Source: Candidatus Zhuqueibacterota bacterium
GTDB taxonomy: Bacteria; Zhuqueibacterota; Zhuqueibacteria; Zhuqueibacterales; Zhuqueibacteraceae
Direction of reading: 5' to 3'
Length of the DNA stretch: 64,000 bases
Assembly: GCA_022616415.1 (NCBI GenBank)
Contig: JAKEEU010000031.1
Span: 1 to 64,000 of the forward strand
Translations under genes and position numbers: made by a program
Notes under the pieces: generated by a model
The model's input: the letters and a program-made list of their open reading frames with translations, nothing else
Database searches by the model: none
What the model was told of the DNA's origin: nothing
In this document: positions 1 to 64,000 of the stretch, one piece after another
Position numbering within the stretch: position 1 is the stretch's first letter
Layout: every line of letters begins with the position of its first letter

Positions 1-1
1 C

Positions 2-208
2 AAGGCTTTGCTCACGCAGGCGCGGTTGGGAGAGGAAGTCAAGCTCGAAGTGTACCAGGAGCAGATTATCATTCGCCCCAAACGGCGCGCCCGTGAAGGT
101 TGGACCCAGGCTTTTCGCGCTATGGCGGAGCACGGCGACGATAAGCTTCTTGATCGGGAAAATATCACCGGCCAAAGCAGTTGGGATGAACAAGAATGGG
201 AGTGGTAG
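2..208 (+). CDS. MazE-like antitoxin, 3' part (cut by window edge)
   Basis: The reading frame is open from the window edge, so the true start lies upstream. The visible 68 or so residues hold the end of an AbrB/SpoVT swapped-hairpin DNA-binding domain (KALLTQARLGEEVKLEV) followed by the intrinsically disordered toxin-binding tail typical of MazE (REGWTQAFRAMAEHGDDKLL). MazE neutralises the MazF ribonuclease and represses its own operon; this is family knowledge. The stop lies 2 bases before the best mazF start, so the two genes are one operon. An earlier TTG at 8 is only an in-frame codon, not the start. Confidence 0.85.
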   Translation, partial: KALLTQARLGEEVKLEVYQEQIIIRPKRRAREGWTQAFRAMAEHGDDKLLDRENITGQSSWDEQEWEW

Positions 209-210
209 TG

Positions 211-534
211 ATGTCCGTTCGGCGCTTCGAAGTTTACCGAGTCAATCTTGATCCCACCCAAGGCAAAGAGATCAAAAAAATGCGGCCGTGTTTAGTCATT
301 TCACCCGATGAACTAAATCGGTTTATTGCCACCGTCATCGTCGCTCCCATGACGACGAAAGGACGCGATTACCCCTCCCGAGTGTCTTGTCGCTTTCAAG
401 GCAAGGAAGGCCAAGTGGTTTTGGATCAAATTCGCACCGTTGATAAGTCACGCTTGTTTGAAAAATTAGGAAAGATAGATAAGCCAACTCAAGCCAAAGT
501 TTTGGCGGTATTGGGTGAAATGTTTGCTCCGTAG
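211..534 (+). CDS. mazF: MazF family mRNA interferase toxin
   Basis: A 107-residue protein with the PemK/MazF fold signature: RRFEVYRVNLDPTQGKEI near the N-terminus, the RPCLVIS strand with the conserved Arg-Pro, and the VVLDQIRTVDKSRL motif near residue 75. MazF enzymes cut mRNA at short sequence motifs and halt growth when free of MazE. I chose the ATG at 211 because GGAG at 199-202 sits 8 bases before it and because family members begin just before RRFEVY; an in-frame ATG at 196 would overlap mazE by 13 bases. All family motifs are present, so the toxin looks intact. A run of T follows the stop but no clear hairpin. Confidence 0.93.
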   Translation: MSVRRFEVYRVNLDPTQGKEIKKMRPCLVISPDELNRFIATVIVAPMTTKGRDYPSRVSCRFQGKEGQVVLDQIRTVDKSRLFEKLGKIDKPTQAKVLAVLGEMFAP

Positions 535-560
535 TTTTTTTTATCATAAAAGCCAATCCG

Positions 561-1448
561 ATGCCTCAATATCCCAACATTTCACGCGCTGTTGCCCTTC
601 TGGTTTTGGTTTATCTCATCCAAGCCGTCATCTTCATCCCCGTCGCCGCACTCGGTCCGGCAACGGCGTCTGCATTCATGGAAAATCCGTTGACCATCGC
701 CATCTTCAATACGGTTTCGATTGGCAGCGTTTTGCTGATCGGACTGAGGCGAACCGGCGCCTCGTTTCGCGAAGTCTTTCCTCTTGCGCCGATTTCCCCC
801 TCCTTGCTTTTGCCCATGTCACTCACCGTGATCGGAATGAGCATCATCCTGTCCGAAGCCAATAATTACCTGTTAAAGTTTTTGCCAATTCCGCCGCAGA
901 TCGCCAAAGTCTTCCAGGATGTTTTTGGCACGCCGGAAAAATTTTTGGGGGCACTGTTAACCGCGGTCATCGTGGCACCGCTGACGGAAGAACTGCTTTT
1001 TCGCGGCCTCCTTCTGCGAGGGTTCTTAAACAACTACTCGGTGCGCAAAGCGATTATCGTGTCGGCTCTGCTGTTTGGCGTTTTTCACATCTTGCCTTGG
1101 CAAATTCCCAGCGCCGCGATTTTGGGGGCCATCTTCGCCTGGTGGTTTGTGCAAACACGCTCTTTGCTCCCCTGCCTCTTCGGGCATGCGCTAAACAACG
1201 GCTTGACTTTAATTCCATTGATCGCTCCCCAATTGAAAATTCCAGGCTATTTCAATGAATCGCCCGATCAGGTGGTCTTTCAGCCGCTGTGGTTTGATGC
1301 GCTTGGCGTGCTATTGGCCGGAATCGGAATGTGGTGGCTCCATCGCGAGTTTGTGGAAATGAATGCAGAACGTTCACGTGAATTATCAGCCGCGTCATCT
1401 GCGAATCCGGCTTTTTCTGATAACGGCAGAATGGAAAATCAGCAATGA
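561..1448 (+). CDS. CPBP family intramembrane metalloprotease
   Basis: A 295-residue polytopic membrane protein with about eight hydrophobic segments. It carries the CPBP (Rce1/CAAX protease-like, ABI) motifs: the glutamate pair E143-E144 in LTEELLFRG, with R148, then FGVFH with H176, and HALNN with H209. These residues form the metal site in the membrane in studied members. Bacterial CPBP proteins process peptides or modify membrane proteins, but the substrate here cannot be read. The stop overlaps the gatB start by 4 bases (ATGA), so it is probably co-transcribed with gatB, although no functional link is evident. Confidence 0.88.
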
Positions 1449-2887
1449 AATACGAACCCGTCATCGGCCTCGAAGTTCACGCGCAGCTTTCGACCGATTC
1501 CAAAATTTTTTGCCGCTGCGGCACGGCCTTCGGCTCGCCGCAAAATTCGCAAGTCTGCCCCATCTGTCTCGGCATGCCCGGCGTGTTGCCGGTGCTTAAT
1601 CGGAAGGCTGTCGAATTTGCCATCAAAATGGGACTTGCGACGAATTGCCGCATCGCCGCGTATTCCATCTTCGCGCGCAAAAATTATTTTTATCCCGACC
1701 TGCCCAAGGGCTACCAAATTTCCCAATACGAAGAGCCGCTGTGCGAAAACGGCTGGCTCGAAATCGAACAAGAAGGCGGCACATTGAAGCGCGTCGGCAT
1801 CATCCGCATCCATCTCGAAGAAGACGCCGGCAAATCGGTGCATGCTGAAGGATATGTTTCTGAAAATGAAACTTTGATCGACGTGAATCGCTGTGGCACG
1901 CCGCTGATTGAGATCGTCAGCGAGCCGGATATTTGCTCGCCGCACGAAGCTTATCTTTATCTCAATCGCATTCGCCAACTCGTGCGCTATCTCGGTATTT
2001 GTGATGGCAACATGGAAGAAGGCAGCTTGCGTTGCGACGCCAATATTTCCGTTCGTCCCACCGGCGAGAAGAAATTCGGCACGAAGACCGAGCTGAAAAA
2101 CATGAACTCATTCCGCAACGTCGAAAAGGCGTTGGAGTTTGAAATCAACCGGCAAATTCAGCTTTTGGAATCCGGCGGCCAAGTCGTGCAACAAACCTTG
2201 CTGTGGGATGCCACAAATAGCAAAGTCATGCCCATGCGCTCGAAAGAAGAAGCGCATGACTATCGCTATTTCCCGGAGCCGGATTTGGCGCCGCTTCGCG
2301 TTGCGGAGCAATGGCGTGAAGAAATCCGTGTTGCGCTGCCGGAACTGCCGATGGCTCGGCGCAACCGTTTCGTCGAGCAATTTGGCCTGCCGAAATACGA
2401 CGCCGATGTGCTCACCGACGAAAAGGCCATCGCGGATTATTTTGAAGCCGTTGCCAAATCCGTGAAAGACGCCAAGCTCGCCAGCAACTGGGTGATGGGC
2501 GAGGTGTTGCGCGTGCTCAAAGAGCAAAAGACCGGCATCACACAATTTTCAATTAAACCCAACGCCTTAGCGGAATTGTTGAATCTGATTGCCGGCAGCA
2601 CGATCAGCGGCAAAATCGCCAAAGACGTTTTTGAGGAAATGCTCGCAGGCGGCAAATCGGCAAAGGTGATTGTTGATGAAAAAGGCTTGCTCCAAGTCTC
2701 TGATACCAGTATGATAGCAAAGGCAGTAGGCGAAGTGATAGCCGCCAATCCCAAAGAGGTCGAGCGCTATCGCAACGGCGAAGAGAAACTTTTCGGTTTT
2801 CTCGTCGGCCAAGTGATGAAAGCCACGCGCGGGAAGGCGAATCCGAAACTGGCGAATGAGATTTTGAAGAAGGCGCTTGTGAGTTAA
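1445..2887 (+). CDS. gatB: Asp-tRNA(Asn)/Glu-tRNA(Gln) amidotransferase subunit B
   Basis: Full length at 480 residues. The N-terminus has the GatB signature [13 protein letters not shown] and the four zinc-ligand cysteines C23, C25, C38 and C41; the kinase-like core contains EDAGKS and [17 protein letters not shown], and the C-terminal 150 residues form the YqeY-like tail domain that contacts tRNA. GatB activates the misacylated Glu or Asp on tRNA with ATP so that ammonia made by GatA can amidate it. gatA and gatC are not in the window, so the GatCAB genes are dispersed. Start overlaps the upstream protease gene by 4 bases. Confidence 0.97.
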
Positions 2888-2891
2888 CCAA

Positions 2892-3434
2892 ATGTTCTCT
2901 GCACGAAAGAATGCTGGATTGGGCCAATACAAAAAGTATGGATTCAAAGACAAAAGCGCGGTGATTCGCGCGGCTTTGGATCGTTTGCAAAAAGATATGG
3001 TGGGTATCTTCGGGATCCCGACTCGGACTTTGGCCGAATCTATAATCCAGATGCGCTCTCATTCGAACCCATCGCTATCGATAAACTATCGGCAAGAAAA
3101 ATTCAACAATGGCGCGTTGACCGTGCGAAGCTGGCCAGTGATGGTCACCGGGCTGCTTTACCCGCTCCCGATCGTATATGGCGCGGTAGGCGCCGGCTGG
3201 TATAATACGAAATTCGATTTCGAGCCGGCAGGAGGAGTGATCGGGATTCAGGAAACAAAACAGGATTTCGGCTGACATTTCGGCGGCGGCGTGGAATTGC
3301 CTGTGGGTGCCAACTCGAAATTATCCGGCGACATTCGTTATGTCTTTCTCAATTATGATTTCGACAAAGTCCCTGGTGTGCAAGTAGGCCGCGATTTTTA
3401 TGTGGTCAGTGTGGGTTTATTGTTCTGGTTATAA
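2892..3434 (+). pseudogene. Decayed outer-membrane beta-barrel gene with a fused ribbon-helix-helix remnant
   Basis: Residues 8-36 of the open frame (KYGFKDKSAVIRAALDRL) look like the C-terminal half of a ribbon-helix-helix antitoxin DNA-binding domain. After about codon 55 the same frame turns into beta-barrel sequence (GALTVRSWPVMVTGLLYP, VYGAVGAGWYNTKFDFEP), broken by TGA at 3273-3275. Translation beyond the stop continues the barrel without shifting frame (HFGGGVELPVG, LSGDIRYVFLNYDF) and ends in the outer-membrane-like VVSVGLLFWL at 3434. The TGA sits where Trp is expected (FG-stop-HFGGG), consistent with a TGG to TGA change. The 5' half of the barrel gene is missing. I read this as a remnant, not a functional gene. 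Confidence 0.6.
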
Positions 3435-3505
3435 CGAGGATTTGCGCGTCGCGCAAGAGAAGCTGCCGTGGGCCACCATGCCCGGCTCACGGCAGCGCCG
3501 CAATT

Positions 3506-4834
3506 TCAAAATCCAAACTTCTTCCGTTTCCGCCACAGCGTCGCCGGATCGATGCCGAGAATCTGCGCCGCTTCGTCGTAATCTTTGGCGTGTTGCAAAA
3601 CGCGCTTGATGTGCAGCTTTTCCACCTCTTCCAACGAAAATGTGTGTGCCGGTTTTTCGGCGGGGGAACGCACTTCTTCCGGCAAATGCATTATCTCTAT
3701 CACGCCGTTGGTCGCCAACAACGCGGCGCGCTCGATCACGTTCTCCAGCTCCCGCACGTTGCCGCTCCACCGATACGTCCGCAGCGCCTTCATCGCCTCC
3801 GGAGAAATTTCGACCGCGCTGTCTTTGGCAAATTTTTTGAGAAAATATTGCATCAACAGCGGAATGTCTTCCGGACGCTCGCGCAAGGGCGGCAGCTTGA
3901 TGCGGAGCGCGTTGAGCCGGTAAAATAAATCTTCGCGGAAACTGCCTTCCTTGAGCGCTTCGTCCAGATTCCTGTTGGTCGCAGCGATGATGCGCACGTC
4001 CACCTTGCGCGTCTCGCTCTCGCCCACCCGCTCAAATTCCTTGCTCTGAATCACCCGCAGCAGCTTGGCCTGAATGTTCGGCGAAATCTCGGCAACCTCG
4101 TCGAGAAAAATCGTGCCGCCGTCGGCCAGCTCGAACCGTCCCTGGCGGTCTTTTACCGCGCCGGTGAACCCCCCCTTCACGTGGCCAAAAAGCTCACTTT
4201 CCAGCAAATTTTCCGGCAGTGCCGCGCAATTCACCTTGACCAGCATCCTGCCGTGGCGCGGACTTTTTTGATGGATGAACTCAGCCACCATCTCTTTTCC
4301 CGTGCCGCTCTCCCCTTCCAGCAGCACGCTCATGTTGCTGTCGGCCACGCGGCTCGCCAAATCGAGCGTCGCCAGCATCTCCCGATTGTGCGTGACGATG
4401 TCGCCGAAGCCCTGCGTCTCGGCAACTTTCCGGCGCAACGCGCGCACTTCCTGCGAGAGCTCGTGATATTCCAAAGTCTTCTGCGCGAAAAGCTGCAGCT
4501 CTTTGAAATCGAAAGGTTTTTGCAGATAATGGTAAGCGCCTTTTTTCACTGCCTCGATGGCGCTGTCGATCGAGCCGTGCGCCGTGATGATGACCACCGT
4601 CGTCTCCGGCGAATGCCGCTTGATTTCCGCCAAAATCTCCATGCCGTCGAGCGGCCCCATCCGCAAATCCACAAACGCCAGATCGAATTTTTCCTGTTGA
4701 ATGAGGTCGAGCACCTCCTGCGGCCGCGAGATCAAGCGCGTCTGAAAACCGCTGGCATCAAAACAAATGCCCATGGTTTTCAAAATGTTCGGCTCGTCGT
4801 CCACCACGAGAACTTTTGCAGAGCGGGTGTCCAT
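3506..4834 (-). CDS. NtrC-family sigma-54-dependent response regulator
   Basis: 442 residues in the standard three-domain order. Receiver domain 6-120 with acidic pair D12-D13, phosphoacceptor D56 (FVDLRMG) and K106; AAA+ domain about 145-375 with Walker A GESGTGKE (174-181) and Walker B TIFLDE (241-246); Fis-type helix-turn-helix at the C-terminus ([20 protein letters not shown]). The sigma-54 contact loop, usually GAFTGA, reads GGFTGA at 221-226. It lies 125 bases downstream of the histidine kinase gene on the same strand, its likely partner. Phosphorylated members drive open-complex formation by RpoN polymerase. The target genes cannot be read. Confidence 0.94.
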
Positions 4835-4959
4835 TTCAGGTTCAGAGAGTTTTTAAACAATTTTTAACCGCTAATGAACACGAATGGACGCGAATATCTT
4901 TATTCGCTTTAATCAGTGTGTATTCGCGGTTAATTCTTGAGTTGTGACTGGAAGTTGAG

Positions 4960-6861
4960 CTAAGCATCCCGCGCCAATGGAATCGTAAACACAAATGTGC
5001 TCCCCTTGCCCATTTCGCTCGTCACCCAGATTCTGCCGCCGTGCGCTTCGACGACCTCCTTGGCAATCGCCAATCCCAACCCCACGCTGCCCGGCGTTGA
5101 TTCGGTGGGTTGCCGCACTTGCACGAATTTGTCGAAAATCGAATCCATCTTTTCAGGCGGAATGCCGCGGCCTGAATCTGCCACACTCACTTGAATCAGG
5201 CCGTTTTCACGGCCGGCATTGATTGTCACCTTGCCTCCGGCCGGCGTGTAGCGCAGCGCATTGCTCACCAGGTTCGTAATCACCCACGAAAGCTGCTCAC
5301 GATCCGCCGGAAAATCGGGAAGCGTCGAGTCGATGGCTGTTTCGAACGCAATCTCCTTCAGGCGGAACGGCACGCGCAAGTGCTTCAGCGCATCGTCCAC
5401 CAATTCTTGCATGTTGACCGGCTCCTTTTTCATTTGATACCTTCCCGATTCCAGGCGTGAGAGGTTCAGCAGCTCTTTGACCAATTTCGTCAAGCGCTCG
5501 CAGTCCGCCTTGGCGGTCGCCAGCAGCTCGCCTTGCTGCGCGCTCACGCCGCCGAGCAGCCCTTGCAGCAAAATGTCGATGGCCATATTCAGCGAGGTGA
5601 GCGGCGTGCGAAATTCGTGCGAAACCGTGGCCATAAAATCCGATTTCATCTGGTCGAGTTTTTTGAAACGCGTCACGTCTTGCAGGAGCGTCACCACGCC
5701 GTGAACCTGGCCCTGCTCGTCGGCAATCTTCGTCTGGCGCGGCCGAAAATAGAGCGTGCGTTCGGCTTGCGCCAAGGCGAGCAGTTCTTCCTGGTGAGCG
5801 CTTTCATCATGGGCCGGCGCGTCCGCCGTCAAAAGCTTGGTCAATCGCTCGTCTTGGAACAACTCGCGCACGGACTTGCCCCGCCAATCGTTTTCGGAGA
5901 TATGCAGAGCTTTGACCGCGGCTTGATTCATCGCCAGCAAATGGCTCTGCTCGTCGGTCAAAATCACCGGGTCGGCCATGCTGGCAATGACCGCCTCCGA
6001 TTTTTTCTTTTCCGCGATCAGCTCGGCAACATTCATTTGCTCGTACATGCGCAGCCGCTCCGTCATTTTGTTGAACTCACGGCTCAGCTCGCCGATCTCG
6101 TCCTCGGTGGTGACGTCGATTTTCTGGTTGAAGCGGCCCTGGCGAATGCGGCGGATGGTCTGCGTCAATTTTCGCACGGGCCGGCGAATGCTGCGGGTAA
6201 ATTGAACGCTGGCGATGATGCTCAACAGCAACGCGATCATTGCAGCCATGATGACCGCATACGTCGCTCGATCCGAAGTCTCTTGCGCCCGTTTCTCCGC
6301 CGTGATCATGGCCTCCTTATGCTCGTCCGACAATTGCAGACAGAGTGTGCCGAGCTGGTCCACCAAAGGCTGAATTTTGGTCGTTTGCAAGGTTTTCACG
6401 GCCGTGGTGTCGCCCTGCTCTTTCAACAACCGGTAAAGCGAATAACAGGAGGTTTCAAAAACGGTATGCGCCGCCACGATACTGTCGAAAGTAGCGGGGT
6501 TGGTTTTCGGATCGAGCTCTTGAATGGTTTGCGCGTAAGCGGAAAAGATGTCGCTATTGGCTTTGAAGCGCGCCATCACCGAATCGGCGTCTTCCGTCAA
6601 CAGCGCCAAGCGGGCCTGATCTTGCCGCTCCAGAGCGTCGATCATGCTGTCGAAGTCGCGCACGCGCTGCAAATTTTCGCGCAGAATCCGGCCGGTGTCG
6701 CCTAACTGGGAAAAATTATAAACTGCAAAAATGCTGGTGATGATATTGATGCAAACGAGGACGAAATAGCCGAGCGCGATCTTATACCGCAGGCTCGTCG
6801 TCAGCGGAATCGGCTTCTCGCCGAGGTTCGCCAGCCACCAAAGGACTTTATTGAGAAGCAT
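4960..6861 (-). CDS. Membrane sensor histidine kinase (HAMP-PAS-HisKA-HATPase)
   Basis: 633 residues. Transmembrane segments at about 27-49 and 201-221 enclose a helical periplasmic sensor of about 150 residues of the four-helix-bundle type. A HAMP domain (222-275, [11 protein letters not shown]) leads to a PAS domain (about 285-395), then HisKA with phospho-accepting H415 in [11 protein letters not shown], and an ATPase domain with an N box ([12 protein letters not shown]), G1 (DSGRGIP) and G2 ([16 protein letters not shown]). It would pass phosphate to the NtrC-type regulator encoded just downstream. The signal is unknown. The gene is divergent from the PreT-like gene, with 233 bases between them. 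Confidence 0.93.
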
Positions 6862-7012
6862 AATGGTTCAACTTTTAACTGCACGCTTTTGTCTAAAATA
6901 TAACAAATATTTTGAAGAAAACAACTGCTGTTTTGGACTACAGGGCAAAAACAAACGCCGCTTGTTCTGCAAGCAGCACTTCACGTTTCAGCAGAGAAAA
7001 ATCGGCAACCTC

Positions 7013-7040
7013 TTGACTCTCAATTTTCGTGTGTTAAATT
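7013..7040 (+). promoter_or_regulatory. Candidate sigma-70-type promoter for the PreT-like gene
   Basis: TTGACT at 7013-7018 and TAAATT at 7035-7040 are separated by 16 bases, about 55 bases before the ATG at 7095, in an AT-rich stretch of the divergent intergenic region. This is a match by eye only; promoter consensus in this lineage is not known. Confidence 0.35.
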
Positions 7041-7094
7041 AAAGAAATTAGCCGTCAGCGAAACGTCATTGTCTCACTAAACCGAGTGACTACT

Positions 7095-8432
7095 ATGCCC
7101 ATCCAACCTCCCCGGCTTTCACCGGCTGAGCTGCAGCAGAATTTTGCCGACATCGCGCCGGCGCTCACCCCGAACGAGGCGGTGATCGAAGCCTCGCGCT
7201 GTTTGTTTTGCTACGACGCGCCGTGCATGCGCGCGTGCCCGACGCACATCGACGTGCCGAAATTCATCCGGCAGATCATGGAGCGCAATCTCACAGGCTC
7301 GGCGAAGACCATTCTTTCCGCCAATATCTTCGGCGGCACTTGCGCCCGCGCGTGCCCGACCGAAGTGCTGTGCGAAGGCGCGTGCGTGTTCAATGGCCTG
7401 AATGAAAAACCGATTCAAATCGGCTTGCTGCAGCGCCACGCGACGGATTACGCCATGGCAAACAATATTCATTTTTTCAAAAGGGCGCCGGCGCTTGGGA
7501 AAAAAGCCGCTGTCATCGGCGCCGGGCCGGCCGGACTTTCCTGCGCGCACGAGCTGGCCAAGCTTGGCGTTGAAGCCGTGGTTTTCGAGGCGCAACCTGT
7601 GATTGGCGGGTTGAATGCTTATGGCATTGCCGCCTACAAAATGACCACGGATTTTGCGCTGGCTGAAGTTGAGTATATTCGCCAAATCGGGGTCGAAGTG
7701 CGCACCAACACGCCGGTAGGAAAAGATTTGCCCGCCACCAAGCTGCTCACTGAATATGACGCCGTCTTTCTCGGCGTGGGCCTCGGCAAAACCGCCAACC
7801 TCGGCATCGCAGGAGAAAACTTGGAAGGTTGTTTTGAAGCGCTGGAGTTCATCGTCCCGACTCGGCTTAAAAAATTTGAAGAGTGCATCGTCGGCGAAAA
7901 CGTGCTCGTGATCGGCGCCGGCAATACCGCCATCGACGTGGCAACGGCGGCCGCGCGGCTCGGGGCGGCTTCGGTCACCATTGTCTACCGCCGCAGCGAG
8001 AAGGAGATGCCGGCGTTCCAATACGAATACAATCTCGCCAAGTCCGATGGCGTCAAATTTCTCTGGCACACCGCGCCGCGCCGCATTCTCGACGCCAACG
8101 GCAAGGTTGCCGGTTTGGAATGTTACAAAGTCAAGATGGCGAGCGGCAATAAATTGGAGTCGATCCCGAACTCCGACCACGTCATTCCGTGTGACATGGT
8201 GGTGAAGGCGCTCGGCCAGGATGGGCTTTACGATCTCTACAAATCGATCCCCGGATTAGACGTTGACGGCAAACGCGTCGTCGTTAATCCAAAGACCGGC
8301 GCGACGTCCGTGCCAGGCCTTTTTGCCGGCGGCGATTGCATCAACGGCGGGGGCGAGGTGGTTGATGCCGTCGAACATGGTAAAATCGCGGCGCGCGGCA
8401 TTTTACAATATCTGAAGGCGTTGCTGAATTGA
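7095..8432 (+). CDS. PreT-like NAD(P)-dependent oxidoreductase (GltD / dihydropyrimidine dehydrogenase FAD-subunit family)
   Basis: About 445 residues. Two iron-sulfur cysteine sets lie in the N-terminal helical domain: C36, C39, C44, C48 (CLFCYDAPCMRACP) and C83, C87, C93, C97 (CARACPTEVLCEGAC). They are followed by an FAD-binding GAGPAG motif near 140, an NAD(P)H-binding GAGNTA motif near 275, and the C-terminal FAGGDCINGGGEVVDAVEHG of this family. PreT feeds electrons to PreA to reduce uracil and thymine; related proteins are GltD and NfnB-type subunits. No preA lies next to it: only gene debris follows, so the exact reaction is open. ATG 7095 is preferred; a GTG at 7086 is in frame. No clear ribosome-binding site. 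Confidence 0.85.
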   Translation: MPIQPPRLSPAELQQNFADIAPALTPNEAVIEASRCLFCYDAPCMRACPTHIDVPKFIRQIMERNLTGSAKTILSANIFGGTCARACPTEVLCEGACVFNGLNEKPIQIGLLQRHATDYAMANNIHFFKRAPALGKKAAVIGAGPAGLSCAHELAKLGVEAVVFEAQPVIGGLNAYGIAAYKMTTDFALAEVEYIRQIGVEVRTNTPVGKDLPATKLLTEYDAVFLGVGLGKTANLGIAGENLEGCFEALEFIVPTRLKKFEECIVGENVLVIGAGNTAIDVATAAARLGAASVTIVYRRSEKEMPAFQYEYNLAKSDGVKFLWHTAPRRILDANGKVAGLECYKVKMASGNKLESIPNSDHVIPCDMVVKALGQDGLYDLYKSIPGLDVDGKRVVVNPKTGATSVPGLFAGGDCINGGGEVVDAVEHGKIAARGILQYLKALLN

Positions 8433-8512
8433 TTGGATTGATGGAGTATTGGAGTAATGGAGTGTTGGGTGTGGAGGGTTCATTACTCCATCAATCCAAT
8501 ACTCCAAAATTC
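8430..8512 (+). repeat. TGGA-rich palindromic spacer, copy 1
   Basis: The left arm GGATTGATGGAGTATTGGAG is answered on the right by CCATCAATCCAATACTCC, so the transcript could form a long imperfect hairpin. It starts at the stop of the PreT-like gene. The same vocabulary (TGGA, TTGA, TGGAGT and complements) recurs at 17388, 17680, 18419 and 19085. Confidence 0.75.
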
Positions 8513-8539
8513 TTAACTCTTCATAAGGAGAATTTGATT

Positions 8540-8617
8540 ATGACCGCCTATGTTGGAAGTGTGGATCGCACCGGGCGCTGGACCGCCGGCGTGGCGCTGA
8601 TTCTGCAAAGAATGTGA
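8540..8617 (+). pseudogene. Truncated DUF2892-like small membrane protein
   Basis: A good ribosome-binding site (AAGGAG, 8525-8530) precedes an ATG that opens a 25-residue peptide, MTAYVGSVDRTGRWTAGVAL and five more residues. The pattern V-G-S-V-D-R-x3-R-x2-A-G-x-A-L-I is the start of DUF2892 (YgaP-type membrane) proteins, which normally run to 60 or more residues with two membrane helices. The frame stops at 8617 before any membrane helix, and the following sequence is a different gene fragment, so this is a remnant. Confidence 0.45.
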
Positions 8618-8701
8618 TCCGCAATCTCGACGCCTGTTGCCGGCTCATTCTCGCCGAAAAAATGTCCAGCATGTCTTCGCACTCGTCATAGACCAGCCGT
8701 A

Positions 8702-8991
8702 TCGAGCGCATTTCTGGTGGACGACAACAAAATCCTCAAAGAAGTCCGCGCCTACACTGGCATGAAGAAACTCATTCGCGTGTATCTCGACGACGGCAGC
8801 GAAGGCCTGGAAGCGCGCCTCAAGCCTGGTTACGACGAGACTGCGTCCGTAGGATGGTGGCACTGCTTTTAGAGAAGGGCTATGTGAAAGGCGCCGATTT
8901 GGAATATTTCTACGACCTCGGCGCCGGCCATGATGAACGCGCGTGGGCGAAACGGTTGTGGCGGCCGCTGGGGTTTATGTTTGGGAGGTAG
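8702..8991 (+). pseudogene. Alpha/beta-hydrolase (esterase D-like) C-terminal remnant with frameshift
   Basis: From 8711 one frame reads VDDNKILKEVRAYTG then RVYLDDGSEGLEARLKPGYD before a TAG near 8872. The matching continuation is in another frame: MVALLLEKGYVKGADLEYFY, then GAGHDERAWAKRLWRPLGF, to TAG at 8989-8991. The H in GAGHDE is the expected catalytic histidine of Fes/esterase D-type hydrolases. The N-terminal half with the nucleophile serine is absent. A frameshift around 8850-8860 and the missing half mark it as dead. Between 8618 and 8701 I see nothing. Confidence 0.6.
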
Positions 8992-9117
8992 GGTGAATAA
9001 TAACAACGCCATGGCATGACGATGGTTTCGTAATTTTGCCAATAAACTTTAGACTGGCCTTCATCAATTCCGCCAATACTTCATGGCCGATGCAGTTTTC
9101 AAGGCAATAGCCATTAA

Positions 9118-11247
9118 CTATTGCTCAAGCGCTGGTGCTGGTTTAGATTTCAAGATTTTATACCTTTTGTATGTATGGTAACCATAGTAAATAAGGCAGC
9201 TAGCTAATAAGAAACCTACCACCCACCAATGCCACTCTCCTGTTGGTATGAGATTTTCCAATAAACCGTAGACCATTGCACACGTGCCAAAGGCTACAAC
9301 GAATTTTTTTACCTCTTGCTTAGCTGGCTCTAAGAATTTTAAAAACAAATTTTTTAATCTTCCTTGAGTGAAAATACTAATCACAGTTTTGTAAGGGAAA
9401 ATACCAATAATGATCAATAATAATCCGCCCATGATAGCTCTCTGAGCCCACTTTTTTGCCCTACTAAGCTCGACAATCGTACTTCGAAGCTTGTCATTGA
9501 AAATTTGTCTATCCGCCTCAAGCTCTTTGATCTTGCTCTCAAGAGTTCTCTGTCTTTCGATTCGGTTTTCCTCGGTAGCCCGTTGTTTTTGAATATTGAA
9601 ATAGCTAATCTCGTCATCTAGCCGAGGCAAAAGTCTTTCGAGAAATGCTTTTGCTTTTCCCCATAAAGAACTGTCAAAAACTGCGGTTGCTTGTTTTTTC
9701 AAAAACACAATTTCCTGCTCTATTTGGTGCCGCTTTAATGCTTCTTTATAATGTGCTTTGGTTTCCAAATGATTTGAATCCAAACTCATAACTTGCGAGA
9801 AATAGAATTCAACACGATCCCAATTGAAATTCTTTAGTGCATCTACTCCAAGAATATACCATGATTTGATCTGCGCTTCTTCATAACGCTTTTTAGCTTC
9901 TTTATCATTGGGATCTAGTTTAATAACTTGAGAAAAATAGAACCTAGCTTGTTCCCAATTTGAACTATCCATTGCAACCAAACCAAGAACATACCACGAT
10001 TCGATCTCGGCTTGCTTTTGTTTCTCACTCGCAGCTAAGCGTCGTCTTGGATCAAAAATGCTGACTGCAATAAAACCTTCTTTCGCCTCTATGAGTTTTT
10101 TCTCTTTCAATGCCTTTTCCCGTTCTGACAACTCTATACCCTTCTGAAGAGCTTCTTCGGCTCTATGGTAAATGATATCCGCCTCTTCAATTACCCCACG
10201 CTTTGCTTGCGCTCGGTTAATACCCTTATGGGCGCGCTTCTCCAGTTCCTGATTACCATCAGCATAAGATAAAGATTTTTCATAAGCTTGAATAGCTTGC
10301 TGCAAAGTTTCCAGTTGATGTGCTAATCTTTCCCCTTTTTGAAACCATAGATCACATAATTTTCTTCGAACAGCTTTAAATTTATTCTCGATAGAAATGC
10401 TTGTTGGATAATCAACACGCAAGACTTCAAGCTCATTGTGAATCTGCGTCAACTTTGAAATGTCATTCTGAGATATAGCTTCCGATGCTTGCATGAGACT
10501 TTCAACCCGCTTTAAACCTTTTAATGCATTCACATTCTTAGAATCATAATCCAAAATTGTGTCAAACTCCTCCTTGGCACTATTCAGATTATCCTGATTT
10601 TCATAAATTGTGCCCAATGCTAAATGAGCTTCGGCATGCATTGGATCCCAATATACTGCTTTGCGAAACACCTTTTGAGCATCTGAGGTTTGATTTGATT
10701 TTTGCAAAGTAACACCCCATAAATAGTAAATCTTGGCATCAGTCGACTTTATTTTTGCGAGCTTCTCATACATTTCCGCGGCTTTAAGAGATTGCCCTTT
10801 TTTCTCGTAATATTCTGTCAATTTCGTAATCGTGTTTGTATCAGTAGAATCTAATTGCACAATGACTGTATATTGGTTAATTGCTTCTTCCTGCTTACCC
10901 ATTTCCTCATAGACTCTAGCCAATTCCAAACGATAGGCTTTGTTACGCGGAGCTTTATCTATGGCCCTTTTTAAGTTATCTATAAGACTTTGCCGGAAAT
11001 CCGTACTTGTAGTTAATAATTCTCTGGAGACCCGGCTCAATAAATAATACGCACGACCAGCTAATGCGGAGTCATTTTTAGCTTCTTTTATAATTTCATT
11101 ACAAATTTTCTCTGCTTCGTCGTACTTTTGGGCAGTTATGGCCGCTTCAGCTTTCGCTAGTTTATCCTGTTTTTGAAAGACAAAACTAAAGCAAAAACCA
11201 ACTGCCAGAGACAAAATCAGCACTGTGCATATCACCAATTTCTTCAT
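9118..11247 (-). CDS. Exported TPR-repeat protein with C-terminal membrane segments
   Basis: 709 residues. An N-terminal signal or anchor helix (residues 1-25) is followed by about ten tetratricopeptide repeats across 30-520; two nearly repeated units (SWYVLGLVAMDSSNWEQARF and SWYILGVDALKNFNWDRVEF) show internal duplication. A charged coiled coil (about 525-590) leads into three hydrophobic segments between roughly 600 and 695. TPR arrays are scaffolds for protein binding; the architecture suggests an envelope scaffold, but I do not recognise the family. ATG 11247 has a GAGGGA ribosome-binding site 7-12 bases upstream. Codon use is clearly AT-richer than in the housekeeping genes, as in the next gene. 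Its promoter is not evident. Confidence 0.75.
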   Translation of the reverse strand: MKKLVICTVLILSLAVGFCFSFVFQKQDKLAKAEAAITAQKYDEAEKICNEIIKEAKNDSALAGRAYYLLSRVSRELLTTSTDFRQSLIDNLKRAIDKAPRNKAYRLELARVYEEMGKQEEAINQYTVIVQLDSTDTNTITKLTEYYEKKGQSLKAAEMYEKLAKIKSTDAKIYYLWGVTLQKSNQTSDAQKVFRKAVYWDPMHAEAHLALGTIYENQDNLNSAKEEFDTILDYDSKNVNALKGLKRVESLMQASEAISQNDISKLTQIHNELEVLRVDYPTSISIENKFKAVRRKLCDLWFQKGERLAHQLETLQQAIQAYEKSLSYADGNQELEKRAHKGINRAQAKRGVIEEADIIYHRAEEALQKGIELSEREKALKEKKLIEAKEGFIAVSIFDPRRRLAASEKQKQAEIESWYVLGLVAMDSSNWEQARFYFSQVIKLDPNDKEAKKRYEEAQIKSWYILGVDALKNFNWDRVEFYFSQVMSLDSNHLETKAHYKEALKRHQIEQEIVFLKKQATAVFDSSLWGKAKAFLERLLPRLDDEISYFNIQKQRATEENRIERQRTLESKIKELEADRQIFNDKLRSTIVELSRAKKWAQRAIMGGLLLIIIGIFPYKTVISIFTQGRLKNLFLKFLEPAKQEVKKFVVAFGTCAMVYGLLENLIPTGEWHWWVVGFLLASCLIYYGYHTYKRYKILKSKPAPALEQ

Positions 11248-11355
11248 AAGAGTCCCTCTTCAGATTGATTGCCAAAAACCGTTTGCTATATTCTTAGGTA
11301 AACTTGGTAGCAATATTCAATTTTAGAAAAGCGCACAACAGCTCAATTAAATACT

Positions 11356-12852
11356 TTATTCTGGAAATGGCGGTGGTATAGGTAGTCGGGACTTTGTTTC
11401 ACAAGATTTTTTCTCGCAAGGCGCTAATGCTAAGGCCCCAAGAACACTTATCCCGGCAATGCCTGCTCCAGTAACCGTCTTCCGCCACCATCCTTTTAAA
11501 AAGCATTGATAAAACCACGAGGATTCATCAATGCCAAACTCTTTCTTTTTTATCTCTTTAGCAAGTCGATCAATGCGACAAGGATAATATTTCTCTAAGC
11601 CATCTTCTTTTGACGAATAATCTTCAAAACTATTAGTACGTACGTTATAAGCTTTTATTTCAACCCTGATTTTCTGCTGTTCCTTCGCAAACTTAGCGAC
11701 CAAAGGTTTTAGTTTTACAGCACCTATAAGAATTTTGTCATAACTTTTCAATTTCGGATTGTTAATCAGGAAATTACGCAGATCTTCTTCGCTGACATCC
11801 AGGCTTGTATCGACCCTAGTTAGATCTAAAACATCCGGGACGGATAGCCGCGAGAAAAGGCGGTCAGAAATTTGTTTTGTTTCCCAAAGTGATACATTGG
11901 GGGAATAGATATTGAAAATCCCAACTTTGCTCCCCACCAATCTGAGTTTTTTAATTGTTCCATCGCTGTATGTCATAAAGCAACTCTTAGTTGCTAATTT
12001 TTGGTCAATGCTTAAACCAACGACAGACAAAAAAGGTTGACGTAAACCGACATTCAATGACGTCCAGATTTCACCATCACGGCTATAAAAAATACCGTTA
12101 TTTTCCGTAGCGATTATAAGGGTGTGACGTTTGGCGTATTCACAAGCGATAAAAAAGTTCACATTTAGGGGGGAGCCTGCAATAGAAATATCTGACCAGA
12201 TAGCAATTTCATCTAGAATTCTAATTTTGTAGATGCCTTGATTTGTTCCGGCCAAAAGCAAATGTGAGCTATCTGGCAGAATTACCAAGGCACGAATTTG
12301 TGGTAGATCAGTTTTTTTAGAACGTGTAGTCAATGTTTGCCATATGACACCCCGATCAAGGCTTCTAAAAAGATGATTAGGCGTTGCAGCATAAAGTAAA
12401 CTATCATCATTAGAATCAAACGCCATAGCAAGAACTTGTGAGTCTTGTAGCGCTGTGCCAACAGGGTCCCATTGCCATGTCTTTCTATTTAACAAATGTA
12501 ATCCTCTGTTCGTGCAAGCATAAATTGATTCATTGCTTTGAGAATGATGTCTGATAAGTTGATAAACCTTTTTATCTTTTAATCCAATGTCGATCCATTG
12601 CTTTCCACTATCGGAGTTATAATAATACACCCCATTTCCTGAGATGGCAACATATACCTCGCTTAAAGACTCAGTGCCCTTCGGAATCACAAGAAAAGTA
12701 TCAAATTGTTTCGCCCTTAACGATTTCGGGTCAATCTTTATTACATCAACCCACTTGTTTTTAGATTTGTCTTCAGCGCTTGCTTTTAATGTAAATGAAA
12801 AAAAGATGTCCATTACTAGCAAAAACGCGAGGACGTCACGATTCGATGACAT
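11356..12852 (-). CDS. Exported beta-propeller-like (BNR/sortilin-type) protein with C-terminal membrane anchor
   Basis: 498 residues from ATG 12852; an upstream in-frame ATG at 12909 would put 19 non-signal residues before a good signal peptide (VLAFLLVMDIFFSFTLKASA). The body holds repeated strands of a six- or seven-bladed propeller with Asp-box-like turns: NSDSGKQWIDIG, LFRSLDRGVIWQTL, FYSRDGEIWTSL. A C-terminal domain follows, then a glycine-rich helix (AGIAGISVLGALALAP) and a Pro-rich tail. No enzyme motif is visible; propellers of this kind often bind ligands or glycans. AT-rich like the TPR gene 108 bases downstream, with which it may form a lineage-specific surface module. Confidence 0.7.
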   Translation of the reverse strand: MSSNRDVLAFLLVMDIFFSFTLKASAEDKSKNKWVDVIKIDPKSLRAKQFDTFLVIPKGTESLSEVYVAISGNGVYYYNSDSGKQWIDIGLKDKKVYQLIRHHSQSNESIYACTNRGLHLLNRKTWQWDPVGTALQDSQVLAMAFDSNDDSLLYAATPNHLFRSLDRGVIWQTLTTRSKKTDLPQIRALVILPDSSHLLLAGTNQGIYKIRILDEIAIWSDISIAGSPLNVNFFIACEYAKRHTLIIATENNGIFYSRDGEIWTSLNVGLRQPFLSVVGLSIDQKLATKSCFMTYSDGTIKKLRLVGSKVGIFNIYSPNVSLWETKQISDRLFSRLSVPDVLDLTRVDTSLDVSEEDLRNFLINNPKLKSYDKILIGAVKLKPLVAKFAKEQQKIRVEIKAYNVRTNSFEDYSSKEDGLEKYYPCRIDRLAKEIKKKEFGIDESSWFYQCFLKGWWRKTVTGAGIAGISVLGALALAPCEKKSCETKSRLPIPPPFPE

Positions 12853-12950
12853 GGCTGTGCTTTTCCGTTGGTTCAAAAATTGAGTTGCGGCAATATCATA
12901 AAAAATCACAATTCCAGGCTTATTTACACCTGCCTATTTTTTTATAAATA

Positions 12951-15900
12951 TCATTTAACCAAAGTAATCCGTCGCTGCATCTTGAAATCTCCGGCCTGCA
13001 AAGACAGAATGTAAACACCGCTGCCAATTTTCACACCGTTTTGATCGTCGCCCTCCCACTGCAAGTAATGCCGCCCTTTCCCCCACACCCTGCCATCGCT
13101 TAACACACTCACCTGCCTTCCCATTATGTCAAAAATTTTCAGCCACACCGGAGCGGCTTGTGGCAAAGAAAATGAAAGGATCGTTTCATTGTTGAACGGG
13201 TTCGGATAATTGGGATGCAATTGAAATTCGTTCGGTAAATCTTGCAGCGTGGTAGTACGGCCCTGAGTGAAGGCAGCAGTGCCGACTATAAGCTCAAACC
13301 GGCCTGGCAGCAGCTCGCCAAGCTCCTTATAAGTATAGTGTCCGTTTTTTCTTAAATCTTTCAAGATTTGATGATTTTTGTCAAAAAGATGGATCGCAAA
13401 CTGATCCGGAACCGCGACAAGGTTCTCGAACCGGAGCGTGGTTAATTCGTTTTTAAGATTCGTCTTGACTTCAAACTCCCATACGGCGCCTTCGGGAAAA
13501 GGCGTCCGGAAATCACCAGCAAAATCGCCTGATTTGTCAGCCCAATCCTGGTGAGGGAAATAAACCGCAACGTAATCTCCAATGGGTGGAGGCTCATAAA
13601 GATCGTAAACATCCCAATCATCAGCCGCCTCCGGCCGGACACCGGCAAAATTATCAAGATCGGCAGTACGGTCACAGCGGGCTTCAATGCGGATACTCCA
13701 GCCGTCTCCTCCGGTTTCTTTCGTAAACGCAGAATGCGAAGTCGAGCTTGTTCGTTGAGGGATAGTCGGCCGGATTTCCATAGTGTGTACGCTATCAGAA
13801 CGGATCGCATAGCCTTCCCACGGCCAAAGCGCAGGCGGTTTATTGCGCCAACCATCACCTTGATAAATCCAGATTTGTTCTTTCAGATGTTCGGCGTTGC
13901 CGGAAAAGCGCAAGCTATCCAGCGGCACCGAGAAATTGAAAGGCACGCCAAAAAGATTCCAACCCGGTTCCAGCTTGATCTTGCGGAAGTTTTTGGTTTC
14001 ACCACAAACAGCATCGGCGTAATCTGAGGTGCGCACGGTTTTGCCTGCTCCGACTTTGATCGGCTTGTGGGACTTGTTCACAATCAGCCAAAAGGCGCGA
14101 CCAGGCTCAAAACCTCGAAAGTTATTCTCGCCCAGTTCATAGTAACTGCCATTGTGATAATCAAATAAACGCCAAGTTATGCCCATATCGTATGGGCCAA
14201 AATAATTTCTAAATACGTCTTCGGGCTTGCTATTATTTAACCAAAGCGGAATCGAGAACAGGCGATAGGCGTTTTGCCGATCACCAGTCGGCTGAGAAGC
14301 CTGGCGACCGCTCGAATCGACGCGGGTGAGCACACTATCGTTTAACATGACACTCAAAGAATAGTGATCGCCCGAACTTTTAGGCAAGCGGCTGTGATTC
14401 CCTGAGCTATCGCTCGCGACAAAATAATAATCGACGCCTCGCTCGGTCACCATATGACCCGGTAAGGCGACGGAAGCTCTCCCGGTGCAGTCTATAAGCT
14501 TATAAACAGAATCACCGCCCTGCCAATAATATAAAGTGCAGGATGGAACTTTAGTGAAAGTATCTCGAACTGCAAAAGCCAGCGTCAGAGTTTCATTAAA
14601 AGACACAGAGCAGGGAGGTGCATGCGCAATCAATGGCGGTTCCACATCCACTCCTCTGCCTCGCAACGGCACTTTAAGAATCGGCATTTTCCAGGCATTA
14701 CTTGCAATGCTCAAAATGGCACTATAATCTTTTAAAGCTTTTGGTGTGAACTTGATGTCAATGATGAGATTACTATCCGGAGGCGCGATCTTTTGACGCG
14801 CTTGCGCCGTGAATATCGTATCTGGCTTTACCCTGACCGAATCGATTCTGAGTGTATCACATCCTTTATTTGGCACACGCAAGCTGTGAACTCCGATACG
14901 GCCTACACCAACCTCACCAAAATTAAGCGTATCCGGCTTCGCTGTAACCAGTCCCGGCGCACAACCTATGCCTTTCAAAACAATGACACTATCGGCAGTA
15001 TCAGCATTAGAATGAACATGCAAGTTGTCACCGTAAGGAATCGTATCCTTCGGCGTATAAGTGACACATATCGTCATGCTATTTTCAGGCGAAACCATTC
15101 CTGACCGTGGGGCAATGCTAAAGATAGCTTCTTGGCTCACCGATATATCCTTGATGTCAAGCGGCCGATTCCCTTTGTTCTTAATCGTGAAGCACCAAGG
15201 TAAACTATCACCGATAGCAACTTTTCCAAAATCATGAATCGAATCAGATAAGAAAGCAATCGGTTTCTGAATTCCCCGCCCATTCAAAATAAGCACAGAA
15301 TCGCCAAAGCGTGAATTCTTGCTAATCCTGAGTGTATCCGGATAATCTTTGGCTTGCTGCGGAAAAAAAGACACTTGAAAAGTCATCGAATCACCCGCTT
15401 TTATGTGAGCGGTGTCAGGCCAAATTTTATAAGCCAGATTGTTGCTAAGAGCCATTCGGTTAATCTTTAAAATATAACGTCCGGTATTTTTGATGGCAAA
15501 ATTCCATCTTGCCGTGTCGCCGGTCAAAACTTCGCCAAAATCATAAAACGTTGTTGAAAATTTTGGCACGGCTGCAACGCCTCTTCCTATGTAAGTAAAT
15601 ATACTATCTCCGTCGGTAGCGTTGCTTATTATAGCGATGCTGGCGCAATATTCTACCGTATCGGTAGGAACGAATTCTGCAAGAATTGATAAAGTTGCCG
15701 GAATATAGGTAACCGCGAAAGTGTCTTGCAAAATGCGCTTGGGTGAATCCAGGCGAAGCTTGCATGAATCGAGTTTACAAGAGTCAAGCCAGCAATCCTT
15801 GCGAATAGTTACGCCACGGAAAACAAATGACGAGTCGCCGGTGCTGGTTATTTTGAAAAGTGCGCTGCGCATGCTATCAACCGGCACATCGCAGAAGTTA

Positions 15901-16052
15901 TGGCAAAGTGGCTGCACTGAAATCCGATTCAAGGCCGCGGACTGAGATTCACTCGCCTTTTTTTCTGTACTGATGATTTGGAGAGTTTGGCCCTGACTCG
16001 AGGCTATTGCCACAATAATGCCGGCAATAATGAATTGTGCCTGAATCTTCAT
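12951..16052 (-). CDS. Secreted choice-of-anchor-D repeat protein with T9SS-type C-terminal sorting domain
   Basis: 1033 residues from ATG 16052, chosen because the signal peptide starts at MKIQAQFIIAGIIVAI; ATG 16079 adds nine residues. Four immunoglobulin-like ASPM-SPD-2-Hydin (choice-of-anchor-D) repeats of about 100 residues occupy roughly 40-470; cores include FYDFGEVLTGDTARWNFAIK, IHDFGKVAIGDSLPWCFTIK and LNFGEVGVGRIGVHSL. A middle region of unknown fold follows, then a typical sorting or FlgD-Ig-like domain of 85 residues beginning HPNYPNPFNNETILSFSLPQ and ending GSGVYILSLQAGDFKMQR. Such domains direct secretion across the outer membrane through type IX machinery in FCB bacteria. Likely a surface or secreted adhesin-like protein. 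No catalytic motif seen. Confidence 0.85.
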   Translation of the reverse strand: MKIQAQFIIAGIIVAIASSQGQTLQIISTEKKASESQSAALNRISVQPLCHNFCDVPVDSMRSALFKITSTGDSSFVFRGVTIRKDCWLDSCKLDSCKLRLDSPKRILQDTFAVTYIPATLSILAEFVPTDTVEYCASIAIISNATDGDSIFTYIGRGVAAVPKFSTTFYDFGEVLTGDTARWNFAIKNTGRYILKINRMALSNNLAYKIWPDTAHIKAGDSMTFQVSFFPQQAKDYPDTLRISKNSRFGDSVLILNGRGIQKPIAFLSDSIHDFGKVAIGDSLPWCFTIKNKGNRPLDIKDISVSQEAIFSIAPRSGMVSPENSMTICVTYTPKDTIPYGDNLHVHSNADTADSVIVLKGIGCAPGLVTAKPDTLNFGEVGVGRIGVHSLRVPNKGCDTLRIDSVRVKPDTIFTAQARQKIAPPDSNLIIDIKFTPKALKDYSAILSIASNAWKMPILKVPLRGRGVDVEPPLIAHAPPCSVSFNETLTLAFAVRDTFTKVPSCTLYYWQGGDSVYKLIDCTGRASVALPGHMVTERGVDYYFVASDSSGNHSRLPKSSGDHYSLSVMLNDSVLTRVDSSGRQASQPTGDRQNAYRLFSIPLWLNNSKPEDVFRNYFGPYDMGITWRLFDYHNGSYYELGENNFRGFEPGRAFWLIVNKSHKPIKVGAGKTVRTSDYADAVCGETKNFRKIKLEPGWNLFGVPFNFSVPLDSLRFSGNAEHLKEQIWIYQGDGWRNKPPALWPWEGYAIRSDSVHTMEIRPTIPQRTSSTSHSAFTKETGGDGWSIRIEARCDRTADLDNFAGVRPEAADDWDVYDLYEPPPIGDYVAVYFPHQDWADKSGDFAGDFRTPFPEGAVWEFEVKTNLKNELTTLRFENLVAVPDQFAIHLFDKNHQILKDLRKNGHYTYKELGELLPGRFELIVGTAAFTQGRTTTLQDLPNEFQLHPNYPNPFNNETILSFSLPQAAPVWLKIFDIMGRQVSVLSDGRVWGKGRHYLQWEGDDQNGVKIGSGVYILSLQAGDFKMQRRITLVK

Positions 16053-16079
16053 TATGCTCAGAAAAAAGCTATATATCAC

Positions 16080-16678
16080 ATTATCGCAAACGAAGCTTTT
16101 TGTCTTCGAATAATAGAAATGCCCTTCCCTGTCCCAACCGCATCAAAAGATGCTGATAAAAAATAAACAAAGAGAGTAACCGGTGTGATCAATCGCGCGT
16201 GGTGGTAGCAGTGCGTGGAGGGAACCTTTCAGCCCCAAGCGCCGGGTTTTAGTATGACCGCTTACTGCATGCGATGCAGTGCTGTCTGGCCGTTATAGAG
16301 TAATTTTCTCAGGTAGAATCCCAATTATCGACAAAAAATTCTTGCCGACACGATGTAAATCTCGTGGGGTGGAAATAATCATCTTTTCCCTCCTTAACTT
16401 TTAAAAAACTCCAACTTTGCCTAAAAATCATACCTCTCTCCGAGAGGCATGTTCAATTGTTTGTTTTATCGAACTTTGACGATTTGATAGACCCTTCTAT
16501 ACAATAAATAATATAAGGCAGGAAAATTTAAGTGTCAAGCACAAAATGCAATATCTAAGCAGTGCTACACACTACAAATAGCGTAGCGTAGTTGCGACAC
16601 TTGCAGACAGGAAGGAACAGATTTAGGTGAGACGAAAGCGCCGAAAGCAAGGTCAGTATTTAAACTTCCATTAAAGAT
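16080..16678. other. 600-base region without a convincing gene
   Basis: No open frame here has coding character. A GC-richer patch at about 16180-16310 stands out from its AT-rich surroundings and contains a perfect 7-base-pair hairpin with a three-base loop, ACTGCAT-GCG-ATGCAGT (16264-16280). It could be a structured RNA or decayed sequence; it matches no riboswitch or RNA class I can recognise. The rest (16310-16670) is AT-rich and may carry promoters, but nothing firm can be called. Confidence 0.4.
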
Positions 16679-17389
16679 TCAAAGCTTCACCACCTCCCTC
16701 ACCCCCCTCGCCACCTCCACACACGCCTGCGCGAGCACTTCAATGGAATCGATAACCGGCAGGTCATTCGAAAGGAAGTTGCGAACGAGACTCAGCTCGG
16801 TGCAGCCGAGGATGATGCCCTGGGCGCGGCGTTCGAGGAGGTCGCGACCGGCAGCGAGGGCTTCGCGGAAGCGTTTCTCGCCGGCTTTGATGGCATAGAG
16901 GGAGGTCATGACTTCTTTTTGGCGGGAGGCGTCGGGGACGATGATTTCGCAATTCGAGGGCGCGAAGAGCTTTTGATAAACGCCACTTTGGATCATGCCG
17001 TCGGTGGCGAGCAGGCCGAGGCGGCGGATATTCGGCCAGCGTTCAGTGGCAGCGCGATACACTTCTTCGATAAGATGCAAAATGGAAACGCTTACCGCGG
17101 CTTGCAATTCAGGAAAAAAATGGTGGATGCTGTTGCACGGAATCGCGATGAAGTCCGCGCCGGCGGAGGCGAGCATTTGCAGCCCCTTGCTCGCGAGCGG
17201 CACCGGGGATTCGCCTTTGCCTTGGATGGCGGCGGTGCGATCCGGAATTTGCGGCAGGTTGCAGATCACCACCGGCAGATGCTCTTGATCTTGCTTGGCC
17301 GGGGTGAGCGCGATGATGCGCTCGAACAGGCGGCTAGTGGCTTCCGGACCCATACCGCCGAGAATCCCAATAGTGTGAAAGGGTGCCAT
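16679..17389 (-). CDS. Aspartate/glutamate racemase family protein
   Basis: 236 residues, usual family length. The N-terminal GILGGMGPEAT is the family signature; the two catalytic cysteines are C85 in PCNSIHH and C196 in LGCTELS, which flank the substrate carboxylate and move the alpha proton in a cofactor-free two-base mechanism. GGMGPEAT and NxP near residue 44 favour aspartate racemase over MurI glutamate racemase. It would supply D-aspartate or related D-amino acids for wall or signalling use. It stands alone, followed by a TGGA-rich spacer upstream and a gene-poor stretch downstream. Confidence 0.88.
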   Translation of the reverse strand: MAPFHTIGILGGMGPEATSRLFERIIALTPAKQDQEHLPVVICNLPQIPDRTAAIQGKGESPVPLASKGLQMLASAGADFIAIPCNSIHHFFPELQAAVSVSILHLIEEVYRAATERWPNIRRLGLLATDGMIQSGVYQKLFAPSNCEIIVPDASRQKEVMTSLYAIKAGEKRFREALAAGRDLLERRAQGIILGCTELSLVRNFLSNDLPVIDSIEVLAQACVEVARGVREVVKL

Positions 17390-17480
17390 TGGATTGATGG
17401 ATCAATGGATTATTGGATTGTTGGATTGATGGGTTTTGTATTGCTTGTTGTGCATAACTCCATCAATCCACCGATGCAGC
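17388..17480 (-). repeat. TGGA-rich palindromic spacer, copy 2
   Basis: GGATTGATGGATCAATGG at the left, with further TTGGATTG units, is answered by CTCCATCAATCCACC near 17458-17472. It abuts the racemase start codon. Same family as the copies at 8430, 17680, 18419 and 19085. Confidence 0.7.
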
Positions 17481-17490
17481 ATTCAATATT

Positions 17491-17616
17491 TTATTCGGGA
17501 TGATATTCTTCGATATTATCAGAGGCGCGAGTGACCCAGGAACCTTCGTCTCGTTTCTTCTCCAAGCTTTCAAGCAATCGCCAAAGATTGTTCTCCACTT
17601 CATAGTGCAAAACATC
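17491..17616 (-). pseudogene. Possible small gene remnant between two repeat copies
   Basis: The frame from 17616 down to a TAA at 17491 encodes 41 charged residues with coding character (LHYEVENNLWRLLESLEKKR, then SWVTRASDNIEEYHPE). It has no ATG; an ideal GGAGG plus ATG lies just upstream near 17630 but in another frame and reads only five plausible residues before diverging. This looks like a small gene with one frameshift, or the last exon-like piece of a lost gene. It lies between TGGA-rich copies 2 and 3. Function unknown. Confidence 0.3.
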
Positions 17617-17679
17617 CAATATTCTGTCATTTTTTCCTCCACTGACTTATAGTAATCTTCACCATTGCCCGATTACCAC

Positions 17680-17757
17680 TCCACCAATCCAGTAATCCAA
17701 AACTTCATCACCCCAACAATCCAGTGATCCACCAATCCATCAATCCAACACTCCGGA
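17680..17757 (-). repeat. TGGA-rich spacer, copy 3 (single arm)
   Basis: Only the complementary arm is clear: CCACCAATCCAGTAATCCA, then CAATCCAGTGATCCACCAAT and CCATCAATCCAACACTCC. It ends at the stop codon of the M50 protease gene. It could pair with copy 2, about 200 bases away, enclosing the small remnant between them. Confidence 0.65.
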
Positions 17758-17758
17758 T

Positions 17759-18406
17759 TCAGAAATAGCCAAATCTGATTCCGGCGAGGAGCCAGCCGAA
17801 AAGATCCACGAGCGGGCCGATGATTCTCCAAAAAATCGACACGCCGGCGACTTGGCCAAAGATGATCAAGCCAATCAGCACAAAGGGGCCATAACTTTCA
17901 AATCGGGCGTAACGCCTGGCCGCCTCGGGCGAGAGCAGGCCACTGAGAATCTTGCTGCCATCCAGCGGCTGAATCGGGATGAGGTTGAAAAACGCCAATA
18001 CCAGATTAATGAAAATGGCATAACGCACCATCGAGAAGAAAAAGCCGGACCCTTCCGGCAATTGCAGGAGGTTCGCCTCATTCATTCGGTAGATGGCGCT
18101 AAAAACCGCCGCGAGAATGACGTTGGACACCGGCCCGGCGAGGGCGACCCACAGCATGTCGCGTGGCGGATTTTTGAAGTTGCTCGGATCCACCGGCACC
18201 GGCTTGGCCCACCCGAAGTTTGCGATGAACAGCAGTATTGTGCCGAACGGGTCGAGATGCTTGAGCGGATTCAGCGTCAATCTGCCCATCAAGCGCGCCG
18301 TCGGGTCGCCCAAACGGTTCGCCACGTACGCATGCGCGTACTCGTGAAACGTCAAGGCGATCAAAATCGGCGGACCGGCGAAGAGGATTTTATTGATAAG
18401 GTCCAC
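17759..18406 (-). CDS. Site-2 protease family (M50) membrane metalloprotease
   Basis: 215 residues, a compact M50B (YwhC-like) protein with five to six membrane segments. The zinc site is complete: H21-E22-x2-H25 in TFHEYAHAY and the third ligand D149 in PLDGSKIL; the PDZ and CBS domains of larger relatives are absent. Family members cut transmembrane segments of substrate proteins within the membrane. A TGGA-rich repeat lies immediately on each side, so the gene is probably its own transcription unit. Substrate unknown. Confidence 0.92.
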   Translation of the reverse strand: MDLINKILFAGPPILIALTFHEYAHAYVANRLGDPTARLMGRLTLNPLKHLDPFGTILLFIANFGWAKPVPVDPSNFKNPPRDMLWVALAGPVSNVILAAVFSAIYRMNEANLLQLPEGSGFFFSMVRYAIFINLVLAFFNLIPIQPLDGSKILSGLLSPEAARRYARFESYGPFVLIGLIIFGQVAGVSIFWRIIGPLVDLFGWLLAGIRFGYF

Positions 18407-18418
18407 GATAATCTTTTA

Positions 18419-18562
18419 ATTGGAGTATTGGATTGTTGGAGTGATGAATTTTTGGATCATTGGATAGCTGGATTGATGGATCAATGGATTGATGCAACAT
18501 TGCAAAACTCCATCAATCCACCAATCCAATAATTCAGTGATCCAACCATCCATCACTCCGTT
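18419..18562 (-). repeat. TGGA-rich palindromic spacer, copy 4 (longest)
   Basis: About 140 bases of TGGAGTATTGGATTGTTGGA-type units, then after a short centre (TGCAACATTGCAAAA) the complementary units CTCCATCAATCCACCAATCC and CCATCCATCACTCC. The arms are imperfect but extensive. It fills nearly the whole gap between the biotin-carrier gene and the M50 protease gene. Confidence 0.75.
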
Positions 18563-18564
18563 CA

Positions 18565-19077
18565 TTACTGGTTATCGGTAGTTAGTGTTAAAAGCCTGGT
18601 ATTTTTTTCCACGGCGCTGCGTTCGGCGATGTGAACCGCGGTGACGAGGCCATCGACCGGCGATTTGAGGTCGTTCTCCATTTTCATGGCTTCGATGACC
18701 ACGAGGCTCTGCCCTTTTTTAACGGCCGCGCCTTCTTGCGCCGGCAGGCGAACGACCAAGCCGGGCATGGGGGCCTTGATCTCAACCATTCCGGCAGCCT
18801 GAGTTTCGCTGCGCGCGAGACGGCGCAATAACGCGGTGCGCTCGTCTACGACTTCGGCGCGCAAGACAAACGGACCACAACTGATTTCTTTGACGCCGCC
18901 GTCAGTTTCAAGGTGCGCCGAGAAAACCTTGCCGTCGAGGATGAGCGAATAGAGCGAGCCGCGGACGTGCCGGAAATCAAAATGCACGCGCCGGCCGTCA
19001 ATCAGGGCCTGGCCTTGGTTGCGGTCGATCTCGCGAATAGAAAATTTACGGTTGCCCAAATGGACGAGGTAGCGCAT
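18565..19077 (-). CDS. Biotin/lipoyl attachment domain protein (biotin carboxyl carrier-like)
   Basis: 170 residues from ATG 19077. The first about 95 residues form a small domain as in the C-terminal region of propionyl- or pyruvate-carboxylase carriers; residues 97-168 are a biotinyl domain (MVEIKAPMPGLVVRLPAQEG) with the biotin-accepting lysine K132 in EAMKMEN. It would be biotinylated and carry CO2 for a decarboxylase or acyl-CoA carboxylase whose other subunits are not here. The frame is open for 38 more codons upstream, but those are translation of TGGA-rich repeat copy 5 and are rejected. Confidence 0.9.
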   Translation of the reverse strand: MRYLVHLGNRKFSIREIDRNQGQALIDGRRVHFDFRHVRGSLYSLILDGKVFSAHLETDGGVKEISCGPFVLRAEVVDERTALLRRLARSETQAAGMVEIKAPMPGLVVRLPAQEGAAVKKGQSLVVIEAMKMENDLKSPVDGLVTAVHIAERSAVEKNTRLLTLTTDNQ

Positions 19078-19084
19078 CTCAAAT

Positions 19085-19194
19085 AATGGAGCATGGGAGT
19101 AATGGAGTGTTGGAGTAGTGGATTGATGGAGTATTGGAGTTTTGCAGTGCCGCAGTAATCCATTGATCCACCAATCCAATACTCCAGCCATCCA
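19085..19194 (-). repeat. TGGA-rich palindromic spacer, copy 5
   Basis: TGGAGCATGGGAGTAATGGA and GGATTGATGGAGTATTGGAG face CCATTGATCCACCAATCC and CAATACTCCAGCCATCC across a short centre near 19140. It sits just upstream of the biotin-carrier gene start. Confidence 0.72.
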
Positions 19195-19221
19195 TATTAC
19201 TTCCGGATTTAGTCCCGAATT

Positions 19222-19380
19222 TCAAGACTTTTCATTGGTCTTGATTGCGGAAGGTCTGTTCGCTTTTCGTGGCGGCGCTGTTGGATATTGGCCTTGCTTG
19301 TGCGCCACCGGCGATCGCTGCTTTTGCCGCCGGCGCATCATTCCGGCCACGTCTTTTTGCCGATTGGTTGTTCCACGCAT
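19222..19380 (-). CDS. Possible small basic protein
   Basis: A 52-residue open frame from ATG 19380, rich in Arg, Lys and Gln (MMRRRQKQRSPVAHKQG) with no acidic cluster. It fills the gap between the acidic protein gene and repeat copy 5 and has the opposite charge to its upstream neighbour. No ribosome-binding site is visible, and a TTGACA at about 19406-19411 is too close to the ATG to be a standard promoter. It may be chance; I recognise no family. Confidence 0.25.
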   Translation of the reverse strand: MRGTTNRQKDVAGMMRRRQKQRSPVAHKQGQYPTAPPRKANRPSAIKTNEKS

Positions 19381-19438
19381 GGGGCCAGTTTTTGCAAATA
19401 TTAAATTGTCAATTTAAAATTTTTGTGAACGAACAGGC

Positions 19439-19870
19439 TCAGTTCCAGTCGCGGTCGTCCCAGTCAGTTTCCTCCCCCTCCTCTTCGTCTTCCTCCCAAT
19501 TCTCTTCTTCTTCATCCCACTCTTCTTCGTCGTCCTCCCATTCTTCTTCATCCTCATCTTCTTCATCGTCCCACTCTTCTTCGTCGTCCTCCCATTCTTC
19601 ATCGTCTTCCTCCCATTCTTCGACGTCATTCACGTCTTCGTCATCAATATCGCCTTCATCCTCGTCATCCCATTCTTCTTCGTCCTCCTGATCTTGAGGG
19701 TTCGGCTTGGGCGACGGGAGAGCAGGCCATGGACTGATCCGACCGGGGATACGAGCGGAATTTTCCAAACGGAAACGGGACTGATCCGCCGCCAGGGCCA
19801 TGAGACCGGCCGCATCTCCTGTAAAACGGCGATCTGATAGCGGATCCACAGTATTGAACTTCGCGTGCAT
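19439..19870 (-). CDS. Highly acidic Trp-containing low-complexity protein
   Basis: 143 residues. The first 60 are ordinary sequence (ADQSRFRLENSARIPGRISP); from about residue 60 to the end it is almost only Glu, Asp and regularly placed Trp (EEWEDDEEEWDDEEDEDEEE), spaced 7-12 residues apart. AAGGAG 8 bases before ATG 19870 supports translation. It starts 12 bases after the glycosyltransferase stop, so it is the last gene of that operon. The acidic part resembles the tails on the HU protein at 27.8 kb and the omega subunit at 34.2 kb. Possible roles are ion binding or mimicry of nucleic acid, but nothing in the sequence decides this. The region is built of imperfect short tandem repeats. Confidence 0.7.
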   Translation of the reverse strand: MHAKFNTVDPLSDRRFTGDAAGLMALAADQSRFRLENSARIPGRISPWPALPSPKPNPQDQEDEEEWDDEDEGDIDDEDVNDVEEWEEDDEEWEDDEEEWDDEEDEDEEEWEDDEEEWDEEEENWEEDEEEGEETDWDDRDWN

Positions 19871-19882
19871 GACTTCTTCTCC

Positions 19883-21010
19883 TTAAATAATTGCAGTTTT
19901 TGACAAAGCTGTATGATAAATGGATTCAATTGCATTTAACATGCGATCAAGCGAAAAATGTTGCAAAACGTGCTCGCGGCCGCGGCGCCCAATGGCGAGC
20001 CGCTGTGCGGCGTTGCGGGCCAACGAACGCACTGCCTGGCTGAGCGCCTCGACGTGGCGCGGCGGCACCATGAGACCGGTTTGTTGATCGATCACGATGT
20101 CCAGCACGCCATCACAATTGCTGGCAATCACGGGCTTGGCCATTGCCATGGCCTCGATGAGCGCCAAGCCGAAGGCTTCCGCATGCGAAGGAAAAACGAA
20201 AATATCCATCGCTGCGAGCAAGCGCGGAACGTCGCGCCGGAAGCCGAGATGGCGAACCACTTTGTCGAGCTGCCATTCTTGAATCTTGGCGAGAATCCTC
20301 TCGGCCTCGCCCGTTTCGCCGCGGCTGGCTTCGCCGGCGAGCAGGAAACGCGTCTGCGGAATCTCGGCGGCGATTTGCCGCGCCATGGCCAGAAATTCAA
20401 GATACCCTTTGCTGACCTGCACGCGGCCAACCATGCCGAGCACGAGGTGCTCTGGTGTCAAACCCAATTCTTCGCGAACCTGCGAGCGGTCGATGGCCTC
20501 TGGCGCAAATTGGCTGAGGTCAACGCCGTGATGCACGACGCTGACTTGCTCCGGCCGCAGCGGATGGGTGGCGAGTAAATTCCGCCGAATCACTTCCGAG
20601 ATCGCCACGACGTGATTCACGCGCCGATAAATCCACCGATGCAGCGGATCACGCTTGGGCTTTTGCGTACCGAGGTGTTTGGTGAGAATCAGCGGCACGC
20701 GCCCACGCCGCCGCAGCGCCGGCACGATCGTCCAGAGGTCGCGTGAATAATGAGAATGAACCAAGTCAACGCCATTTTCATCCACCCATTGCGCCAACTT
20801 GCTGATGCCGGATGGATGGAAGTAGCCTCCCAGTCGTATCCGCAACGGTATGAACCCTCGCTCTTGCAAATTTCGCTCCAGCGGGGAACCGGGATGGCAA
20901 ACCGGGATAATTTTATGGCCGCGTTTGGCCAGTTGGGTCGACAAAAAACCGACGTGCATTTCCATCCCGCCCCACGAGGGGGAAGCACAGATTTGCATGA
21001 TCGTCGCCAT
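19883..21010 (-). CDS. GT4-family glycosyltransferase (GT-B fold)
   Basis: 375 residues from ATG 21010; twelve more residues are possible from 21046 but do not fit the family. The N-terminal acceptor domain starts MQICASPSWGGMEMHVGFLS with the glycine-rich loop; the C-terminal domain has the GT4 donor-site signature FPSHAEAFGLALIEAMAMAK with the E-x7-E pattern, and GRVQVSKGYLEFL earlier. Such enzymes transfer a sugar from a nucleotide donor with retention, usually in lipopolysaccharide or capsule synthesis. Donor and acceptor are unknown. It is followed closely by the acidic protein gene. Confidence 0.9.
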   Translation of the reverse strand: MATIMQICASPSWGGMEMHVGFLSTQLAKRGHKIIPVCHPGSPLERNLQERGFIPLRIRLGGYFHPSGISKLAQWVDENGVDLVHSHYSRDLWTIVPALRRRGRVPLILTKHLGTQKPKRDPLHRWIYRRVNHVVAISEVIRRNLLATHPLRPEQVSVVHHGVDLSQFAPEAIDRSQVREELGLTPEHLVLGMVGRVQVSKGYLEFLAMARQIAAEIPQTRFLLAGEASRGETGEAERILAKIQEWQLDKVVRHLGFRRDVPRLLAAMDIFVFPSHAEAFGLALIEAMAMAKPVIASNCDGVLDIVIDQQTGLMVPPRHVEALSQAVRSLARNAAQRLAIGRRGREHVLQHFSLDRMLNAIESIYHTALSKTAII

Positions 21011-21103
21011 AAAATTCAACGGGGAAATTAAGCGATTAAAAAACAAAAAGCAAGGCTTTTTTGGAAAGATTTTTTGCGGCCAAGCCGGCAGAAAACCGGC
21101 CGG

Positions 21104-21712
21104 TTACACCCCGGACGGCGCGTCGAAATTTTGGTACAATTGTTTTTCTAAAATGTAATTTCTCACTTCCTCCGGAACCAGATACCGAATCGACAAACCG
21201 CCGCTGCACCGCTGCCGGATGTCGGTGGCGGAGATTTCGATTTGTGGGCCGCGCAAGAGATGCGCAGCTTGCAAAAATTCCGGCGCGATTTGCCGCAAGT
21301 CCAGATTCGGCCTCGGATAAACTGCGAGCCTGGCCAATTTAATGATCTCTCGCGGCTCGCGCCAATTTTTCAGCTCTAAAAAACTGTCGGCGCCGATAAT
21401 CAGAAAAAATTCGGCTGCGGCCAATTCCGGCCGGCGGCGAAAGTATCGCAGCGTGTCGACAGTATACGAAATGCCGGGGCGATCGCTCTCCACGGTTGAA
21501 ACCGCAAAATGCGGATGGCCGGCGAGCGCCAGGTTGAGCATGTGGAGCCGATGCACGACCGGCAGGATCGTAGTCTCGGGTTTGTGCGGCGGATTCGGGG
21601 CCAGCACAAACAGAACTTGCTGCAACGCCAGCTCGACACGCGCTTGCTCGGCGACGATCAAATGTCCCAGGTGCACCGGATCAAACGTGCCGCCGTAAAT
21701 GCCTATGCGCAT
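21104..21712 (-). CDS. nadD: Nicotinate-nucleotide adenylyltransferase
   Basis: 202 residues, normal length. The nucleotidyltransferase signature GGTFDPVHLGHL holds the H-x-G-H catalytic motif, and ISATDIRQRC near residue 165 matches the ISxTxIR motif that binds the adenylate. NadD joins ATP and nicotinate mononucleotide to give deamido-NAD. It lies 24 bases downstream of bamD on the same strand. Confidence 0.96.
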   Translation of the reverse strand: MRIGIYGGTFDPVHLGHLIVAEQARVELALQQVLFVLAPNPPHKPETTILPVVHRLHMLNLALAGHPHFAVSTVESDRPGISYTVDTLRYFRRRPELAAAEFFLIIGADSFLELKNWREPREIIKLARLAVYPRPNLDLRQIAPEFLQAAHLLRGPQIEISATDIRQRCSGGLSIRYLVPEEVRNYILEKQLYQNFDAPSGV

Positions 21713-21736
21713 GATTGCCGATTTTGACCATAAAAA

Positions 21737-22522
21737 TCAATTTTTCGCGGTGCCATCAACGCCGGCGTTCCGGCTGATTTCTTCGAGCATCGATCTCGCC
21801 TGCGAGTGATTGGAAGACTGCGGAAACTTTTGCACGAATTGTTCCAGCGCCGTTCGGGCTTCGTTCCAACGCTGCAATTTGAACAGGCACTCGCCCTTGT
21901 AAAAATGCGCCGTCTCCGCATACTGGCTGTCGTAAAAACGGTTCAGCACGTCGTCAAAAGAGTAGATCGCCGCTTCGTAGAGCGCCATTTTGCGGTAGAG
22001 ATTGCCGGTGTTGAATTCCTTTTTGGCCAGCTTGTTGCGCAGCGTTGACAAGCGCTTTTCGACTTCCCCCGCCAGCTCGCTCGTCGAAAACTCTTCCATA
22101 AAGCGCTGGTATTCTTCAATCGCTTTGTAGGTGTATTTTTGATCCAAATCCGCCTTGGGCGAGAGCTTGTCGTAGCAGAGCGCGTTTTTATATTGAGCGT
22201 CATCCAGGAAAGCGCTGCGGGGATAGAGCCGGATGAGCTTCTCATATTCGGAAGCAGCGATGATGTATTCATCCATATTAAAATGGCATTCGGCGAGATA
22301 AAACTGCGCTTGATCGACAATGGTGCTGCCCGGCGCATTCAGGATGAGGATGCGGAATTGCGTTCTGGCGTCAAAATAATCTTTGTCATTAAACAATTTA
22401 GTGGCGTAGGCGAAACGCTCTTCCGTGGTCAGGTTCGGTCTGGCTTTATTACCCCCGCAGGCGAACAAAGCTAAAAAGAGGCTAAAAATGATCAGGCGGT
22501 GTAAAGATGTCCAAGAAACCAC
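21737..22522 (-). CDS. bamD: Outer membrane assembly lipoprotein BamD
   Basis: 261 residues from GTG 22522. This start gives a proper lipoprotein signal (LHRLIIFSLFLALFACGG) with lipobox cysteine C22; the frame stays open to 22651, but that stretch is an inverted repeat element, so the longer start is rejected. Five TPR-like repeats follow (FAYATKLFNDKDYFDARTQF, YIIAASEYEKLIRLYPRSAF, AIEEYQRFMEEFSTSELAGE), as in BamD of the BAM complex that inserts beta-barrel proteins. Family members usually have about 240-280 residues. Confidence 0.9.
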   Translation of the reverse strand: MVSWTSLHRLIIFSLFLALFACGGNKARPNLTTEERFAYATKLFNDKDYFDARTQFRILILNAPGSTIVDQAQFYLAECHFNMDEYIIAASEYEKLIRLYPRSAFLDDAQYKNALCYDKLSPKADLDQKYTYKAIEEYQRFMEEFSTSELAGEVEKRLSTLRNKLAKKEFNTGNLYRKMALYEAAIYSFDDVLNRFYDSQYAETAHFYKGECLFKLQRWNEARTALEQFVQKFPQSSNHSQARSMLEEISRNAGVDGTAKN

Positions 22523-22524
22523 GT

Positions 22525-22596
22525 TGTCATTCCGGAGGAATCTTTTTGCGCACCAGCATTTAACTTGATTACAAAAAAGGTTCTTCCAGAATGACA
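22525..22596. repeat. Interspersed inverted repeat (GTCATTC type) overlapping the 5' side of bamD
   Basis: Left arm TGTCATTCCGGAGGAATC plus TTTTT, right arm AAAAAAGGTTCTTCCAGAAT plus GACA. It is a close relative in style of the well-known GTCATTCYGGAGGAATCT intergenic elements found in many bacterial genomes. Its position shows that codons upstream of 22522 are not part of bamD. Confidence 0.6.
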
Positions 22597-22711
22597 TTCC
22601 TGATACGGTGCTCGCTGGACTTTTACTTAGAATGCAACGTACTTCCATCATTTTAAATTAGATCTCCATTTTATTTACAAACGAAACAGACGAGCCGTCT
22701 GTGCTACGTCG

Positions 22712-23365
22712 TTAGCGGCTGCGGAGCGCAAAAAAAAGATAGGCGATGACGCCGGTGGCGAAGGTGACCAAAACCGGCTCCAGCCAACGAAACTTGCGGC
22801 CGGGTCTTTCCCATTTGCCGACGGTGAACGGCAGACTCGCCTTTTCGAGGCTTGCCACTGATTTTTCCGCCACCGTATCGACGGCGCTTTCCGCCCAAAT
22901 TTCCTGAAAACGAACTTGCCGGGTTTTCGCCTCGCGGCCGCCGATTTCGATCAAGACGCTGGCCGTGCGTTGCCACGGGCTGCGGTGGCCGAACACAGGA
23001 TGATAAACCAATTCGCAGCGGGACAGGCGATAGTGCAATGCGAGGCTTTGCAGCGAATCCGCCGGCTCGGTAAAAATCGGCGCTGACAACGTGTCACGGA
23101 GAATCGTTACCAAACGGCTGAAGAAAAATCGCTCTTCCGGCCGCTCGTTTGCCGGCGGCTGCACCCAAATTCCTGCGCCGCCGTCGCTGGCAATTTGCCC
23201 GGCAACACGATGCGCCACGCGGTCGAAAAGCTGCAAGAATACGCGTAAATTATCCGGCGGCGTTTGAGCGTTGCCAAGCAGCGGCACGAATATGAATAAA
23301 AAAACTGCTAGGTTTCGCTTTGAGAACCACAATTTAAAATGCAGAAAAAGTCGAATGTTCACCAC
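22712..23365 (-). CDS. Exported protein of unknown function with C-terminal membrane helix
   Basis: 217 residues. A signal peptide or anchor at 17-34 (RNLAVFLFIFVPLLGNAQ) precedes a periplasmic region without recognisable motif, ending in a transmembrane helix (VLVTFATGVIAYLFFAL) and two Arg. The start could also be further in; ATG 23365 has a long polar lead before the hydrophobic stretch. It lies directly downstream of the PorV-like barrel gene (31 bases), on the same strand, so a role with that barrel or in the envelope is possible but unproven. Confidence 0.6.
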   Translation of the reverse strand: MVNIRLFLHFKLWFSKRNLAVFLFIFVPLLGNAQTPPDNLRVFLQLFDRVAHRVAGQIASDGGAGIWVQPPANERPEERFFFSRLVTILRDTLSAPIFTEPADSLQSLALHYRLSRCELVYHPVFGHRSPWQRTASVLIEIGGREAKTRQVRFQEIWAESAVDTVAEKSVASLEKASLPFTVGKWERPGRKFRWLEPVLVTFATGVIAYLFFALRSR

Positions 23366-23368
23366 GCC

Positions 23369-23397
23369 ATGACGCCTAAAGGCGGTTACTACAAACT
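23369..23397. repeat. Short dispersed repeat GACGCCTAAAGG type
   Basis: GACGCCTAAAGGCGGTTACT followed by ACAAACTA; the reverse complement of nearly the same sequence occurs at 47167-47191 (GTTTGTAGTTTCGCCTTTAG then GCGTC). It contains the small palindrome CGCCTAAAGGCG and covers the stop codon of the upstream barrel gene. Confidence 0.5.
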
Positions 23398-24442
23398 ATA
23401 GCCGAAAAATCATCGACAGCGCGTGATAAAATCGGCGTTGGCCGGCCAGCGTTTCGGTGACGGCACCGTAGTTGAATATCCAATTGGAATGGCTGAAACG
23501 CCGTTTAGGCGTCCAAAAGCCATTGGCATCAGCCAATCCCAAACCGGCGCTGAGCACGTAGCGATTTTCCGCGTTCTCGTAGCGTTTACTAAAGATGCCG
23601 GCGCGCAGCGCCAAATGTGTGAGCAGAACCTGCTCGACACCGAGATGCGCCTCACGCATCAACTCGCCGGCGGCCGCGTTTTCGTCGCCGAGATTACGGA
23701 AATCGACGGCGACGGTGGCGCCGAATTTGGAATGTACACTCACGCCCAAATTGACGCCGCCATCGACGATGCGCTCGACTGCTTCGCGATAACCGGGCGC
23801 CATTTGCGGAAAAGTGATGTAACTCACGCCGACGGCAACATGTCGCGACGGCCGCACTTGCACGCCATACGAAGTTCCCACACCCCACCGGCGGCCGCGC
23901 TCGACGTCGCTGCGATAATACAGCCCGAGGCTGCCGCCGAGCGAAACGCGCTCCGCCACGCGCATGCGCATTGCCAAAACACTATATTGATTGTCGAGAT
24001 AGCCGTTGGCGTCAAAAACGCGCTGCGCTGAAAAACGCTCCGGCTGCGGCGACTGTTCGCCGAACAAAGCGCCGAATTCAAACGAGCCGAGGCTCAACGT
24101 CATGCCTTTGACCAGCATCGCTGCTGCTGCCGCGGCTTCTTCCCAAGTGAAATATGCGTGTCCAAAGAGCGCATCAGGCTTTTGGAGCGCCACAATCGGC
24201 GCCACCGGATTGAGAAAAACGGTGAGCCGGCGCGCGCGGTCATCCTGATAGAGCGAGAAGCTCGCCGGATTATAGAGCAGCGCCGCCAAGTCGTCGTTGA
24301 CTGCTGTAAAGGCGCCGCCCATGCCGAGCGGCCGCGCCACCAGCGTGCTGACGGCGATGAAATAATGCTCGCGCTCCTGCCCCCGTCCTTCCTGAATCCA
24401 CATTCCAAAAACGATCCAAACAATCAGACAACTCTTTATCAT
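23396..24442 (-). CDS. PorV/PorQ-like (UPF0164) outer-membrane barrel protein
   Basis: 348 residues from ATG 24442, where a signal peptide begins (CLIVWIVFGMWIQEGRGQ); the open frame extends 70 codons further but with no signal. The mature start STLVARPLGMGGAFTAVNDD and LAALLYNPASFSL is the hallmark of the PorV/PorQ family of FadL-like barrels; alternating-strand sequence continues to the C-terminal Phe-containing strand (FYHALSMIFRL). PorV is part of the type IX secretion attachment complex in Bacteroidota; other members have general outer-membrane roles. A second family member lies at 36.5 kb. Confidence 0.8.
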   Translation of the reverse strand: MIKSCLIVWIVFGMWIQEGRGQEREHYFIAVSTLVARPLGMGGAFTAVNDDLAALLYNPASFSLYQDDRARRLTVFLNPVAPIVALQKPDALFGHAYFTWEEAAAAAAMLVKGMTLSLGSFEFGALFGEQSPQPERFSAQRVFDANGYLDNQYSVLAMRMRVAERVSLGGSLGLYYRSDVERGRRWGVGTSYGVQVRPSRHVAVGVSYITFPQMAPGYREAVERIVDGGVNLGVSVHSKFGATVAVDFRNLGDENAAAGELMREAHLGVEQVLLTHLALRAGIFSKRYENAENRYVLSAGLGLADANGFWTPKRRFSHSNWIFNYGAVTETLAGQRRFYHALSMIFRL

Positions 24443-24575
24443 CAGGCGACGCCAACGTAACAGCGCAACGCGCGTCGCCGGGCGGGCGGCATCCTGTCGT
24501 CGGTTGATTCGCAAATTTTGTCCGTAAATTAAAATCTCATGCAGACGGCTGTTGACTGGAGATTCGATTCTGCAG

Positions 24576-26183
24576 TTAAGCTCGATTCTTCTGCTTCGTC
24601 GTTGTGCTATGCTTTTTCTTTCGCTCAACTCTCTTATGCCAGCGCGACTCAACTCCCGCCGCGCCTACCAGCGCCAACGCCACAAATGACACCGCGTGCG
24701 AGAACACATGGCCATGCCGGCTGAAAAACGTCATCTCGTGGCGCAGCGGCAACACATCAGAAACCACCGCCTCTTCAAAAATCGCCGCCCGTTGTCGCGT
24801 CCTGCCGTAAGGGTCGATGGTCATCGAGATGCCGGTATTGGCGCAGCGCGCGATGCTGATGCGGTTCTCGATGGCGCGAAAGATGGCGATTTGCGCGTGC
24901 TGATAAATCCCGCCGCTCAACCACCACGGCACGTTCGGCCGGCCGAACCAGGCGTCGTTGGTGATGACCACCAGCAAATCCGCATCCTGGCGCACGAACG
25001 CGACCACTTCCTCCGGAAAGATGGACTCAAAACAAATAATGGCAGCCAGGCGTTTCGATTGGGGAACACCATTCGAGCCGTCGATTGCCGGCGACTCCAC
25101 GCTAAAGAGTTTAATTTCCGAACCGGGCGACCAGTTCCCTTCGCCCATTTCCAATTTCGCCAGCCAATCTTTAAAAAAGGGGATGTCGTCCTCATACGGC
25201 ACACGCTCGCCGAACGGCACCAGGTGCCTCTTCGCGTAAGTCGGAATCGGCCGCTCGTCGCCGTAAATCAGCGCCGCGGAGTTGTAGGTGCGATAGTCTT
25301 CCTTGTCGAGAAAAATATAATCCGGAACGCCGGTTAAAATCGGCGCGTCAAGTTCGGCCGCAAGCTGGCGCACGCGCAGCAAATGCTCTTGCTTGTGGAG
25401 CAGCCACGTCGGCGTGGCGGTTTCGGGCCAAATCACGACTTCCGGCTTGTCCGGCGCCGTTTGCCGCGTGAGCCGCTCGAAGATCTGAAAATTTTTTTCA
25501 ACGAAATCCGGCTCCCATTTCTGATAGGGATCGACGTTGCCTTGCACCATGCCGACGCGGATTTGCTCTTTCGGCTCTTCGGAACGTTGCATGACCGCGA
25601 GGCCGTAGAAATATGGAATGACAAAGAACAGCAGCAACACCGCGGCCAGCTCAAGAACCCGGCGCTTGTTTTCGCGGAATTGCCACATCGCCAGGAGCAA
25701 TACATTCAGGCTCACCACCCAAAACGACACGCCGTAAACGCTCGTGAAGGAGGCATATTGAATCAGTTGCAGATAATAGGTTTGCGTATAGCCCAACGTC
25801 AGCCAGGGAAAACCGAGATCGCCGAGCGATTTCAAATACTCGATGGCCGTCCACAAAAACGGCACCGCGATCAAATAGCCCGTGGGCCATAAGCGGCGCA
25901 TCGGAACGAGCAGAACCGCAAAAAGCGAATAATAGAGCGGATGAATGACGATCGTCGCAATAGCGCCCGGTAGTGTCGTCCAACTGATCCAATACAGCGC
26001 CAAAAGGCTGAACAGCAATCCGGCCAAATAGCCCCATCGAAACGCCGGGGCCGGGCCTTTGTTCTCAAGCAAAAGCAAAAAGGGGATGACGCCCCAATAG
26101 GCGAGAAAGCCGAGCCGGAACGGCGGGAACGCCAGCGCCAGCGCCACGGCAGCGAGCAAAGTGAGAGTCAAATCGCGGCGCAT
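24576..26183 (-). CDS. lnt: Apolipoprotein N-acyltransferase
   Basis: 535 residues from ATG 26183, which shares one base with the TAA of the preceding oxidoreductase gene (TAATG). Seven or so membrane segments occupy the first 190 residues, followed by a periplasmic nitrilase domain with the catalytic triad glutamate (VIWPETATPTW), lysine (YAKRHLVPFGE) and cysteine (AAIICFESIFPE). Lnt adds the third acyl chain to outer-membrane lipoproteins such as BamD, a Gram-negative trait. The C-terminus ends in a Lys-rich tail. Confidence 0.95.
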   Translation of the reverse strand: MRRDLTLTLLAAVALALAFPPFRLGFLAYWGVIPFLLLLENKGPAPAFRWGYLAGLLFSLLALYWISWTTLPGAIATIVIHPLYYSLFAVLLVPMRRLWPTGYLIAVPFLWTAIEYLKSLGDLGFPWLTLGYTQTYYLQLIQYASFTSVYGVSFWVVSLNVLLLAMWQFRENKRRVLELAAVLLLFFVIPYFYGLAVMQRSEEPKEQIRVGMVQGNVDPYQKWEPDFVEKNFQIFERLTRQTAPDKPEVVIWPETATPTWLLHKQEHLLRVRQLAAELDAPILTGVPDYIFLDKEDYRTYNSAALIYGDERPIPTYAKRHLVPFGERVPYEDDIPFFKDWLAKLEMGEGNWSPGSEIKLFSVESPAIDGSNGVPQSKRLAAIICFESIFPEEVVAFVRQDADLLVVITNDAWFGRPNVPWWLSGGIYQHAQIAIFRAIENRISIARCANTGISMTIDPYGRTRQRAAIFEEAVVSDVLPLRHEMTFFSRHGHVFSHAVSFVALALVGAAGVESRWHKRVERKKKHSTTTKQKNRA

Positions 26184-27193
26184 TACAGGGCAACCTCTTT
26201 TCCACGATTGGCGGATTCGTACATCGCCTCGATGAGGCGCATGCGTTCGAGACTTTCTTCCCCGCTCGAGAGCATCGGCGTGCCGTTGCGCAGGCAACCG
26301 ACGAAATGCCGCAGCTCGTTTTCGTAGGATTGTTTGTAAAGATTCGTAAGCGCTTCGGTGCGGCTGGGGGTGAGATTGACGAGATTGCCGTGCAGCTCTT
26401 TGGTGACCCGCAACGGATTCAACTGCGCGTTGCCTTGCGTGCCGAGCAGATTGGTATAAAATAAATCCTGGTCGCGCAAAAAAATCCAGCTCACTTCCAG
26501 CCCCAGGGTGACGTCGTTATCCAAATGCACGAAGGCGGTGGCCGTGTCTTCAACTTCGAATTTGCCGGCTTGATTATAAACGTTCGCTTTCACGCTTTTA
26601 ACTTTGGGATTGTTCAGCAGCCAAAGCGAGACGTCGAGCATTTGAATTCCCAAATCCATCAATACGCCGCCGCCGGAGTGTTTCTTTTGAAACATCCAGG
26701 CCTGCTCGTCCGACTTTTTCTTGCGGCGCAGCCATCCGGTTTTCATGTAAAAAATTTTGCCAACTTCGCCGCCATCAACGAAGGATTTCAGATTGACCGC
26801 ATCCCAACGGAACCTGACGTTCATCGCCACCATGAGATGCTTTTTGTGCTGGCGGGCGGCGCGCACCATCTTTTCGCCTTCTTCCACGGTGCGGCTCATG
26901 GGCTTCTCCACCAACACGTGTTTGCCGGCGGCAAGCGATTCCAGCGTCAGCCGTTCGTGCATGTTCGTCGGCACACAAATATCCACCGCGTCGATGTCGT
27001 TGCGCTTCAGCACGTCTTCGTCGCGAGTGAAATATTGCGGGATTTTATACTTTTCGGCAACGGCCTTGGCCCGCGTCTTGACGGTGTCGCAGACGGCTAC
27101 CAGCTCCACTTCCGGCATTTTTTTCCAAACCGGAATATGCGCCACTTGAGCGATCCATCCAGCGCCGATTATGGCTACCCGTACCTTTTCCAT
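26183..27193 (-). CDS. Gfo/Idh/MocA family oxidoreductase
   Basis: 336 residues from ATG 27193 (MEKVRVAIIGAGWIAQ). N-terminal Rossmann fold with GAGWIAQVAHIP and the family EKP motif (VLVEKPMSRT) near residue 95, then the alpha/beta substrate domain. The family oxidises or reduces sugars and cyclitols with NAD(P). A longer open frame to 27283 is not supported by homology. Coupled to lnt by a one-base overlap, yet no obvious common role. The substrate cannot be read. Confidence 0.9.
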   Translation of the reverse strand: MEKVRVAIIGAGWIAQVAHIPVWKKMPEVELVAVCDTVKTRAKAVAEKYKIPQYFTRDEDVLKRNDIDAVDICVPTNMHERLTLESLAAGKHVLVEKPMSRTVEEGEKMVRAARQHKKHLMVAMNVRFRWDAVNLKSFVDGGEVGKIFYMKTGWLRRKKKSDEQAWMFQKKHSGGGVLMDLGIQMLDVSLWLLNNPKVKSVKANVYNQAGKFEVEDTATAFVHLDNDVTLGLEVSWIFLRDQDLFYTNLLGTQGNAQLNPLRVTKELHGNLVNLTPSRTEALTNLYKQSYENELRHFVGCLRNGTPMLSSGEESLERMRLIEAMYESANRGKEVAL

Positions 27194-27291
27194 GGTTGGA
27201 TAATTTAAAATTCGATTCGGCGTGCAAAACTTCAGTTTTGCTTTTTTGCCGGCAAAAGCTGGCGCAATGCTGAAGCATTGCACTCCGAAAC

Positions 27292-27771
27292 TTAATTTGT
27301 TCGCGTCATGCTATCGAGATAGCTTTGTAAAATAAATACTGCCGCCAGACGATCGACTTCGCCGCGTTTGGCGTCGCGAGCGCGCACACCCATCTCTCGC
27401 AGGGCGCGTTCCGCTTGCACCGAAGAAAGCCGTTCATCCCAAGCTACAACCGGCACTGCCACCAACTTCGCCAGCTCGTCGATCAGTTGCCGCACCATCT
27501 TGGCCATCTCGCCTTCCCGGCCATCCATGTGGCGAGGCAGGCCGATGGCCACTTGGGTAATTTCATTTTTCCGAACCACCTCGACGAGACGACGGAGCAA
27601 CTCTCGGTGCGACTTATAAGTGATGGTGTCCAGCGCGGAGGCGATAATTCGCATCGGATCGCTGACGGCCAAGCCGACCCGCTTCAAGCCGAAATCAACT
27701 CCAAGAACCCGGCCGGGAAGCGTCGAGGACTCACCTGCGTAAGGCGCACTTTCATGATTCGAAATGCTCAA
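27292..27771 (-). CDS. ruvX: YqgF/RuvX family RNase H-fold protein
   Basis: 159 residues with a non-conserved 20-residue lead. The RNase H-like core starts VLGVDFGLKRVGLAVSDP with the first catalytic Asp; GLPRHMDGREG and WDERLSS are the other family motifs, with the last Asp near EVDRLAAVFIL. Known in E. coli for pre-16S rRNA 5'-end processing and proposed as a Holliday junction resolvase. It is downstream of the HU gene with 20 bases between. Confidence 0.92.
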   Translation of the reverse strand: MSISNHESAPYAGESSTLPGRVLGVDFGLKRVGLAVSDPMRIIASALDTITYKSHRELLRRLVEVVRKNEITQVAIGLPRHMDGREGEMAKMVRQLIDELAKLVAVPVVAWDERLSSVQAERALREMGVRARDAKRGEVDRLAAVFILQSYLDSMTRTN

Positions 27772-27791
27772 CTGATTTTGCGGGCTCGTGG

Positions 27792-28256
27792 CTATTCTTG
27801 GGTTGTCGGCTTAGGCTCGGGTTGTGGCTCGGGAGAATCTTGCTTGCCGTCCTTTTCTTCCATCTCCTCGCCGTTTTCCTCCCAATCCTCTTCCCATTCT
27901 TCGTCCTCGTCCCAATCATCATCCAAAACGCCTTCGCGCGGCTTGATGTCGGTCAACGGCTGCTTCAAAACTTCCTTCAACATCTTTCCGGCTTTGAAGT
28001 GGGTTTTGCGCCGCGCCGGCACATAAATGATCTCGCCGGTTTTGGGATTGCGCGCTTTGGGCTTGGGCTTGGTGGTTTTGACTTCAAAGACGCCGAAATC
28101 ACGAATTTCGATGCGGACTTCCGGATTGGCCGCCTCCATAAATTCACGCAACGCCGTGAAAACGCCATCGACGATTTTCTCGGTCAAATAAATTTTCTCG
28201 CCGACGATCTTGGCCGTTCGTTTCGCCACGTCTTTTTTGGTGATCGTGCTTTTCAT
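27792..28256 (-). CDS. HU-family DNA-binding protein with acidic C-terminal tail
   Basis: 154 residues. Residues 1-97 are a complete HU/IHF fold: KKDVAKRTAKIVGEKIYLTE, IEIRDFGVFEVK, and the DNA-clasping arm ARNPKTGEIIYVPARRKTHF. Beyond residue 108 lies an added tail, strongly acidic with Trp (DDDWDEDEEWEEDWEENGEE) and ending in Pro/Glu repeats, not part of canonical HU (about 90 residues). The tail may lower or gate DNA affinity; this is inference. It lies between rel and ruvX. A GC-rich inverted repeat (AACCGGC and GCCGGTT near 28318-28350) separates it from rel. Confidence 0.9.
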   Translation of the reverse strand: MKSTITKKDVAKRTAKIVGEKIYLTEKIVDGVFTALREFMEAANPEVRIEIRDFGVFEVKTTKPKPKARNPKTGEIIYVPARRKTHFKAGKMLKEVLKQPLTDIKPREGVLDDDWDEDEEWEEDWEENGEEMEEKDGKQDSPEPQPEPKPTTQE

Positions 28257-28362
28257 ACAGCGACTCCTCAGTTTGCTTTAGTCCATATCAACGGGCGCTG
28301 TGCTTTTGCCAGAATCTGCAACCGGCCGGCCACTTTGGCGGCCTGCCGGTTGAAAAGACCGG

Positions 28363-30537
28363 CTAAAATTCCGTAACCGGCTCGCCCGTTCCGTCCAGCC
28401 GCTCAACGTTGATCACACCGTTGACCTTGCTGATTTTATTAATGACACGGGTTAAATGCTGCAGGTTTTCCACTTCGATGATGATATTGCTGTGTACCAG
28501 CGAATCCTGCGCGCGCATCTCCACGCTGACGATGTTGGTGTCAGTTTGCGAGATGGACTCGCTGACGTCACGCAGAAAATTCTTGCGATCTTCGCCGAGC
28601 ATGTGCAGGCGCACCATGAAACGTTTATTGTTCTCGACGTCCCACTCGACGTCGATGTTGCGCTCCGGATTCTCCATAAGCTTGAGAATATTCTTGCAAT
28701 CGCTGCGGTGAATGACCACGCCCTGCCCCTGCGTGACGAAGCCGAGAATGCGGTCGCCCGGCACCGGCTGGCAGCATTTGCCGAAGTGGATGAGCAAATT
28801 TTCGAGGCCCTGCACACGCACCCCTTTGGCCGAACCGCGCGCCTTGCTCAAAAATTTTTTGAGAAGATTCTCTTCCTTCTCTGCTTCCTGCTTTTCCGGC
28901 GCAATGCGGTTGATCACCTGCTGCGCCGAAATATCGCCGTGGCCGACTGCGCTAAACAGCTCCGGTTCGCTATTATAACCGAAGCCCAGGGCAATAGCAT
29001 TGAGATCAGTTTCCTCCCTTTTAATATTGAAGCGCTTGAATAGCCGGATGATGATTTCTTCGCCCAGCTTCTGGCTCTGCTCCAGCATGGATTCTTTGAT
29101 CCATTTCTTGATTTTGGAGCGCGCTTTGGAGGTGCGAACGAATTTGATCCAATCCGGATTCGGCTTTTGATTTGCGCCGGTAATGATCTCGATGGAATCG
29201 CCGCTTTTGAGCTTGTGATTGAGCGGTACGATTCTGCCGTTGATTTTGGCGCCAAGGCAGTGCATGCCAATCTTGGTGTGCACGGCAAAGGCAAAATCAA
29301 CCGGCGTGCTGCCCACCGGCAGCTTGAACAAATCGCCTTTCGGCGTGAACACGAAGACTTCGTCCTGGAACAACTCGATCCGCAAGTTTTCCATGAACTC
29401 CTGCGGATCATTCGTGTCGTGCTGCCAATCCAGCATCTGGCGCAGCCAGATCAAGTGCTTGTCCAACTCGTCTTCTTTTTGCTTGCCTTCTTTATATCGC
29501 CAATGCGCCGCAATGCCCTCTTCGGCAGTGCGGTGCATGTCCTCGGTGCGAATCTGAATCTCGATCATTTTGCCGCCGGGCCCGATCACGGTGGTGTGCA
29601 GCGATTGATACATGTTGGATTTGGGCGTGGCGATATAATCTTTGAAGCGTTCCTGAATCGGCGTAAACAAGCTGTGGACGATACCGAGCGCGAAATAACA
29701 TTCTTCCACCCGCTTGGTGACGATGCGAACGGCTTGCAGATCATAAACCTCTTCGAACGGCTTTTCCTGGCGCAGCATTTTTTGATAGATGCTGTAGAAA
29801 TGCTTCGGCCGCCCGGTGATCTTGGCGACGATGCCGGCTTGCTTCAGCTCTTTGCGCACCGGTGTGGTAATGCGCCGGATGTACGCCTCGCGCTCTTCCC
29901 GTTTCGAGGCAATTTTCTCCACCATCTCCCAATAAGCTTTGGGCGCCAGCGTTTTCAGCGCCAAATCCTCCAGCTCCCAGCGAATTTTGGCGATGCCGAG
30001 GCGATGCGCCAACGGCGCATACACGTCGCGGGTCTCGATGGCGATGCGCAGCCGCTTTTTTTCCGGCAAATACTCGATGGTGCGCATGTTGTGCAGCCGG
30101 TCGGCAAATTTGATCAAAATCACGCGAATGTCGCGCACCATCGACAGCAGCATCTTGCGGAAGTTTTCCGCCTGTCGCGCCTCGAGACTGTCGAATTTCA
30201 GCTCGGAGATTTTGGTGACGCCGTCGACGAGAACAGCAATTTCCTTGCCGAATTTTTCTTCAACTTCTGCGATGCTGACGCCGGTATCCTCCACGACGTC
30301 ATGCAGCAAGCCGCCGGCGATGGTGAAATAATCCATGCGCAGGTCGCAGAGAATCTTGGCGACCTCGAGGCAATGCTCAAAATATGGCGCGCCGGACTTG
30401 CGCAATTGATGCTTATGCGCGTCTTGGGCGAAGTCATAAGCATTAGTCAAAAGCTCGACATTAACCGAATGATTGCTATAGCGTCTCAGCTTACGCAAAA
30501 TCCATCGAAATGTTTTTTCATAACTGCTGGTGTTCAT
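28363..30537 (-). CDS. rel: Bifunctional (p)ppGpp synthetase/hydrolase (RelA/SpoT family)
   Basis: 724 residues from ATG 30537 (MNTSSYEKTF); an earlier in-frame codon at 30564 adds nine. Domains in order: HD hydrolase with H-D-x3-ED (LLHDVVEDTG) and KFADRLHNMR; synthetase with GRPKHFYSIYQKM, DLQAVRIV and RFKDYIATPKSNMYQSLHTT; TGS at about 390-450; helical region; C-terminal ACT (FMVRLHMLGEDRKNFLRDVS). Both catalytic halves keep their motifs, so it should make and degrade the alarmone. It is the only long Rel here. Confidence 0.96.
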   Translation of the reverse strand: MNTSSYEKTFRWILRKLRRYSNHSVNVELLTNAYDFAQDAHKHQLRKSGAPYFEHCLEVAKILCDLRMDYFTIAGGLLHDVVEDTGVSIAEVEEKFGKEIAVLVDGVTKISELKFDSLEARQAENFRKMLLSMVRDIRVILIKFADRLHNMRTIEYLPEKKRLRIAIETRDVYAPLAHRLGIAKIRWELEDLALKTLAPKAYWEMVEKIASKREEREAYIRRITTPVRKELKQAGIVAKITGRPKHFYSIYQKMLRQEKPFEEVYDLQAVRIVTKRVEECYFALGIVHSLFTPIQERFKDYIATPKSNMYQSLHTTVIGPGGKMIEIQIRTEDMHRTAEEGIAAHWRYKEGKQKEDELDKHLIWLRQMLDWQHDTNDPQEFMENLRIELFQDEVFVFTPKGDLFKLPVGSTPVDFAFAVHTKIGMHCLGAKINGRIVPLNHKLKSGDSIEIITGANQKPNPDWIKFVRTSKARSKIKKWIKESMLEQSQKLGEEIIIRLFKRFNIKREETDLNAIALGFGYNSEPELFSAVGHGDISAQQVINRIAPEKQEAEKEENLLKKFLSKARGSAKGVRVQGLENLLIHFGKCCQPVPGDRILGFVTQGQGVVIHRSDCKNILKLMENPERNIDVEWDVENNKRFMVRLHMLGEDRKNFLRDVSESISQTDTNIVSVEMRAQDSLVHSNIIIEVENLQHLTRVINKISKVNGVINVERLDGTGEPVTEF

Positions 30538-30596
30538 GGCACAGCATCCCGAGAAGCCTGACAAAAGGTTGAAGTGTGAACTGCCGCGCCATTTTA

Positions 30597-32003
30597 TCAG
30601 AACGGCGATTCCATCGGAGGAAAGTCGGAGCGACTTTTCTCCAAATTGGCAAACAGCACGTAATCTTTCAGGAACATGACTTTAACCGTTCCGGTCGGGC
30701 CGTTGCGCTGCTTGCCGATAATGATCTCGCTGATTCCCTCAAATTCGACGCGGTCGTAAACTTCCGGACGGTAAATAAAGAGCACGACGTCGGCGTCCTG
30801 CTCGATGGCGCCGGACTCGCGGAGGTCGGAGAGAATCGGCCGCCGGTCGCCGCCGCGCTGCTCCACGGCGCGCGACAATTGCGACAGCGCGATCACCGGC
30901 ACGTCCAACTCTTTGGCCAACGCTTTCAATGATTGCGAGATCAACGAAATTTCAATCTGGCGGCTTTCCGCGGTACGCGGGCCGCGAACCAATTGCAGGT
31001 AATCGACGATGAACAAACCGACATTTTTTTCGGCAACCAAGCGCCGAGCCTTGGCGCGAATTTCCATCACCGTGAGTGCCGGTGTGTCATCGATATATAT
31101 CGGCGCTTCGGCCAGTTTGCCGACCGCCAGCGCCAGCTTGGAAAACTGCTCACGGGGCAGTTTGCCGGTGCGCACCGCATGCGAATTGACGCGCGCTTCG
31201 CTGCAAAGTAGCCGCAGCGCGAGCTGGTAATTCGCCATTTCCAGCGAGAAAATGCCCACGCCGATTTTGTGATCGACCGCAGCGTTGCGCGCCATGTTAA
31301 GGCAAAAAGCCGTCTTGCCCATCGAAGGCCGGCCGGCAACGATGATCAAATCCGACTTCTGAAAGCCCGAAGTCATTTCATCCAGATCATTAAAACCGGT
31401 CGGCACGCCGGAGACCGAGCCGCGGCGATGGTGATACGATTCGATCGTATCGAAAGTTTTGTGCAGAATCGGGTTGATGAACTCGAAGCCGCGGCGCAGC
31501 CGGCGCTCGGAAAGGCTGAAGATGCGCTGCTCGGCTTTATCCAAAATATCATCCACCCGGCCTTGTTCCTCAAAGGCCTCGCTGGCAATTTCGGTGGCGA
31601 CGCCGATCAAGCGCCGCAAGATGGCTTTTTCGAGCACGATGCGGGCGTGATATTCGACGTTGGCAGCCGAGGGCACGCGCGCCACCAGCTCGGTCAGATA
31701 ATAATTGCCACCGATGGCATCGAACTGCCCGCGGCGCTGCAATTCCGCGCCGACGGTCAACACGTCGAGCGGCTCATTGCGCTCGAAAAGCCCGGACATC
31801 GCCTGGAAAATATGCTGATGGTCGCCCTTGTAAAAGCACCAGTCTTCGAGAAGCTCAAACGCCCGGCTGGCGGCGTTGCTCTCTTGCAACATCGCGCCCA
31901 ACACGGCGACTTCAGCATTGAGGTCTTGCGGCGGCAGACGGTCGATGATCTGATCCGTCCCCACCACGTTGCCGTTTCCGGCGCTATTTTCTTTGCGTGG
32001 CAT
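30597..32003 (-). CDS. dnaB: Replicative DNA helicase
   Basis: 468 residues. N-terminal DnaB domain from PQDLNAEVAVLGAMLQ; RecA-like C-terminal domain with Walker A GRPSMGKTAF, FSLEMA, Walker B LFIVDYLQL, the DRRPILSDLRESGAIEQDAD segment and the arginine-finger region. It unwinds DNA at the fork as a hexamer. No intein is present. The start region overlaps by 20 bases the end of the small gene upstream, which suggests coupled translation. Confidence 0.97.
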   Translation of the reverse strand: MPRKENSAGNGNVVGTDQIIDRLPPQDLNAEVAVLGAMLQESNAASRAFELLEDWCFYKGDHQHIFQAMSGLFERNEPLDVLTVGAELQRRGQFDAIGGNYYLTELVARVPSAANVEYHARIVLEKAILRRLIGVATEIASEAFEEQGRVDDILDKAEQRIFSLSERRLRRGFEFINPILHKTFDTIESYHHRRGSVSGVPTGFNDLDEMTSGFQKSDLIIVAGRPSMGKTAFCLNMARNAAVDHKIGVGIFSLEMANYQLALRLLCSEARVNSHAVRTGKLPREQFSKLALAVGKLAEAPIYIDDTPALTVMEIRAKARRLVAEKNVGLFIVDYLQLVRGPRTAESRQIEISLISQSLKALAKELDVPVIALSQLSRAVEQRGGDRRPILSDLRESGAIEQDADVVLFIYRPEVYDRVEFEGISEIIIGKQRNGPTGTVKVMFLKDYVLFANLEKSRSDFPPMESPF

Positions 32004-32304
32004 GCTGTTTACTTTTTTCGCGCGTCCGGCGCAGCGGCTTATTCGGCGGCTGAATGAACGCCGTATGGACGCCGTTAAAAAGAGCTTTTTCTAATTCTCG
32101 GGGGATCATAATCGGAAAAAATCGCTTGGCCGAATAGCCATAATCTTCACCGCTCTCATCAATCACACGAATGTAACCATGTGAAGCCGCTTGTTCGTCT
32201 GGAATGACGCAATAAAGCTTTCCAATTTCGAGAGAAGCTTTATAACCTTCATTGTTAATGCAAACTGCATAGTGCGGCACGGGATTATTTTTCTTTCTCG
32301 TCAA
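31984..32304 (-). CDS. Small conserved protein of unknown function (YAVCI family)
   Basis: 106 residues from TTG 32304, the TTG lying inside TTGA with the stop of the preceding gene. The core reads HYAVCINNEGYKASLEIGKL, then PDEQAASHGYIRVIDESGED and RFFPIMIPRELE, a compact all-beta domain often seen near small CopG-like genes. The basic tail (LRRTREKSKQHATQRK) overlaps dnaB. I know no function. Tight overlaps with the two genes upstream show an operon of three, perhaps a TA-like or nucleic-acid-associated module. Confidence 0.65.
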   Translation of the reverse strand: MTRKKNNPVPHYAVCINNEGYKASLEIGKLYCVIPDEQAASHGYIRVIDESGEDYGYSAKRFFPIMIPRELEKALFNGVHTAFIQPPNKPLRRTREKSKQHATQRK

Positions 32305-32639
32305 GCTACGACGTGGTGTTCGCTGCCAATTTGCGTTCCTGCTTCGCGAATTTCTCGAATGATCGTTGAGACTTCTTCCTCGGATTGGAGATGTCTTGCA
32401 AGAACTTCGGCAGCCGTATCCAAGACGCGATCGACAAACAGCCTCGACAAGTCTTGTCGCAAGCCTTGTCCGATATAAAATTTGAGCAAGGCTTGATAAG
32501 ACATGTCGCGAATAGCAGCTACTTTTTTAAGTGAATCCAAAGCATCCTTTGGAATCTCAATGGAAACCGTTTCCGTCGCGCGAGGGCGTAAACGCAATTC
32601 AAATTCTTCTTCAGCGCTTTTCAAATTATGCTCCAGCAT
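32301..32639 (-). CDS. CopG/RHH-like small protein, possible antitoxin
   Basis: 112 residues from ATG 32639, overlapping the upstream gene by 14 bases. The middle (VSIEIPKDALDSLKKVAAIR then DMSYQALLKFYIGQGLRQDL) has the strand-helix-helix pattern of ribbon-helix-helix DNA-binding proteins; the C-terminal half (RVLDTAAEVLARHLQSEEEV) is helical. BrnA-like antitoxins have a similar order. An in-frame TTG at 32654 is possible but less likely. Function is inferred from the fold pattern and small-gene context. Confidence 0.6.
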   Translation of the reverse strand: MLEHNLKSAEEEFELRLRPRATETVSIEIPKDALDSLKKVAAIRDMSYQALLKFYIGQGLRQDLSRLFVDRVLDTAAEVLARHLQSEEEVSTIIREIREAGTQIGSEHHVVA

Positions 32640-32991
32640 GCTGTGGTTGCTCAATCCGACGGCCTATTGGGAGTTTCGCTATCTGCATCACCAACCGCAA
32701 AGCTTCATTAACAGCTTCTTCAGTCGGAAAAGCTTGTGCGACGTCTGGAGCCAGCAGCACCAAATTTGTGCTTTTGCGAAAGCGTTCGGCGTATTTGCCA
32801 CGCACGCCTCCTTTCAAAAGCTGAGACAAATCATACTCAGGACGAAGATCGTCGTCCATCTCAGAGGAAATCTCCTTGTTCATAGGCTTCTTTTTCTGAT
32901 CGAATGAAACTTGATGCAGCTTTAAATTACGGGTTGCCTTATCTGAATCCCACTCAAACTCGACATCTTGAAACTGGTAGACAACATCCAT
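32626..32991 (-). CDS. Fusion of a BrnT toxin N-terminal fragment with a DDDLRPEYD-type small protein
   Basis: 121 residues. Residues 1-31 (VEFEWDSDKATRNLKLHQVS within them) match the start of BrnT ribonuclease toxins, but the rest of BrnT, including its later catalytic residues, is missing. From M37 (32883) comes a different conserved family: DDDLRPEYDLSQLLKGGVRG, then ERFRKSTNLVLLAPDVAQAF and PTEEAVNEALRLV. That second part may be translated alone from ATG 32883. A GGAAGGGG ribosome-binding site precedes ATG 32991, so the fused frame is probably expressed. The DDDLRPEYD family is frequently encoded beside CopG-like partners, as here. Confidence 0.6.
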   Translation of the reverse strand: MDVVYQFQDVEFEWDSDKATRNLKLHQVSFDQKKKPMNKEISSEMDDDLRPEYDLSQLLKGGVRGKYAERFRKSTNLVLLAPDVAQAFPTEEAVNEALRLVMQIAKLPIGRRIEQPQHAGA

Positions 32992-33016
32992 GCGCCATCC
33001 CCTTCCTCAATCAATG

Positions 33017-34216
33017 TCAATTTAACTTCAACGCCCGCTCAAAAATCTTAAACGCCACGGCGAGTTTCGACATCAATTCCAATTCCTGAACTTGCCCATT
33101 GCGATCGATCAAGGTCACGCGATTCGTTTCCACCGCGAATCCCACTCCATCATGGCGCGGGTTGTTGAGCACGATTAGATCGAGCCGCTTTCGGCGCAGC
33201 TTGTCTTTGGCATTCTCCAGCTCGTTTTCCGTTTCCACCGCGAAACCGATGTGCAGCGCGCGATTTTTTTGCTCGCCAAGCGTGGCGAGAATATCGACCG
33301 TGCGCTCAAGTTCGAGCTGGAACGAAGCAGCGCTCTTTTTCATTTTCTCCGGCGCCATGGTGTGAGGTCGATAATCTGAAACGGCCGCAGCCATCGCCAA
33401 AATATCAGTGGCCGGATAATGCTTTTGCGCCGCCGCTGCCATTTCTGCCGCAGAAACCACCGGCACGAGTTCGATATCATAAGGTGGCGTCAAATTCGTC
33501 GGGCCGCTGATGAGCGTCACGCGGCCTCCCAAAGCGCGCGCGGCTTCGGCCAATGCAAAACCCATCCGTCCGGTCGAGGGGTTGGTCATCATGCGCACCG
33601 GATCAAGATACTCTTCGGTGCGGCCGGCGGTCACCAGAATCTTTTTCCCAGCCAATGGCTTTTGCTTTTGCAGCGCCGCCAAAATCCCGGAAAGAATCCA
33701 ATCCAGCCGCGCCAAGCGTCCCCACCCCTCGCCCTCTTGCGTAGTGGCCAACGCGCCGAACTCCGGATCGACGAACTGATAGCCAGTCTCTTTAAGCAGC
33801 GTCACGTTCCGTTGCACCAGCGCATCTTCCCACATGGCGGAGTTCATTGCAGGACAAAGTACAAGCGGAACCCTTGCAGCGCGGACAGTGGCGCTCACCG
33901 GATCATCAGCAAAACCTTGCGCCAATTTCGCCAGCAGGTTTGCCGTGGCCGGACACAGAACGATCACTTCCGGCCAACGCGACCAATCAATGTGCTCGAT
34001 GGCCGCGCTGCGTCCTTCCGGAAAAATGTTCGTGAGCACCGGCTGCTCGCTCAGCGCGGCAAAAGTCATCGGCGTGACAAATTCCTGCGCACGTGAGGTC
34101 ATCATCACTCGCACCATCGCGCCGCGCCGGCGCAGCTCGCGCACCAGCTCGCAGCTTTTATAAGCGGCGATGCCGCCGCTCACGCCGAGCAAAATTTTTT
34201 TCCCGGTGAATGGCAC
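33017..34216 (-). CDS. coaBC: Bifunctional phosphopantothenoylcysteine decarboxylase/synthetase
   Basis: 399 residues. CoaC half (1-185): GVSGGIAAYKSCELVREL, the flavin/substrate motif PAMNSAMW, and a conserved Cys/His neighbourhood; CoaB half (190-399): KKILVTAGRTEEYLDPVR, NPSTGRMGFALAEAA and KMKKSAASFQLELERTVDIL. Together they convert 4'-phosphopantothenate plus cysteine to 4'-phosphopantetheine on the way to CoA. One base separates it from the rpoZ stop region, in the common gmk-rpoZ-coaBC order. Confidence 0.96.
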   Translation of the reverse strand: MPFTGKKILLGVSGGIAAYKSCELVRELRRRGAMVRVMMTSRAQEFVTPMTFAALSEQPVLTNIFPEGRSAAIEHIDWSRWPEVIVLCPATANLLAKLAQGFADDPVSATVRAARVPLVLCPAMNSAMWEDALVQRNVTLLKETGYQFVDPEFGALATTQEGEGWGRLARLDWILSGILAALQKQKPLAGKKILVTAGRTEEYLDPVRMMTNPSTGRMGFALAEAARALGGRVTLISGPTNLTPPYDIELVPVVSAAEMAAAAQKHYPATDILAMAAAVSDYRPHTMAPEKMKKSAASFQLELERTVDILATLGEQKNRALHIGFAVETENELENAKDKLRRKRLDLIVLNNPRHDGVGFAVETNRVTLIDRNGQVQELELMSKLAVAFKIFERALKLN

Positions 34217-34217
34217 G

Positions 34218-34544
34218 CTATTTCTTCGGCTCTTGCTCCCCGGGTTTCGCCGTGTATTGGAAATTCAATTTTCCCGAGAGCATTTCCTCCAAAGCCACCG
34301 TGGTGGGCTTGGGGAGCCGAATGTATTTGACCGGTTGCATTTGGCGCTCTTCCGGCGCCTCGGTGTCGTCGTCGGTGTCATCGTCATTGACGTCGTCCAT
34401 GCTGCTGTCGTAGCCGGTTTCCTGCTCGATCAGCCGCTTCTGTTCGTCGTTGATCTGGCGCGCCCGTTTGGCGATGATCATAATGGCTTCATAAATGTTG
34501 CTGCTGTGTTTCTTCAATTCTTCAAGCGGAATCGTGCTTGCCAT
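34218..34544 (-). CDS. rpoZ: DNA-directed RNA polymerase omega subunit with acidic insertion
   Basis: 108 residues from ATG 34544. The helix SNIYEAIMIIAKRARQINDE is the omega core; the second conserved piece, KPTTVALEEMLSGKLNFQY, comes after an inserted acidic stretch at about 44-67 (DDVNDDDTDDDTEAPEE). Position between gmk and coaBC is the usual rpoZ place. Omega helps assemble and stabilise the beta-prime subunit. The acidic insertion parallels acidic tails on HU at 27.8 kb and the protein at 19.4 kb. Confidence 0.9.
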   Translation of the reverse strand: MASTIPLEELKKHSSNIYEAIMIIAKRARQINDEQKRLIEQETGYDSSMDDVNDDDTDDDTEAPEERQMQPVKYIRLPKPTTVALEEMLSGKLNFQYTAKPGEQEPKK

Positions 34545-34564
34545 GCCAATCTCCAAAGTTAAGG

Positions 34565-35173
34565 TTACTTTCGGTACTGATTAATGATCGTTCGCACTGC
34601 GGCCACGGTGTCGTCGAGATTATGATTGACAACGATATGATCATAATGCTCGGCCATTTCCATCTCCGCTGCCGCATTGTCCAAACGGGTTTGAATGGCC
34701 TGCGGCGAATCGGTATTGCGCCCCATCAGCCGTTCGCGCAAGGATTCGAGCGAAGGCGGCTTGATGAAAATCAAAATCGCGCGATCGCCATACTGCTTTT
34801 TGACGTTGATGCCGCCCTGCACGTCGAGATCCATGAAGATCAGCTTGCCGGCGCGCAGCCAATCATCCACCGTCTTTTTGGGAGTGCCGTAATAATTGCC
34901 GTGAACTTTTGCCCACTCGATGAATCTTCCCTCGTTGGCGCGCGTCATAAAGTCTTCCATGCTGAGGAAGAGATAATCACGGCCGTGCTGCTCGCCCTGT
35001 CGTGGGGCGCGCGTGGTCGCCGAAACCGAATACATGAAATCCGGCTCGCGATGCTTGAGCAGGCGGCGAATTACCGTGGTTTTGCCGCCGCCGGACGGCG
35101 CCGAGATAATCACCAAGTAGCCGCGGGCGCCGGTGTTTCCAGTCGAGGTCCCGGAGTTGTACATGCTGATCAC
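34565..35173 (-). CDS. gmk: Guanylate kinase
   Basis: 202 residues from GTG 35173, overlapping the yicC stop; ATG 35164 is an alternative. P-loop SAPSGGGKTTVIRRLL, GMP-binding VSATTRAPRQGE and GRDYLF, lid region LIFMDLDVQGG. It phosphorylates GMP to GDP with ATP. Translationally coupled with yicC upstream; rpoZ follows 20 bases later. Confidence 0.96.
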   Translation of the reverse strand: MISMYNSGTSTGNTGARGYLVIISAPSGGGKTTVIRRLLKHREPDFMYSVSATTRAPRQGEQHGRDYLFLSMEDFMTRANEGRFIEWAKVHGNYYGTPKKTVDDWLRAGKLIFMDLDVQGGINVKKQYGDRAILIFIKPPSLESLRERLMGRNTDSPQAIQTRLDNAAAEMEMAEHYDHIVVNHNLDDTVAAVRTIINQYRK

Positions 35174-36048
35174 TCGAGATTTTGAATTTGCTCACGAAGT
35201 TTTTCCACCTCCTCCTTGATGCCCACCACCCAGTGCGCGATTTGTGCATCGTTGGCTTTGGCGCCGATCGTGTTGGCCTCGCGGTTCATTTCCTGCAAAA
35301 GGAAATTCAGCTTGCGGCCGGCCGGCTCCTGCTCGTCAATCGCTTCGAGAAAAAGCGTATTGTGGCTCTGAAAACGCGTGCATTCTTCGGTGATGTCAAC
35401 GCGATCCGCCAGCAGCGCTACCTCGAGTTCGAGCCGGGTGGCGTCGAGTTCTTTGGTGTCCACCATAGCGCGCAAGCGTTTGTACAGCCTGTCAAATTCC
35501 GCCTTGCCCCGCGTCGCCGAATGGACCTTGATGTTTTCGATTTTTTCCTGCAAGCCGTTGACGCGGGGACGCAGGTCTTGTGCAATCTCCCGCCCCTCGC
35601 GGAAACGCATCGCATTCAAATCGTCCATCGCCTGTTGCAACGCGGTTTCCACACAAGTCCAGGCTTGTTCCGGCAACGCGCTCTCTTCGTCAATCGCCAG
35701 AATATCCGAGAAATGCAGCAGGTGATCCAAGGTGATCGTTCCGGAGAGCCCCAGCGTTTTCATCAGGTTTTCCAGCAATTGCTTGTAGCGGCGCGCCACC
35801 TCCTCGTCCACGCGCAGGCCAAGCTCGTTCTCAGTAGCCGTTTTGAGCGTCATCGCGACGTTGATGCGGCCGCGGCTGACTTTATTTCGAACAATATCCT
35901 TTACCGCTTGCTCGTAAGCGTTCAATCCCCGCGGCAATCTCATGACGACATCAAGAAAACGATGATTGAGAGAACGCACTTCAACGACGGCGTCGAAACC
36001 GTCCAAGCTATACTGCCCCCGGCCAAAACCGGTCATGCTGATAATCAT
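35170..36048 (-). CDS. YicC family endoribonuclease-like protein
   Basis: 292 residues, family length. Starts IISMTGFGRGQYSLDGF, the YicC signature, with SLNHRFLDVVMRLP at about 28-41, and ends with FLLQEMNREANTIGAKANDA, the DUF1732 motif. E. coli YicC is reported to act on small RNA turnover. First gene of the yicC-gmk-rpoZ-coaBC cluster, a widely conserved order. Confidence 0.94.
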   Translation of the reverse strand: MIISMTGFGRGQYSLDGFDAVVEVRSLNHRFLDVVMRLPRGLNAYEQAVKDIVRNKVSRGRINVAMTLKTATENELGLRVDEEVARRYKQLLENLMKTLGLSGTITLDHLLHFSDILAIDEESALPEQAWTCVETALQQAMDDLNAMRFREGREIAQDLRPRVNGLQEKIENIKVHSATRGKAEFDRLYKRLRAMVDTKELDATRLELEVALLADRVDITEECTRFQSHNTLFLEAIDEQEPAGRKLNFLLQEMNREANTIGAKANDAQIAHWVVGIKEEVEKLREQIQNLE

Positions 36049-36117
36049 AGCCCATTGCTTCGCAAATAGAAATTCACGCTGATGCCCTCCCTCCCGTTGC
36101 AGTTATCGGCGCTTCCA

Positions 36118-36158
36118 TCCCGATTTTCACTAATTTGTTTTTATAAGGAAAATCGGGA
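36118..36158. repeat. Hairpin with 11-base-pair stem upstream of yicC
   Basis: TCCCGATTTTC (36118-36128) pairs perfectly with GAAAATCGGGA (36148-36158) across a 19-base loop. A cousin with the same stem words and a similar AT-rich loop is at 61332-61385. On neither strand is it followed by a strong T run, so it is more likely a dispersed element than a terminator. The rest of 36049-36410 shows nothing firm; a T-rich run is at 36237-36248. Confidence 0.5.
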
Positions 36159-36416
36159 CGGCCGTAGGCCAAATAAGTTATGATTTAAGCTTAATTTAGA
36201 TTTTACGAAAATCAATGCTAAGATTCAATAGAATTTTTGTTTTTTTTTCGAGAAGGCGTTGGAGAGGGTGGCGAACTTTACTATGGGCAGGCGTGATTAT
36301 AACAACGAGGTGTACAGATGATCACACCTCTAAAAGCGCATAAATGCCACGCGCAACCCCGACTCAAACTATGTAAGCGCAACCGACAAAAGTATTTCAT
36401 ACACAGAAACGAAAAT

Positions 36417-36453
36417 CCCACTGAACTATTTCAAAAGTTTTTAATTCAGTGGG
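36417..36453 (-). terminator. Candidate terminator of the PorV-like gene
   Basis: CCCACTGAA (36417-36425) and TTCAGTGGG (36445-36453) form a 9-base-pair stem about 50 bases after the stop of the minus-strand barrel gene. In the direction of transcription it is followed by ATTTTCGTTT, a modest T-rich tract. Confidence 0.5.
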
Positions 36454-36499
36454 GGTGTGATTTCAGTGAGCGGAGCAAAGAGTTTTCTCATGACGCAAT

Positions 36500-37510
36500 T
36501 CAACGCGACCGCCGATACTTCACCTCTTCGATCGAGAGCCGGGCAGAAATGCGATGGGTATCTCCAAGATCGCCGTGGCTGAGAAAGGCGTAGTCGATTT
36601 GCAGTTTCGGCAGGCCGATGCCGGCGCCGACGGTGAATTGCCCCACGTCCGAGCCTAAGCGCAAAGCCAGCAGCTCGCGCTGATATTCCCAGCCGAAATG
36701 CGTGTCAAAACTCACCGGGCCGGCACCAAACTGGGCGGCGTAGTCGCGCCCTTCGAAGCGCATTTCAAGATCCAAAGCCGGTGACATGAATCCGCCAAGG
36801 CCCGGGAGGGCTATTGGATATGCCAAACCGGCTTTGAGTGCTGGAACAATCAACTCGCGCCTGCCGGTATCCCAAGCGAGAACCGTGCTGGTCACATCTT
36901 GCAAATTCAAACCGACGTTCAAATTGCCGAACGGTATATAAAGCGCGGCAATATCGAAGCCGAGTCCCCATGCCGAATTGTTGCCAAGGCCCTTGTAAAT
37001 AATTTTGACGTTGCCGCCAAGCGAAAAATTGTGCGAGCGCCTGACCGCGTAAGTGAGAAACAGCGCATATTCCGCATCGGAAAAAGTGCGTACGATTTCA
37101 GGGCGATTGGTCTCGCTTAGCTTTTCATTGGGATTTTTTAGTCTGGTCTCCGGAATATCGTCGACGCCGAGGCGAATGAGGCTGAGGCCGAGACTGCGGT
37201 GCGCACCGAACGGGACGGCGAAACTGCCGAAATCATATTTGACCACACCGGCAAACTGCTGGGAATGCATGAGCATGATTTGCGGGTAATCGATATTCAC
37301 CAAGCCGGCGGGATTCCAATACGTGGCGCTCACATCGCGCGCCAGTGCAATATACGCGCCGCCCATGCCGAGCGCCCGGCCACCGACGCCGAGGTTGAGA
37401 AATTCACCGGCATATTTAGCGGTTTTGAACCCGCTGCCGGCGAGGGCGGTGGAAGCAACGATGGTGATGACGATAAACAGAGCAAGCAAACTGAATGTGA
37501 TGAGACGCAT
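36500..37510 (-). CDS. PorV/PorQ family outer-membrane protein
   Basis: 336 residues from ATG 37510 (MRLITFSLLALFIVITIVAS signal peptide, cleaved near ALAG). The mature N-terminus AGEFLNLGVGGRALGMGGAY, then SATYWNPAGLVNI, is the PorV/PorQ signature; amphipathic strands continue to the end (HRISARLSIEEVKYRR). In Bacteroidota PorV shuttles T9SS cargo and others form small-molecule channels; two sorting-domain proteins in this window make a PorV-type role plausible. It stands alone between hicAB and a terminator-like hairpin. Confidence 0.85.
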   Translation of the reverse strand: MRLITFSLLALFIVITIVASTALAGSGFKTAKYAGEFLNLGVGGRALGMGGAYIALARDVSATYWNPAGLVNIDYPQIMLMHSQQFAGVVKYDFGSFAVPFGAHRSLGLSLIRLGVDDIPETRLKNPNEKLSETNRPEIVRTFSDAEYALFLTYAVRRSHNFSLGGNVKIIYKGLGNNSAWGLGFDIAALYIPFGNLNVGLNLQDVTSTVLAWDTGRRELIVPALKAGLAYPIALPGLGGFMSPALDLEMRFEGRDYAAQFGAGPVSFDTHFGWEYQRELLALRLGSDVGQFTVGAGIGLPKLQIDYAFLSHGDLGDTHRISARLSIEEVKYRRSR

Positions 37511-37596
37511 GATATTCACCAAAATCTGTTCTACGCTTTGAGATTAAGATCAGACAAACCACAATAAATTCTTTGTTGCTCGGCGAATATTCGAAC

Positions 37597-37785
37597 CTAT
37601 TGCCGATCATCAAGTCCGAGCTGCCCTCGAATTATTTCACAAAGGCTATTCTTGATTTCCGAATGACGAGGAACTGGCGCTTTCCGCCCGTTCTTGGGGT
37701 TCATGTAGATATCGTGCCTTTTACCGTGACGTTTCAGAAAACACCCGGCTTCCGTTAATTCTCGGATAAAATCGCCCCGTTTCAC
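37597..37785 (-). CDS. hicA: HicA family mRNA interferase toxin
   Basis: 62 residues with the double-stranded RNA-binding-like HicA fold: MKRGDFIRELTEAGCFLKRH, then the catalytic histidine region GKRHDIYMNP and PVPRHSEIKNSLC. HicA cleaves mRNA; HicB blocks it. The start overlaps the hicB stop by 4 bases. Here antitoxin precedes toxin, the reverse of the E. coli order but common elsewhere. All motifs are present. Confidence 0.9.
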   Translation of the reverse strand: MKRGDFIRELTEAGCFLKRHGKRHDIYMNPKNGRKAPVPRHSEIKNSLCEIIRGQLGLDDRQ

Positions 37786-37988
37786 AATTCCACCCCCAAC
37801 TCCTTTGTCTGAACTGCGGCGCGGGGCATTACGTCATTCTGCTCTTCCATCATTACTTGGTAAGCATCCCGAATGTTCTCTTCTAATTCTTGAAGAGATA
37901 CACCTTGGCTGAAAACACCCGGAACCTCCTTTAGCCTTCCCACATACCAACCGTCGTCTTGCCAATATTCAAGTGTAAAGTATCGCAT
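37782..37988 (-). CDS. hicB: HicB family antitoxin
   Basis: 68 residues: YFTLEYWQDDGWYVGRLKEV then PGVFSQGVSLQELEENIRDA, the partially degraded RNase-H fold of HicB. The C-terminal DNA-binding domain seen in longer HicB proteins is absent, so repression of the operon, if any, must use the short form. A TTGACA is present at 38024-38029 on this strand but with no matching -10 box. Confidence 0.88.
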   Translation of the reverse strand: MRYFTLEYWQDDGWYVGRLKEVPGVFSQGVSLQELEENIRDAYQVMMEEQNDVMPRAAVQTKELGVEL

Positions 37989-38039
37989 AGATTAAACACC
38001 TCGCTTTTTGCCAAAAATGCTTGTGTCAAGGATTCTACC

Positions 38040-40757
38040 TCAAATCTTCAACTTCTCAACCTCATCAGAGTTTCCCTCCGCCGCCAACTTTTGCAAGCTT
38101 GCCAGCTTTTGCAAAGCTTCTATTGGGGTAATTTGATTGACGTCGATCTCCAAAAGCGTCTGCCGCAGGTGGCGATCGTGCCCGGCAAAAATATCAATTT
38201 GCCTGGCGCGTAGCTGTTGTCTCGCTGCGGCGGGCGGAAGCTCATCGCGCTCGATCGCCTGTTGCTCCAAAGTCGCCAGCACTTGTTTGGCGCGCTGGAT
38301 CACCGGCTTGGGCAAGCCGGCAAGCTGCGCCACTTGAATGCCGTAGCTGTGATCGCTGCCGCCTTCAACAATCTTGCGCAGAAAAACAACTTGATCGCCC
38401 CATTCTTTCACCAGCACATTGTAATTCTTCACGCGGGGGTGGCGATTCGCCAACTCCAACAACTCGTGATAGTGCGTCGCGAAGAGCGTGCGGGCTGCGA
38501 CTTTGGAATTGTCGTGAAGATATTCGACGACCGCCCACGCAATCGACAGGCCGTCATACGTGCTCGTGCCGCGGCCGATTTCATCGAGCAAAACCAGGCT
38601 CTGCGCCGTGGCGTTGTGCAAAATATTGGCGGTTTCATTCATCTCCACCAGAAACGTGCTCTCGCCGCCGGCCAAATTATCCGAAGCGCCGACCCGCGTG
38701 AAGATTTTGTCCACCGCGCCAATTCTGGCTTTGGCCGCGGGCACGAACGAGCCGATTTGCGCCATCAGCACGATCAGCGCGACCTGACGCAAGTACGTCG
38801 ATTTGCCCGCCATGTTCGGTCCGGTGATAATAATGATCTGATGATCACTCTCATTAAGATGCGTATCATTTGGAACGAACTTTTCGCCGAACGGCAGCAG
38901 TTTCTCCACCACTGGATGCCGGCCATCCTTGATCTCAATCGTCAGCTCGTCATCAATCATCGGACGGCAATAACGTTGTTCGTTCGCCAATTCGGCAAAT
39001 GCCAGCAAACAATCGAGCACCGCGATCCAGCGCGCGTTTTCCTGCAAGGCCGTAGCGTGGCCGGCGACTTTTTGCCGCAAACGATCGAAAAGCTGATACT
39101 CGAGCGCCACCATTTTCTCTTCGGCTTGCAGCACCTGCTCTTCGTACTCTTTCAGCTCCGGCGTGATGTAGCGCTCGGCATTCGCCAGTGTTTGCTTGCG
39201 AATGTAATTTTGCGGCACTTTGGCGAGATTCGGATTGGTGACTTCTATATAATAGCCGAAGACTTTGTTGTAGCCGACTTTCAAAGAGCCGATGCCGGTG
39301 CGCTCGCGTTCGGTCGCTTGCAATTTGGCAATCCAATCTTTTCCGGAGAGCGACAAGCTGCGCAAACGATCCAATTCCTCGGAATAACCGGAACGAATGA
39401 TGCCGCCATCGGTCACTGCCAGCGGCGGATCATCGACGATGGCCGAGGTCAGCTCGTTGGTCAGCTCGGCCAGCTCGTGCAGACTATTGAAGAACGTTCG
39501 CAGCAGCGGCGCTTCGAATTTTTCAAGATGCTTTTTGAGATCGGGAATCTTCTGTTGCGCAAAGCGCACGGCCAGAAGCTCGCGAGCGTTGGCGCGTGCC
39601 GTCGTCACCTTTGCCACCAAGCGTTCGAGATCGCCCGTCCCTCGCAGCAGCTCGGCGAGGCTTTCCCGTTCCATTTTTTTCTGCATCAACTCTTCAACCG
39701 CATCGAGCCGCGCATTGATTTTATCGACATCGCGCAGCGGCTGCAGAATCCACTGCACCATGCGCCGGCCGCCCATCGCGGTGCGGGTGCGATCCAACAC
39801 GCTCAACAGCGTGCCTTTTTGATCTTCGCTGCGCAGTGAGCGCACAAGCTCCAAATTGCGCCGAGTGGCGGCGTCAATCGCAACTTGCTCGCGGTTATTG
39901 AGCCGGGTTAATTGCGTGAAATGCGCCAGCTCGCTTTTTTGATTTTCCTTTAAGTAGGATAACGCCGCGCCGGCGGCGCAAATTCCGGCGGTCAAATCGT
40001 CGCAGCCGAAGCCTTTCAGCGTCATCGTCTGAAAGTGGCGTGTCAATGTTTCGTAAGCATAATCATAGGCAAATTGCCAACCCTCGCGCCGGGTGACGAG
40101 CAAATGAGAATTGGGCAAAATTTTGGCGCGCAGCCAATCCGCGTGCTCTTCGGCAACGAGCAGCTCCGCCGGCTCGATATTCAAAATCGCCTCGCGCAAG
40201 CCGCCTTCCATCGACTCAATCATGACTTCACCGACGATGAACTCGCCGGTCGAAATATCCACCTGCGCGAGTCCCGCCAGAGCTTTTGCGCCCGCCGGCT
40301 TTTGCAGCGGATGCACCGCCAGCAGAAAATTATTGCGCCGGCTGCTCAAGAGATCATCCGACAAAATGCTGCCCGGCGTCACCACTTCGGTGACTTCGCG
40401 CTTGACGACGATTTTGGCCAGCTTGGGATCTTCCACCTGTTCGCAGATCGCCACGCGATAACCGGCGCGGATCATTTTGGCGAGATAGGTGTCGAGCGCG
40501 TGATGCGGAAATCCGGCCAGCGGCACTTCCGACGATTTGCCGTGCGAACGCGACGTGAGGGTGATGCCGAGCGCCTCGCTGGCGGTTTTGGCGTCGTCGT
40601 AAAACATCTCGTAAAAATCCCCCATGCGAAAAAACAGAATCGCGTCTTTGTGCTGCGCCTTGATCGCCAGATATTGCCGCATCAGCGGCGTGGTCAGATC
40701 GTCTTTGTCGATGAAATCCTTTTGATCGGAGTTTTTCAAAATTTGGCTTCGTGCCAC
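38040..40757 (-). CDS. mutS: DNA mismatch repair protein MutS
   Basis: 905 residues. Mismatch-reading Phe48 and Glu50 in FRMGDFYEMF; connector, lever and clamp domains follow; ABC ATPase with Walker A TGPNMAGKSTYLRQVA, the signature ESTFLVEMNET, and Walker B LVLLDEIGRGTSTYDG; helix-turn-helix and dimerisation region near 800. The Phe-x-Glu motif marks MutS1, the mismatch-repair form. mutL is not in this window. Confidence 0.97.
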   Translation of the reverse strand: MARSQILKNSDQKDFIDKDDLTTPLMRQYLAIKAQHKDAILFFRMGDFYEMFYDDAKTASEALGITLTSRSHGKSSEVPLAGFPHHALDTYLAKMIRAGYRVAICEQVEDPKLAKIVVKREVTEVVTPGSILSDDLLSSRRNNFLLAVHPLQKPAGAKALAGLAQVDISTGEFIVGEVMIESMEGGLREAILNIEPAELLVAEEHADWLRAKILPNSHLLVTRREGWQFAYDYAYETLTRHFQTMTLKGFGCDDLTAGICAAGAALSYLKENQKSELAHFTQLTRLNNREQVAIDAATRRNLELVRSLRSEDQKGTLLSVLDRTRTAMGGRRMVQWILQPLRDVDKINARLDAVEELMQKKMERESLAELLRGTGDLERLVAKVTTARANARELLAVRFAQQKIPDLKKHLEKFEAPLLRTFFNSLHELAELTNELTSAIVDDPPLAVTDGGIIRSGYSEELDRLRSLSLSGKDWIAKLQATERERTGIGSLKVGYNKVFGYYIEVTNPNLAKVPQNYIRKQTLANAERYITPELKEYEEQVLQAEEKMVALEYQLFDRLRQKVAGHATALQENARWIAVLDCLLAFAELANEQRYCRPMIDDELTIEIKDGRHPVVEKLLPFGEKFVPNDTHLNESDHQIIIITGPNMAGKSTYLRQVALIVLMAQIGSFVPAAKARIGAVDKIFTRVGASDNLAGGESTFLVEMNETANILHNATAQSLVLLDEIGRGTSTYDGLSIAWAVVEYLHDNSKVAARTLFATHYHELLELANRHPRVKNYNVLVKEWGDQVVFLRKIVEGGSDHSYGIQVAQLAGLPKPVIQRAKQVLATLEQQAIERDELPPAAARQQLRARQIDIFAGHDRHLRQTLLEIDVNQITPIEALQKLASLQKLAAEGNSDEVEKLKI

Positions 40758-40792
40758 GAGTTATTAATGAAGTGTGAACTCACTGGTCGCTA

Positions 40793-41041
40793 CTATACAA
40801 AAGCTGCGACTTCAACAGTTTTTTCTGCAGCAAAGCTATCTCGGTGTAATTTAATCCGCTCAATTTCATGAAGCGTCTCGGCGGTGAAATAACTCTCTCC
40901 ACAATTGGGGCAGCTTACCATTGGAATATCTTCGATGATAAGCAAATCCTTGCCCTTGCCGTAAGCTTCTACTATTTTACGGACTCTCGCCCCTTTTTTT
41001 CCGCAGTTATCACAGACCAGTAGTTGAAGATTTTTTTTCAT
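40793..41041 (-). CDS. YgiT-type zinc finger protein
   Basis: 82 residues with two CxxC pairs, VCDNCGKKG and VSCPNCGESYF, then a helix (TAETLHEIERIKLHR). Such short YgiT/MqsA-N-like proteins are the partners of DUF4258 proteins and are predicted antitoxins; they lack the DNA-binding C-terminus of full MqsA. Overlaps the DUF4258 gene by 4 bases and follows it. Confidence 0.82.
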   Translation of the reverse strand: MKKNLQLLVCDNCGKKGARVRKIVEAYGKGKDLLIIEDIPMVSCPNCGESYFTAETLHEIERIKLHRDSFAAEKTVEVAAFV

Positions 41042-41319
41042 GGTTCATAGACAGTTATGATGACAAGTTTTCCGGTTGGGCTAAATTTTGCAATCAACTC
41101 GATACTGTTGCCTGAAATCGTTACGCCATTGACGCGATATTTAGATTCACCTGTTTGTCGATCCTGCTGACGTTCCAAAATTGTGCCAGTAAGAATTCCC
41201 CGTTCAACGTCATAAATCATGAAATGATCAACCCTCATTTCAAGTCTGGCATGGAGCGTCACTATATATTCGCGTCTGCGAACCTTTTCTCGCATCCGGC
41301 TAAGAATTCGATCAAACAA
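41038..41319 (-). CDS. DUF4258 domain protein, predicted toxin
   Basis: 93 residues: REYIVTLHARLEMRVDHFMI, then DVERGILTGTILERQQDRQT and KYRVNGVTISGNSIELIAKF. The fold is related to the RelE-like DUF4258 group, and the pairing with a YgiT-type zinc protein is a recurrent predicted toxin-antitoxin arrangement. No experiment on this family is recalled with certainty, so toxin activity is inferred. Confidence 0.78.
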   Translation of the reverse strand: MFDRILSRMREKVRRREYIVTLHARLEMRVDHFMIYDVERGILTGTILERQQDRQTGESKYRVNGVTISGNSIELIAKFSPTGKLVIITVYEP

Positions 41320-41360
41320 TTTCAGTTTCCAGGTTTGATTTGAGCGTTACTTTTTACGTG

Positions 41361-41591
41361 TTACGCTTCCACCTCCATCAATTCCAACTGAAAGCCGTCT
41401 TCGGTTTTCACCAATGTTTCAATTTTCTTTTCGGCTTCTTGGAGCTGCGACTGGCATAGTCGATACAAGCCCATGCCCTCATCAAAGATTTTGATCGCCT
41501 CGTCCAGGCCGATGCGGCCCTGCTCAAGCTGCTGAACGATCGCTTCAAGCCGGCTCATGGCCGCTTCGAATGTCATCTTCTTTCCCATCAA
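41361..41591 (-). CDS. xseB: Exodeoxyribonuclease VII small subunit
   Basis: 76 residues, typical: KKMTFEAAMSRLEAIVQQLE then GRIGLDEAIKIFDEGMGLYR and CQSQLQEAEKKIETLV. It binds the coiled coil of XseA. It follows xseA by 106 bases on the same strand. Confidence 0.95.
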   Translation of the reverse strand: MMGKKMTFEAAMSRLEAIVQQLEQGRIGLDEAIKIFDEGMGLYRLCQSQLQEAEKKIETLVKTEDGFQLELMEVEA

Positions 41592-41697
41592 GCCATACTC
41601 CTTCCTCTTTAATAAGGTTCGCGCTATTCGTAATGCTTAACCTTTAGTTTCGCGAGGCTAAAAGTTTCACACTTCGAATTGACTGCCAATTTTCCTT

Positions 41698-42936
41698 TCA
41701 CGACTTTCTAACTTTTTCTACCCTGGCTTCGGCGCTGCCAACGGCAAATTGAACGTGAATCGGATCACCGGTTTGCAGTTGGCCGGCTTCACGCACCAAT
41801 TCCTTTTCCGGCTGGCGGTACACAATCGCAAATCCTCTTTGCAAAATGCTCTGATGACTCAGCGCCTGCAAGCGCTGCTTCTGCGCTTTGAGCTGCTGCT
41901 TCCACACTTCCAAGCGATTTTCTGTTGCCAAAATCATTCGCCGCTGCAAATCGTCGAGCTGCTGGCTGCGCTGGCGCACCAGATCGAGCGGCTGGCGCAG
42001 GCCGTAGCTCGAAGCGAAGCGCTGCAGCCGCTCGCGCTGCATTTGCACGAAGCGCCGCAGATGCAAGTGCATTTTATAGCCGAGGTGTTGCAATTGGCGG
42101 CGGACTTCGGTGACCTCCGGCGCCACAAGCTCAGCGGCAGCCGAAGGCGTGGCGGCGCGCACATCCGCCACGAAATCGCTGATGCTGAAATCAACCTCGT
42201 GGCCGACCGCCGAAACCACGGGAATTTCGCTGTCAAAGATCGCTCGCGCCACGATCTCTTCATTGAAAGCCCAAAGGTCTTCCAACGAGCCGCCGCCGCG
42301 ACCGACGATGAGCACGTCCAATTTGCCGAACGCGTTAAACTCCGCAATCGCCTGCGCAATTTCCGCCGCGGCGCCTTCACCCTGCACTTTGACCGGACGC
42401 AAAATAATCCGCATCGCCGGCCAACGCCGCCGCAAAATGCTGACGAGATCCTGAATCGCCGCGCCGGTTCGTGAGGTGACGATGCCGACGGTTTGTGGAA
42501 ACGCTGGCAGCGGCACTTTGTGGGCTTCATCAAAAAGCCCTTCGTCGCGCAGCCTTTGCTTGAGCTGCTCCAACGCCATTTGCAGCGCGCCGACGCCAGC
42601 GGGCTGCATTTGCCAAACGTCAAACTGATAATAACCGCGTTTTTCATAAACGGTGACTTGGCCGTGCGCCAGCACCTGCTTGCCGTCCTCCGGAAAAAAA
42701 GGCAAACTGCGATTGCGCCCGGCCCACATCACGCACGGAATCTGGGCGTATTCGTCTTTCAGCGAAAAATAAAAATGTCCGGAAGTATGGCGCTTGAAGT
42801 TGGAAATTTCGCCGGTGAGCCACACGGGCGCCAAACCGGTTTCGAGAAGTGCTTTGATCTGCTGCGTGAGAACAGAAACTGTCAGAGTCTCATGCTGATA
42901 TTCGGCGCTGGAGAAATTAAAGCCAAAACGATCCAA
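41698..42936 (-). CDS. xseA: Exodeoxyribonuclease VII large subunit
   Basis: 412 residues. N-terminal OB fold (VSVLTQQIKALLETGLAPVW, LTGEISNFKRHTSGHFYFSL), catalytic domain with GRGGGSLEDLWAFNEE and SAVGHEVDFSISDFVADVRA, then a coiled coil (about 270-370) for XseB binding. The enzyme degrades single-stranded DNA in both directions. Confidence 0.96.
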   Translation of the reverse strand: MDRFGFNFSSAEYQHETLTVSVLTQQIKALLETGLAPVWLTGEISNFKRHTSGHFYFSLKDEYAQIPCVMWAGRNRSLPFFPEDGKQVLAHGQVTVYEKRGYYQFDVWQMQPAGVGALQMALEQLKQRLRDEGLFDEAHKVPLPAFPQTVGIVTSRTGAAIQDLVSILRRRWPAMRIILRPVKVQGEGAAAEIAQAIAEFNAFGKLDVLIVGRGGGSLEDLWAFNEEIVARAIFDSEIPVVSAVGHEVDFSISDFVADVRAATPSAAAELVAPEVTEVRRQLQHLGYKMHLHLRRFVQMQRERLQRFASSYGLRQPLDLVRQRSQQLDDLQRRMILATENRLEVWKQQLKAQKQRLQALSHQSILQRGFAIVYRQPEKELVREAGQLQTGDPIHVQFAVGSAEARVEKVRKS

Positions 42937-42981
42937 AATAACGAGTCCTCATATTTTATTTGCCAACGCCACGCAAGCTTT

Positions 42982-45225
42982 TTATGCGAAAACATTCTCG
43001 ATGAGCGAGATTTTAGACGTCTTCTTCAGCGTTTGGTTGGGCGCTGTGTTCTGGTTGCGCGGCACCGGAAAGGAAATCGAAAAAACCGTGCCATGTCCGA
43101 CTTGCGAATCGACGCCGATGCGGCTGCCGTGGTCGCCGACGATTTGCTGGCAAATGGCCAAGCCGAGGCCGGTGCCATCAGGTTTGGTGGTGAAAAACGG
43201 GTTAAAGAGATTATCCAAAACGTTCGCCGGAATGCCGCTGCCGGTGTCGCGCACGACGAGCAGAACTTCCTGCGGCTCGACAAATTGCGTGGAAACTTCG
43301 ACGACGCCGTAGCCGGAGATGGATTGAATGCCGTTGCGCATCAAGTTGACGAGCATTTGATTGATTTGAATCGGATCGAGCAAAAGCTTCGGCAGGCCGG
43401 GCGCCAGCGTTTTGATCAATTTCACGTTATGCTGCTCCGCTTCGCTCTGCAACAGCTTGCAAGCTTCTTCAATCGTCGTATTGAGATCGGCGAATTGAAA
43501 CGAAGGCTTGGGAAATTTGGTGAAGAGCATAACGTTGGCGAGAATTTTTTCCAGGCGCATGACCTCTTCCGCAATGATTTGCGCCACGTTGTGAATGGAG
43601 GCGTTGTCCTTGGCCAAACGCATCAACGAGCGCGCGAAGCCGCCGATGGCCACCAACGGATTACGAATTTCATGCGCGACGTGTCCCGCCATATTGCCGA
43701 CCGCGGCCAAACGCTCGGCATGAACCAGGCGGTCGTGCGTGGTTTGCAGCTCCTTGTAAGCGGCTTCGAGCTTATATTTATCTTCTTCCAAACGGCGGTT
43801 GGCGTCAGCCTTTTCGATGGCATGCGCCGCCTGGCTCGCGAAAATCTCGAGCGAGGCCAGCGCGTCCGCGTCGATTTTTTGCTGGCTATAAAGATAGTCG
43901 GCGATGATCATGCCAATGAGCCGGTCTTTCGCCACCAAAGGCACGGCGATGAAATCTTTCAGCTCCAGATTCTCAAAGAACTTTTGGCAACTGGCGCAGA
44001 CGCGTTGCTCGGGCAGGCCACGGTATGGTTTTTTGCGCCGGATGGTGGCCACAAAATCCGAATCGCCCGCGGTGAGCAAAAGTTTTTGCGCCCGGATGCG
44101 ATTATTGAAAGCGTCATCGCGAGCGGGCCGGCGCTTGCCGTATTTCTCGAGAAAGTCTTCCAACGTGATATGCTCTTCCGACAGCGTTTGCCAAATGCGC
44201 CGCGCCTCTTCTCCATCTGCCGGCCCAACACCCATGCGCCCGGCGAGATACAAGCCGGTATCGTCGATCAGAAAAATCATGGCGCGATTGAACCCCAGCG
44301 CCGGCCCGGCGGTGATGCCGGTCAGAATCAAGTGCAGCAATTCGTCGAGATTGATCGCGCTCTGCATTGCCAAGCCGATGGTCGTGAGCATGCGCAATTG
44401 ATAGTCGTGCTTTTGGCCCTCGGTGACGTCTTCAACAATGCCGAGCACGCCCGCAAGGCTTTCTGAGCCGCCCTCTTTTTGTTGAGACTGCCAAAGCGGA
44501 ACGGCATGAATATTCAGCAAGGCCATTTGGCCATCGGACTTGCGAAAATTAAACCCCTGCACCTTCCAAGGTTTGTGGCCGGTCATGACGCGGGTCGCCG
44601 CGGTGCGCAAAAAGGTCTCTCGCAAGCTTTTTTTTTCAAAAACGCTCTTCCCGGCCATGGACTCCGGCGAGGCGAATCCCATAAGCTGGCACACCATGGG
44701 ATTGGCTTCACGAATTTGTCCGCGCGCGTCTGTGGAAAAAATGCCGATCGGCGCGTTGTTCAAAATGAGCGCCAGATAGTCGCGCGTGGCTTCGACTTCG
44801 GCGCGCAGTTGCAAATTGCGCTGCCGTATATCGTGGATGATGAAAAGATTCTCAATGACGTTCGCCAGCTCACGCCAGCCAAACGGCTTGCGCAGATAGG
44901 CGCTCACCCCGCGCGCCATGAGTTTTGTTTTCATCAAACCATCCGCCTCGTGCCCGGTCAGCATGATGACGGGAATATTGCGAACCGGCTCATACCGCGG
45001 ATTGCCGGTCAGCTCGTTGAAAACCTGCTCGCCGTTCATTTCCGGCATGAGAAGATCGAGCAACACCAAGGCGGGTTTTTCGCGCAAAAGCAGATCGAGG
45101 CCGGAAGGCCCGTCATACGCGGAAAGCAAGTGATAGCCGGCTTTTTCGAGAAAGGCGCGCGCCAAATCGTGCAGCGTCGGCTCGTCATCAATCAAAAGAA
45201 TTTTTTGAGAATCGACAGGAGGCAT
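42982..45225 (-). CDS. Hybrid receiver-PAS-GAF-histidine kinase
   Basis: 747 residues, no membrane segment. Receiver at 6-125 with D13-D14 and phosphoacceptor D57 (LVLLDLLMP); PAS at about 140-260 (DYLALILNNAPIGIFSTDAR); GAF at about 280-460, containing a C-x2-C-like pair (VCASCQKFF); HisKA with AGHVAHEIRNPLVAIGGFAR; HATPase with NLMRNGIQSI, DTGSGIP and GTGLGLAICQQIVGDHGS. A receiver at the N-terminus of a cytosolic kinase usually takes phosphate from another kinase or senses within a relay. No partner regulator is adjacent. Confidence 0.92.
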   Translation of the reverse strand: MPPVDSQKILLIDDEPTLHDLARAFLEKAGYHLLSAYDGPSGLDLLLREKPALVLLDLLMPEMNGEQVFNELTGNPRYEPVRNIPVIMLTGHEADGLMKTKLMARGVSAYLRKPFGWRELANVIENLFIIHDIRQRNLQLRAEVEATRDYLALILNNAPIGIFSTDARGQIREANPMVCQLMGFASPESMAGKSVFEKKSLRETFLRTAATRVMTGHKPWKVQGFNFRKSDGQMALLNIHAVPLWQSQQKEGGSESLAGVLGIVEDVTEGQKHDYQLRMLTTIGLAMQSAINLDELLHLILTGITAGPALGFNRAMIFLIDDTGLYLAGRMGVGPADGEEARRIWQTLSEEHITLEDFLEKYGKRRPARDDAFNNRIRAQKLLLTAGDSDFVATIRRKKPYRGLPEQRVCASCQKFFENLELKDFIAVPLVAKDRLIGMIIADYLYSQQKIDADALASLEIFASQAAHAIEKADANRRLEEDKYKLEAAYKELQTTHDRLVHAERLAAVGNMAGHVAHEIRNPLVAIGGFARSLMRLAKDNASIHNVAQIIAEEVMRLEKILANVMLFTKFPKPSFQFADLNTTIEEACKLLQSEAEQHNVKLIKTLAPGLPKLLLDPIQINQMLVNLMRNGIQSISGYGVVEVSTQFVEPQEVLLVVRDTGSGIPANVLDNLFNPFFTTKPDGTGLGLAICQQIVGDHGSRIGVDSQVGHGTVFSISFPVPRNQNTAPNQTLKKTSKISLIENVFA

Positions 45226-45262
45226 CGAACAATCATTTCATAAGCCAAATTAAAGCGAAGGC

Positions 45263-45310
45263 CTTCATCCCGCCGTTCTCATATTGATTTTTGGAACGGC
45301 CAGGATGAAG
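45263..45310 (-). terminator. Hairpin downstream of the small ribosomal protein gene
   Basis: CTTCATCC-c-GCCGTT (45263-45277) pairs with AACGGC-ca-GGATGAAG (45295-45310): fourteen base pairs with a small asymmetry. It lies between the stop at 45336 and the kinase start at 45225. The T-rich tract after it is weak, so it may be an attenuator or processing site instead of a full terminator. Confidence 0.45.
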
Positions 45311-45335
45311 TCCAATCTGCTTAGGCCGAAGGCTC

Positions 45336-45431
45336 TCATCTGAGTTTCTTCTTATGGCGATTTTTTCTCAGACGTTTTTTCCGCTTGTGCGTGGCAATTT
45401 TATGCCGTTTGCGCTTTTTACCACTGGGCAA
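45336..45431 (-). CDS. 31-residue AURKAIP1/COX24-type ribosomal protein (bS22-like)
   Basis: A very short gene missed by a 60-codon cut-off. TTG 45431 is preceded by AAGGAGGTG with ideal spacing. The product begins PSGKKRKRHKIATHKRKKRL and continues RKNRHKKKLR: extremely basic, with the KKRxKRxxHKxxxxxRK pattern of the bacterial AURKAIP1/COX24 domain proteins. Relatives are bS22 in mycobacterial ribosomes and mitochondrial mS38, which lie by the decoding site in 16S rRNA; that is family knowledge. I am confident in the reading frame and family; the formal ribosomal name is less certain. Confidence 0.85.
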   Translation of the reverse strand: MPSGKKRKRHKIATHKRKKRLRKNRHKKKLR

Positions 45432-45468
45432 GTGCTTTCACCTCCTTTGCCGGGTTGAATTTTATGTT

Positions 45469-45906
45469 TTATGAATTGAAGCCGATCTTCCGTTCGTATT
45501 CTTGAATGCCGTCTTTGAGCTGATTGCGAAGCGGTTGTTGATAGCAGCCTTCCAATTGCGCGATGACCAGCTTAGCGCGGACAATATGAAGTTCACATTC
45601 AGTGTGTGATTGAAAACCAGCGCTGTCCATATCATAATCAGCGAAAACTCGCTTCTTGCATAAATCTCTTAACCAGACTGCCGTTTCTTTAATTTCTGGA
45701 ATGCCACTATTATTCAACCGCATATAGAGCTGTTCATGGGCTTCGGCATCTTTTGCCAACACAAAACCTAATTCTTTGAGCAATTTATTTCCAATATTAA
45801 AAACGGCATAATAAGCACGGCTAAACGCTGAGCGAATAGCCGCCTCGCCGCGCATCTGCACGAGCTTTTGAGCAACGACTAAAAATTCTTTCGCGTCCAT
45901 AGACAA
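45469..45906 (-). CDS. HEPN domain protein
   Basis: 145 residues, all-helical: AAIRSAFSRAYYAVFNIGNK is the typical first HEPN helix pair and LCKKRVFADYDM the second conserved site. The usual catalytic Rx4-6H is not evident (the position reads RVFADYD), so RNase activity is doubtful. The neighbour immediately upstream (3 bases) is not a nucleotidyltransferase of the MNT type, so this is not the classic HEPN-MNT pair. Probably a two-gene module of unknown role. Confidence 0.75.
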   Translation of the reverse strand: MSMDAKEFLVVAQKLVQMRGEAAIRSAFSRAYYAVFNIGNKLLKELGFVLAKDAEAHEQLYMRLNNSGIPEIKETAVWLRDLCKKRVFADYDMDSAGFQSHTECELHIVRAKLVIAQLEGCYQQPLRNQLKDGIQEYERKIGFNS

Positions 45907-45909
45907 GGG

Positions 45910-46356
45910 TCAGTTAATTACAGTAGCCCATAAAAGCGGACAAATCTTTGAACGAGGCTCATCGGGAACGGCGGCGACAAAAGCACGCGTAAATTTTTGA
46001 TCCGTTTGCAGTAACTCCTCCATGGTGCCAGTCACGTAAAAATGAATATCAATCGAATCCCAATTCGGAATCTCGGGGTCAACTCCGTATTCAAGCTTGA
46101 TGCTCTGGATTTCTTTAAACAACCCGCGCACCAATCGCACCGCCGTTTCGATATGCGGTGCCAGCGCATTTTCCTGCGCAAAGCGCCACACCTCCTCGGA
46201 AGCGGGCAGGCCGGCAATGGCCGGCGGCTCGACCTTCTTTGGGAGCACGCTACGCCTTGTTTCCGTGGGCGCAAGATAAGGCGACACGGCCTCGGCAACT
46301 TTGTTCGGTTGCTCTGGCGTCGTCACCTGCTCCGAATATGGTTTTGAGCTTGCCAT
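45910..46356 (-). CDS. Partner protein of the HEPN gene, unknown function
   Basis: 148 residues: a disordered Pro-rich first 45 residues, then EEVWRFAQENALAPHIETAV and RLVRGLFKEIQSIKLEYGVD, and a beta-rich end (DIHFYVTGTMEELLQTDQKF). The helix-then-strand order recalls small proteins paired with HEPN genes, and the gap to the HEPN gene is only 3 bases. I recognise no catalytic motif. Confidence 0.6.
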   Translation of the reverse strand: MASSKPYSEQVTTPEQPNKVAEAVSPYLAPTETRRSVLPKKVEPPAIAGLPASEEVWRFAQENALAPHIETAVRLVRGLFKEIQSIKLEYGVDPEIPNWDSIDIHFYVTGTMEELLQTDQKFTRAFVAAVPDEPRSKICPLLWATVIN

Positions 46357-46404
46357 CGCGTTTATGAAAGTTTAATCAAACTCAGGACGCCGTGGCCCAG
46401 ATTT

Positions 46405-46746
46405 TCATTTTGTTTCTTCAACCACGGCAGCTCGAGGCTTTTCTCCCGGCGCGCCATGGTTAACTGCCTCGCGCAATTCTTTGGCAGGGCGAAAAGTCAC
46501 GGCGCGGCGGGCTGCGACCGTCATCTTCTCGCCGGTGCGCGGGTTGCGGGTGAGGCGCTCCCGGCGCTGCACCGCGTCGAAACTCCCAAAGCCGCGCAGT
46601 GTCACGCGCCGATCATTGCTCGCCGCCCAAGTGATCGTGGCAAGAAAGCCATCGATCACCGCCGCGGTTTCGACTTTGGTCAACCCCGTGCCTTCCGAAA
46701 CGATATCGATAATTTGCGTTTTCGTTACGAGCTTGCCTGCTTTCAT
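46405..46746 (-). CDS. HU/IHF family DNA-binding protein
   Basis: 113 residues. VTKTQIIDIVSEGTGLTKVE, RVTLRGFGSFDAVQRRERLT and the arm RNPRTGEKMTVAARRAVTFR place it in the HU/IHF family; it has a short N-terminal addition and a 20-residue tail that is mixed in charge, unlike the acidic-tailed HU at 27.8 kb. Two divergent HU genes in one window suggest functional specialisation. Confidence 0.93.
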   Translation of the reverse strand: MKAGKLVTKTQIIDIVSEGTGLTKVETAAVIDGFLATITWAASNDRRVTLRGFGSFDAVQRRERLTRNPRTGEKMTVAARRAVTFRPAKELREAVNHGAPGEKPRAAVVEETK

Positions 46747-46915
46747 CGTAGCCTCCTCTTGCTTCGTTCATGTCGCACCTAAAAAGCCAGGCACAAATTT
46801 CTAACGCCACACGTCATTCGTGAGGCGTAAACCGTAAATCGTAATGCGTGAAGAAAAAATTTTTACGCCAAGTTGACTGGCGCAGTCATGTTTTCAAAAA
46901 AATCTGTGTTGGCAA

Positions 46916-47146
46916 TCATCCGTGGCCGCAAGTGCAGTGGCCGCATCCGCAAGCATGTCCACTGCTCTCACCGCTCATTTCAGCAAAGCTATTGGCGCTC
47001 GACGAAGTCGTTGCAAACAACGAGATCAATCGATTAACCTCATTGGTGCCGCATTCCGGACAATGCACCACCGTCGGCTTTTTCTCAAATACCAGCTCTT
47101 CAAAGCGTTTTTCGCATGTCGAACAATAATACTCGTAGATCGGCAT
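46916..47146 (-). CDS. FmdB-type zinc ribbon protein with Cys/His-rich tail
   Basis: 76 residues. The N-terminal CxxC-x18-CxxC zinc ribbon (MPIYEYYCSTCEKRFEELV, VHCPECGTNEVNRL) is the FmdB regulatory-type domain. The end (GHACGCGHCTCGHG) is an extra Cys/His/Gly cluster likely to bind metal. The 170 bases upstream of HU (46747-46915) hold short TTACGCATTACG-like words only. Confidence 0.85.
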   Translation of the reverse strand: MPIYEYYCSTCEKRFEELVFEKKPTVVHCPECGTNEVNRLISLFATTSSSANSFAEMSGESSGHACGCGHCTCGHG

Positions 47147-47166
47147 ATAACCTCCTATGAAACAAT

Positions 47167-47191
47167 GTTTGTAGTTTCGCCTTTAGGCGTC
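47167..47191. repeat. Short dispersed repeat, reverse orientation copy
   Basis: GTTTGTAGTTTCGCCTTTAG and GCGTC, the reverse complement of the element at 23369-23397 with few differences. Both lie next to a gene end. Confidence 0.5.
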
Positions 47192-47252
47192 GGAGATGCC
47201 AGCGAAGATCAAATGCCTAATGAGTTTTGACGTTCAAATTCGGTAATCTTTC

Positions 47253-47333
47253 GTAGTCCCCGCCCCTTGTGGGCGGCTGTCGGAGCTGCGAAATTCGCGG
47301 TTGCAAGAATGCCTCACAAGGGGGCAGGACTAC
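47253..47333. repeat. Palindromic intergenic element
   Basis: GTAGTCCCCGCCCCTTGTGG at the left end is answered by CACAAGGGGGCAGGACTAC at the right end (47315-47333), enclosing a smaller inverted core (GCTGCGAAATTCGCGG). It fills most of the gap downstream of sppA. A small MITE-like or REP-like element is the simplest reading. Confidence 0.6.
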
Positions 47334-47377
47334 AATTTATTACCGATTTACTTCATAAGGCATCGCTAGGAACATTT

Positions 47378-48259
47378 TTACCAAACCCATTGATACCGCA
47401 GCACCGGCAGCGTTTGCAATCGAATCAAATGCTGTTCGAGATCGCCGAACAAAAGATCCCAAATGGTGACCTTGCGCTTCCGCGGCGTCACCACGTGCGG
47501 CCTGCCTTCAATATTCGTCATTTGCGCCGCAAGCGCCAGCGCCTCCTGATAAGTGCCGATGAGATCAATCAACTTGAGCGCCGACGCCTGCTGTCCGGTA
47601 AAAACGCGGCCGTCGGCAAGCTTGAGCACCTCGGATTTCTCCAAATCGCGCTCTTCAGCGACCACCTCGACAAATTGCTCATAAGCATCGTCGACGTAAC
47701 GCTGAAAGTATTTCCGATCTTCGTCGGTCATCGGCCGAAACGGCGAGCCGCTATCCTTATACCTGCCGCTTTTGATCACGTCGAAGCGAACGCCGATTTT
47801 GTTCAGCAGCTCGGTCGCGTTCATCATCTCCATGATCACGCCGATGCTGCCGGTCGTCGTGCCGGGATTCGCCATGATCGTATCGGCCGCGCAGGCGATG
47901 TAATAGCCGCCCGAGGCGGCCACCGAGCCCATCGACGCGACGACGAACTTGCCGCTGTCGCGCACGCGTTTGGCGGCCTCGTAAATTTCCTGGCTGGCCG
48001 CCACGCCGCCACCGGGGCTGTCGATGCGGAGAATCACCGCGGCGATCGAGGCGTCATCTTCAAAACGCTCGAGCTGCTCGACCGCTCTTTTGCTGTCGAG
48101 AATGACGCCTTCGATCTCAACGAGGCCGAGGCGCTTGCCGGTGCGCAGATCGAAACTGTCTTCCGAAAAACCGAAAAACAGCGAGACGAGAAAAAAGATG
48201 AAGATCCCGCACGCCGCAATCAAAAGCAATCCCAAAAACCAATCTCGCCCACGAGCCAT
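47378..48259 (-). CDS. sppA: Signal peptide peptidase SppA (short form)
   Basis: 293 residues, the one-domain (67K-half) type. An N-terminal membrane helix at 7-29 is followed by the ClpP-like fold; nucleophile S116 in VAASGGYYIACAAD and general-base K168 in SGRYKDSGSPFR are both present, and RIDSPGGGV marks the oxyanion region. It degrades leftover signal peptides in the membrane, acting from the periplasmic side. Confidence 0.93.
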   Translation of the reverse strand: MARGRDWFLGLLLIAACGIFIFFLVSLFFGFSEDSFDLRTGKRLGLVEIEGVILDSKRAVEQLERFEDDASIAAVILRIDSPGGGVAASQEIYEAAKRVRDSGKFVVASMGSVAASGGYYIACAADTIMANPGTTTGSIGVIMEMMNATELLNKIGVRFDVIKSGRYKDSGSPFRPMTDEDRKYFQRYVDDAYEQFVEVVAEERDLEKSEVLKLADGRVFTGQQASALKLIDLIGTYQEALALAAQMTNIEGRPHVVTPRKRKVTIWDLLFGDLEQHLIRLQTLPVLRYQWVW

Positions 48260-48315
48260 AGTTCAATCCCTCCTTCATTCGATCATTTGAATGATAAGCA
48301 AAAAACGTTTAAAAG

Positions 48316-50073
48316 TCAATTGATGACGACGAATTTCGTCGTCGCATGAAAACCTTCGACGAGCAGGCGGAGAAAATAAACGCCGCTGGCAACGCGCTCG
48401 CCGGATTGGTCCAGGCCGTCCCAGATCACCCGCTGCAGGCCGGCCGGCAGCGTGCCCAAATTCATCTTCCAGATCACCCGGCCGTCTTCGCGCAACAACA
48501 CCGCCTCCACTTTCGCGCTTTCACGAATGCGAAATGGCACCACCAGCGGCCTGCCGTTGTTGTAGCGGAATGGATTCGGATAAGGTTTTTCAAGTGCATT
48601 GACCAATTCCTGTTGGCCGAGGCGCGAGACTTCCAATTGATAGCTGGCCGCCTGCGCCGCCGGCAAAGAGTTAGCGTGAACAACCATGAAAACAACCGTA
48701 TCTTCCCCAGCCGGCGCTTGTACCTCGAACGAGGCGAATCCGGTACCGCTTTGCTTGGAATAACCCTGCGTGCGATCTCCGGAAATCGTCGTGATTTTCC
48801 AAAGCGCCGCCTCGCTGCTGGACACGGAGGGCTGCAAGAAAAATCGGACATCCTGCCCGAGGCGAGCGGCGCGATAAACGTGGATAGCCATCGGGGGCAA
48901 ACTCGCAGTAATCACCGTATCCTGATTCACGCGAAAAGATTTGGGGCGTCCGTCGGCTTGTGTGCCAAAATCGATTGGGGGATAAGTTTTCGCCTCTTCA
49001 AAATATTGCACCGTATCAGCGCGGGCGCCGGTAAAAAAACACCATTCGCCAAATTCGCGCAACGCCTCGCTGAAAGGCAAAGCATAGCCGGATGATTCCA
49101 AAACCGTTTTCATGCCCGCCAAGGCCGGCTCCACCGTCGATCTTTGCCAGAAATCATACACGACGTTGTTGCGGAAGCGAAAACGTTCGGGGCCGAGCTT
49201 CTTGACCAAATAGTGCAGCCATATACAGGCGCCGTATTCGTGCCAACCATTCGCGCTATTGAGCGGGAGGCCGAACGTCTGAAAAAAGCCGAACGGCAGG
49301 CTGCGGCGGTTCAGCAGATAAGCGATGTAGTCATTCACGTAATCGTAAGCAACGTCTTCAAACCAGGTCGAGGACATTTCAAAGAAAAAGCTGTCGCCAT
49401 TGATGTTGCGAACGTTGAGCTGAACGGCATGAAAGTATTCGTGCGCCACCGTGACACGCAGAGCATGAACGCCAGTGGTGTAAAATCCGTTGAAATCATT
49501 TTCAATGGTAATATAAGCCGGACCGCGGGTTTGGCCAGTCTCGAACTCCGGCCAAGTGGCGCCATACGCCTGATCATTCTGAAAATAAAAATCGAGTGCC
49601 GGGTCGTCAACGTTGTCATCCGCGTGCGGCAAAAATCCCAGAGAATCGATGAGAAGATGATAGGCGCGCTCGGCGGCCAAACCGGCTTCGTACACGTAAT
49701 CAGGCACATTCAATTGGATCGTCGAAGTGGAGTTTACCGCATCGGGGCCGGTGAGTGTATAATGAAATTTAAAGCGCCCGCTCGGCGTCGTGTAGGAAAA
49801 TGGGAGCGTTGGCCGCTGCAGCTTGGCTTTCGCCAAAGCCGGGAACTGCGCAGCCAAAGACGGATCTGCCTGCAGAAGCGCTATTGCGGTAAAGCCGCAT
49901 TTGATCGGCTGCTCCAGCTCCCCGCGCAGCGCCATCTCATACTGTTGCAAAATTTGGCGCGCCTCGACGGCCTGCCCTTCGGACCTCAAGGTCTGGGTAG
50001 TCTGTCCATATACCACAGCCAAATTGAAACAAACGACGGCAATCGTGTCGATGAGAAAAATAATCTTTTTCAT
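48316..50073 (-). CDS. Secreted zinc metalloprotease-like protein with T9SS-type sorting domain
   Basis: 585 residues. Signal peptide 1-23; a central region with HExxH (RVTVAHEYFHAVQLN) near residue 218 in the style of MXAN_6640-type putative metalloproteases; aromatic-rich segment after it; and a C-terminal sorting domain of about 80 residues (KPYPNPFRYNNGRPLVVPF, then ASGVYFLRLLVEGFHATTKF). Likely secreted to the surface or medium by the type IX route. Start ATG 50073 shares one base with the der stop (TAATG). Substrate unknown. Confidence 0.82.
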   Translation of the reverse strand: MKKIIFLIDTIAVVCFNLAVVYGQTTQTLRSEGQAVEARQILQQYEMALRGELEQPIKCGFTAIALLQADPSLAAQFPALAKAKLQRPTLPFSYTTPSGRFKFHYTLTGPDAVNSTSTIQLNVPDYVYEAGLAAERAYHLLIDSLGFLPHADDNVDDPALDFYFQNDQAYGATWPEFETGQTRGPAYITIENDFNGFYTTGVHALRVTVAHEYFHAVQLNVRNINGDSFFFEMSSTWFEDVAYDYVNDYIAYLLNRRSLPFGFFQTFGLPLNSANGWHEYGACIWLHYLVKKLGPERFRFRNNVVYDFWQRSTVEPALAGMKTVLESSGYALPFSEALREFGEWCFFTGARADTVQYFEEAKTYPPIDFGTQADGRPKSFRVNQDTVITASLPPMAIHVYRAARLGQDVRFFLQPSVSSSEAALWKITTISGDRTQGYSKQSGTGFASFEVQAPAGEDTVVFMVVHANSLPAAQAASYQLEVSRLGQQELVNALEKPYPNPFRYNNGRPLVVPFRIRESAKVEAVLLREDGRVIWKMNLGTLPAGLQRVIWDGLDQSGERVASGVYFLRLLVEGFHATTKFVVIN

Positions 50074-51413
50074 TACTTTTTCCGAAAACTAAGCGTGAGT
50101 GGCACGCCCGCAAATCCGAAGCGGGCGCGGAAACGGTTTTCCAAATATTGCCGGTAATTCGCCCGAATCGCAGTCGGGTGATTGCAAAAAAAAGCGATCA
50201 CCGGCGGCGCGTGCTTGACTTGCGTGCAGTATTTGATCTTGACTTCGCGCTGCTCCATCGACGGCGGCGGGTAGTTGCGAACGGCCTCTTGCAGAAACTC
50301 ATTCAAATCTGCCGTGCGCAATTGTTTTTGCCGCTCGCGATGCACCGTCAGCGCCACGTCGAGCAATTTGAACACGCGCTGCTTGGTGACCGCCGAAATA
50401 AACAATATAGGCACATAACTGTAAATGCGCAACGCCTCGCGCAGCTCTTTTTCAAGCCCTTTCGCGGTCAAGGCATCTTTCTCGATGAGATCCCATTTGT
50501 TGACGCCGATGATGAGGCCTTTTTGCAATTTAGCCGCTTCGCTGACGATGTGCAAATCCTGATCGACCGCCTGCTCGAGTGCATCGAACAACACAATCGC
50601 AACATCGCAGCGGCGAATACTATCGCGCGTGCGCACCGTGCTGTAAAACTCAATCGACTCTTTGACCCGCGAGGTTTTGCGCAAGCCGGCGGTGTCGATG
50701 AGCACGATCTCCTGCTCTTTGTAACGCAAGCGTGTGTCAATTGCATCCCGCGTCGTTCCCGGAATAGCGGTGACGATCACTTGCTCGTGCCCAAGCACGG
50801 CGTTGACCAAAGAAGACTTGCCAACATTGGGCCGGCCGATCACCGCCAAGCGCAGCGTCTCGACTGGCTCGCTTTTGTCTTCCTCATCAATGCTCGGCTG
50901 GCGTTTTGCCGAAGCCGGCAGTAGTGCCACGAGGCGATCCAGAAAATCACCTATTTGCCGGCCGCTCGCGGCGGAAATCGACACGGGATCACCGAGGCCG
51001 AGATTATAGAAATCCGCCAGCCCCGGCTCGTGTTGCGTATCGTCGATCTTGTTAACCGCCAACAACAATTTTTTCTCGCTGCGGCGCAGAATGCGCGCGA
51101 TCTCCGCGTCCGTCGCCGTCACACCGGTTTGCGCATCCACCACGAAGATCACCGCTTCCGCCTCCTCGATGGCGTCGTACACCTGCCGGAGCACGGCCTG
51201 GTCGATTATATTTTGGCTGTCGCTAAAATAGCCGCCGGTATCCATGAGCGTAAACTCGTAGCCCACCCAATCCGCTTCCGCATAATTGCGGTCGCGCGTC
51301 ACGCCCGGCGTCTCGTGCACAATCGCCTCGCGCTTGCGAATGATGCGGTTGAACAAGGTCGACTTGCCGACATTAGGCCGGCCAATGATGGCGACGAGGG
51401 GTTTCTTTTTCAT
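50073..51413 (-). CDS. der: Ribosome biogenesis GTPase Der
   Basis: 446 residues with two tandem G domains: GRPNVGKSTLFNRI with DTGGYF, NKID; and GRPNVGKSSLVNAV with DTAGLRK, NKWD; then the KH-like C-terminal domain. Der acts in 50S assembly. Its start overlaps the stop of the retropepsin-like gene upstream by 4 bases, so the housekeeping gene is transcriptionally coupled to the accessory array. Confidence 0.97.
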   Translation of the reverse strand: MKKKPLVAIIGRPNVGKSTLFNRIIRKREAIVHETPGVTRDRNYAEADWVGYEFTLMDTGGYFSDSQNIIDQAVLRQVYDAIEEAEAVIFVVDAQTGVTATDAEIARILRRSEKKLLLAVNKIDDTQHEPGLADFYNLGLGDPVSISAASGRQIGDFLDRLVALLPASAKRQPSIDEEDKSEPVETLRLAVIGRPNVGKSSLVNAVLGHEQVIVTAIPGTTRDAIDTRLRYKEQEIVLIDTAGLRKTSRVKESIEFYSTVRTRDSIRRCDVAIVLFDALEQAVDQDLHIVSEAAKLQKGLIIGVNKWDLIEKDALTAKGLEKELREALRIYSYVPILFISAVTKQRVFKLLDVALTVHRERQKQLRTADLNEFLQEAVRNYPPPSMEQREVKIKYCTQVKHAPPVIAFFCNHPTAIRANYRQYLENRFRARFGFAGVPLTLSFRKK

Positions 51414-52288
51414 GAGGATGCTGCAAGGATTTTCGTCGTGCGATTGCCACCATCTAATTCGATACGCAATGGAAGCTCATATAATAAATTGCGGCCAACC
51501 AAAGCTTTGCGGACAGGGTTGACTAAACAGAGCGGACTTTGCTGCCAGTCGCGAATGCAAATAGCGGACATAATTCTCGAGATTACTTTCCCAGTCTCAT
51601 CAGCTATCGCGACTTGAACCGGTAAAACATAGCATTTATATGGTAGTCCAAAGTGTTTGCCAGACTCCGTCTCTTTGCCATATTGGTTCTCAAGTATATT
51701 TTTACTACGCATCAGGCTATAATCCAACATTATGTTTCCTGAGCCTGTATCAAGGTCGGCATCAAACTTGAGGCCTCTCTTCATGATGTCCTCCTGATTC
51801 CAATTTTCCGCACCAAACGCTATCGAAAGGCTCGGATAAAAATCATTATCAGCAACCGCAGCCCAATAAGATTCTTCAATTACAGGATTTGCAATAAAGG
51901 TCCATGGTGCATACCCCATCTGTCTGCCTATCGCATGTCTTTTTTCACGAGAGGGATAGTCATCAAGTGTTGGTGACCATTCAATGATTTCCCCTTTACA
52001 AATTAGCATCCATCTCGCGCGACGCTTGGCAAGCTCATGGTAAATCCAATCACGATATTTTTCATAAGCCATGAGCTTTAATTCTTCTCCTTCCTCGTCG
52101 GAGAGGGCAAGATAATCCTCGAAAGAAATCAAATACTTCTCATCCTCGAGCAAAGTTTTGGGGGATGTAGAAACTTTGGGTTTGTGCTTTTCGCGTGTTA
52201 GTTGCTTTTCAACAACCTCAAGCTCTTCGGGACGCAGCTTGCCCAAAGTCTTAAGAACTTGTTCAAGACCTGTTTCGGCGATAATCAT
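51410..52288 (-). CDS. Retropepsin-like family protein, full-length paralogue P1
   Basis: 292 residues, two parts. Residues 1-155 form the shared N-terminal module: LEQVLKTLGKLRPEELEVVE, ISFEDYLALSDEEGEE, a KYRDWIYHELAKRRARWMLI helix-strand segment, the EWSPTLDDYPSREK stretch and ANPVIEES. Residues 170-285 look like a clan-AA aspartic protease: ADLDTGSGNIML with D180-T-G-S and, 80 residues later, ALVGRNLLYELPLRIELDG, as in retropepsin-type domains where G-R-D/N follows two hydrophobics. One DTG per chain implies a dimer. AAGGAGGTC precedes ATG 52288 and overlaps the tail of copy P2. Function unknown; the protease assignment is motif-based. Confidence 0.7.
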   Translation of the reverse strand: MIIAETGLEQVLKTLGKLRPEELEVVEKQLTREKHKPKVSTSPKTLLEDEKYLISFEDYLALSDEEGEELKLMAYEKYRDWIYHELAKRRARWMLICKGEIIEWSPTLDDYPSREKRHAIGRQMGYAPWTFIANPVIEESYWAAVADNDFYPSLSIAFGAENWNQEDIMKRGLKFDADLDTGSGNIMLDYSLMRSKNILENQYGKETESGKHFGLPYKCYVLPVQVAIADETGKVISRIMSAICIRDWQQSPLCLVNPVRKALVGRNLLYELPLRIELDGGNRTTKILAASS

Positions 52289-52761
52289 GTCGACCTCCTT
52301 ATATCAGGGTAAAAGTCGTTTTTCGGAAGCGCAGCCCATGAGGATTCTTCAATAACTGGATTGGCAACAAAGACAAAGGGAACCCGATCGAATTGACGAC
52401 CGATCTTATAAAGTTTATCTCGTGAAGGATATTCATCTAGCGTTTCACCAGTTTCAATAACATCTCCACCGACTACGAGCATCCATTCTGCCTCACGACG
52501 TTCCAATTCTTCATCGATCCAAGCTCGATATTTTGAGTAGGCAGAGATATGGATGGAATCCCGCTCATCATCCGTTAATGCCAGATACTCATCAAATGAA
52601 ATCTTGAAGATCACGTCATCCAGCGATGTTGCAGGCAAAATTTGGGGAGACTTTTTAATCGACTTTTCAAGTAGCCGCTCCCGAATAATTTCACGGCCTT
52701 CTGGTGGCAATGCTTCAATTGTTTGCCAGATTTGCTCGACATCTGTTTCGACGATGGACAT
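52285..52761 (-). CDS. Truncated paralogue P2, N-terminal module only
   Basis: 158 residues matching P1 and P4 up to ANPVIEESSWAALPKNDFYP, where the protease part would begin; it then ends in DIRRST, coded by the sequence that also serves as the ribosome-binding site of P1. The module (ISFDEYLALTDDERDSIHIS, KYRAWIDEELERREAEWMLV, ETGETLDEYPSRDK) is intact and without stops, so it may act alone or regulate the full-length forms; it could equally be decaying. ATG 52761. Confidence 0.65.
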   Translation of the reverse strand: MSIVETDVEQIWQTIEALPPEGREIIRERLLEKSIKKSPQILPATSLDDVIFKISFDEYLALTDDERDSIHISAYSKYRAWIDEELERREAEWMLVVGGDVIETGETLDEYPSRDKLYKIGRQFDRVPFVFVANPVIEESSWAALPKNDFYPDIRRST

Positions 52762-52784
52762 AAATGCCTCATAAGAATTAAAAG

Positions 52785-53225
52785 TTAAACAATAGCCGCC
52801 CTCTGCGACTCTTCAATAAGTGGATTCGCCATAAAGACAAACGGCGCGTAACCGGATTGCATGCCTATAGCCTCCATTTTCTCATCTGAGGGGTAATCGT
52901 TAAGCTTTGGAGACCATTCAAGAATTTTTCCGCCACATACAAGCATCCATCGCGCCTGGAGCCGTGCGAGTTCTTCGTCAATCCAACTGCGGTATTTGCC
53001 ATACCCATAAAGTTGGATGTTGTCACGCGCGTCGTCCGAGAGCGCAAGATAATCTTCAAAAGGCATTAAAAACGTTTCGTCATCAACCAGTGTCTTGGGC
53101 GGAAAGGAACGCCGGCTGTGTTTTTTCAAATTCGCAATGTGTTCTTCAACCAACCAAAGCTCATCCGGACGTAATTTGTCCAACGTCTGTAAAATTTCTT
53201 CAAGGTCGATTTTGACTCTCATCAT
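52785..53225 (-). CDS. Truncated paralogue P3, N-terminal module only
   Basis: 146 residues from ATG 53225, chosen because GGAGG lies 5 bases before it; ATG 53237 is upstream of that site. The module matches P1 closely: LEEILQTLDKLRPDELWLVE, MPFEDYLALSDDARDNIQLY, SWIDEELARLQARWMLVCGG, EWSPKLNDYPSDEK, and it stops after NPLIEESQRAAIV, a few residues before the truncation point of P2. No protease part follows. First gene of the P3-P2-P1-der run. Confidence 0.65.
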   Translation of the reverse strand: MMRVKIDLEEILQTLDKLRPDELWLVEEHIANLKKHSRRSFPPKTLVDDETFLMPFEDYLALSDDARDNIQLYGYGKYRSWIDEELARLQARWMLVCGGKILEWSPKLNDYPSDEKMEAIGMQSGYAPFVFMANPLIEESQRAAIV

Positions 53226-53271
53226 CTTGACCTCCATAACTTAGACAAGCCGGAACCAAATAGAATTTTCC

Positions 53272-53330
53272 CCAACGGATGAATTAAGACCAACTGATGC
53301 TTTATCCGTTGGTCTTAATTCATCCGTTGG
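53272..53330. terminator. Perfect 23-base-pair inverted repeat upstream of the paralogue array
   Basis: The arm 53272-53294 (starts CCAACGGATGAATTAAGACC) is exactly complementary to 53308-53330, with a 13-base loop TGATGCTTTATCC. It lies between the Nudix gene stop (53342) and P3. On the minus strand it is followed by TGGGGAAAATTC, not a T run, so it could be a rho-independent-like hairpin without tail, or a small palindromic element. Confidence 0.55.
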
Positions 53331-53341
53331 AGCCCCTTTGA

Positions 53342-53803
53342 TTACCGTCTTATATCGTAGTCACTTTCCACCGCTTGCCGAACTGCCCAAGCCTGGCTCT
53401 GGCGGCAAAGTTGTTTGACAGCTTCCTCCGCTGTTAGCCAAACCAGCACATGATGATCATCGACCGGCTCGCGTACCCGCTGCCCGAAGCTTGCCGCGTA
53501 GAAATGGCCGTGTACTTCGAAATATCTCTGACCTATTTCCGACCAAAAGCACTCTGTCGCTTCTCCGAGCTTGCGGTGGATTTGGATGTCATAACCGCTT
53601 TCTTCAAGCACTTCACGTTGGAGCGTCTCTTCCATTGTCTCACTTGGCTCAGCGCCGCCACCGAGCAGGAAATAATAGCCGTATCTGTTCTTGACGACGG
53701 CCACGCGTTGGCCAGCATCGAACACGACCGCATAAGCGCCGGGACGACGCGTATAGTTATTTCCCGCGAGGCGCTCGCCAAATTGCGGCAATGCGGTATT
53801 CAA
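53342..53803 (-). CDS. Nudix hydrolase
   Basis: 153 residues with a full Nudix box, G-x5-E-x7-R-E-x2-EE-x-G: GGAEPSETMEETLQREVLEE then SGYDI at about 48-72. The rest (YFEVHGHFYAASFGQRVREP) is typical of small MutT-like proteins. Substrate cannot be predicted. Nudix enzymes occur near TIR and NAD-consuming systems, but here that is only proximity. Confidence 0.88.
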   Translation of the reverse strand: MNTALPQFGERLAGNNYTRRPGAYAVVFDAGQRVAVVKNRYGYYFLLGGGAEPSETMEETLQREVLEESGYDIQIHRKLGEATECFWSEIGQRYFEVHGHFYAASFGQRVREPVDDHHVLVWLTAEEAVKQLCRQSQAWAVRQAVESDYDIRR

Positions 53804-53850
53804 ACGTTCCTCAATACATAAGTCATGGTTAGCCTACCTACTACTACGAT

Positions 53851-54468
53851 TTATAAAGGACCAAGATGAAGAAATCCGTCTCGGTCGTAACGATCCAGCA
53901 ATTTATCCAGCAAGTCAAGTTTGATCTCCACATCAGAAAAATACCGTTCCTTTGCGACGATCAAATCGTCATGAAAGTCTCCGGCATTCAATATTATTTG
54001 CCCATTGCTGTCGTTCTTCAAATGAAGACCTGGGTTATTGTGCGTGAGAGCATATTTCTTGTTCTTGATGGTAAACATATGAACAAGGCCGTTGCGGAGG
54101 CTATCGTATAGCCCACTTGCGTCATATCGACCCTTTGGAAAATATTCATCTATGAAGCTGGTGTAGGCGGTTTCGACTTTCCCCTTTGTACTCGTTCCCC
54201 ACCAAAACCCAGCCAGGTAGTCAATAGCACACGTCATGAAAATAAACCCAATGAGCGCATCTTGTGTGTGAACAAGTCGGTTGATTGGTCCAATAACCCA
54301 ATCATCGAAATGCGGCCAGAAATAATTACAAAACCAAGCGAGCTTTTGTGAATGCGGTGAAATAGAGCTAATAAGAATTGGTGATACGGGCGATCCGCTT
54401 GGTGAAGATAATGAACCGCCAGATTCTGGCAGTTTTAGTATTGAGCCAACTGAAGGCGTCGTGCCCAT
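53851..54468 (-). CDS. HEPN-like protein with RxxxxH motif
   Basis: 205 residues. After a Ser/Pro-rich, probably disordered first 40 residues come helices (ALIGFIFMTCAIDYLAGFWW), then YDSLRNGLVHMFTIKNKKYA. R125-N-G-L-V-H130 fits the Rx4H catalytic motif of HEPN ribonucleases. The C-terminal part is helical (VEIKLDLLDKLLDRYDRDGF). The gene is 63 bases downstream of the TIR-nuclease gene on the same strand, so the two may be one defence-type operon. I do not know an annotated family for it. Confidence 0.6.
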   Translation of the reverse strand: MGTTPSVGSILKLPESGGSLSSPSGSPVSPILISSISPHSQKLAWFCNYFWPHFDDWVIGPINRLVHTQDALIGFIFMTCAIDYLAGFWWGTSTKGKVETAYTSFIDEYFPKGRYDASGLYDSLRNGLVHMFTIKNKKYALTHNNPGLHLKNDSNGQIILNAGDFHDDLIVAKERYFSDVEIKLDLLDKLLDRYDRDGFLHLGPL

Positions 54469-54531
54469 GTTTATTCTCCTCTATGTGCCGTACTATCATT
54501 TATGGTGATATGCTAGCGTTTTACTAGAAAT

Positions 54532-55893
54532 TCATAATAGTATTTCATGGATACGAAGATAAATATTACCTGTTTGAGCGGCGTGGCGTCGTTTTCTCAA
54601 TAGAAGCTGAATCAAGTCTATCCGTCCCTCAAGAACAGCCATCAAGTCGCTACCGTCCATTAAAATCATCAAGCGTCTACCCGATGAGTGTGTTTTAACA
54701 GCATCTTCGGAAAAGCTGTTAATCGACAAGAACAGGCCAAGCGTGTTATCGAGTTTTCTTGAAAGTTTTCCCGCAAAATGGTCAAGTTCGTCTGCTCCAA
54801 CCGGCTGTTGCTGCCACTTTGCTTCAAAGAGATAATCAGTGCTGTCAAAAGTAAAGGCACCGTCGATTTGTTCTCCAACAATTTTAAATGAAGCTTTAGG
54901 ATCTAGATCAAAAAGAGAAAAAAGTTCGTTTATAATTCTTTCCAATTTATAACCTCGTCCTTGAGGATCTTCCGAACTCAGCAACAAATAATATTCTTGA
55001 GTTAGTCTCTCAAGTTTTTCTTTGACCGCAGTAGTTCGTAAAAGCGCCTCATAAGTCGCACGCCGTCGTTCCTCTATTTTCTTTTGTTCAGTGTGCAATT
55101 CTTCATGAATGGCAACGAGTTTCCTAAGTGCTTCGACTGAAGCCTTTGCCTGCCTAGCCTTTTCCTGACCGTCTTCCAAACGGACCAAATGACTGAAATC
55201 GTCAATTAGAGCCACCTCACTCATGAGTCTCAGTAAGTCCGTTAGATACTCGTCCTGATGAGTAGCCAAAGTATCAACTACTGTTGTGACAATATTTCGT
55301 TTATAATCGTTCCAGTTTAGTCGTGTCAAAATCGCGGGATTACCCAAAGTAGTTGTTAGAAAGCTTCTTAGGTCGGCTTTATACCAATAGATGTTGGTAA
55401 GTGCCTCCTTTAAGGCCACGATAGCTGCAGGTGCTATTCTTTTAGGCATAAAGCTATACTCCTGAGAGTTTAATTGATCTAACGTACCTCTTAAAACAGC
55501 CTTACAAATTTGTTGTGCTACATATTTAATGCCACGGCTAGTAGAGACAGCTACTCTATCTGCAAGAGTCGGAGAATGGTGCCTAACTTCTTCTATGGTA
55601 ATATTATGCCATATTGGTAAAATGACTTTTTCGCCGACACTTTCTTTTGCTATGAGTCCATCAAGTTCCTTTTTCGGCCATTCTTTTCTAAAAAACGCGG
55701 TGCTAAGAATTACCAATCCAAACTTAGATTCTGACAATCCTTTATCAATGCTTCGACGGAGGCTGTCGCCAATCGTTAATTCGAAGTCATCAAACCATAC
55801 TTTAAGACCAAATCTCTTTAATTCCATGACCAGTGGATTTACTACCTCGGGCTTATCTTCGCTGGCATGGCATATAAAAACGTCATATCTCAT
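54532..55893 (-). CDS. TIR domain protein with C-terminal PD-(D/E)XK nuclease-like domain
   Basis: 453 residues. TIR domain at 1-135: YDVFICHASEDKPEVVNPLV, LKVWFDDFELTIGDSLRRSI, with the NADase-type catalytic Glu E76 in EWPKKELDGL. A helical middle (150-305: ALTNIYWYKADLRSFLTTTL, coiled-coil to 300) leads to a restriction-endonuclease-like domain with D344 in GEQIDGAF and E357-x-K359 in DYLFEAKW. TIR plus REase architecture recalls anti-phage proteins that sense infection and then deplete NAD or cut nucleic acid; activity here is not shown. Lower GC than the neighbours and located amid repeat-bounded cargo suggest transfer. Confidence 0.82.
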   Translation of the reverse strand: MRYDVFICHASEDKPEVVNPLVMELKRFGLKVWFDDFELTIGDSLRRSIDKGLSESKFGLVILSTAFFRKEWPKKELDGLIAKESVGEKVILPIWHNITIEEVRHHSPTLADRVAVSTSRGIKYVAQQICKAVLRGTLDQLNSQEYSFMPKRIAPAAIVALKEALTNIYWYKADLRSFLTTTLGNPAILTRLNWNDYKRNIVTTVVDTLATHQDEYLTDLLRLMSEVALIDDFSHLVRLEDGQEKARQAKASVEALRKLVAIHEELHTEQKKIEERRRATYEALLRTTAVKEKLERLTQEYYLLLSSEDPQGRGYKLERIINELFSLFDLDPKASFKIVGEQIDGAFTFDSTDYLFEAKWQQQPVGADELDHFAGKLSRKLDNTLGLFLSINSFSEDAVKTHSSGRRLMILMDGSDLMAVLEGRIDLIQLLLRKRRHAAQTGNIYLRIHEILL

Positions 55894-55951
55894 ATAATTT
55901 TTTCAATTGAAGGATACAAACATGGAGAATCATGATAATTTCACCATTGAC

Positions 55952-56119
55952 CTAACTTGAAATCTCCGGCTCTGCCTCAAAACTTTTAACCGTCTCAACC
56001 GCCGAAATTCTCCCAAACTTCAAAAACTCGAAAATCCCGCCAAAATCATTCTTCAATGGCACGACCGGCACGCCGAGCTTGTCTTGCATCTCGGTGAGCT
56101 TCCAATCGTCGAGAAAAAC
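55952..56119 (-). repeat. DUF512-gene 3'-end direct repeat, copy 3
   Basis: Encodes DDWKLTEMQDKLGVPVVPLK then NDFGGIFEFLKFGRISAVET and ends SFEAEPEISS stop (55952), the same C-terminal tail as the DUF512 gene at 58869. Homology ends near 56119, nine bases before the stop of the deacetylase-like gene (56129). No start codon: it is a tail without a gene. Confidence 0.85.
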
Positions 56120-56128
56120 ATCATGCTC

Positions 56129-57253
56129 TCATGCCTGCAAGAAACGCTTGCCGGCCTCGGCGATCGTGAGATATTCGATGCTGTCTTTCATCGCGTCGTG
56201 CTGCTCGACATACTCCAGCGCTTCGATCACCCGTTCAATATGTCCCAAAATCCGGCCGAATCGTGAGTCGCCGCCGGATTCAAGATGAAACCCGAGACTG
56301 AGATAAACTTCGGAGTTTTGTTGCGTGGCTAGCTCCATCGCCCGATGTATTTGTTCTTTCATATAATCGGCCTGAACATAGTCCGCCAGAATGGCGGTAT
56401 CGGGAATTTCGAGCAGTCTTTGAATCTTCCTCGGTTGCGCGGCAGTAACATCGTTTGCATGATCGTAAACATTGATCCCGCTGGGATAAGCCGATAGAAA
56501 AAGACGATTGGCCAAATAGGATGCTTCCGTCTGTTTTTTCGGTCCCCAAAGTTGAGCAAGCCAGTCATGCATCGTACCGCCGCCATTGGCAAAAAAGGAA
56601 GCATCCACCGCGGAAGCTTCGTATTGAAATAAGGGCTCAACCATTTGAACCGCAGCCAGAACTAAGTCGTTGGCCATCCAACCGCCACAGCGAAAGCTGA
56701 CACAATCGCCGCTGGATTGAATGATTTTATTTTCCACTAACAACACCCGGCATCTTTCCACCACCTGCTGGATTTCCTCTTGGCGGTATACTCCCAAGGG
56801 CACGCCATGACCATAATCGATTTTCTCTTCACCCGCATCATTCCGGTAAGGCACACACAGGCCATACCGGTTATTCTCTTGGGCTCCCCAATCAGGAATC
56901 GAGTGATCCCGCACCGGATCTTTTAGCGCGACGCCACAGACACGCATTAAGCTTATCCAGCAGTGAATATGTAATCCTATTTCACAGTTGCTTTCTTGAA
57001 CGAGTTGAGCGGTTTTGCCGGCATAATATTCCGCCAGCAAGTGGCTGCGCGTAAAGTAAACCGGACAAATGAAATGCGTTACAGGAATGCGATCCGCAAA
57101 TTTCCTATTGAAATACTTAATGGCCTGAATGCCACGATCAAAGCGAAAATGCGGCGAACCTGCCGGATTGTACGATTCATTTAAAGGATAGTCCAGACCA
57201 TCCCAATCGCACGTGACCGTGATAATCACCTTTCCATGTTTAGCTGGCAACAT
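56129..57253 (-). CDS. Polysaccharide deacetylase-like (NodB-like fold) protein
   Basis: 374 residues from ATG 57253. The start VTCDWDGLDYPLNESYNPAG and later FRFDRGIQAIKYFNRKFADR, VTHFICPVYFTRSHLLAEYY, EIGLHIHCWISLMRV, SFRCGGWMANDLVLA fit a divergent CE4 (NodB-homology) fold with D-W-D and H-x-H metal sites. The first 17 codons of the longer frame (from 57304) are tail copy 2, so the natural 5' end may have been lost or replaced; a GTG at 57229 is another candidate. Its stop lies nine bases before copy 3. Role unknown; deacetylases of this type modify surface polysaccharide. Confidence 0.7.
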   Translation of the reverse strand: MLPAKHGKVIITVTCDWDGLDYPLNESYNPAGSPHFRFDRGIQAIKYFNRKFADRIPVTHFICPVYFTRSHLLAEYYAGKTAQLVQESNCEIGLHIHCWISLMRVCGVALKDPVRDHSIPDWGAQENNRYGLCVPYRNDAGEEKIDYGHGVPLGVYRQEEIQQVVERCRVLLVENKIIQSSGDCVSFRCGGWMANDLVLAAVQMVEPLFQYEASAVDASFFANGGGTMHDWLAQLWGPKKQTEASYLANRLFLSAYPSGINVYDHANDVTAAQPRKIQRLLEIPDTAILADYVQADYMKEQIHRAMELATQQNSEVYLSLGFHLESGGDSRFGRILGHIERVIEALEYVEQHDAMKDSIEYLTIAEAGKRFLQA

Positions 57254-57445
57254 CCGGCTCCGCCTCAAAACTTTTAACCTCCTCAAAAGCCGCAACTCTC
57301 CCAAACTTCAAAAACTCAAAAATGCCGCTAAAATCATTCTTCAACGGCACGACCGGCACGCCGAGCCTTTCCTGCATCTCGGTGAGCTTCCAATCATCGA
57401 GGAAAATCTGCTTGTCGTTCAGGCAGCTTTTCGGCAGGAAAACCG
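57240..57445 (-). repeat. DUF512-gene 3'-end direct repeat, copy 2
   Basis: Reads VFLPKSCLNDKQIFLDDWKL, TEMQERLGVPVVPLKNDFSG and IFEFLKFGRVAAFEEVKSFE, ending EAEPDVAS stop at 57240. It begins next to the TAA of the VapC remnant (57448). Nucleotide similarity to the DUF512 3' end is obvious through the whole 206 bases. Confidence 0.88.
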
Positions 57446-57447
57446 CC

Positions 57448-57510
57448 TTATTCAAAAGGATTGAACAACTGAATATCACAATCATCGAAATCACGGGCAT
57501 TTCGCGAGCG
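57448..57510 (-). pseudogene. C-terminal remnant of a VapC (PIN) toxin
   Basis: The frame 57510-57448 reads RSRNARDFDDCDIQLFNPFE stop. The pattern TRN-x2-DF-x3-G/C-x2-x-x-NP-F/W is the very end of PIN-domain VapC toxins, including the last conserved Asp. Nothing of the preceding 110 or so residues remains; the antitoxin gene stops 15 bases upstream. The toxin was deleted except for its last 20 codons. Confidence 0.6.
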
Positions 57511-57525
57511 TCAGATAAAGATACT

Positions 57526-57807
57526 TCATTCGGCTATCTCGAGCATGGCGTTGGGTCGATCCCGGTGGGTTGGCGCCTCAATCTCGACAGGTTCAGACTT
57601 GTGGATTTCACGCAACTCATCCAGAAGCTCGGCAATGGTCGGTCGAGCTTGGCGGGCGCGAAGATTCATCAGTTGATTAAAAAGGTTGACGTCAACTACG
57701 ACGCTAACGGGTTTATTTTGCTCGTAAACGATTTGTGGCTCCTGCAAAGACGCGCGCACGATCTCCGCAAAGCGGTCTTTCACATCAGTTACAGTCGAAG
57801 TTCTCAT
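57526..57807 (-). CDS. Phd/YefM family antitoxin (orphan)
   Basis: 93 residues from ATG 57807 (RTSTVTDVKDRFAEIVRASL), then EPQIVYEQNKPVSVVVDVNL, the classical Phd fold with its dimerisation strands; the C-terminal half (RPTIAELLDELREI) is the toxin-binding helix. The toxin normally follows, but only a 20-codon VapC end is left, so this antitoxin is probably orphaned or protects against a toxin encoded elsewhere. The start codon was chosen over an ATG at 57822 because of the family start. Confidence 0.8.
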   Translation of the reverse strand: MRTSTVTDVKDRFAEIVRASLQEPQIVYEQNKPVSVVVDVNLFNQLMNLRARQARPTIAELLDELREIHKSEPVEIEAPTHRDRPNAMLEIAE

Positions 57808-57935
57808 AAGCACACCTCGCACTTTTGGTTATTCGCAATTACGTCTATCCGATTAAGCGGATGTCAACAAGAATATAATCAAACCTTCGGAGAACTTCAA
57901 GTTTCGCCAGATCAAGATGAAAGTTCTTGAGACAA

Positions 57936-58847
57936 TCAGTCGTCGAGTATTTGAGTCACTCTTCTTCGACCATCCAATTTAATCTGCAACTCCAGTTTTA
58001 TGCGCGTGTTCCGACCAACTAAAGCCTGGCGAGAGGGATTCGGCAAACGAAAGGGGCTTTTTACCCAACGGCGCACACAAAGTACATTGATGACCTCGGA
58101 AATCAATTTACCACCTTCGGTAATAACTCCCATTAAAACTGGCAGAGGGTAGTAGTCAAAAGGGTGCCCCAAATGAAAGCGGGTATTAAAACGAACGAGC
58201 CGCTGGCGTTTAACGATGCTCTGTTCCAACAATTGTTCATAATTCAGCAGAACATCAGGTGAACCAGTATCAAAATCAGCATGGATTGCTAAACCATTGT
58301 CAACGAGATCATGCGGAGACTGTTCTTTGTTGGCAACAATGATTGGAAGGCTTGGATAAAAATTATTGTAAGAAAGAGCTGCCCAATCCGATTCCTCAAT
58401 CATCGGGGCAGCCGCAAAGACAAAGGGGATCAAGCCATATTGCTCGCCAATCGCCTGCAATTTTTCATCTGTTGGGTAATTTTCCCAAGTCGGGCCAGAT
58501 TCAATAACTTTTCTGCCACAAACCAATATCCATTTGGCGTGATGCAGCTTTAGCATTTGATCAATCCAATCCAGATGATTTGCATACGCCTCTTCCTGAA
58601 TCGCGTCACGCTCTTCATCCGACATGGCCAGATATTCGTCAAATGTGATAGCAAAAATATCACGTGTGGCCGCTGGCAAAGCCGGAATCTGCGCGCCGCC
58701 CGAAAGGCTACGCCCGTCGGGGGCTTTTGAGCCGTTTTTCTTTTTCCGAGCCGAAGCGAGACGCTTTTCTATAAGATCAAGCTCGTCGGGGGCGAAATCA
58801 TCGATTGTTTCCAAAACCTGATCGAGGGTCGAATTTTTAGTTTCCAT
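57936..58847 (-). CDS. Retropepsin-like family protein, full-length paralogue P4
   Basis: 303 residues, the second full-length member. The N-terminal module has the same landmarks (LDQVLETIDDFAPDELDLIE, ITFDEYLAMSDEERDAIQEE, MLKLHHAKWILVCGRKVI, GPTWENYPTDEK, APMIEESDWAALSYNNFYPS) with an extra Ser/Gly/Pro linker at 36-60. The second part has HADFDTGSPDVLLNYEQL with D193-T-G-S and QALVGRNTRIKLELQIKLDG with VGRN at 277-280. Cysteines C110 and C257 are present. Adjacent to the orphan antitoxin and the DUF512 gene. P1 and P4 differ enough to be old duplicates. Function unknown. Confidence 0.7.
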   Translation of the reverse strand: METKNSTLDQVLETIDDFAPDELDLIEKRLASARKKKNGSKAPDGRSLSGGAQIPALPAATRDIFAITFDEYLAMSDEERDAIQEEAYANHLDWIDQMLKLHHAKWILVCGRKVIESGPTWENYPTDEKLQAIGEQYGLIPFVFAAAPMIEESDWAALSYNNFYPSLPIIVANKEQSPHDLVDNGLAIHADFDTGSPDVLLNYEQLLEQSIVKRQRLVRFNTRFHLGHPFDYYPLPVLMGVITEGGKLISEVINVLCVRRWVKSPFRLPNPSRQALVGRNTRIKLELQIKLDGRRRVTQILDD

Positions 58848-58868
58848 AACGGCCTCGTTTTAATATGG

Positions 58869-59076
58869 TTAATTTTGGAGATCGAATTCAACTTCCAAAG
58901 CCTTTGCTGTCTCAAAAGCCGAAATTCTTCCAAATTTCAAAAACTCAAAAATGCCGCTAAAATCATTCTTCAACGGCACGACCGGCACGCCGAGCTTGTC
59001 TTGCATCTCGGTGAGCTGCCAATCATCGAGAAAAATCTGCTTGTCGTTCAGGCAGCTTTTCGGCAGGAAAACCGCT
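58869..59076 (-). repeat. DUF512-gene 3'-end direct repeat, copy 1 (in the intact gene)
   Basis: The intact gene end: VFLPKSCLNDKQIFLDDWQL, TEMQDKLGVPVVPLKNDFSG, IFEFLKFGRISAFETAKALE and VEFDLQN. Copies 2 and 3 share the first parts almost unchanged and differ mainly in the last ten codons. Confidence 0.88.
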
Positions 59077-60215
59077 GCGCCGAGATCGCGCTCTTTCAGC
59101 GCCGCGAAAATATCCTGGCCCGTGAGCAAACCGGACACGCGGATCGTGTCGCCGTAGAACTTGTTGACGATGGTGATCAACTCCGGATCAAAATTTTTGA
59201 TCTGCCGCAAGCGCGGCAGAATGTGTTCGGCGAGAAAGCCGCCAGCCAAAGTCGCGGTCACGAGCGTGACTTTGGTTGGCTGCCGCAAACGTTTCGAAAG
59301 GCGCGCGGCTTGCTTATCATTGAAATCATCCAACAAATCACGCAGCATGCCGACGCCGTTTTCCATTTGCTCAAAAGCATCGTAGCGGCTCGCCGGCGGA
59401 ATCGGCTCTTCGGCCATGATGTAAAATTCATCGGAAGGATAAACGAAATGCGTTCCCAAACGCTGGCGAAACTCGGCGGCGTAATCGTCGGCGATGCGCA
59501 AAAACTGCTGCACATAAGCTTTCGTCACCGGCTTGATCGGCGTCAAGCCTTCGCGGTGCTTGGTCAAACCGACCGGCACGACGGCGACGCTGCGGAGGTG
59601 CGGGTAAAATCCGGCGAGATCCGAGAGCGTTTTGCGCAACACTTCGCCGTCATTAATTTCCGGACAAAGCACGATCTGCGTGTGCAGCTCGATGCCGTTT
59701 TGCGTGAGATAAGTGAATTTATCCAACAACCGGTCGTCGAATTTGATGCCGAGTAGAAATTGGCGCACCGCCGGTTCCGTAGCATGCACGGAAATAAACA
59801 ACGGCGTCAGCCGCTGGCGCACGATGCGCTCCAAATCGGCGCGCGACATGTTGCTGAGCGTGACGTAATGCCCGGAAAGAAACGACAACCGAAAATCCTC
59901 GTCGCGAAAATACATCGTCGAGCGCATGCCGGCCGGATTTTGATCGACGAAGCAAAAGATGCAATCGTTGCCGCAGCGGCGGATTTTCAGCGGCGCGAAA
60001 TTCACGCCGAGGCTGTCGTCAGTATCCTTTTCAATATCAAAAATAATATGCTCATCGCCATGACGGATTTCCATTTCAATCGCATCTTCGGCGGTGAGAA
60101 AGCGGTAATCGAGAATATCGCGCACCGGCTCGCCATTGATGCGCAGCACTTCGTCGCCTGGACACAGGCCTAGCTCGTGCCCGGTGCTGTTGTGGTCAAT
60201 TGTGATAATTTTCAC
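58869..60215 (-). CDS. DUF512 family PDZ/radical-SAM-like protein
   Basis: 448 residues from GTG 60215, where the PDZ-like start KIITIDHNSTGHELGLCPGD begins; upstream codons to 60287 lie in the GTCATTGCGAG repeat. Cysteines C81, C85, C88 (RRCGNDCIFCFVDQNP) fit a radical SAM 4Fe-4S site (CxxxCxxC), with SFLSGHYVTLSNM following as in this family, and the DUF512 domain fills the C-terminal half. The exact reaction is not known to me. Its last 68 codons (58869-59076) are the sequence repeated downstream as copies 2 and 3. Confidence 0.85.
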   Translation of the reverse strand: MKIITIDHNSTGHELGLCPGDEVLRINGEPVRDILDYRFLTAEDAIEMEIRHGDEHIIFDIEKDTDDSLGVNFAPLKIRRCGNDCIFCFVDQNPAGMRSTMYFRDEDFRLSFLSGHYVTLSNMSRADLERIVRQRLTPLFISVHATEPAVRQFLLGIKFDDRLLDKFTYLTQNGIELHTQIVLCPEINDGEVLRKTLSDLAGFYPHLRSVAVVPVGLTKHREGLTPIKPVTKAYVQQFLRIADDYAAEFRQRLGTHFVYPSDEFYIMAEEPIPPASRYDAFEQMENGVGMLRDLLDDFNDKQAARLSKRLRQPTKVTLVTATLAGGFLAEHILPRLRQIKNFDPELITIVNKFYGDTIRVSGLLTGQDIFAALKERDLGAAVFLPKSCLNDKQIFLDDWQLTEMQDKLGVPVVPLKNDFSGIFEFLKFGRISAFETAKALEVEFDLQN

Positions 60216-60257
60216 TGGGACTCGAAAATTGTATAACTTTAGCAGTCCGAAGAAGCC

Positions 60258-60338
60258 GTCATTGCGAGGCGTTTTTTGCCGAAGCAATCTTATACGCCCT
60301 CTCGAGAGATTGCTTCACTAGAAAACGCTCGCAATGAC
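60258..60338. repeat. GTCATTGCGAG-type interspersed inverted repeat
   Basis: GTCATTGCGAG (60258-60268) and its complement CTCGCAATGAC (60328-60338) bound an inner pair AAGCAATCT / AGATTGCTT (60282-60290, 60307-60315). This is the widespread GTCATTGCGAG...GCAATCTC element of many bacterial genomes. It lies between the DUF2268-like gene and the DUF512 gene start. Confidence 0.75.
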
Positions 60339-60348
60339 ACCTACTCAT

Positions 60349-61302
60349 TCATTGGCCAAACTTCTTGGCATACCCGCTCTCTTGCAGGAACGCCTCGAAA
60401 TCAGCAATTTCCAAAATTTGTTTGATCGCTTCACGCTTATTCGGGGCGCGCCGGTAAAACGCCTCGGTGATTTTGTAACCCATCCAGTATCCCAAATCTT
60501 TGGGACGCCCGTCGGGGCCGCTGTCATACCAGCCGGAGAAATCCTTGCCGAGCATCTTCTCTTTGAACTCCTGCCACAGCTTGGCCTCGCGCGGGTTGGC
60601 GTACTCGTAAACGTGCGCGTTGATGTGGCGGCCGGAAATCAGCTCGGCGATAAAATCGGCGCTGCCTTCTTTGATGGATTGCGCGAGCAGTGTCGGGGTT
60701 GAAGCGTCATACTTCTGTTGGTAATGCACCAGCTCGTGGGCCACGATGTGCGGCACTTCTTCGACGGGTTTCAGAACCTGCCGGTGCCAATCACCAAGCT
60801 CCTCGACCGGCATCTCCGGCGTTTTGCCGTACATTTCTGCTCCAATGAGCAACGCGCGCTCGGAAGTGGTGCCGCCCGAATTCATCCGGCCGATTACAAA
60901 ATAAACGTCCGGAAAAACAGCTTCGGGGTAAAGATATTTGAGCGCATAGAAAGCCGCCCGCATTCCCCGCTCCATCTTTTCAATACGCTGTGTGCTCGTG
61001 CGAATCGAGGCGTAATATTTCGGATGCGCCCGAATGGTCTCGGCCAACTTCTCCGCGCTCGAGATACGCAGCTTGGTGAAATCCTGCAATCCGAGCGAGC
61101 CTTTGCTCAGGTAAAGCTGTTCAAATGCCTCGGGCGCAAAAGTAGGGGTGGCACGATCAAAGGCTTCCCAAAACCGGCCGATGTCTTCCACAACGATCCG
61201 CGCCGAGTCCGGATCACTTGCCTGCGCCAGGACAAAATAGGGCGTCGCAAGAGACAAGAAGACTACCGTAACAACCCACGTCGCATTCTTAATAGCCCTC
61301 AA
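60349..61302 (-). CDS. DUF2268-like secreted zinc metalloprotease
   Basis: 317 residues. Signal peptide 1-27 (WVVTVVFLSLATPYFVLAQA). The zinc signature HExxH in PHIVAHELVHYQQKYD near residue 190 is followed by a downstream Glu in IKEGSADFIAEL, an M-gluzincin-like arrangement seen in DUF2268 putative peptidases. It resembles gliding motility GldB-related metalloproteases in shape, but assignment stops at the motif. Periplasmic or lipid-free secreted; substrate unknown. Confidence 0.78.
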   Translation of the reverse strand: MRAIKNATWVVTVVFLSLATPYFVLAQASDPDSARIVVEDIGRFWEAFDRATPTFAPEAFEQLYLSKGSLGLQDFTKLRISSAEKLAETIRAHPKYYASIRTSTQRIEKMERGMRAAFYALKYLYPEAVFPDVYFVIGRMNSGGTTSERALLIGAEMYGKTPEMPVEELGDWHRQVLKPVEEVPHIVAHELVHYQQKYDASTPTLLAQSIKEGSADFIAELISGRHINAHVYEYANPREAKLWQEFKEKMLGKDFSGWYDSGPDGRPKDLGYWMGYKITEAFYRRAPNKREAIKQILEIADFEAFLQESGYAKKFGQ

Positions 61303-61331
61303 CTATAATCTCCATAGAGTCTAAAAACGCC

Positions 61332-61385
61332 AAGCGCCCCCCGACCTTCCTTTTTGAAATTTAATAAGGAAATCGGGGAGCGCTT
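61332..61385 (-). terminator. Candidate terminator of the amidohydrolase gene
   Basis: AAGCGC (61332-61337) pairs with GCGCTT (61380-61385), continued by CCCCCGA/TCGGGGA and TTCCTT/AAGGAA. After the hairpin on the minus strand comes GGCGTTTTTAG, a plausible T tract. The stem words and AT-rich loop resemble the hairpin at 36118-36158. Confidence 0.55.
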
Positions 61386-61436
61386 AAAATTTACGAAATT
61401 AAAAGCTTACAGTCAAGTCATTCAAACATGAGATCA

Positions 61437-62741
61437 TCACTTCATCAAATCATCACGGTAAACGATTCCGCCTTTCATTACGAAGCCGACGCGTTGCAGC
61501 AGTGTGATGTCTTTCGACGGATCGCCGGGGACGGCAATGAGATCGGCGTATTTGCCTTTCTCGATGCTGCCGACGCGATCCTGCCAGCCGATGATTTCGG
61601 CGTTGAGACTCGTCGCCGAGATGATGGCGGACATCGGCGATTCCCCAAATGACACACGCAAAGCCAGTTCTTTGGCATTCTCGCCATGCGGAATTACCGA
61701 AGAGTCGGTTCCCAATCCAATCGGAATGCCGGCGGCAAGCGCGCGTTTGAAGCCGGCGATTTCGATGTCACGGATTTCGCGGTTGCGCTCGATTTCGGAT
61801 TCCGGAATGCCGTGCTGCGCGCCTTCGGTTTGAATGATTTCGCTCGTGTACAGTGTAGGAACGTAGAAAGTTTTCCGCGAAGCTTTGAGCATCGCCACGG
61901 CTTCGTCGTCGAGAAACGTGCCGTGATCGATGGTGCGGACGCCGGCGCAAATCGCGGCTTTAATGCCATCCACGCCGTGCGCATGCGCGGCGACTTGCCG
62001 GCCCCAACGATTGGCCTCGGTCACTGCGGCTTGAATCTCCGCATCCGAATATTGTTGCGCACCGGGATGAATGCCCTTCGAGAGCACCGCGCCGGTCACG
62101 AGAATCTTGATAAAATCCGCGCCGTGCTTGAAGTTGGTGCGCACCGCTTTCGTCACTTCGTCGGGACCGTCGGCGAGATTTTGAACCGTTGGCACCTCGA
62201 CGTAGATCGAAAACTGTTTCGCATCGCCGGCGCCGCCGGTTGAAGAAACATAGTTGCCCGGAACGAGCAATCGAGGGCCGGGCACCGCGCCTTCGTCAAT
62301 CGCTTGGCGGAGATCAACGTCCACGTAAGGCCACGTCGGCCCCATATCGCGGCAGGTGGTGAATCCCGCCAGTAGCGTGACTCGCGCGTTGTGCGCGCCC
62401 CACAGCGCGTTATGCCCCGGTGTGGTTTTGACGAGTGCCTCTTCCCAATGCGTGCCATAGCGGTCGGTGAGATGCGTGTGCAGATCGATCAGTCCCGGCA
62501 GCAGCGTCGCATTGCCGAGGTCGATGAGCTTGGCGCCTTGCGGAATTCTTATTTGTGTGCCGACTTCGGCAATCTTCTCCCCCTCGATGCGCACCATCGC
62601 CGGCCCGAGCGGCGTACCGCCACGTCCGTCGATCAAGCGCACGGCTTTGATGACGGTGGGCACGTTTTGGGCTTTCGAACTTGAGGAGCAGATGAATAAA
62701 ATAAAGAATAGAATAATGGGCGTGAGGTGGGAGCGCAGCAT
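61437..62741 (-). CDS. Exported amidohydrolase-family protein (imidazolonepropionase-like)
   Basis: 434 residues with a signal peptide (TPIILFFILFICSSSSKAQ). Metal-site motifs LIDLHTHLTD, the carboxylated-Lys region, VAAHAHGVDGIKAAICAGVR with H-x-H, TIDHGTFLDDEAV and LGTDSSVIPHGE place it among periplasmic amidohydrolases close to imidazolonepropionase or dipeptidase-like enzymes often called for prolidase-type activity. Secreted relatives cleave X-Pro or hydantoin substrates; the exact one is not readable. It follows ccdB on the same strand but independently. Confidence 0.87.
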   Translation of the reverse strand: MLRSHLTPIILFFILFICSSSSKAQNVPTVIKAVRLIDGRGGTPLGPAMVRIEGEKIAEVGTQIRIPQGAKLIDLGNATLLPGLIDLHTHLTDRYGTHWEEALVKTTPGHNALWGAHNARVTLLAGFTTCRDMGPTWPYVDVDLRQAIDEGAVPGPRLLVPGNYVSSTGGAGDAKQFSIYVEVPTVQNLADGPDEVTKAVRTNFKHGADFIKILVTGAVLSKGIHPGAQQYSDAEIQAAVTEANRWGRQVAAHAHGVDGIKAAICAGVRTIDHGTFLDDEAVAMLKASRKTFYVPTLYTSEIIQTEGAQHGIPESEIERNREIRDIEIAGFKRALAAGIPIGLGTDSSVIPHGENAKELALRVSFGESPMSAIISATSLNAEIIGWQDRVGSIEKGKYADLIAVPGDPSKDITLLQRVGFVMKGGIVYRDDLMK

Positions 62742-62833
62742 ATGAACTCTCTTTGCTAATTCAGCAACAGCCAGATCAAATTCTTTGCTTTTGTAGTCTT
62801 AGTTTCATCGCACTTTTGTCGTAAGACTGAAAT

Positions 62834-63151
62834 TCAGATGCCTAAGATCATGAAATCGATAGCAGCGATAAATTGAGCGCGATTTTCTGAAAGATTGGTT
62901 ATTTCTTTGCCCAGTTGGCTGCGATCGATGCCGGCGAGTTGTTGGCTCATGGTGACAAATTTCCCGCCGCCGATTTCAACCAGCGGGCAAAGTTTTGCGA
63001 TAATCTGGTCGTGTAATTGTGAGACCTTGCAAAGGGGAATGACGACGGTTGTTTGCAACTCATCCAAAAGATCTGATTGAATATCGATCAAATAAGGAAA
63101 GTTTTTTCTGGTCTTGGCGTTCTTGTTGGCATAAACCGTAAACTGGCTCAT
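62834..63151 (-). CDS. ccdB: CcdB family DNA gyrase-poisoning toxin
   Basis: 105 residues from ATG 63151, which shares one base with the ccdA stop (TGATG). FTVYANKNAKTRKNFPYLID then IQSDLLDELQTTVVIPLCKV, VEIGGGKFVTMSQQLAGIDR and the C-terminal NRAQFIAAIDFMILGI match CcdB; the last three residues usually contain the Trp-Gly-Ile gyrase-contact end, here LGI. CcdB traps gyrase on DNA. The missing Trp near the end is a notable change that could lower activity. Confidence 0.88.
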   Translation of the reverse strand: MSQFTVYANKNAKTRKNFPYLIDIQSDLLDELQTTVVIPLCKVSQLHDQIIAKLCPLVEIGGGKFVTMSQQLAGIDRSQLGKEITNLSENRAQFIAAIDFMILGI

Positions 63152-63396
63152 CAAAAGCTCCTCAATTCGTCGCTGAATACGCCTTGCTTTTCGACAAAAC
63201 GGTTATAAGCCTGTATTGCTTTGGCGTTCTGTTTACGCCAAAGCTCGCGTTGTTTTAATTTAAGTTGCTCAGTAAGCGCTTCCTCCAAAGCGGCCGAAAG
63301 ATTGATGTTTAATTCGCGCGCTTTACTCAACAAATCACTGTTGATGCTAAGATTTGCAGGCTTCTTCGGCGCCTCGGTGTCGAATAATTGGATCAT
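63151..63396 (-). CDS. ccdA: CcdA family antitoxin
   Basis: 81 residues. Ribbon-helix-helix N-terminal half (PANLSINSDLLSKARELNIN) then the toxin-binding tail with NRFVEKQGVFSDELRSF, nearly the textbook CcdA ending. It represses its own promoter with CcdB. Confidence 0.9.
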   Translation of the reverse strand: MIQLFDTEAPKKPANLSINSDLLSKARELNINLSAALEEALTEQLKLKQRELWRKQNAKAIQAYNRFVEKQGVFSDELRSF

Positions 63397-63430
63397 TAAA
63401 TTGTTCCTTATCTATATGAATGATGCGTAT

Positions 63431-63459
63431 AGTTTATGCGCATGAACAATGCTAATCAA
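63431..63459 (-). promoter_or_regulatory. Promoter and operator region of ccdAB
   Basis: On the minus strand TTGATT (63459-63454) and TAAACT (63436-63431) are 17 bases apart, about 35 bases before the ccdA start. The box region is framed by an inverted repeat ATGCGTATA (63423-63431) and TATACGCAT (63460-63468), with a smaller palindrome ATGCGCAT at 63436-63443 inside: a likely CcdA operator. Confidence 0.55.
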
Positions 63460-63498
63460 TATACGCATAATAGGGTTACGCTGCAAATACTTTTTTCA

Positions 63499-64000
63499 TC
63501 ACTCCCACCGAAACGCTTTGACCGCAATGAACAACGTGATCACCGACCAGACGGCGAGGCCGAGAAGCTGCGGGAACACGCCGGCCAAAGTAGCGCCTTC
63601 GATGGCGATGTTGCGCAGGCCGTCGGCAAGATAGGTGAGCGGAAAGAAATCCGTGACGACGTGCGCAAAGCCCGGCAGATTCGAGCGGCTAAAGAAAACG
63701 CCGGAGAGCATCAGCATTGGCAAGGTAATGATGTTGGCGAGCGGCGCGACTTGATCTTCCGATTTCGAGATGCCCGAGAGCGCAAATCCGATCGACAGAA
63801 AGACCACGCCGCCGAGCAGTCCCACGATGATCATGTTAAAGATGCTGCCGATAAAATGCAAATGAAAGAACAAGACGCCAGCGCCCAACATGATCAGCAC
63901 CTGCGTCATCAAAATGAGCAGGCGCGTGCTCACTTGCGCAATGATAAAATCGTTGGTCTGCATCGGCGTCACCAGCAGCCGGCGGAGAATGCCGCGCTTT
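63499..64000 (-). CDS. ABC-2 type transporter permease, C-terminal part (cut by window edge)
   Basis: At least 166 residues; the frame is open to the window edge, so the start is outside. It begins KRGILRRLLVTPMQTNDFII, the cytoplasmic segment just before the last membrane block of ABC-2 permeases, then has about five hydrophobic segments (LLILMTQVLIMLGAGVLFFH, IIVGLLGGVVFLSIGFALSG, ITLPMLMLSGVFFSRSNLPG). The ATPase partner must lie beyond the window. Exported substrate unknown. Confidence 0.87.
   Translation of the reverse strand, partial: KRGILRRLLVTPMQTNDFIIAQVSTRLLILMTQVLIMLGAGVLFFHLHFIGSIFNMIIVGLLGGVVFLSIGFALSGISKSEDQVAPLANIITLPMLMLSGVFFSRSNLPGFAHVVTDFFPLTYLADGLRNIAIEGATLAGVFPQLLGLAVWSVITLFIAVKAFRWE

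Follow-up and report, generated by a model that had tools for sequence, protein, structure and literature searches.

A predicted TIR, EAD-like and Mrr-type nuclease protein encoded in an accessory insert next to der

The stretch of DNA analysed, hereafter the window, is 64,000 nt long, and all coordinates of the locus are positions within it. A first-pass annotation made from the sequence alone had described two neighbouring minus-strand ORFs, one joining a TIR domain to a PD-(D/E)XK nuclease domain and the other HEPN-like, and had read them as a mobile defence locus. Both ORFs, here called P0001 and P0002, are present on that strand; their features and those of the surrounding insert are listed in Table 1.

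Table 1. Features of the P0001 locus and of the insert that carries it
Feature	Position	Strand	Basis
P0001	54532-55893	-	ORF, 453 aa
TIR domain, aa 1-133 of P0001	55495..55893	-	Pfam TIR_2, AbTIR structures; W72 and catalytic-position E76
Linker, aa 134-148 of P0001	55450..55494	-	Sequence; AGGAG 9 nt before M149
EAD8/EAD1-like helical domain, aa ~149-238 of P0001	55180..55449	-	Pfam on family members, AF2 helices
Coiled-coil-like long helices, aa ~242-306 of P0001	54975..55170	-	AF2 model H94-137, H140-158
Mrr-type PD-(D/E)XK nuclease, aa ~310-453 of P0001	54535..54966	-	Pfam Mrr_cat, fold match, conserved E318/D344/E357-A-K359
P0002, HEPN-like candidate, 205 aa, R125-N-G-L-V-H130	53851..54468	-	ORF, motif, Arcobacter relative
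Accessory insert, 7.45 kb, between DUF512 and der	51414..58868		DUF512-der spacing in relatives
DUF512 3' end, truncated copy upstream of P0001	55961..56128	-	75% protein identity to aa 415-470
DUF512 3' end, second truncated copy	57249..57455	-	80% protein identity to aa 402-470

The N-terminal part of P0001 matched Pfam TIR_2 above the cut-off (E 4.7e-19), and the nearest solved structures were those of AbTIR and its relatives (7uwg/8g83, E~1e-41), with which W72 and E76 of the W-x3-E motif align, bearing out the earlier claim of a TIR domain with an intact E76. PADLOC profiles close to this domain were ThsB (PDLC00417, 5.8e-36), RT-TIR (RT-TIR_XII, 1.6e-15) and PDC-S66, and the nearest TIRs in the same class were the C-terminal TIRs of retron-XII-like RT-TIR proteins (54-58% identical). 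Judged by sequence, the domain is an AbTIR/retron-XII-type NADase module with intact catalytic residues and a predicted activity. AbTIR-type TIRs make cyclic ADPR isomers, which, together with the closeness to the ThsB, RT-TIR and PDC-S66 profiles, favours a Thoeris-like signalling within one chain, in which the TIR would be the sensor or signal maker and the nuclease the sole killer, or the reverse; however, neither the nuclease half nor the remaining insert genes that were scanned showed a recognisable ADPR-signal-binding domain, and we regard this arrangement as quite improbable.

Residues 149-453 of P0001 belong to a widespread family of stand-alone proteins of about 305 aa that are annotated as "restriction endonuclease". 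A total of 523 relatives were detected in a scan of genome contigs, and the best 80 of these, which were analysed more closely, come from many phyla and are roughly 44-70% identical to P0001 over the matched part. The C-terminus of P0001 matched Mrr_cat (E 2e-6, 28.4 bits vs the curated cut-off of 21), and among 60 sequences, with relatives 36-70% identical, D344 and E357 are invariant, E318 is invariant or nearly so and K359 is retained in at least 90% (P0001 numbering), in agreement with the nuclease residues D344 and E357-x-K359 named earlier. An AlphaFold (AF2) model built from the family sequences (pLDDT 88) began with several helices, followed by a coiled coil and then a PD-(D/E)XK domain; in a fold search that left out the EAD-like part, the nuclease matched BspD6I (Z 11.3, 156 residues, 3.5 A), FokI (9.4) and the modification-dependent enzyme MspJI (7.8). 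On sequence and model together, the C-terminal domain is an Mrr-type PD-(D/E)XK nuclease predicted to cut DNA.

Between the two catalytic domains lies a small region, fused to the effector and modelled by AF2 as all-helical (mean pLDDT of blocks 82-97). Of 25 family members compared with Pfam, 15 matched EAD8 in this region (best 1e-5) and 10 matched EAD1. The copy in the window scored below the Pfam gathering cut-offs (EAD8 17.2 vs 27 bits; EAD1 15.7 vs 24.2), and the domain is therefore named only EAD-like. A profile search built on the family found no other credible copy of this adaptor in the genome. The earlier view of P0001 as one protein with both a TIR and a PD-(D/E)XK nuclease was thus right as to the domain pair, both domains being matched, but it had overlooked the EAD8/EAD1-like adaptor between them and the commonness of the nuclease half as a stand-alone protein. 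The 2023 PADLOC library contains no strong match for the EAD-like/Mrr family. Qat, SMEK, GmrSD, AbiJ or type I R genes are neighbours of some stand-alone relatives, and plasmid-borne copies exist, one of which adjoins Qat genes. This large single-gene family, with more than 500 relatives, merits anti-phage testing.

Full-length searches of 875 genomes (82 of the phylum of the window, 398 of the phylum of a Dyella genome and 395 of that of a Dyadobacter genome) recovered the TIR and nuclease halves only as separate proteins, the window excepted, so the fusion is rare, and the fused form is known from one genome only. Searching with the window's own TIR gave no TIR fusion among the best 80 of the 523 nuclease relatives. 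A TIR scan of viral contigs was negative, and in the literature, searched with hyphenated terms only, nothing relevant to a named TIR-REase fusion turned up. Met149 of P0001, which aligns with the start codons of the stand-alone relatives, is preceded by AGGAG at a distance of 9 nt; the ATG of the fused ORF lacks such a site; a Shine-Dalgarno sequence precedes the start of 9 of 25 stand-alone relatives, so that the one before Met149 is good but is not a hallmark of the family. Since this site is retained, a nuclease-only form may also be produced from P0001.

The internal start and the lack of fused relatives in the 80 nearest loci and the 875 genomes speak for a chance read-through, the main rival to a working fusion: the stop codon of an unrelated TIR gene would have been lost recently, joining it to a stand-alone nuclease, with a product made mainly from Met149 and a TIR without function. 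We think this rather unlikely, as the TIR has kept its catalytic residues, the frame is open through the 15-codon linker, and in a second genome of the same family (G077) the nuclease likewise has a TIR-like gene ahead of it. There, a nuclease gene 46% identical starts 23 nt behind a gene of 314 aa, the N-terminus of which matches TIR_2 weakly (E 0.0076).

DUF512, der and the next gene occur in a common order in ten relatives. The spacing between DUF512 and der is below 430 bp in eight of them and 7,455 bp in the window, while in G075 and G076, the two that remain, it is 1.4 and 1.9 kb, and the site holds another insert with an AAA_15 ATPase resembling AriA/GajA/ATPase-Toprim proteins. The ATPase in this gap is OLD/AriA-like and has 322 aa (L142 2109-3077; L148 6780-7748), and it is followed at both loci by a short, apparently truncated partner ORF. 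The GC content of the two genes is 0.41/0.44 (P0001 0.41) and that of the insert 0.45, vs 0.53-0.56 in two flanking core genes. The second truncated DUF512 copy has 95% DNA identity over 165 nt, and the truncated 3'-end copies suggest earlier insertions. By synteny, the other ATPase insert, the DUF512 copies and the low GC, the locus is thus an acquired one, and the gap beside der is a variable site that has taken up insertions more than once. The mobile defence locus proposed earlier is supported by the synteny, with the 7.45-kb insert and the ATPase found there in two relatives, and the composition is indeed atypical; "repeat-bounded" holds on one side, where the DUF512 3'-end copies lie, but not on the other, where there are none. 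As for homologues lying apart at core positions, which had been named as counter-evidence, the halves do occur apart, though in defence or mobile contexts rather than at demonstrable core positions.

Several further features of the region were recorded. The DUF512 (TIGR03279) 3' end occurs three times in tandem (55961-56128, 57249-57455 and 58869-60287), and the truncated copies each adjoin different accessory cargo, as if insertions had repeatedly used or carried the gene end. Between the two truncated copies, a 391-aa ORF (56129-57304, minus strand) without a Pfam match has, by eye only, a polysaccharide-deacetylase-type look. Four related ORFs of 150-303 aa, two of them short, flank the locus (51410-53237 and 57936-58847); no significant Pfam match was obtained for this group, and the two long ORFs contain D-T-G-S like aspartyl proteases. 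A near-perfect 27-nt inverted repeat with a 5-nt loop (53272-53330) lies between the paralogue cluster and a NUDIX gene. No integrase was recognised among the insert ORFs scanned. Contamination, put at 8% in this genome, was rejected for this contig, in which DUF512 and der are 83-84% identical to those of a genome of the same genus.

P0002 sits 63 nt downstream of P0001 on the same strand, and GAGGAG precedes its ATG. R125 and H130, as the first-pass annotation had given the motif, were confirmed by number, and so was N126. An R-x4-H motif alone is weak evidence, because it occurred in 20% of shuffled P0002 copies; R-N-x3-H occurred in 0.9%. No match to P0002 was found in Pfam, NCBIfam or PADLOC, HEPN profiles included, or by sequence in the PDB, and its single-sequence AF2 model was mostly helical and unreliable (pLDDT 43). 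Viral contigs, genome contigs, phages, plasmids and the phylum genomes yielded a single relative, on an Arcobacter plasmid, which is weak (28% over 138 aa) and keeps the motif position (RCGLVH vs RNGLVH, two sequences only); it lies near a HEPN/Toprim gene. The HEPN-like label thus remains plausible by R-N-x3-H, but gained no profile match and had a poor model, and P0002 is perhaps a HEPN RNase.

The strand, the spacing and the strong Shine-Dalgarno of P0002 would suit a two-gene system, in which the TIR-REase effector works with a HEPN RNase or a HEPN regulatory partner, and R-N-x3-H proteins do adjoin some nuclease relatives (e.g., L007, L014 and L042). At L007 (5053-6474, a Chryseobacterium plasmid), the nuclease relative is followed by two small R-N-x3-H (HEPN-like) proteins, which differ from each other. 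However, the adjoining proteins are different ones, and the motif shows no excess at +-1 genes (9/151) over +-3 (10/124); an enrichment specific to the nuclease neighbours was dropped, the rate being about three times that of shuffled sequences at +-1 but also at +-3. No relative of P0002 was found beside a nuclease relative, none was detected at E<=0.01 in 45 nuclease-bearing genomes (a search of low power, without a positive control), and no TIR-REase is annotated near the Arcobacter relative. With this one relative of P0002, a conserved pair could not be put together; by the sequences at hand the P0001-P0002 pair is not conserved, the functional TIR-REase/HEPN system proposed at first was not supported, and we consider a two-gene system highly unlikely. 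P0002 is probably a separate passenger.

What the comparisons establish at the sequence level is an acquired gene, inserted at a variable site, with the domain make-up of Table 1, intact catalytic residues and a nuclease half from a stand-alone family. With moderate confidence, we propose that P0001 is a horizontally acquired effector of immunity that arose when a TIR NADase module was placed ahead of an existing single-gene EAD-like/coiled-coil/Mrr defence protein, giving a dual-effector abortive infection protein. Upon a phage trigger, the EAD-like adaptor and coiled coil would assemble P0001 with itself or with a further partner, as no second adaptor copy was found in the genome; assembly would activate the TIR (NAD+ cleavage) and the nuclease (DNA cleavage) together, and their joint action would lead to abortive infection. 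This dual-effector reading draws on the TIR match with its W-x3-E, the nuclease fold with conserved E318/D344/E357/K359, the EAD8/EAD1 signal across the family with the published role of EADs, the split TIR-like gene ahead of the G077 nuclease gene, the defence genes beside some relatives and the hotspot with its defence-like ATPase. The sub-cut-off EAD scores in the window, the failure to find a second protein with this adaptor in the genome, the weak G077 TIR match and the occurrence of the fused form in one genome only count against it. A stricter version, which we consider unlikely, is that NAD+ depletion and DNA cleavage kill independently of each other although both activities sit in the same polypeptide on a single death-domain-like adaptor, and that an internal start yields a nuclease-only form as well. 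If it is true, a single trigger would fire two effectors from one chain, and phages would have to block both. P0001 also illustrates how immune effectors come to be built: an adaptor-nuclease gene that was already complete, and that is successful by itself, has gained a TIR.

Among known systems, the stand-alone EAD-like/Mrr family shares with P0001 up to 70% identity over aa 149-453, the same start Met and the same catalytic residues, and differs in having no fused TIR in the best 80 of 523. The W-x3-E TIR is shared with type XII retron RT-TIR proteins, some of them in the same class, and with AbTIR/BtpA/TcpB; the retron has a reverse transcriptase, whereas P0001 has none and carries its TIR N-terminally, followed by adaptor and nuclease. 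The Thoeris ThsB profile matches the P0001 TIR, but no ThsA-like partner (SIR2/SLOG protein) is among the insert ORFs scanned, and the locus is thus not assigned to Thoeris. According to a published proposal, EADs act as adaptors, linking TIR, REase and other effectors with immune cores by like-with-like contacts (PMC7159879, PMC8195603). The EAD-coupled effectors of MoxR-vWA/VMAP ternary systems resemble P0001 in the small helical adaptor on a TIR or REase, whereas P0001 has two effectors on one adaptor and no second EAD copy was found; a MoxR-vWA-VMAP core was not seen in the insert. By this comparison, the principle behind the predicted architecture of P0001 is already covered by the published EAD-coupled TIR and REase effectors.

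Follow-up and report, generated by a model that had tools for sequence, protein, structure and literature searches.

Copies of core-gene ends bracket stacked accessory genes at the DUF512-der interval and at other loci of a Candidatus Zhuqueibacterota genome

In the genome of a Candidatus Zhuqueibacterota bacterium (GCA_022616415.1, designated G000 here), the interval between the gene for a DUF512 radical SAM protein and der is filled with accessory genes, and two truncated copies of the DUF512 3' end lie at seams between them. Similar orphan gene ends accompany other genes of the same genome, as well as ligA in a second MAG (G005), and the cargo across these loci comprises restriction-modification, TIR, HicAB and AlbA/Schlafen genes. 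We favour, with some reserve, the explanation that short donor fragments, each carrying a gene end and the neighbouring cargo, were end-joined and then recombined into the shared gene end, repeatedly; as part of the same model, the DUF512-der interval would probably represent an integrase-free insertion hotspot. Features of the window, i.e., the whole stretch of 64,000 nucleotides that was analysed, are collected in Table 1, and relatives are designated by G numbers.

Table 1. Features of the DUF512-der interval, in the order of their coordinates in the window
Feature	Position	Strand	Basis or remark
der (EngA GTPase), far edge of the interval and conserved neighbour of DUF512 in relatives	50073..51413	-	Synteny
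Three P4-family pieces adjoining der (51410-52288, 52285-52761, 52785-53237)	51410..53237	-	Family comparison
Cargo: TIR + Mrr-type nuclease domain protein	54532..55893	-	PF13676, PF04471; PADLOC TIR models
T3, orphan tail: shorter 5'-truncated copy of the DUF512 3' end, open frame	55952-56119	-	Identity to T1/T2
Cargo: deacetylase-like protein	56129..57253	-	60-71% identical homologues elsewhere in G001, G005, G006
T2, orphan tail: 5'-truncated copy of the DUF512 3' end, open frame	57240-57447	-	Identity to T1
Probable VapC remnant (toxin gene start and end, middle missing)	57448..57528	-	Read from sequence; stop abuts T2
Cargo: Phd/YefM antitoxin	57526..57822	-	PF02604
Cargo: P4-family protein, function unassigned	57936..58847	-	~20 relatives in genome
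T1, last 208 nt of the DUF512 gene	58869-59076	-	In-gene copy
Anchor: DUF512 / TIGR03279 radical SAM protein, full length	58869..60287	-	Pfam PF04459, PF19238, PDZ_6; TIGR03279

A sequence-only reading of the window had reported three copies of the DUF512 3' end in the same orientation, and all three were recovered at those positions, on the minus strand, when the direct repeats were recomputed. T1 and T2 share 94.5% identity over 165 nt (E 6.5e-69), T1 and T3 92% over 127 nt (E 6.1e-47), and T2 and T3 90% over 154 nt. The three are the only DUF512 tail copies in the whole 10.27-Mb assembly, where the full-length DUF512 gene and der occur once each, and in every copy the frame is open up to its stop. 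Over the last ~45 nt, T2 and T3 are similar and T1 differs strongly from both, such that the C-terminal peptide reads VKSFEAEPxxxS in T1 versus AKALEVEFDLQN in T2 and T3, each followed by the stop codon. At their 5' ends, T2 and T3 are truncated at places ~40 nt apart. All three tails are nearer to one another than to the sequence of the genus-mate G002. A scan of genome contigs for more DUF512 tails returned just one KSB1 locus, apparently the record of G006 itself. Separately, a palindromic-looking, non-coding short repeat (TGTCATTGCGAGCG...CGCAATGAC) is found at positions 60254-60338 of the window and at an unrelated place in G002 (L024:943-1028), and is probably a dispersed repeat.

The gap between T1 and T2 is occupied by the P4-family gene, the Phd antitoxin and the probable VapC remnant, and that between T2 and T3 by the deacetylase-like gene. 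The reported abutment of the tails on cargo stop codons also held: T2 lies 0-1 nt past the stop of the probable VapC remnant and T3 9 nt past that of the deacetylase-like gene, whose ATG falls within the final nucleotides of T2. Past T3 there follow the TIR-Mrr gene, an uncharacterised gene, a NUDIX gene, the three P4-family pieces and der. The TIR-Mrr protein is similar to defence proteins and likely has a role in defence. The putative VapC remnant measures ~80 nt, is broken across two frames and had no confirming database match. Neither Pfam, NCBIfam nor PADLOC yielded a match for the P4-family protein at 57936..58847; members of its family in this genome occur in part in tandem and some are partly truncated, and a P4-like C-terminal remnant is fused within an ORF of the DUF512-der gap in G006. 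The label "deacetylase-like" had no match among Pfam, NCBIfam or PDB sequences, and the structure model of the protein (pLDDT 53) was too poor for a structure search. Its homologues in G001, G005 and G006 lie at other loci, none of them with a DUF512 tail.

It had been proposed from the sequence that mobile cargo repeatedly entered a protein gene at its 3' end, restoring or duplicating that end, in the manner of tRNA-directed islands. The tails, together with empty DUF512-der sites in relatives, support repeated entry with duplication of the gene end, and the likeness to a site-specific element was not supported. A site-specific recombinase was absent from the ten main proteins between 52.8 and 62.7 kb (Pfam) and from the cargo (PADLOC, NCBIfam), and the att-like junction sites that had been envisaged have no core in common, T2 and T3 starting at different positions in the gene. 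An integrative element with its attachment site at the DUF512 3' end would explain a duplicated gene end beside an intact gene, as in the e14 prophage of icd, where integration into a protein gene duplicates the 3' end and leaves the gene intact by means of an integrase and one fixed site. Here, neither an integrase nor one fixed site was seen, and the phenomenon extends to many unrelated anchor genes and to a mirrored 5' end; we therefore regard an element of this kind as extremely unlikely. A diversity-generating retroelement (VR/TR) acting at DUF512 was likewise rejected, no reverse transcriptase being present among the cargo.

The empty site that the same reading suggested looking for exists, since DUF512 directly or nearly adjoins der in relatives, as opposed to the window, in which der starts at 51413, 7.4 kb past the DUF512 stop. 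The gap amounts to ~80-160 bp in four relatives (G004, G005, G009 and G012), to 435 bp in G002, which has a 126-aa gene there, and to 1.5-1.9 kb in G007 and G006, which have a gene for an AAA-type ATPase. The gap being variably filled across relatives, DUF512-der is a hotspot, and this genome has its fullest version among the relatives aligned. The same core-gene pair, the variable content and the lack of a mobility gene are all as in recombination hotspots free of mobile genetic elements.

Recurrence was assessed by self-comparison of 1.10 Mb of this genome (258 kb of the same contig plus further contigs), leaving out, by rule or by hand, template/variable pairs of diversity-generating retroelements (DGRs), intragenic repeats and paralogue tandems. 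In these ~1.1 Mb, about nine genes have their 3' end copied downstream and at least one (ligA) has its 5' end copied upstream, each being the side on which a copy has to lie for cargo to be bracketed. One tail copy, of 333 nt and 85% identity, belongs to an NtrC-like regulator and has as cargo a methylase of the Eco57I type and a PLD-like protein. Others belong to an RND transporter (219 nt, 90%; cargo, a response regulator and TIR), to recX (102 nt, 87%; HicA/HicB, with alaS beyond) and to a PALP-fold gene (146 nt, 78%), and the head copy of ligA spans 221 nt (92%; AlbA/Schlafen gene). The other 3'-end cases, in a few genes, are less well characterised. Comparable cases number at most one in 400 kb each of G002 and G004 plus 380 kb of contig C1 of G005; by a looser hand count the ratio is 12 versus 1, a rough comparison with a biased rate, as the choice of contigs was guided partly by matches to the P4 family and, for C78, by the finding itself. 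Identical repeats are often collapsed in short-read assembly, and very fresh events would thus escape such a scan. Outside the window, two DGR-looking loci (G000 contigs C78:149106-153223 and C325:70905-74957) combine a duplicated gene end with a four-helix-bundle (Avd-like) gene, the first of them alone having a reverse-transcriptase-like gene. Elsewhere on C78 (235432-237884), also outside the window, a stretch of 250-320 nt occurs three times, ~1 kb apart, and no parent gene of full length turned up in the DNA that was sampled.

Relatives show parts of these arrangements. The genes past the RND orphan are those that lie past RND in G001, and alaS comes next after the recX tails. The recX-alaS gap contains HicB-like sequence in G002, G003 and G006 and, in G006 and G007, another piece in common with this genome; an AlbA gene adjoins ligA in G005 and G006. 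Alleles borne singly by relatives thus appear to be strung together here, with a truncated anchor end at each seam. Fusion of the haplotypes of two co-occurring species during assembly or binning would also string together alternative alleles in this way, and the assembly is large (10.27 Mb in 466 contigs) with 8% contamination. We nevertheless consider such an artefact very improbable. The junctions join non-homologous sequence, with no common stretch for a k-mer assembler to follow, and full-length DUF512 and der are single-copy. Moreover, the orphans look aged: that of RND begins ~550 nt from the stop and has a ~300-nt internal deletion, and that of the PALP-fold gene contains stops, a difference in age which shows that the events were spread over some time. 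Finally, G005 has its own 138-nt ligA head copy, 94% identical and ~0.6 kb upstream of ligA; having arisen independently, and in a genome assembled separately, it counts against an artefact. For comparison, the genus mates of G000 have assemblies of 4.6 and 5.9 Mb; gene-end duplications could add to both the size and the contamination figure of G000.

The anatomy described here matches a published pattern, insertion with long target duplication, reported for restriction-modification genes in Helicobacter (Nobusato, Uchiyama, Ohashi and Kobayashi 2000, as cited in PMC1643837, PMC3031569 and PMC4978471). As described there, accessory genes lie between long, variable direct repeats of the target and are missing from the empty site (DUF512-der; RND in G001); restriction-modification cargo is present at the NtrC-like gene, in the form of the Eco57I-type methylase, and none was found at DUF512. 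Applied to this genome, the explanation would be that cargo entered the 3' part of a gene, with ~170-330 nt of target copied and diverging later. The proximity of the DUF512 tails to one another, for which monophyly was not rejected, would agree with it. The NtrC and RND copies, however, differ at the level of species, with most differences synonymous, a pattern not expected of an orphan left to drift freely, and we judge a true target duplication to be unlikely, though worth keeping in mind.

For NtrC, identity between the orphan and the resident gene is 84.7%, compared to 86.5% between the resident and G002 and 84.4% between the orphan and G001. For RND, the orphan and the resident are 84.8% identical, versus 83.8% for the resident and G001. 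Differences between the NtrC orphan and resident fall at codon positions 1, 2 and 3 in numbers of 10, 5 and 36, a pattern matching that between the resident and G002 (12, 4 and 29). When NtrC, RND, T2 and T3 are pooled, 69 of the 102 differences are at position 3 (p = 0.0002), against a null of at most about half if one copy drifted freely after duplication and the other was constrained; the pool is dominated by NtrC and RND, and T2 (5/9) and T3 (9/14) alone are not significant. Divergence at species level that is mostly synonymous argues for a donor orthologue rather than a decayed fresh copy, and the simplest reading for NtrC and RND is that both copies evolved as working genes in separate lineages before they came to adjoin. 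A weaker alternative is that an orphan kept a function, as the NtrC orphan might have done through its Fis-type DNA-binding segment.

Trees of the short tails are less decisive: in the AU test (IQ-TREE), monophyly of resident and orphan was not rejected for NtrC or DUF512, and duplication within the lineage is compatible with these tests, most of all for DUF512. FastTree grouped T1 with G002 (support 0.98), a grouping to which the AU test gives no firm backing. Sliding identity along the anchor genes revealed no clear mosaic breakpoint, and the search for a donor genome with the predicted single arrangement returned none. For DUF512, the strong divergence of T1 from T2 and T3 over the final 45 nt, together with the way the deacetylase-like gene begins within the end of T2, provides a hint that tail and following cargo may have arrived together.

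Tandem duplication of the anchor with later loss of its body, the alternative named in the sequence-only reading, found no direct support. Whole anchor genes, duplicated in tandem or acquired, could have lost their bodies by deletion; the ~300-nt gap within the RND orphan demonstrates that orphans shrink, and the tight abutment on stop codons could reflect trimming. Set against this, no relative has two full-length DUF512 genes, in tandem or otherwise, and the clear orphan tails are all short, even that of a 3-kb gene. Such a history seems quite improbable overall, if conceivable for DUF512.

Under the donor-fragment explanation, the fragments would come from co-occurring related lineages and carry the DUF512 end with whichever gene followed it in the donor. 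The most economical route would be end joining of the fragment to a circle, followed by one crossover within the shared gene end. The product would consist of the intact anchor, the cargo, a 5'-truncated copy of the anchor end with an arbitrary 5' boundary, and the old downstream DNA, with nothing lost. Repeated rounds would stack cargo units with orphan tails between them, and the mirror image at a gene start would leave orphan heads. For the DUF512 tails, donor origin is what we infer, as are the circle with its single crossover, the uptake of DNA and the joining of ends by Ku. Parts that could serve for uptake and end joining exist: of seven genomes checked, every one has Ku and six have a competence protein of the ComEC type. 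Ku and competence genes are common and prove nothing alone.

Steps of this kind have precedents. In E. coli, ligation of incoming linear DNA and a single crossover have been documented to result in insertion between copies of the homologous segment, and in classical homology-facilitated illegitimate recombination the recipient usually loses ~1 kb of its DNA (PMC3240628). Like the latter, the present loci would combine homology on one side with end joining on the other; unlike it, the downstream DNA is kept (RND versus G001; recX). The minimal mobile elements of Neisseria comprise varying accessory genes between conserved core neighbours, with no integrase. Integrase-free hotspots have been attributed to recombination at flanking core genes (2017, PMC5635113), and DUF512-der and recX-alaS resemble them in their conserved core neighbours, variable accessory genes and lack of an integrase. 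In those hotspots, a double crossover at both flanks swaps alleles cleanly, whereas here alleles are added and truncated ends are left behind.

Compared to what is known, the new elements are probably the orthologue-grade and likely donor-derived ends, the additive stacking, the use of both gene ends, and the defence and toxin-antitoxin cargo beyond restriction-modification. Two of the best cases differ from long target duplication, as far as it is described in the sources cited, in the orthologue-grade divergence of their ends and the signature of purifying selection, and the genome as a whole in its stacked units, its use of both gene ends and its cargo of mostly toxin-antitoxin, TIR and other defence-like genes. 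The 25-year-old puzzle of these duplications is thereby made testable, as donor-derived ends should match the orthologues of other species. The findings suggest a route by which defence genes could build up beside core genes without an integrase or transposase, and orphan gene ends would serve as countable fossils of capture, the anchor gene and the direction being readable from each. More tentatively, it is possible that members of this KSB1 family take up defence and toxin-antitoxin genes from sibling species as short fragments, recombined into core-gene ends by addition rather than replacement, and that this has helped to make the genome of one lineage about twice the size of those of its relatives. 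If so, stacking anchored at gene ends would also account for the long-unexplained long target duplications of restriction-modification genes.
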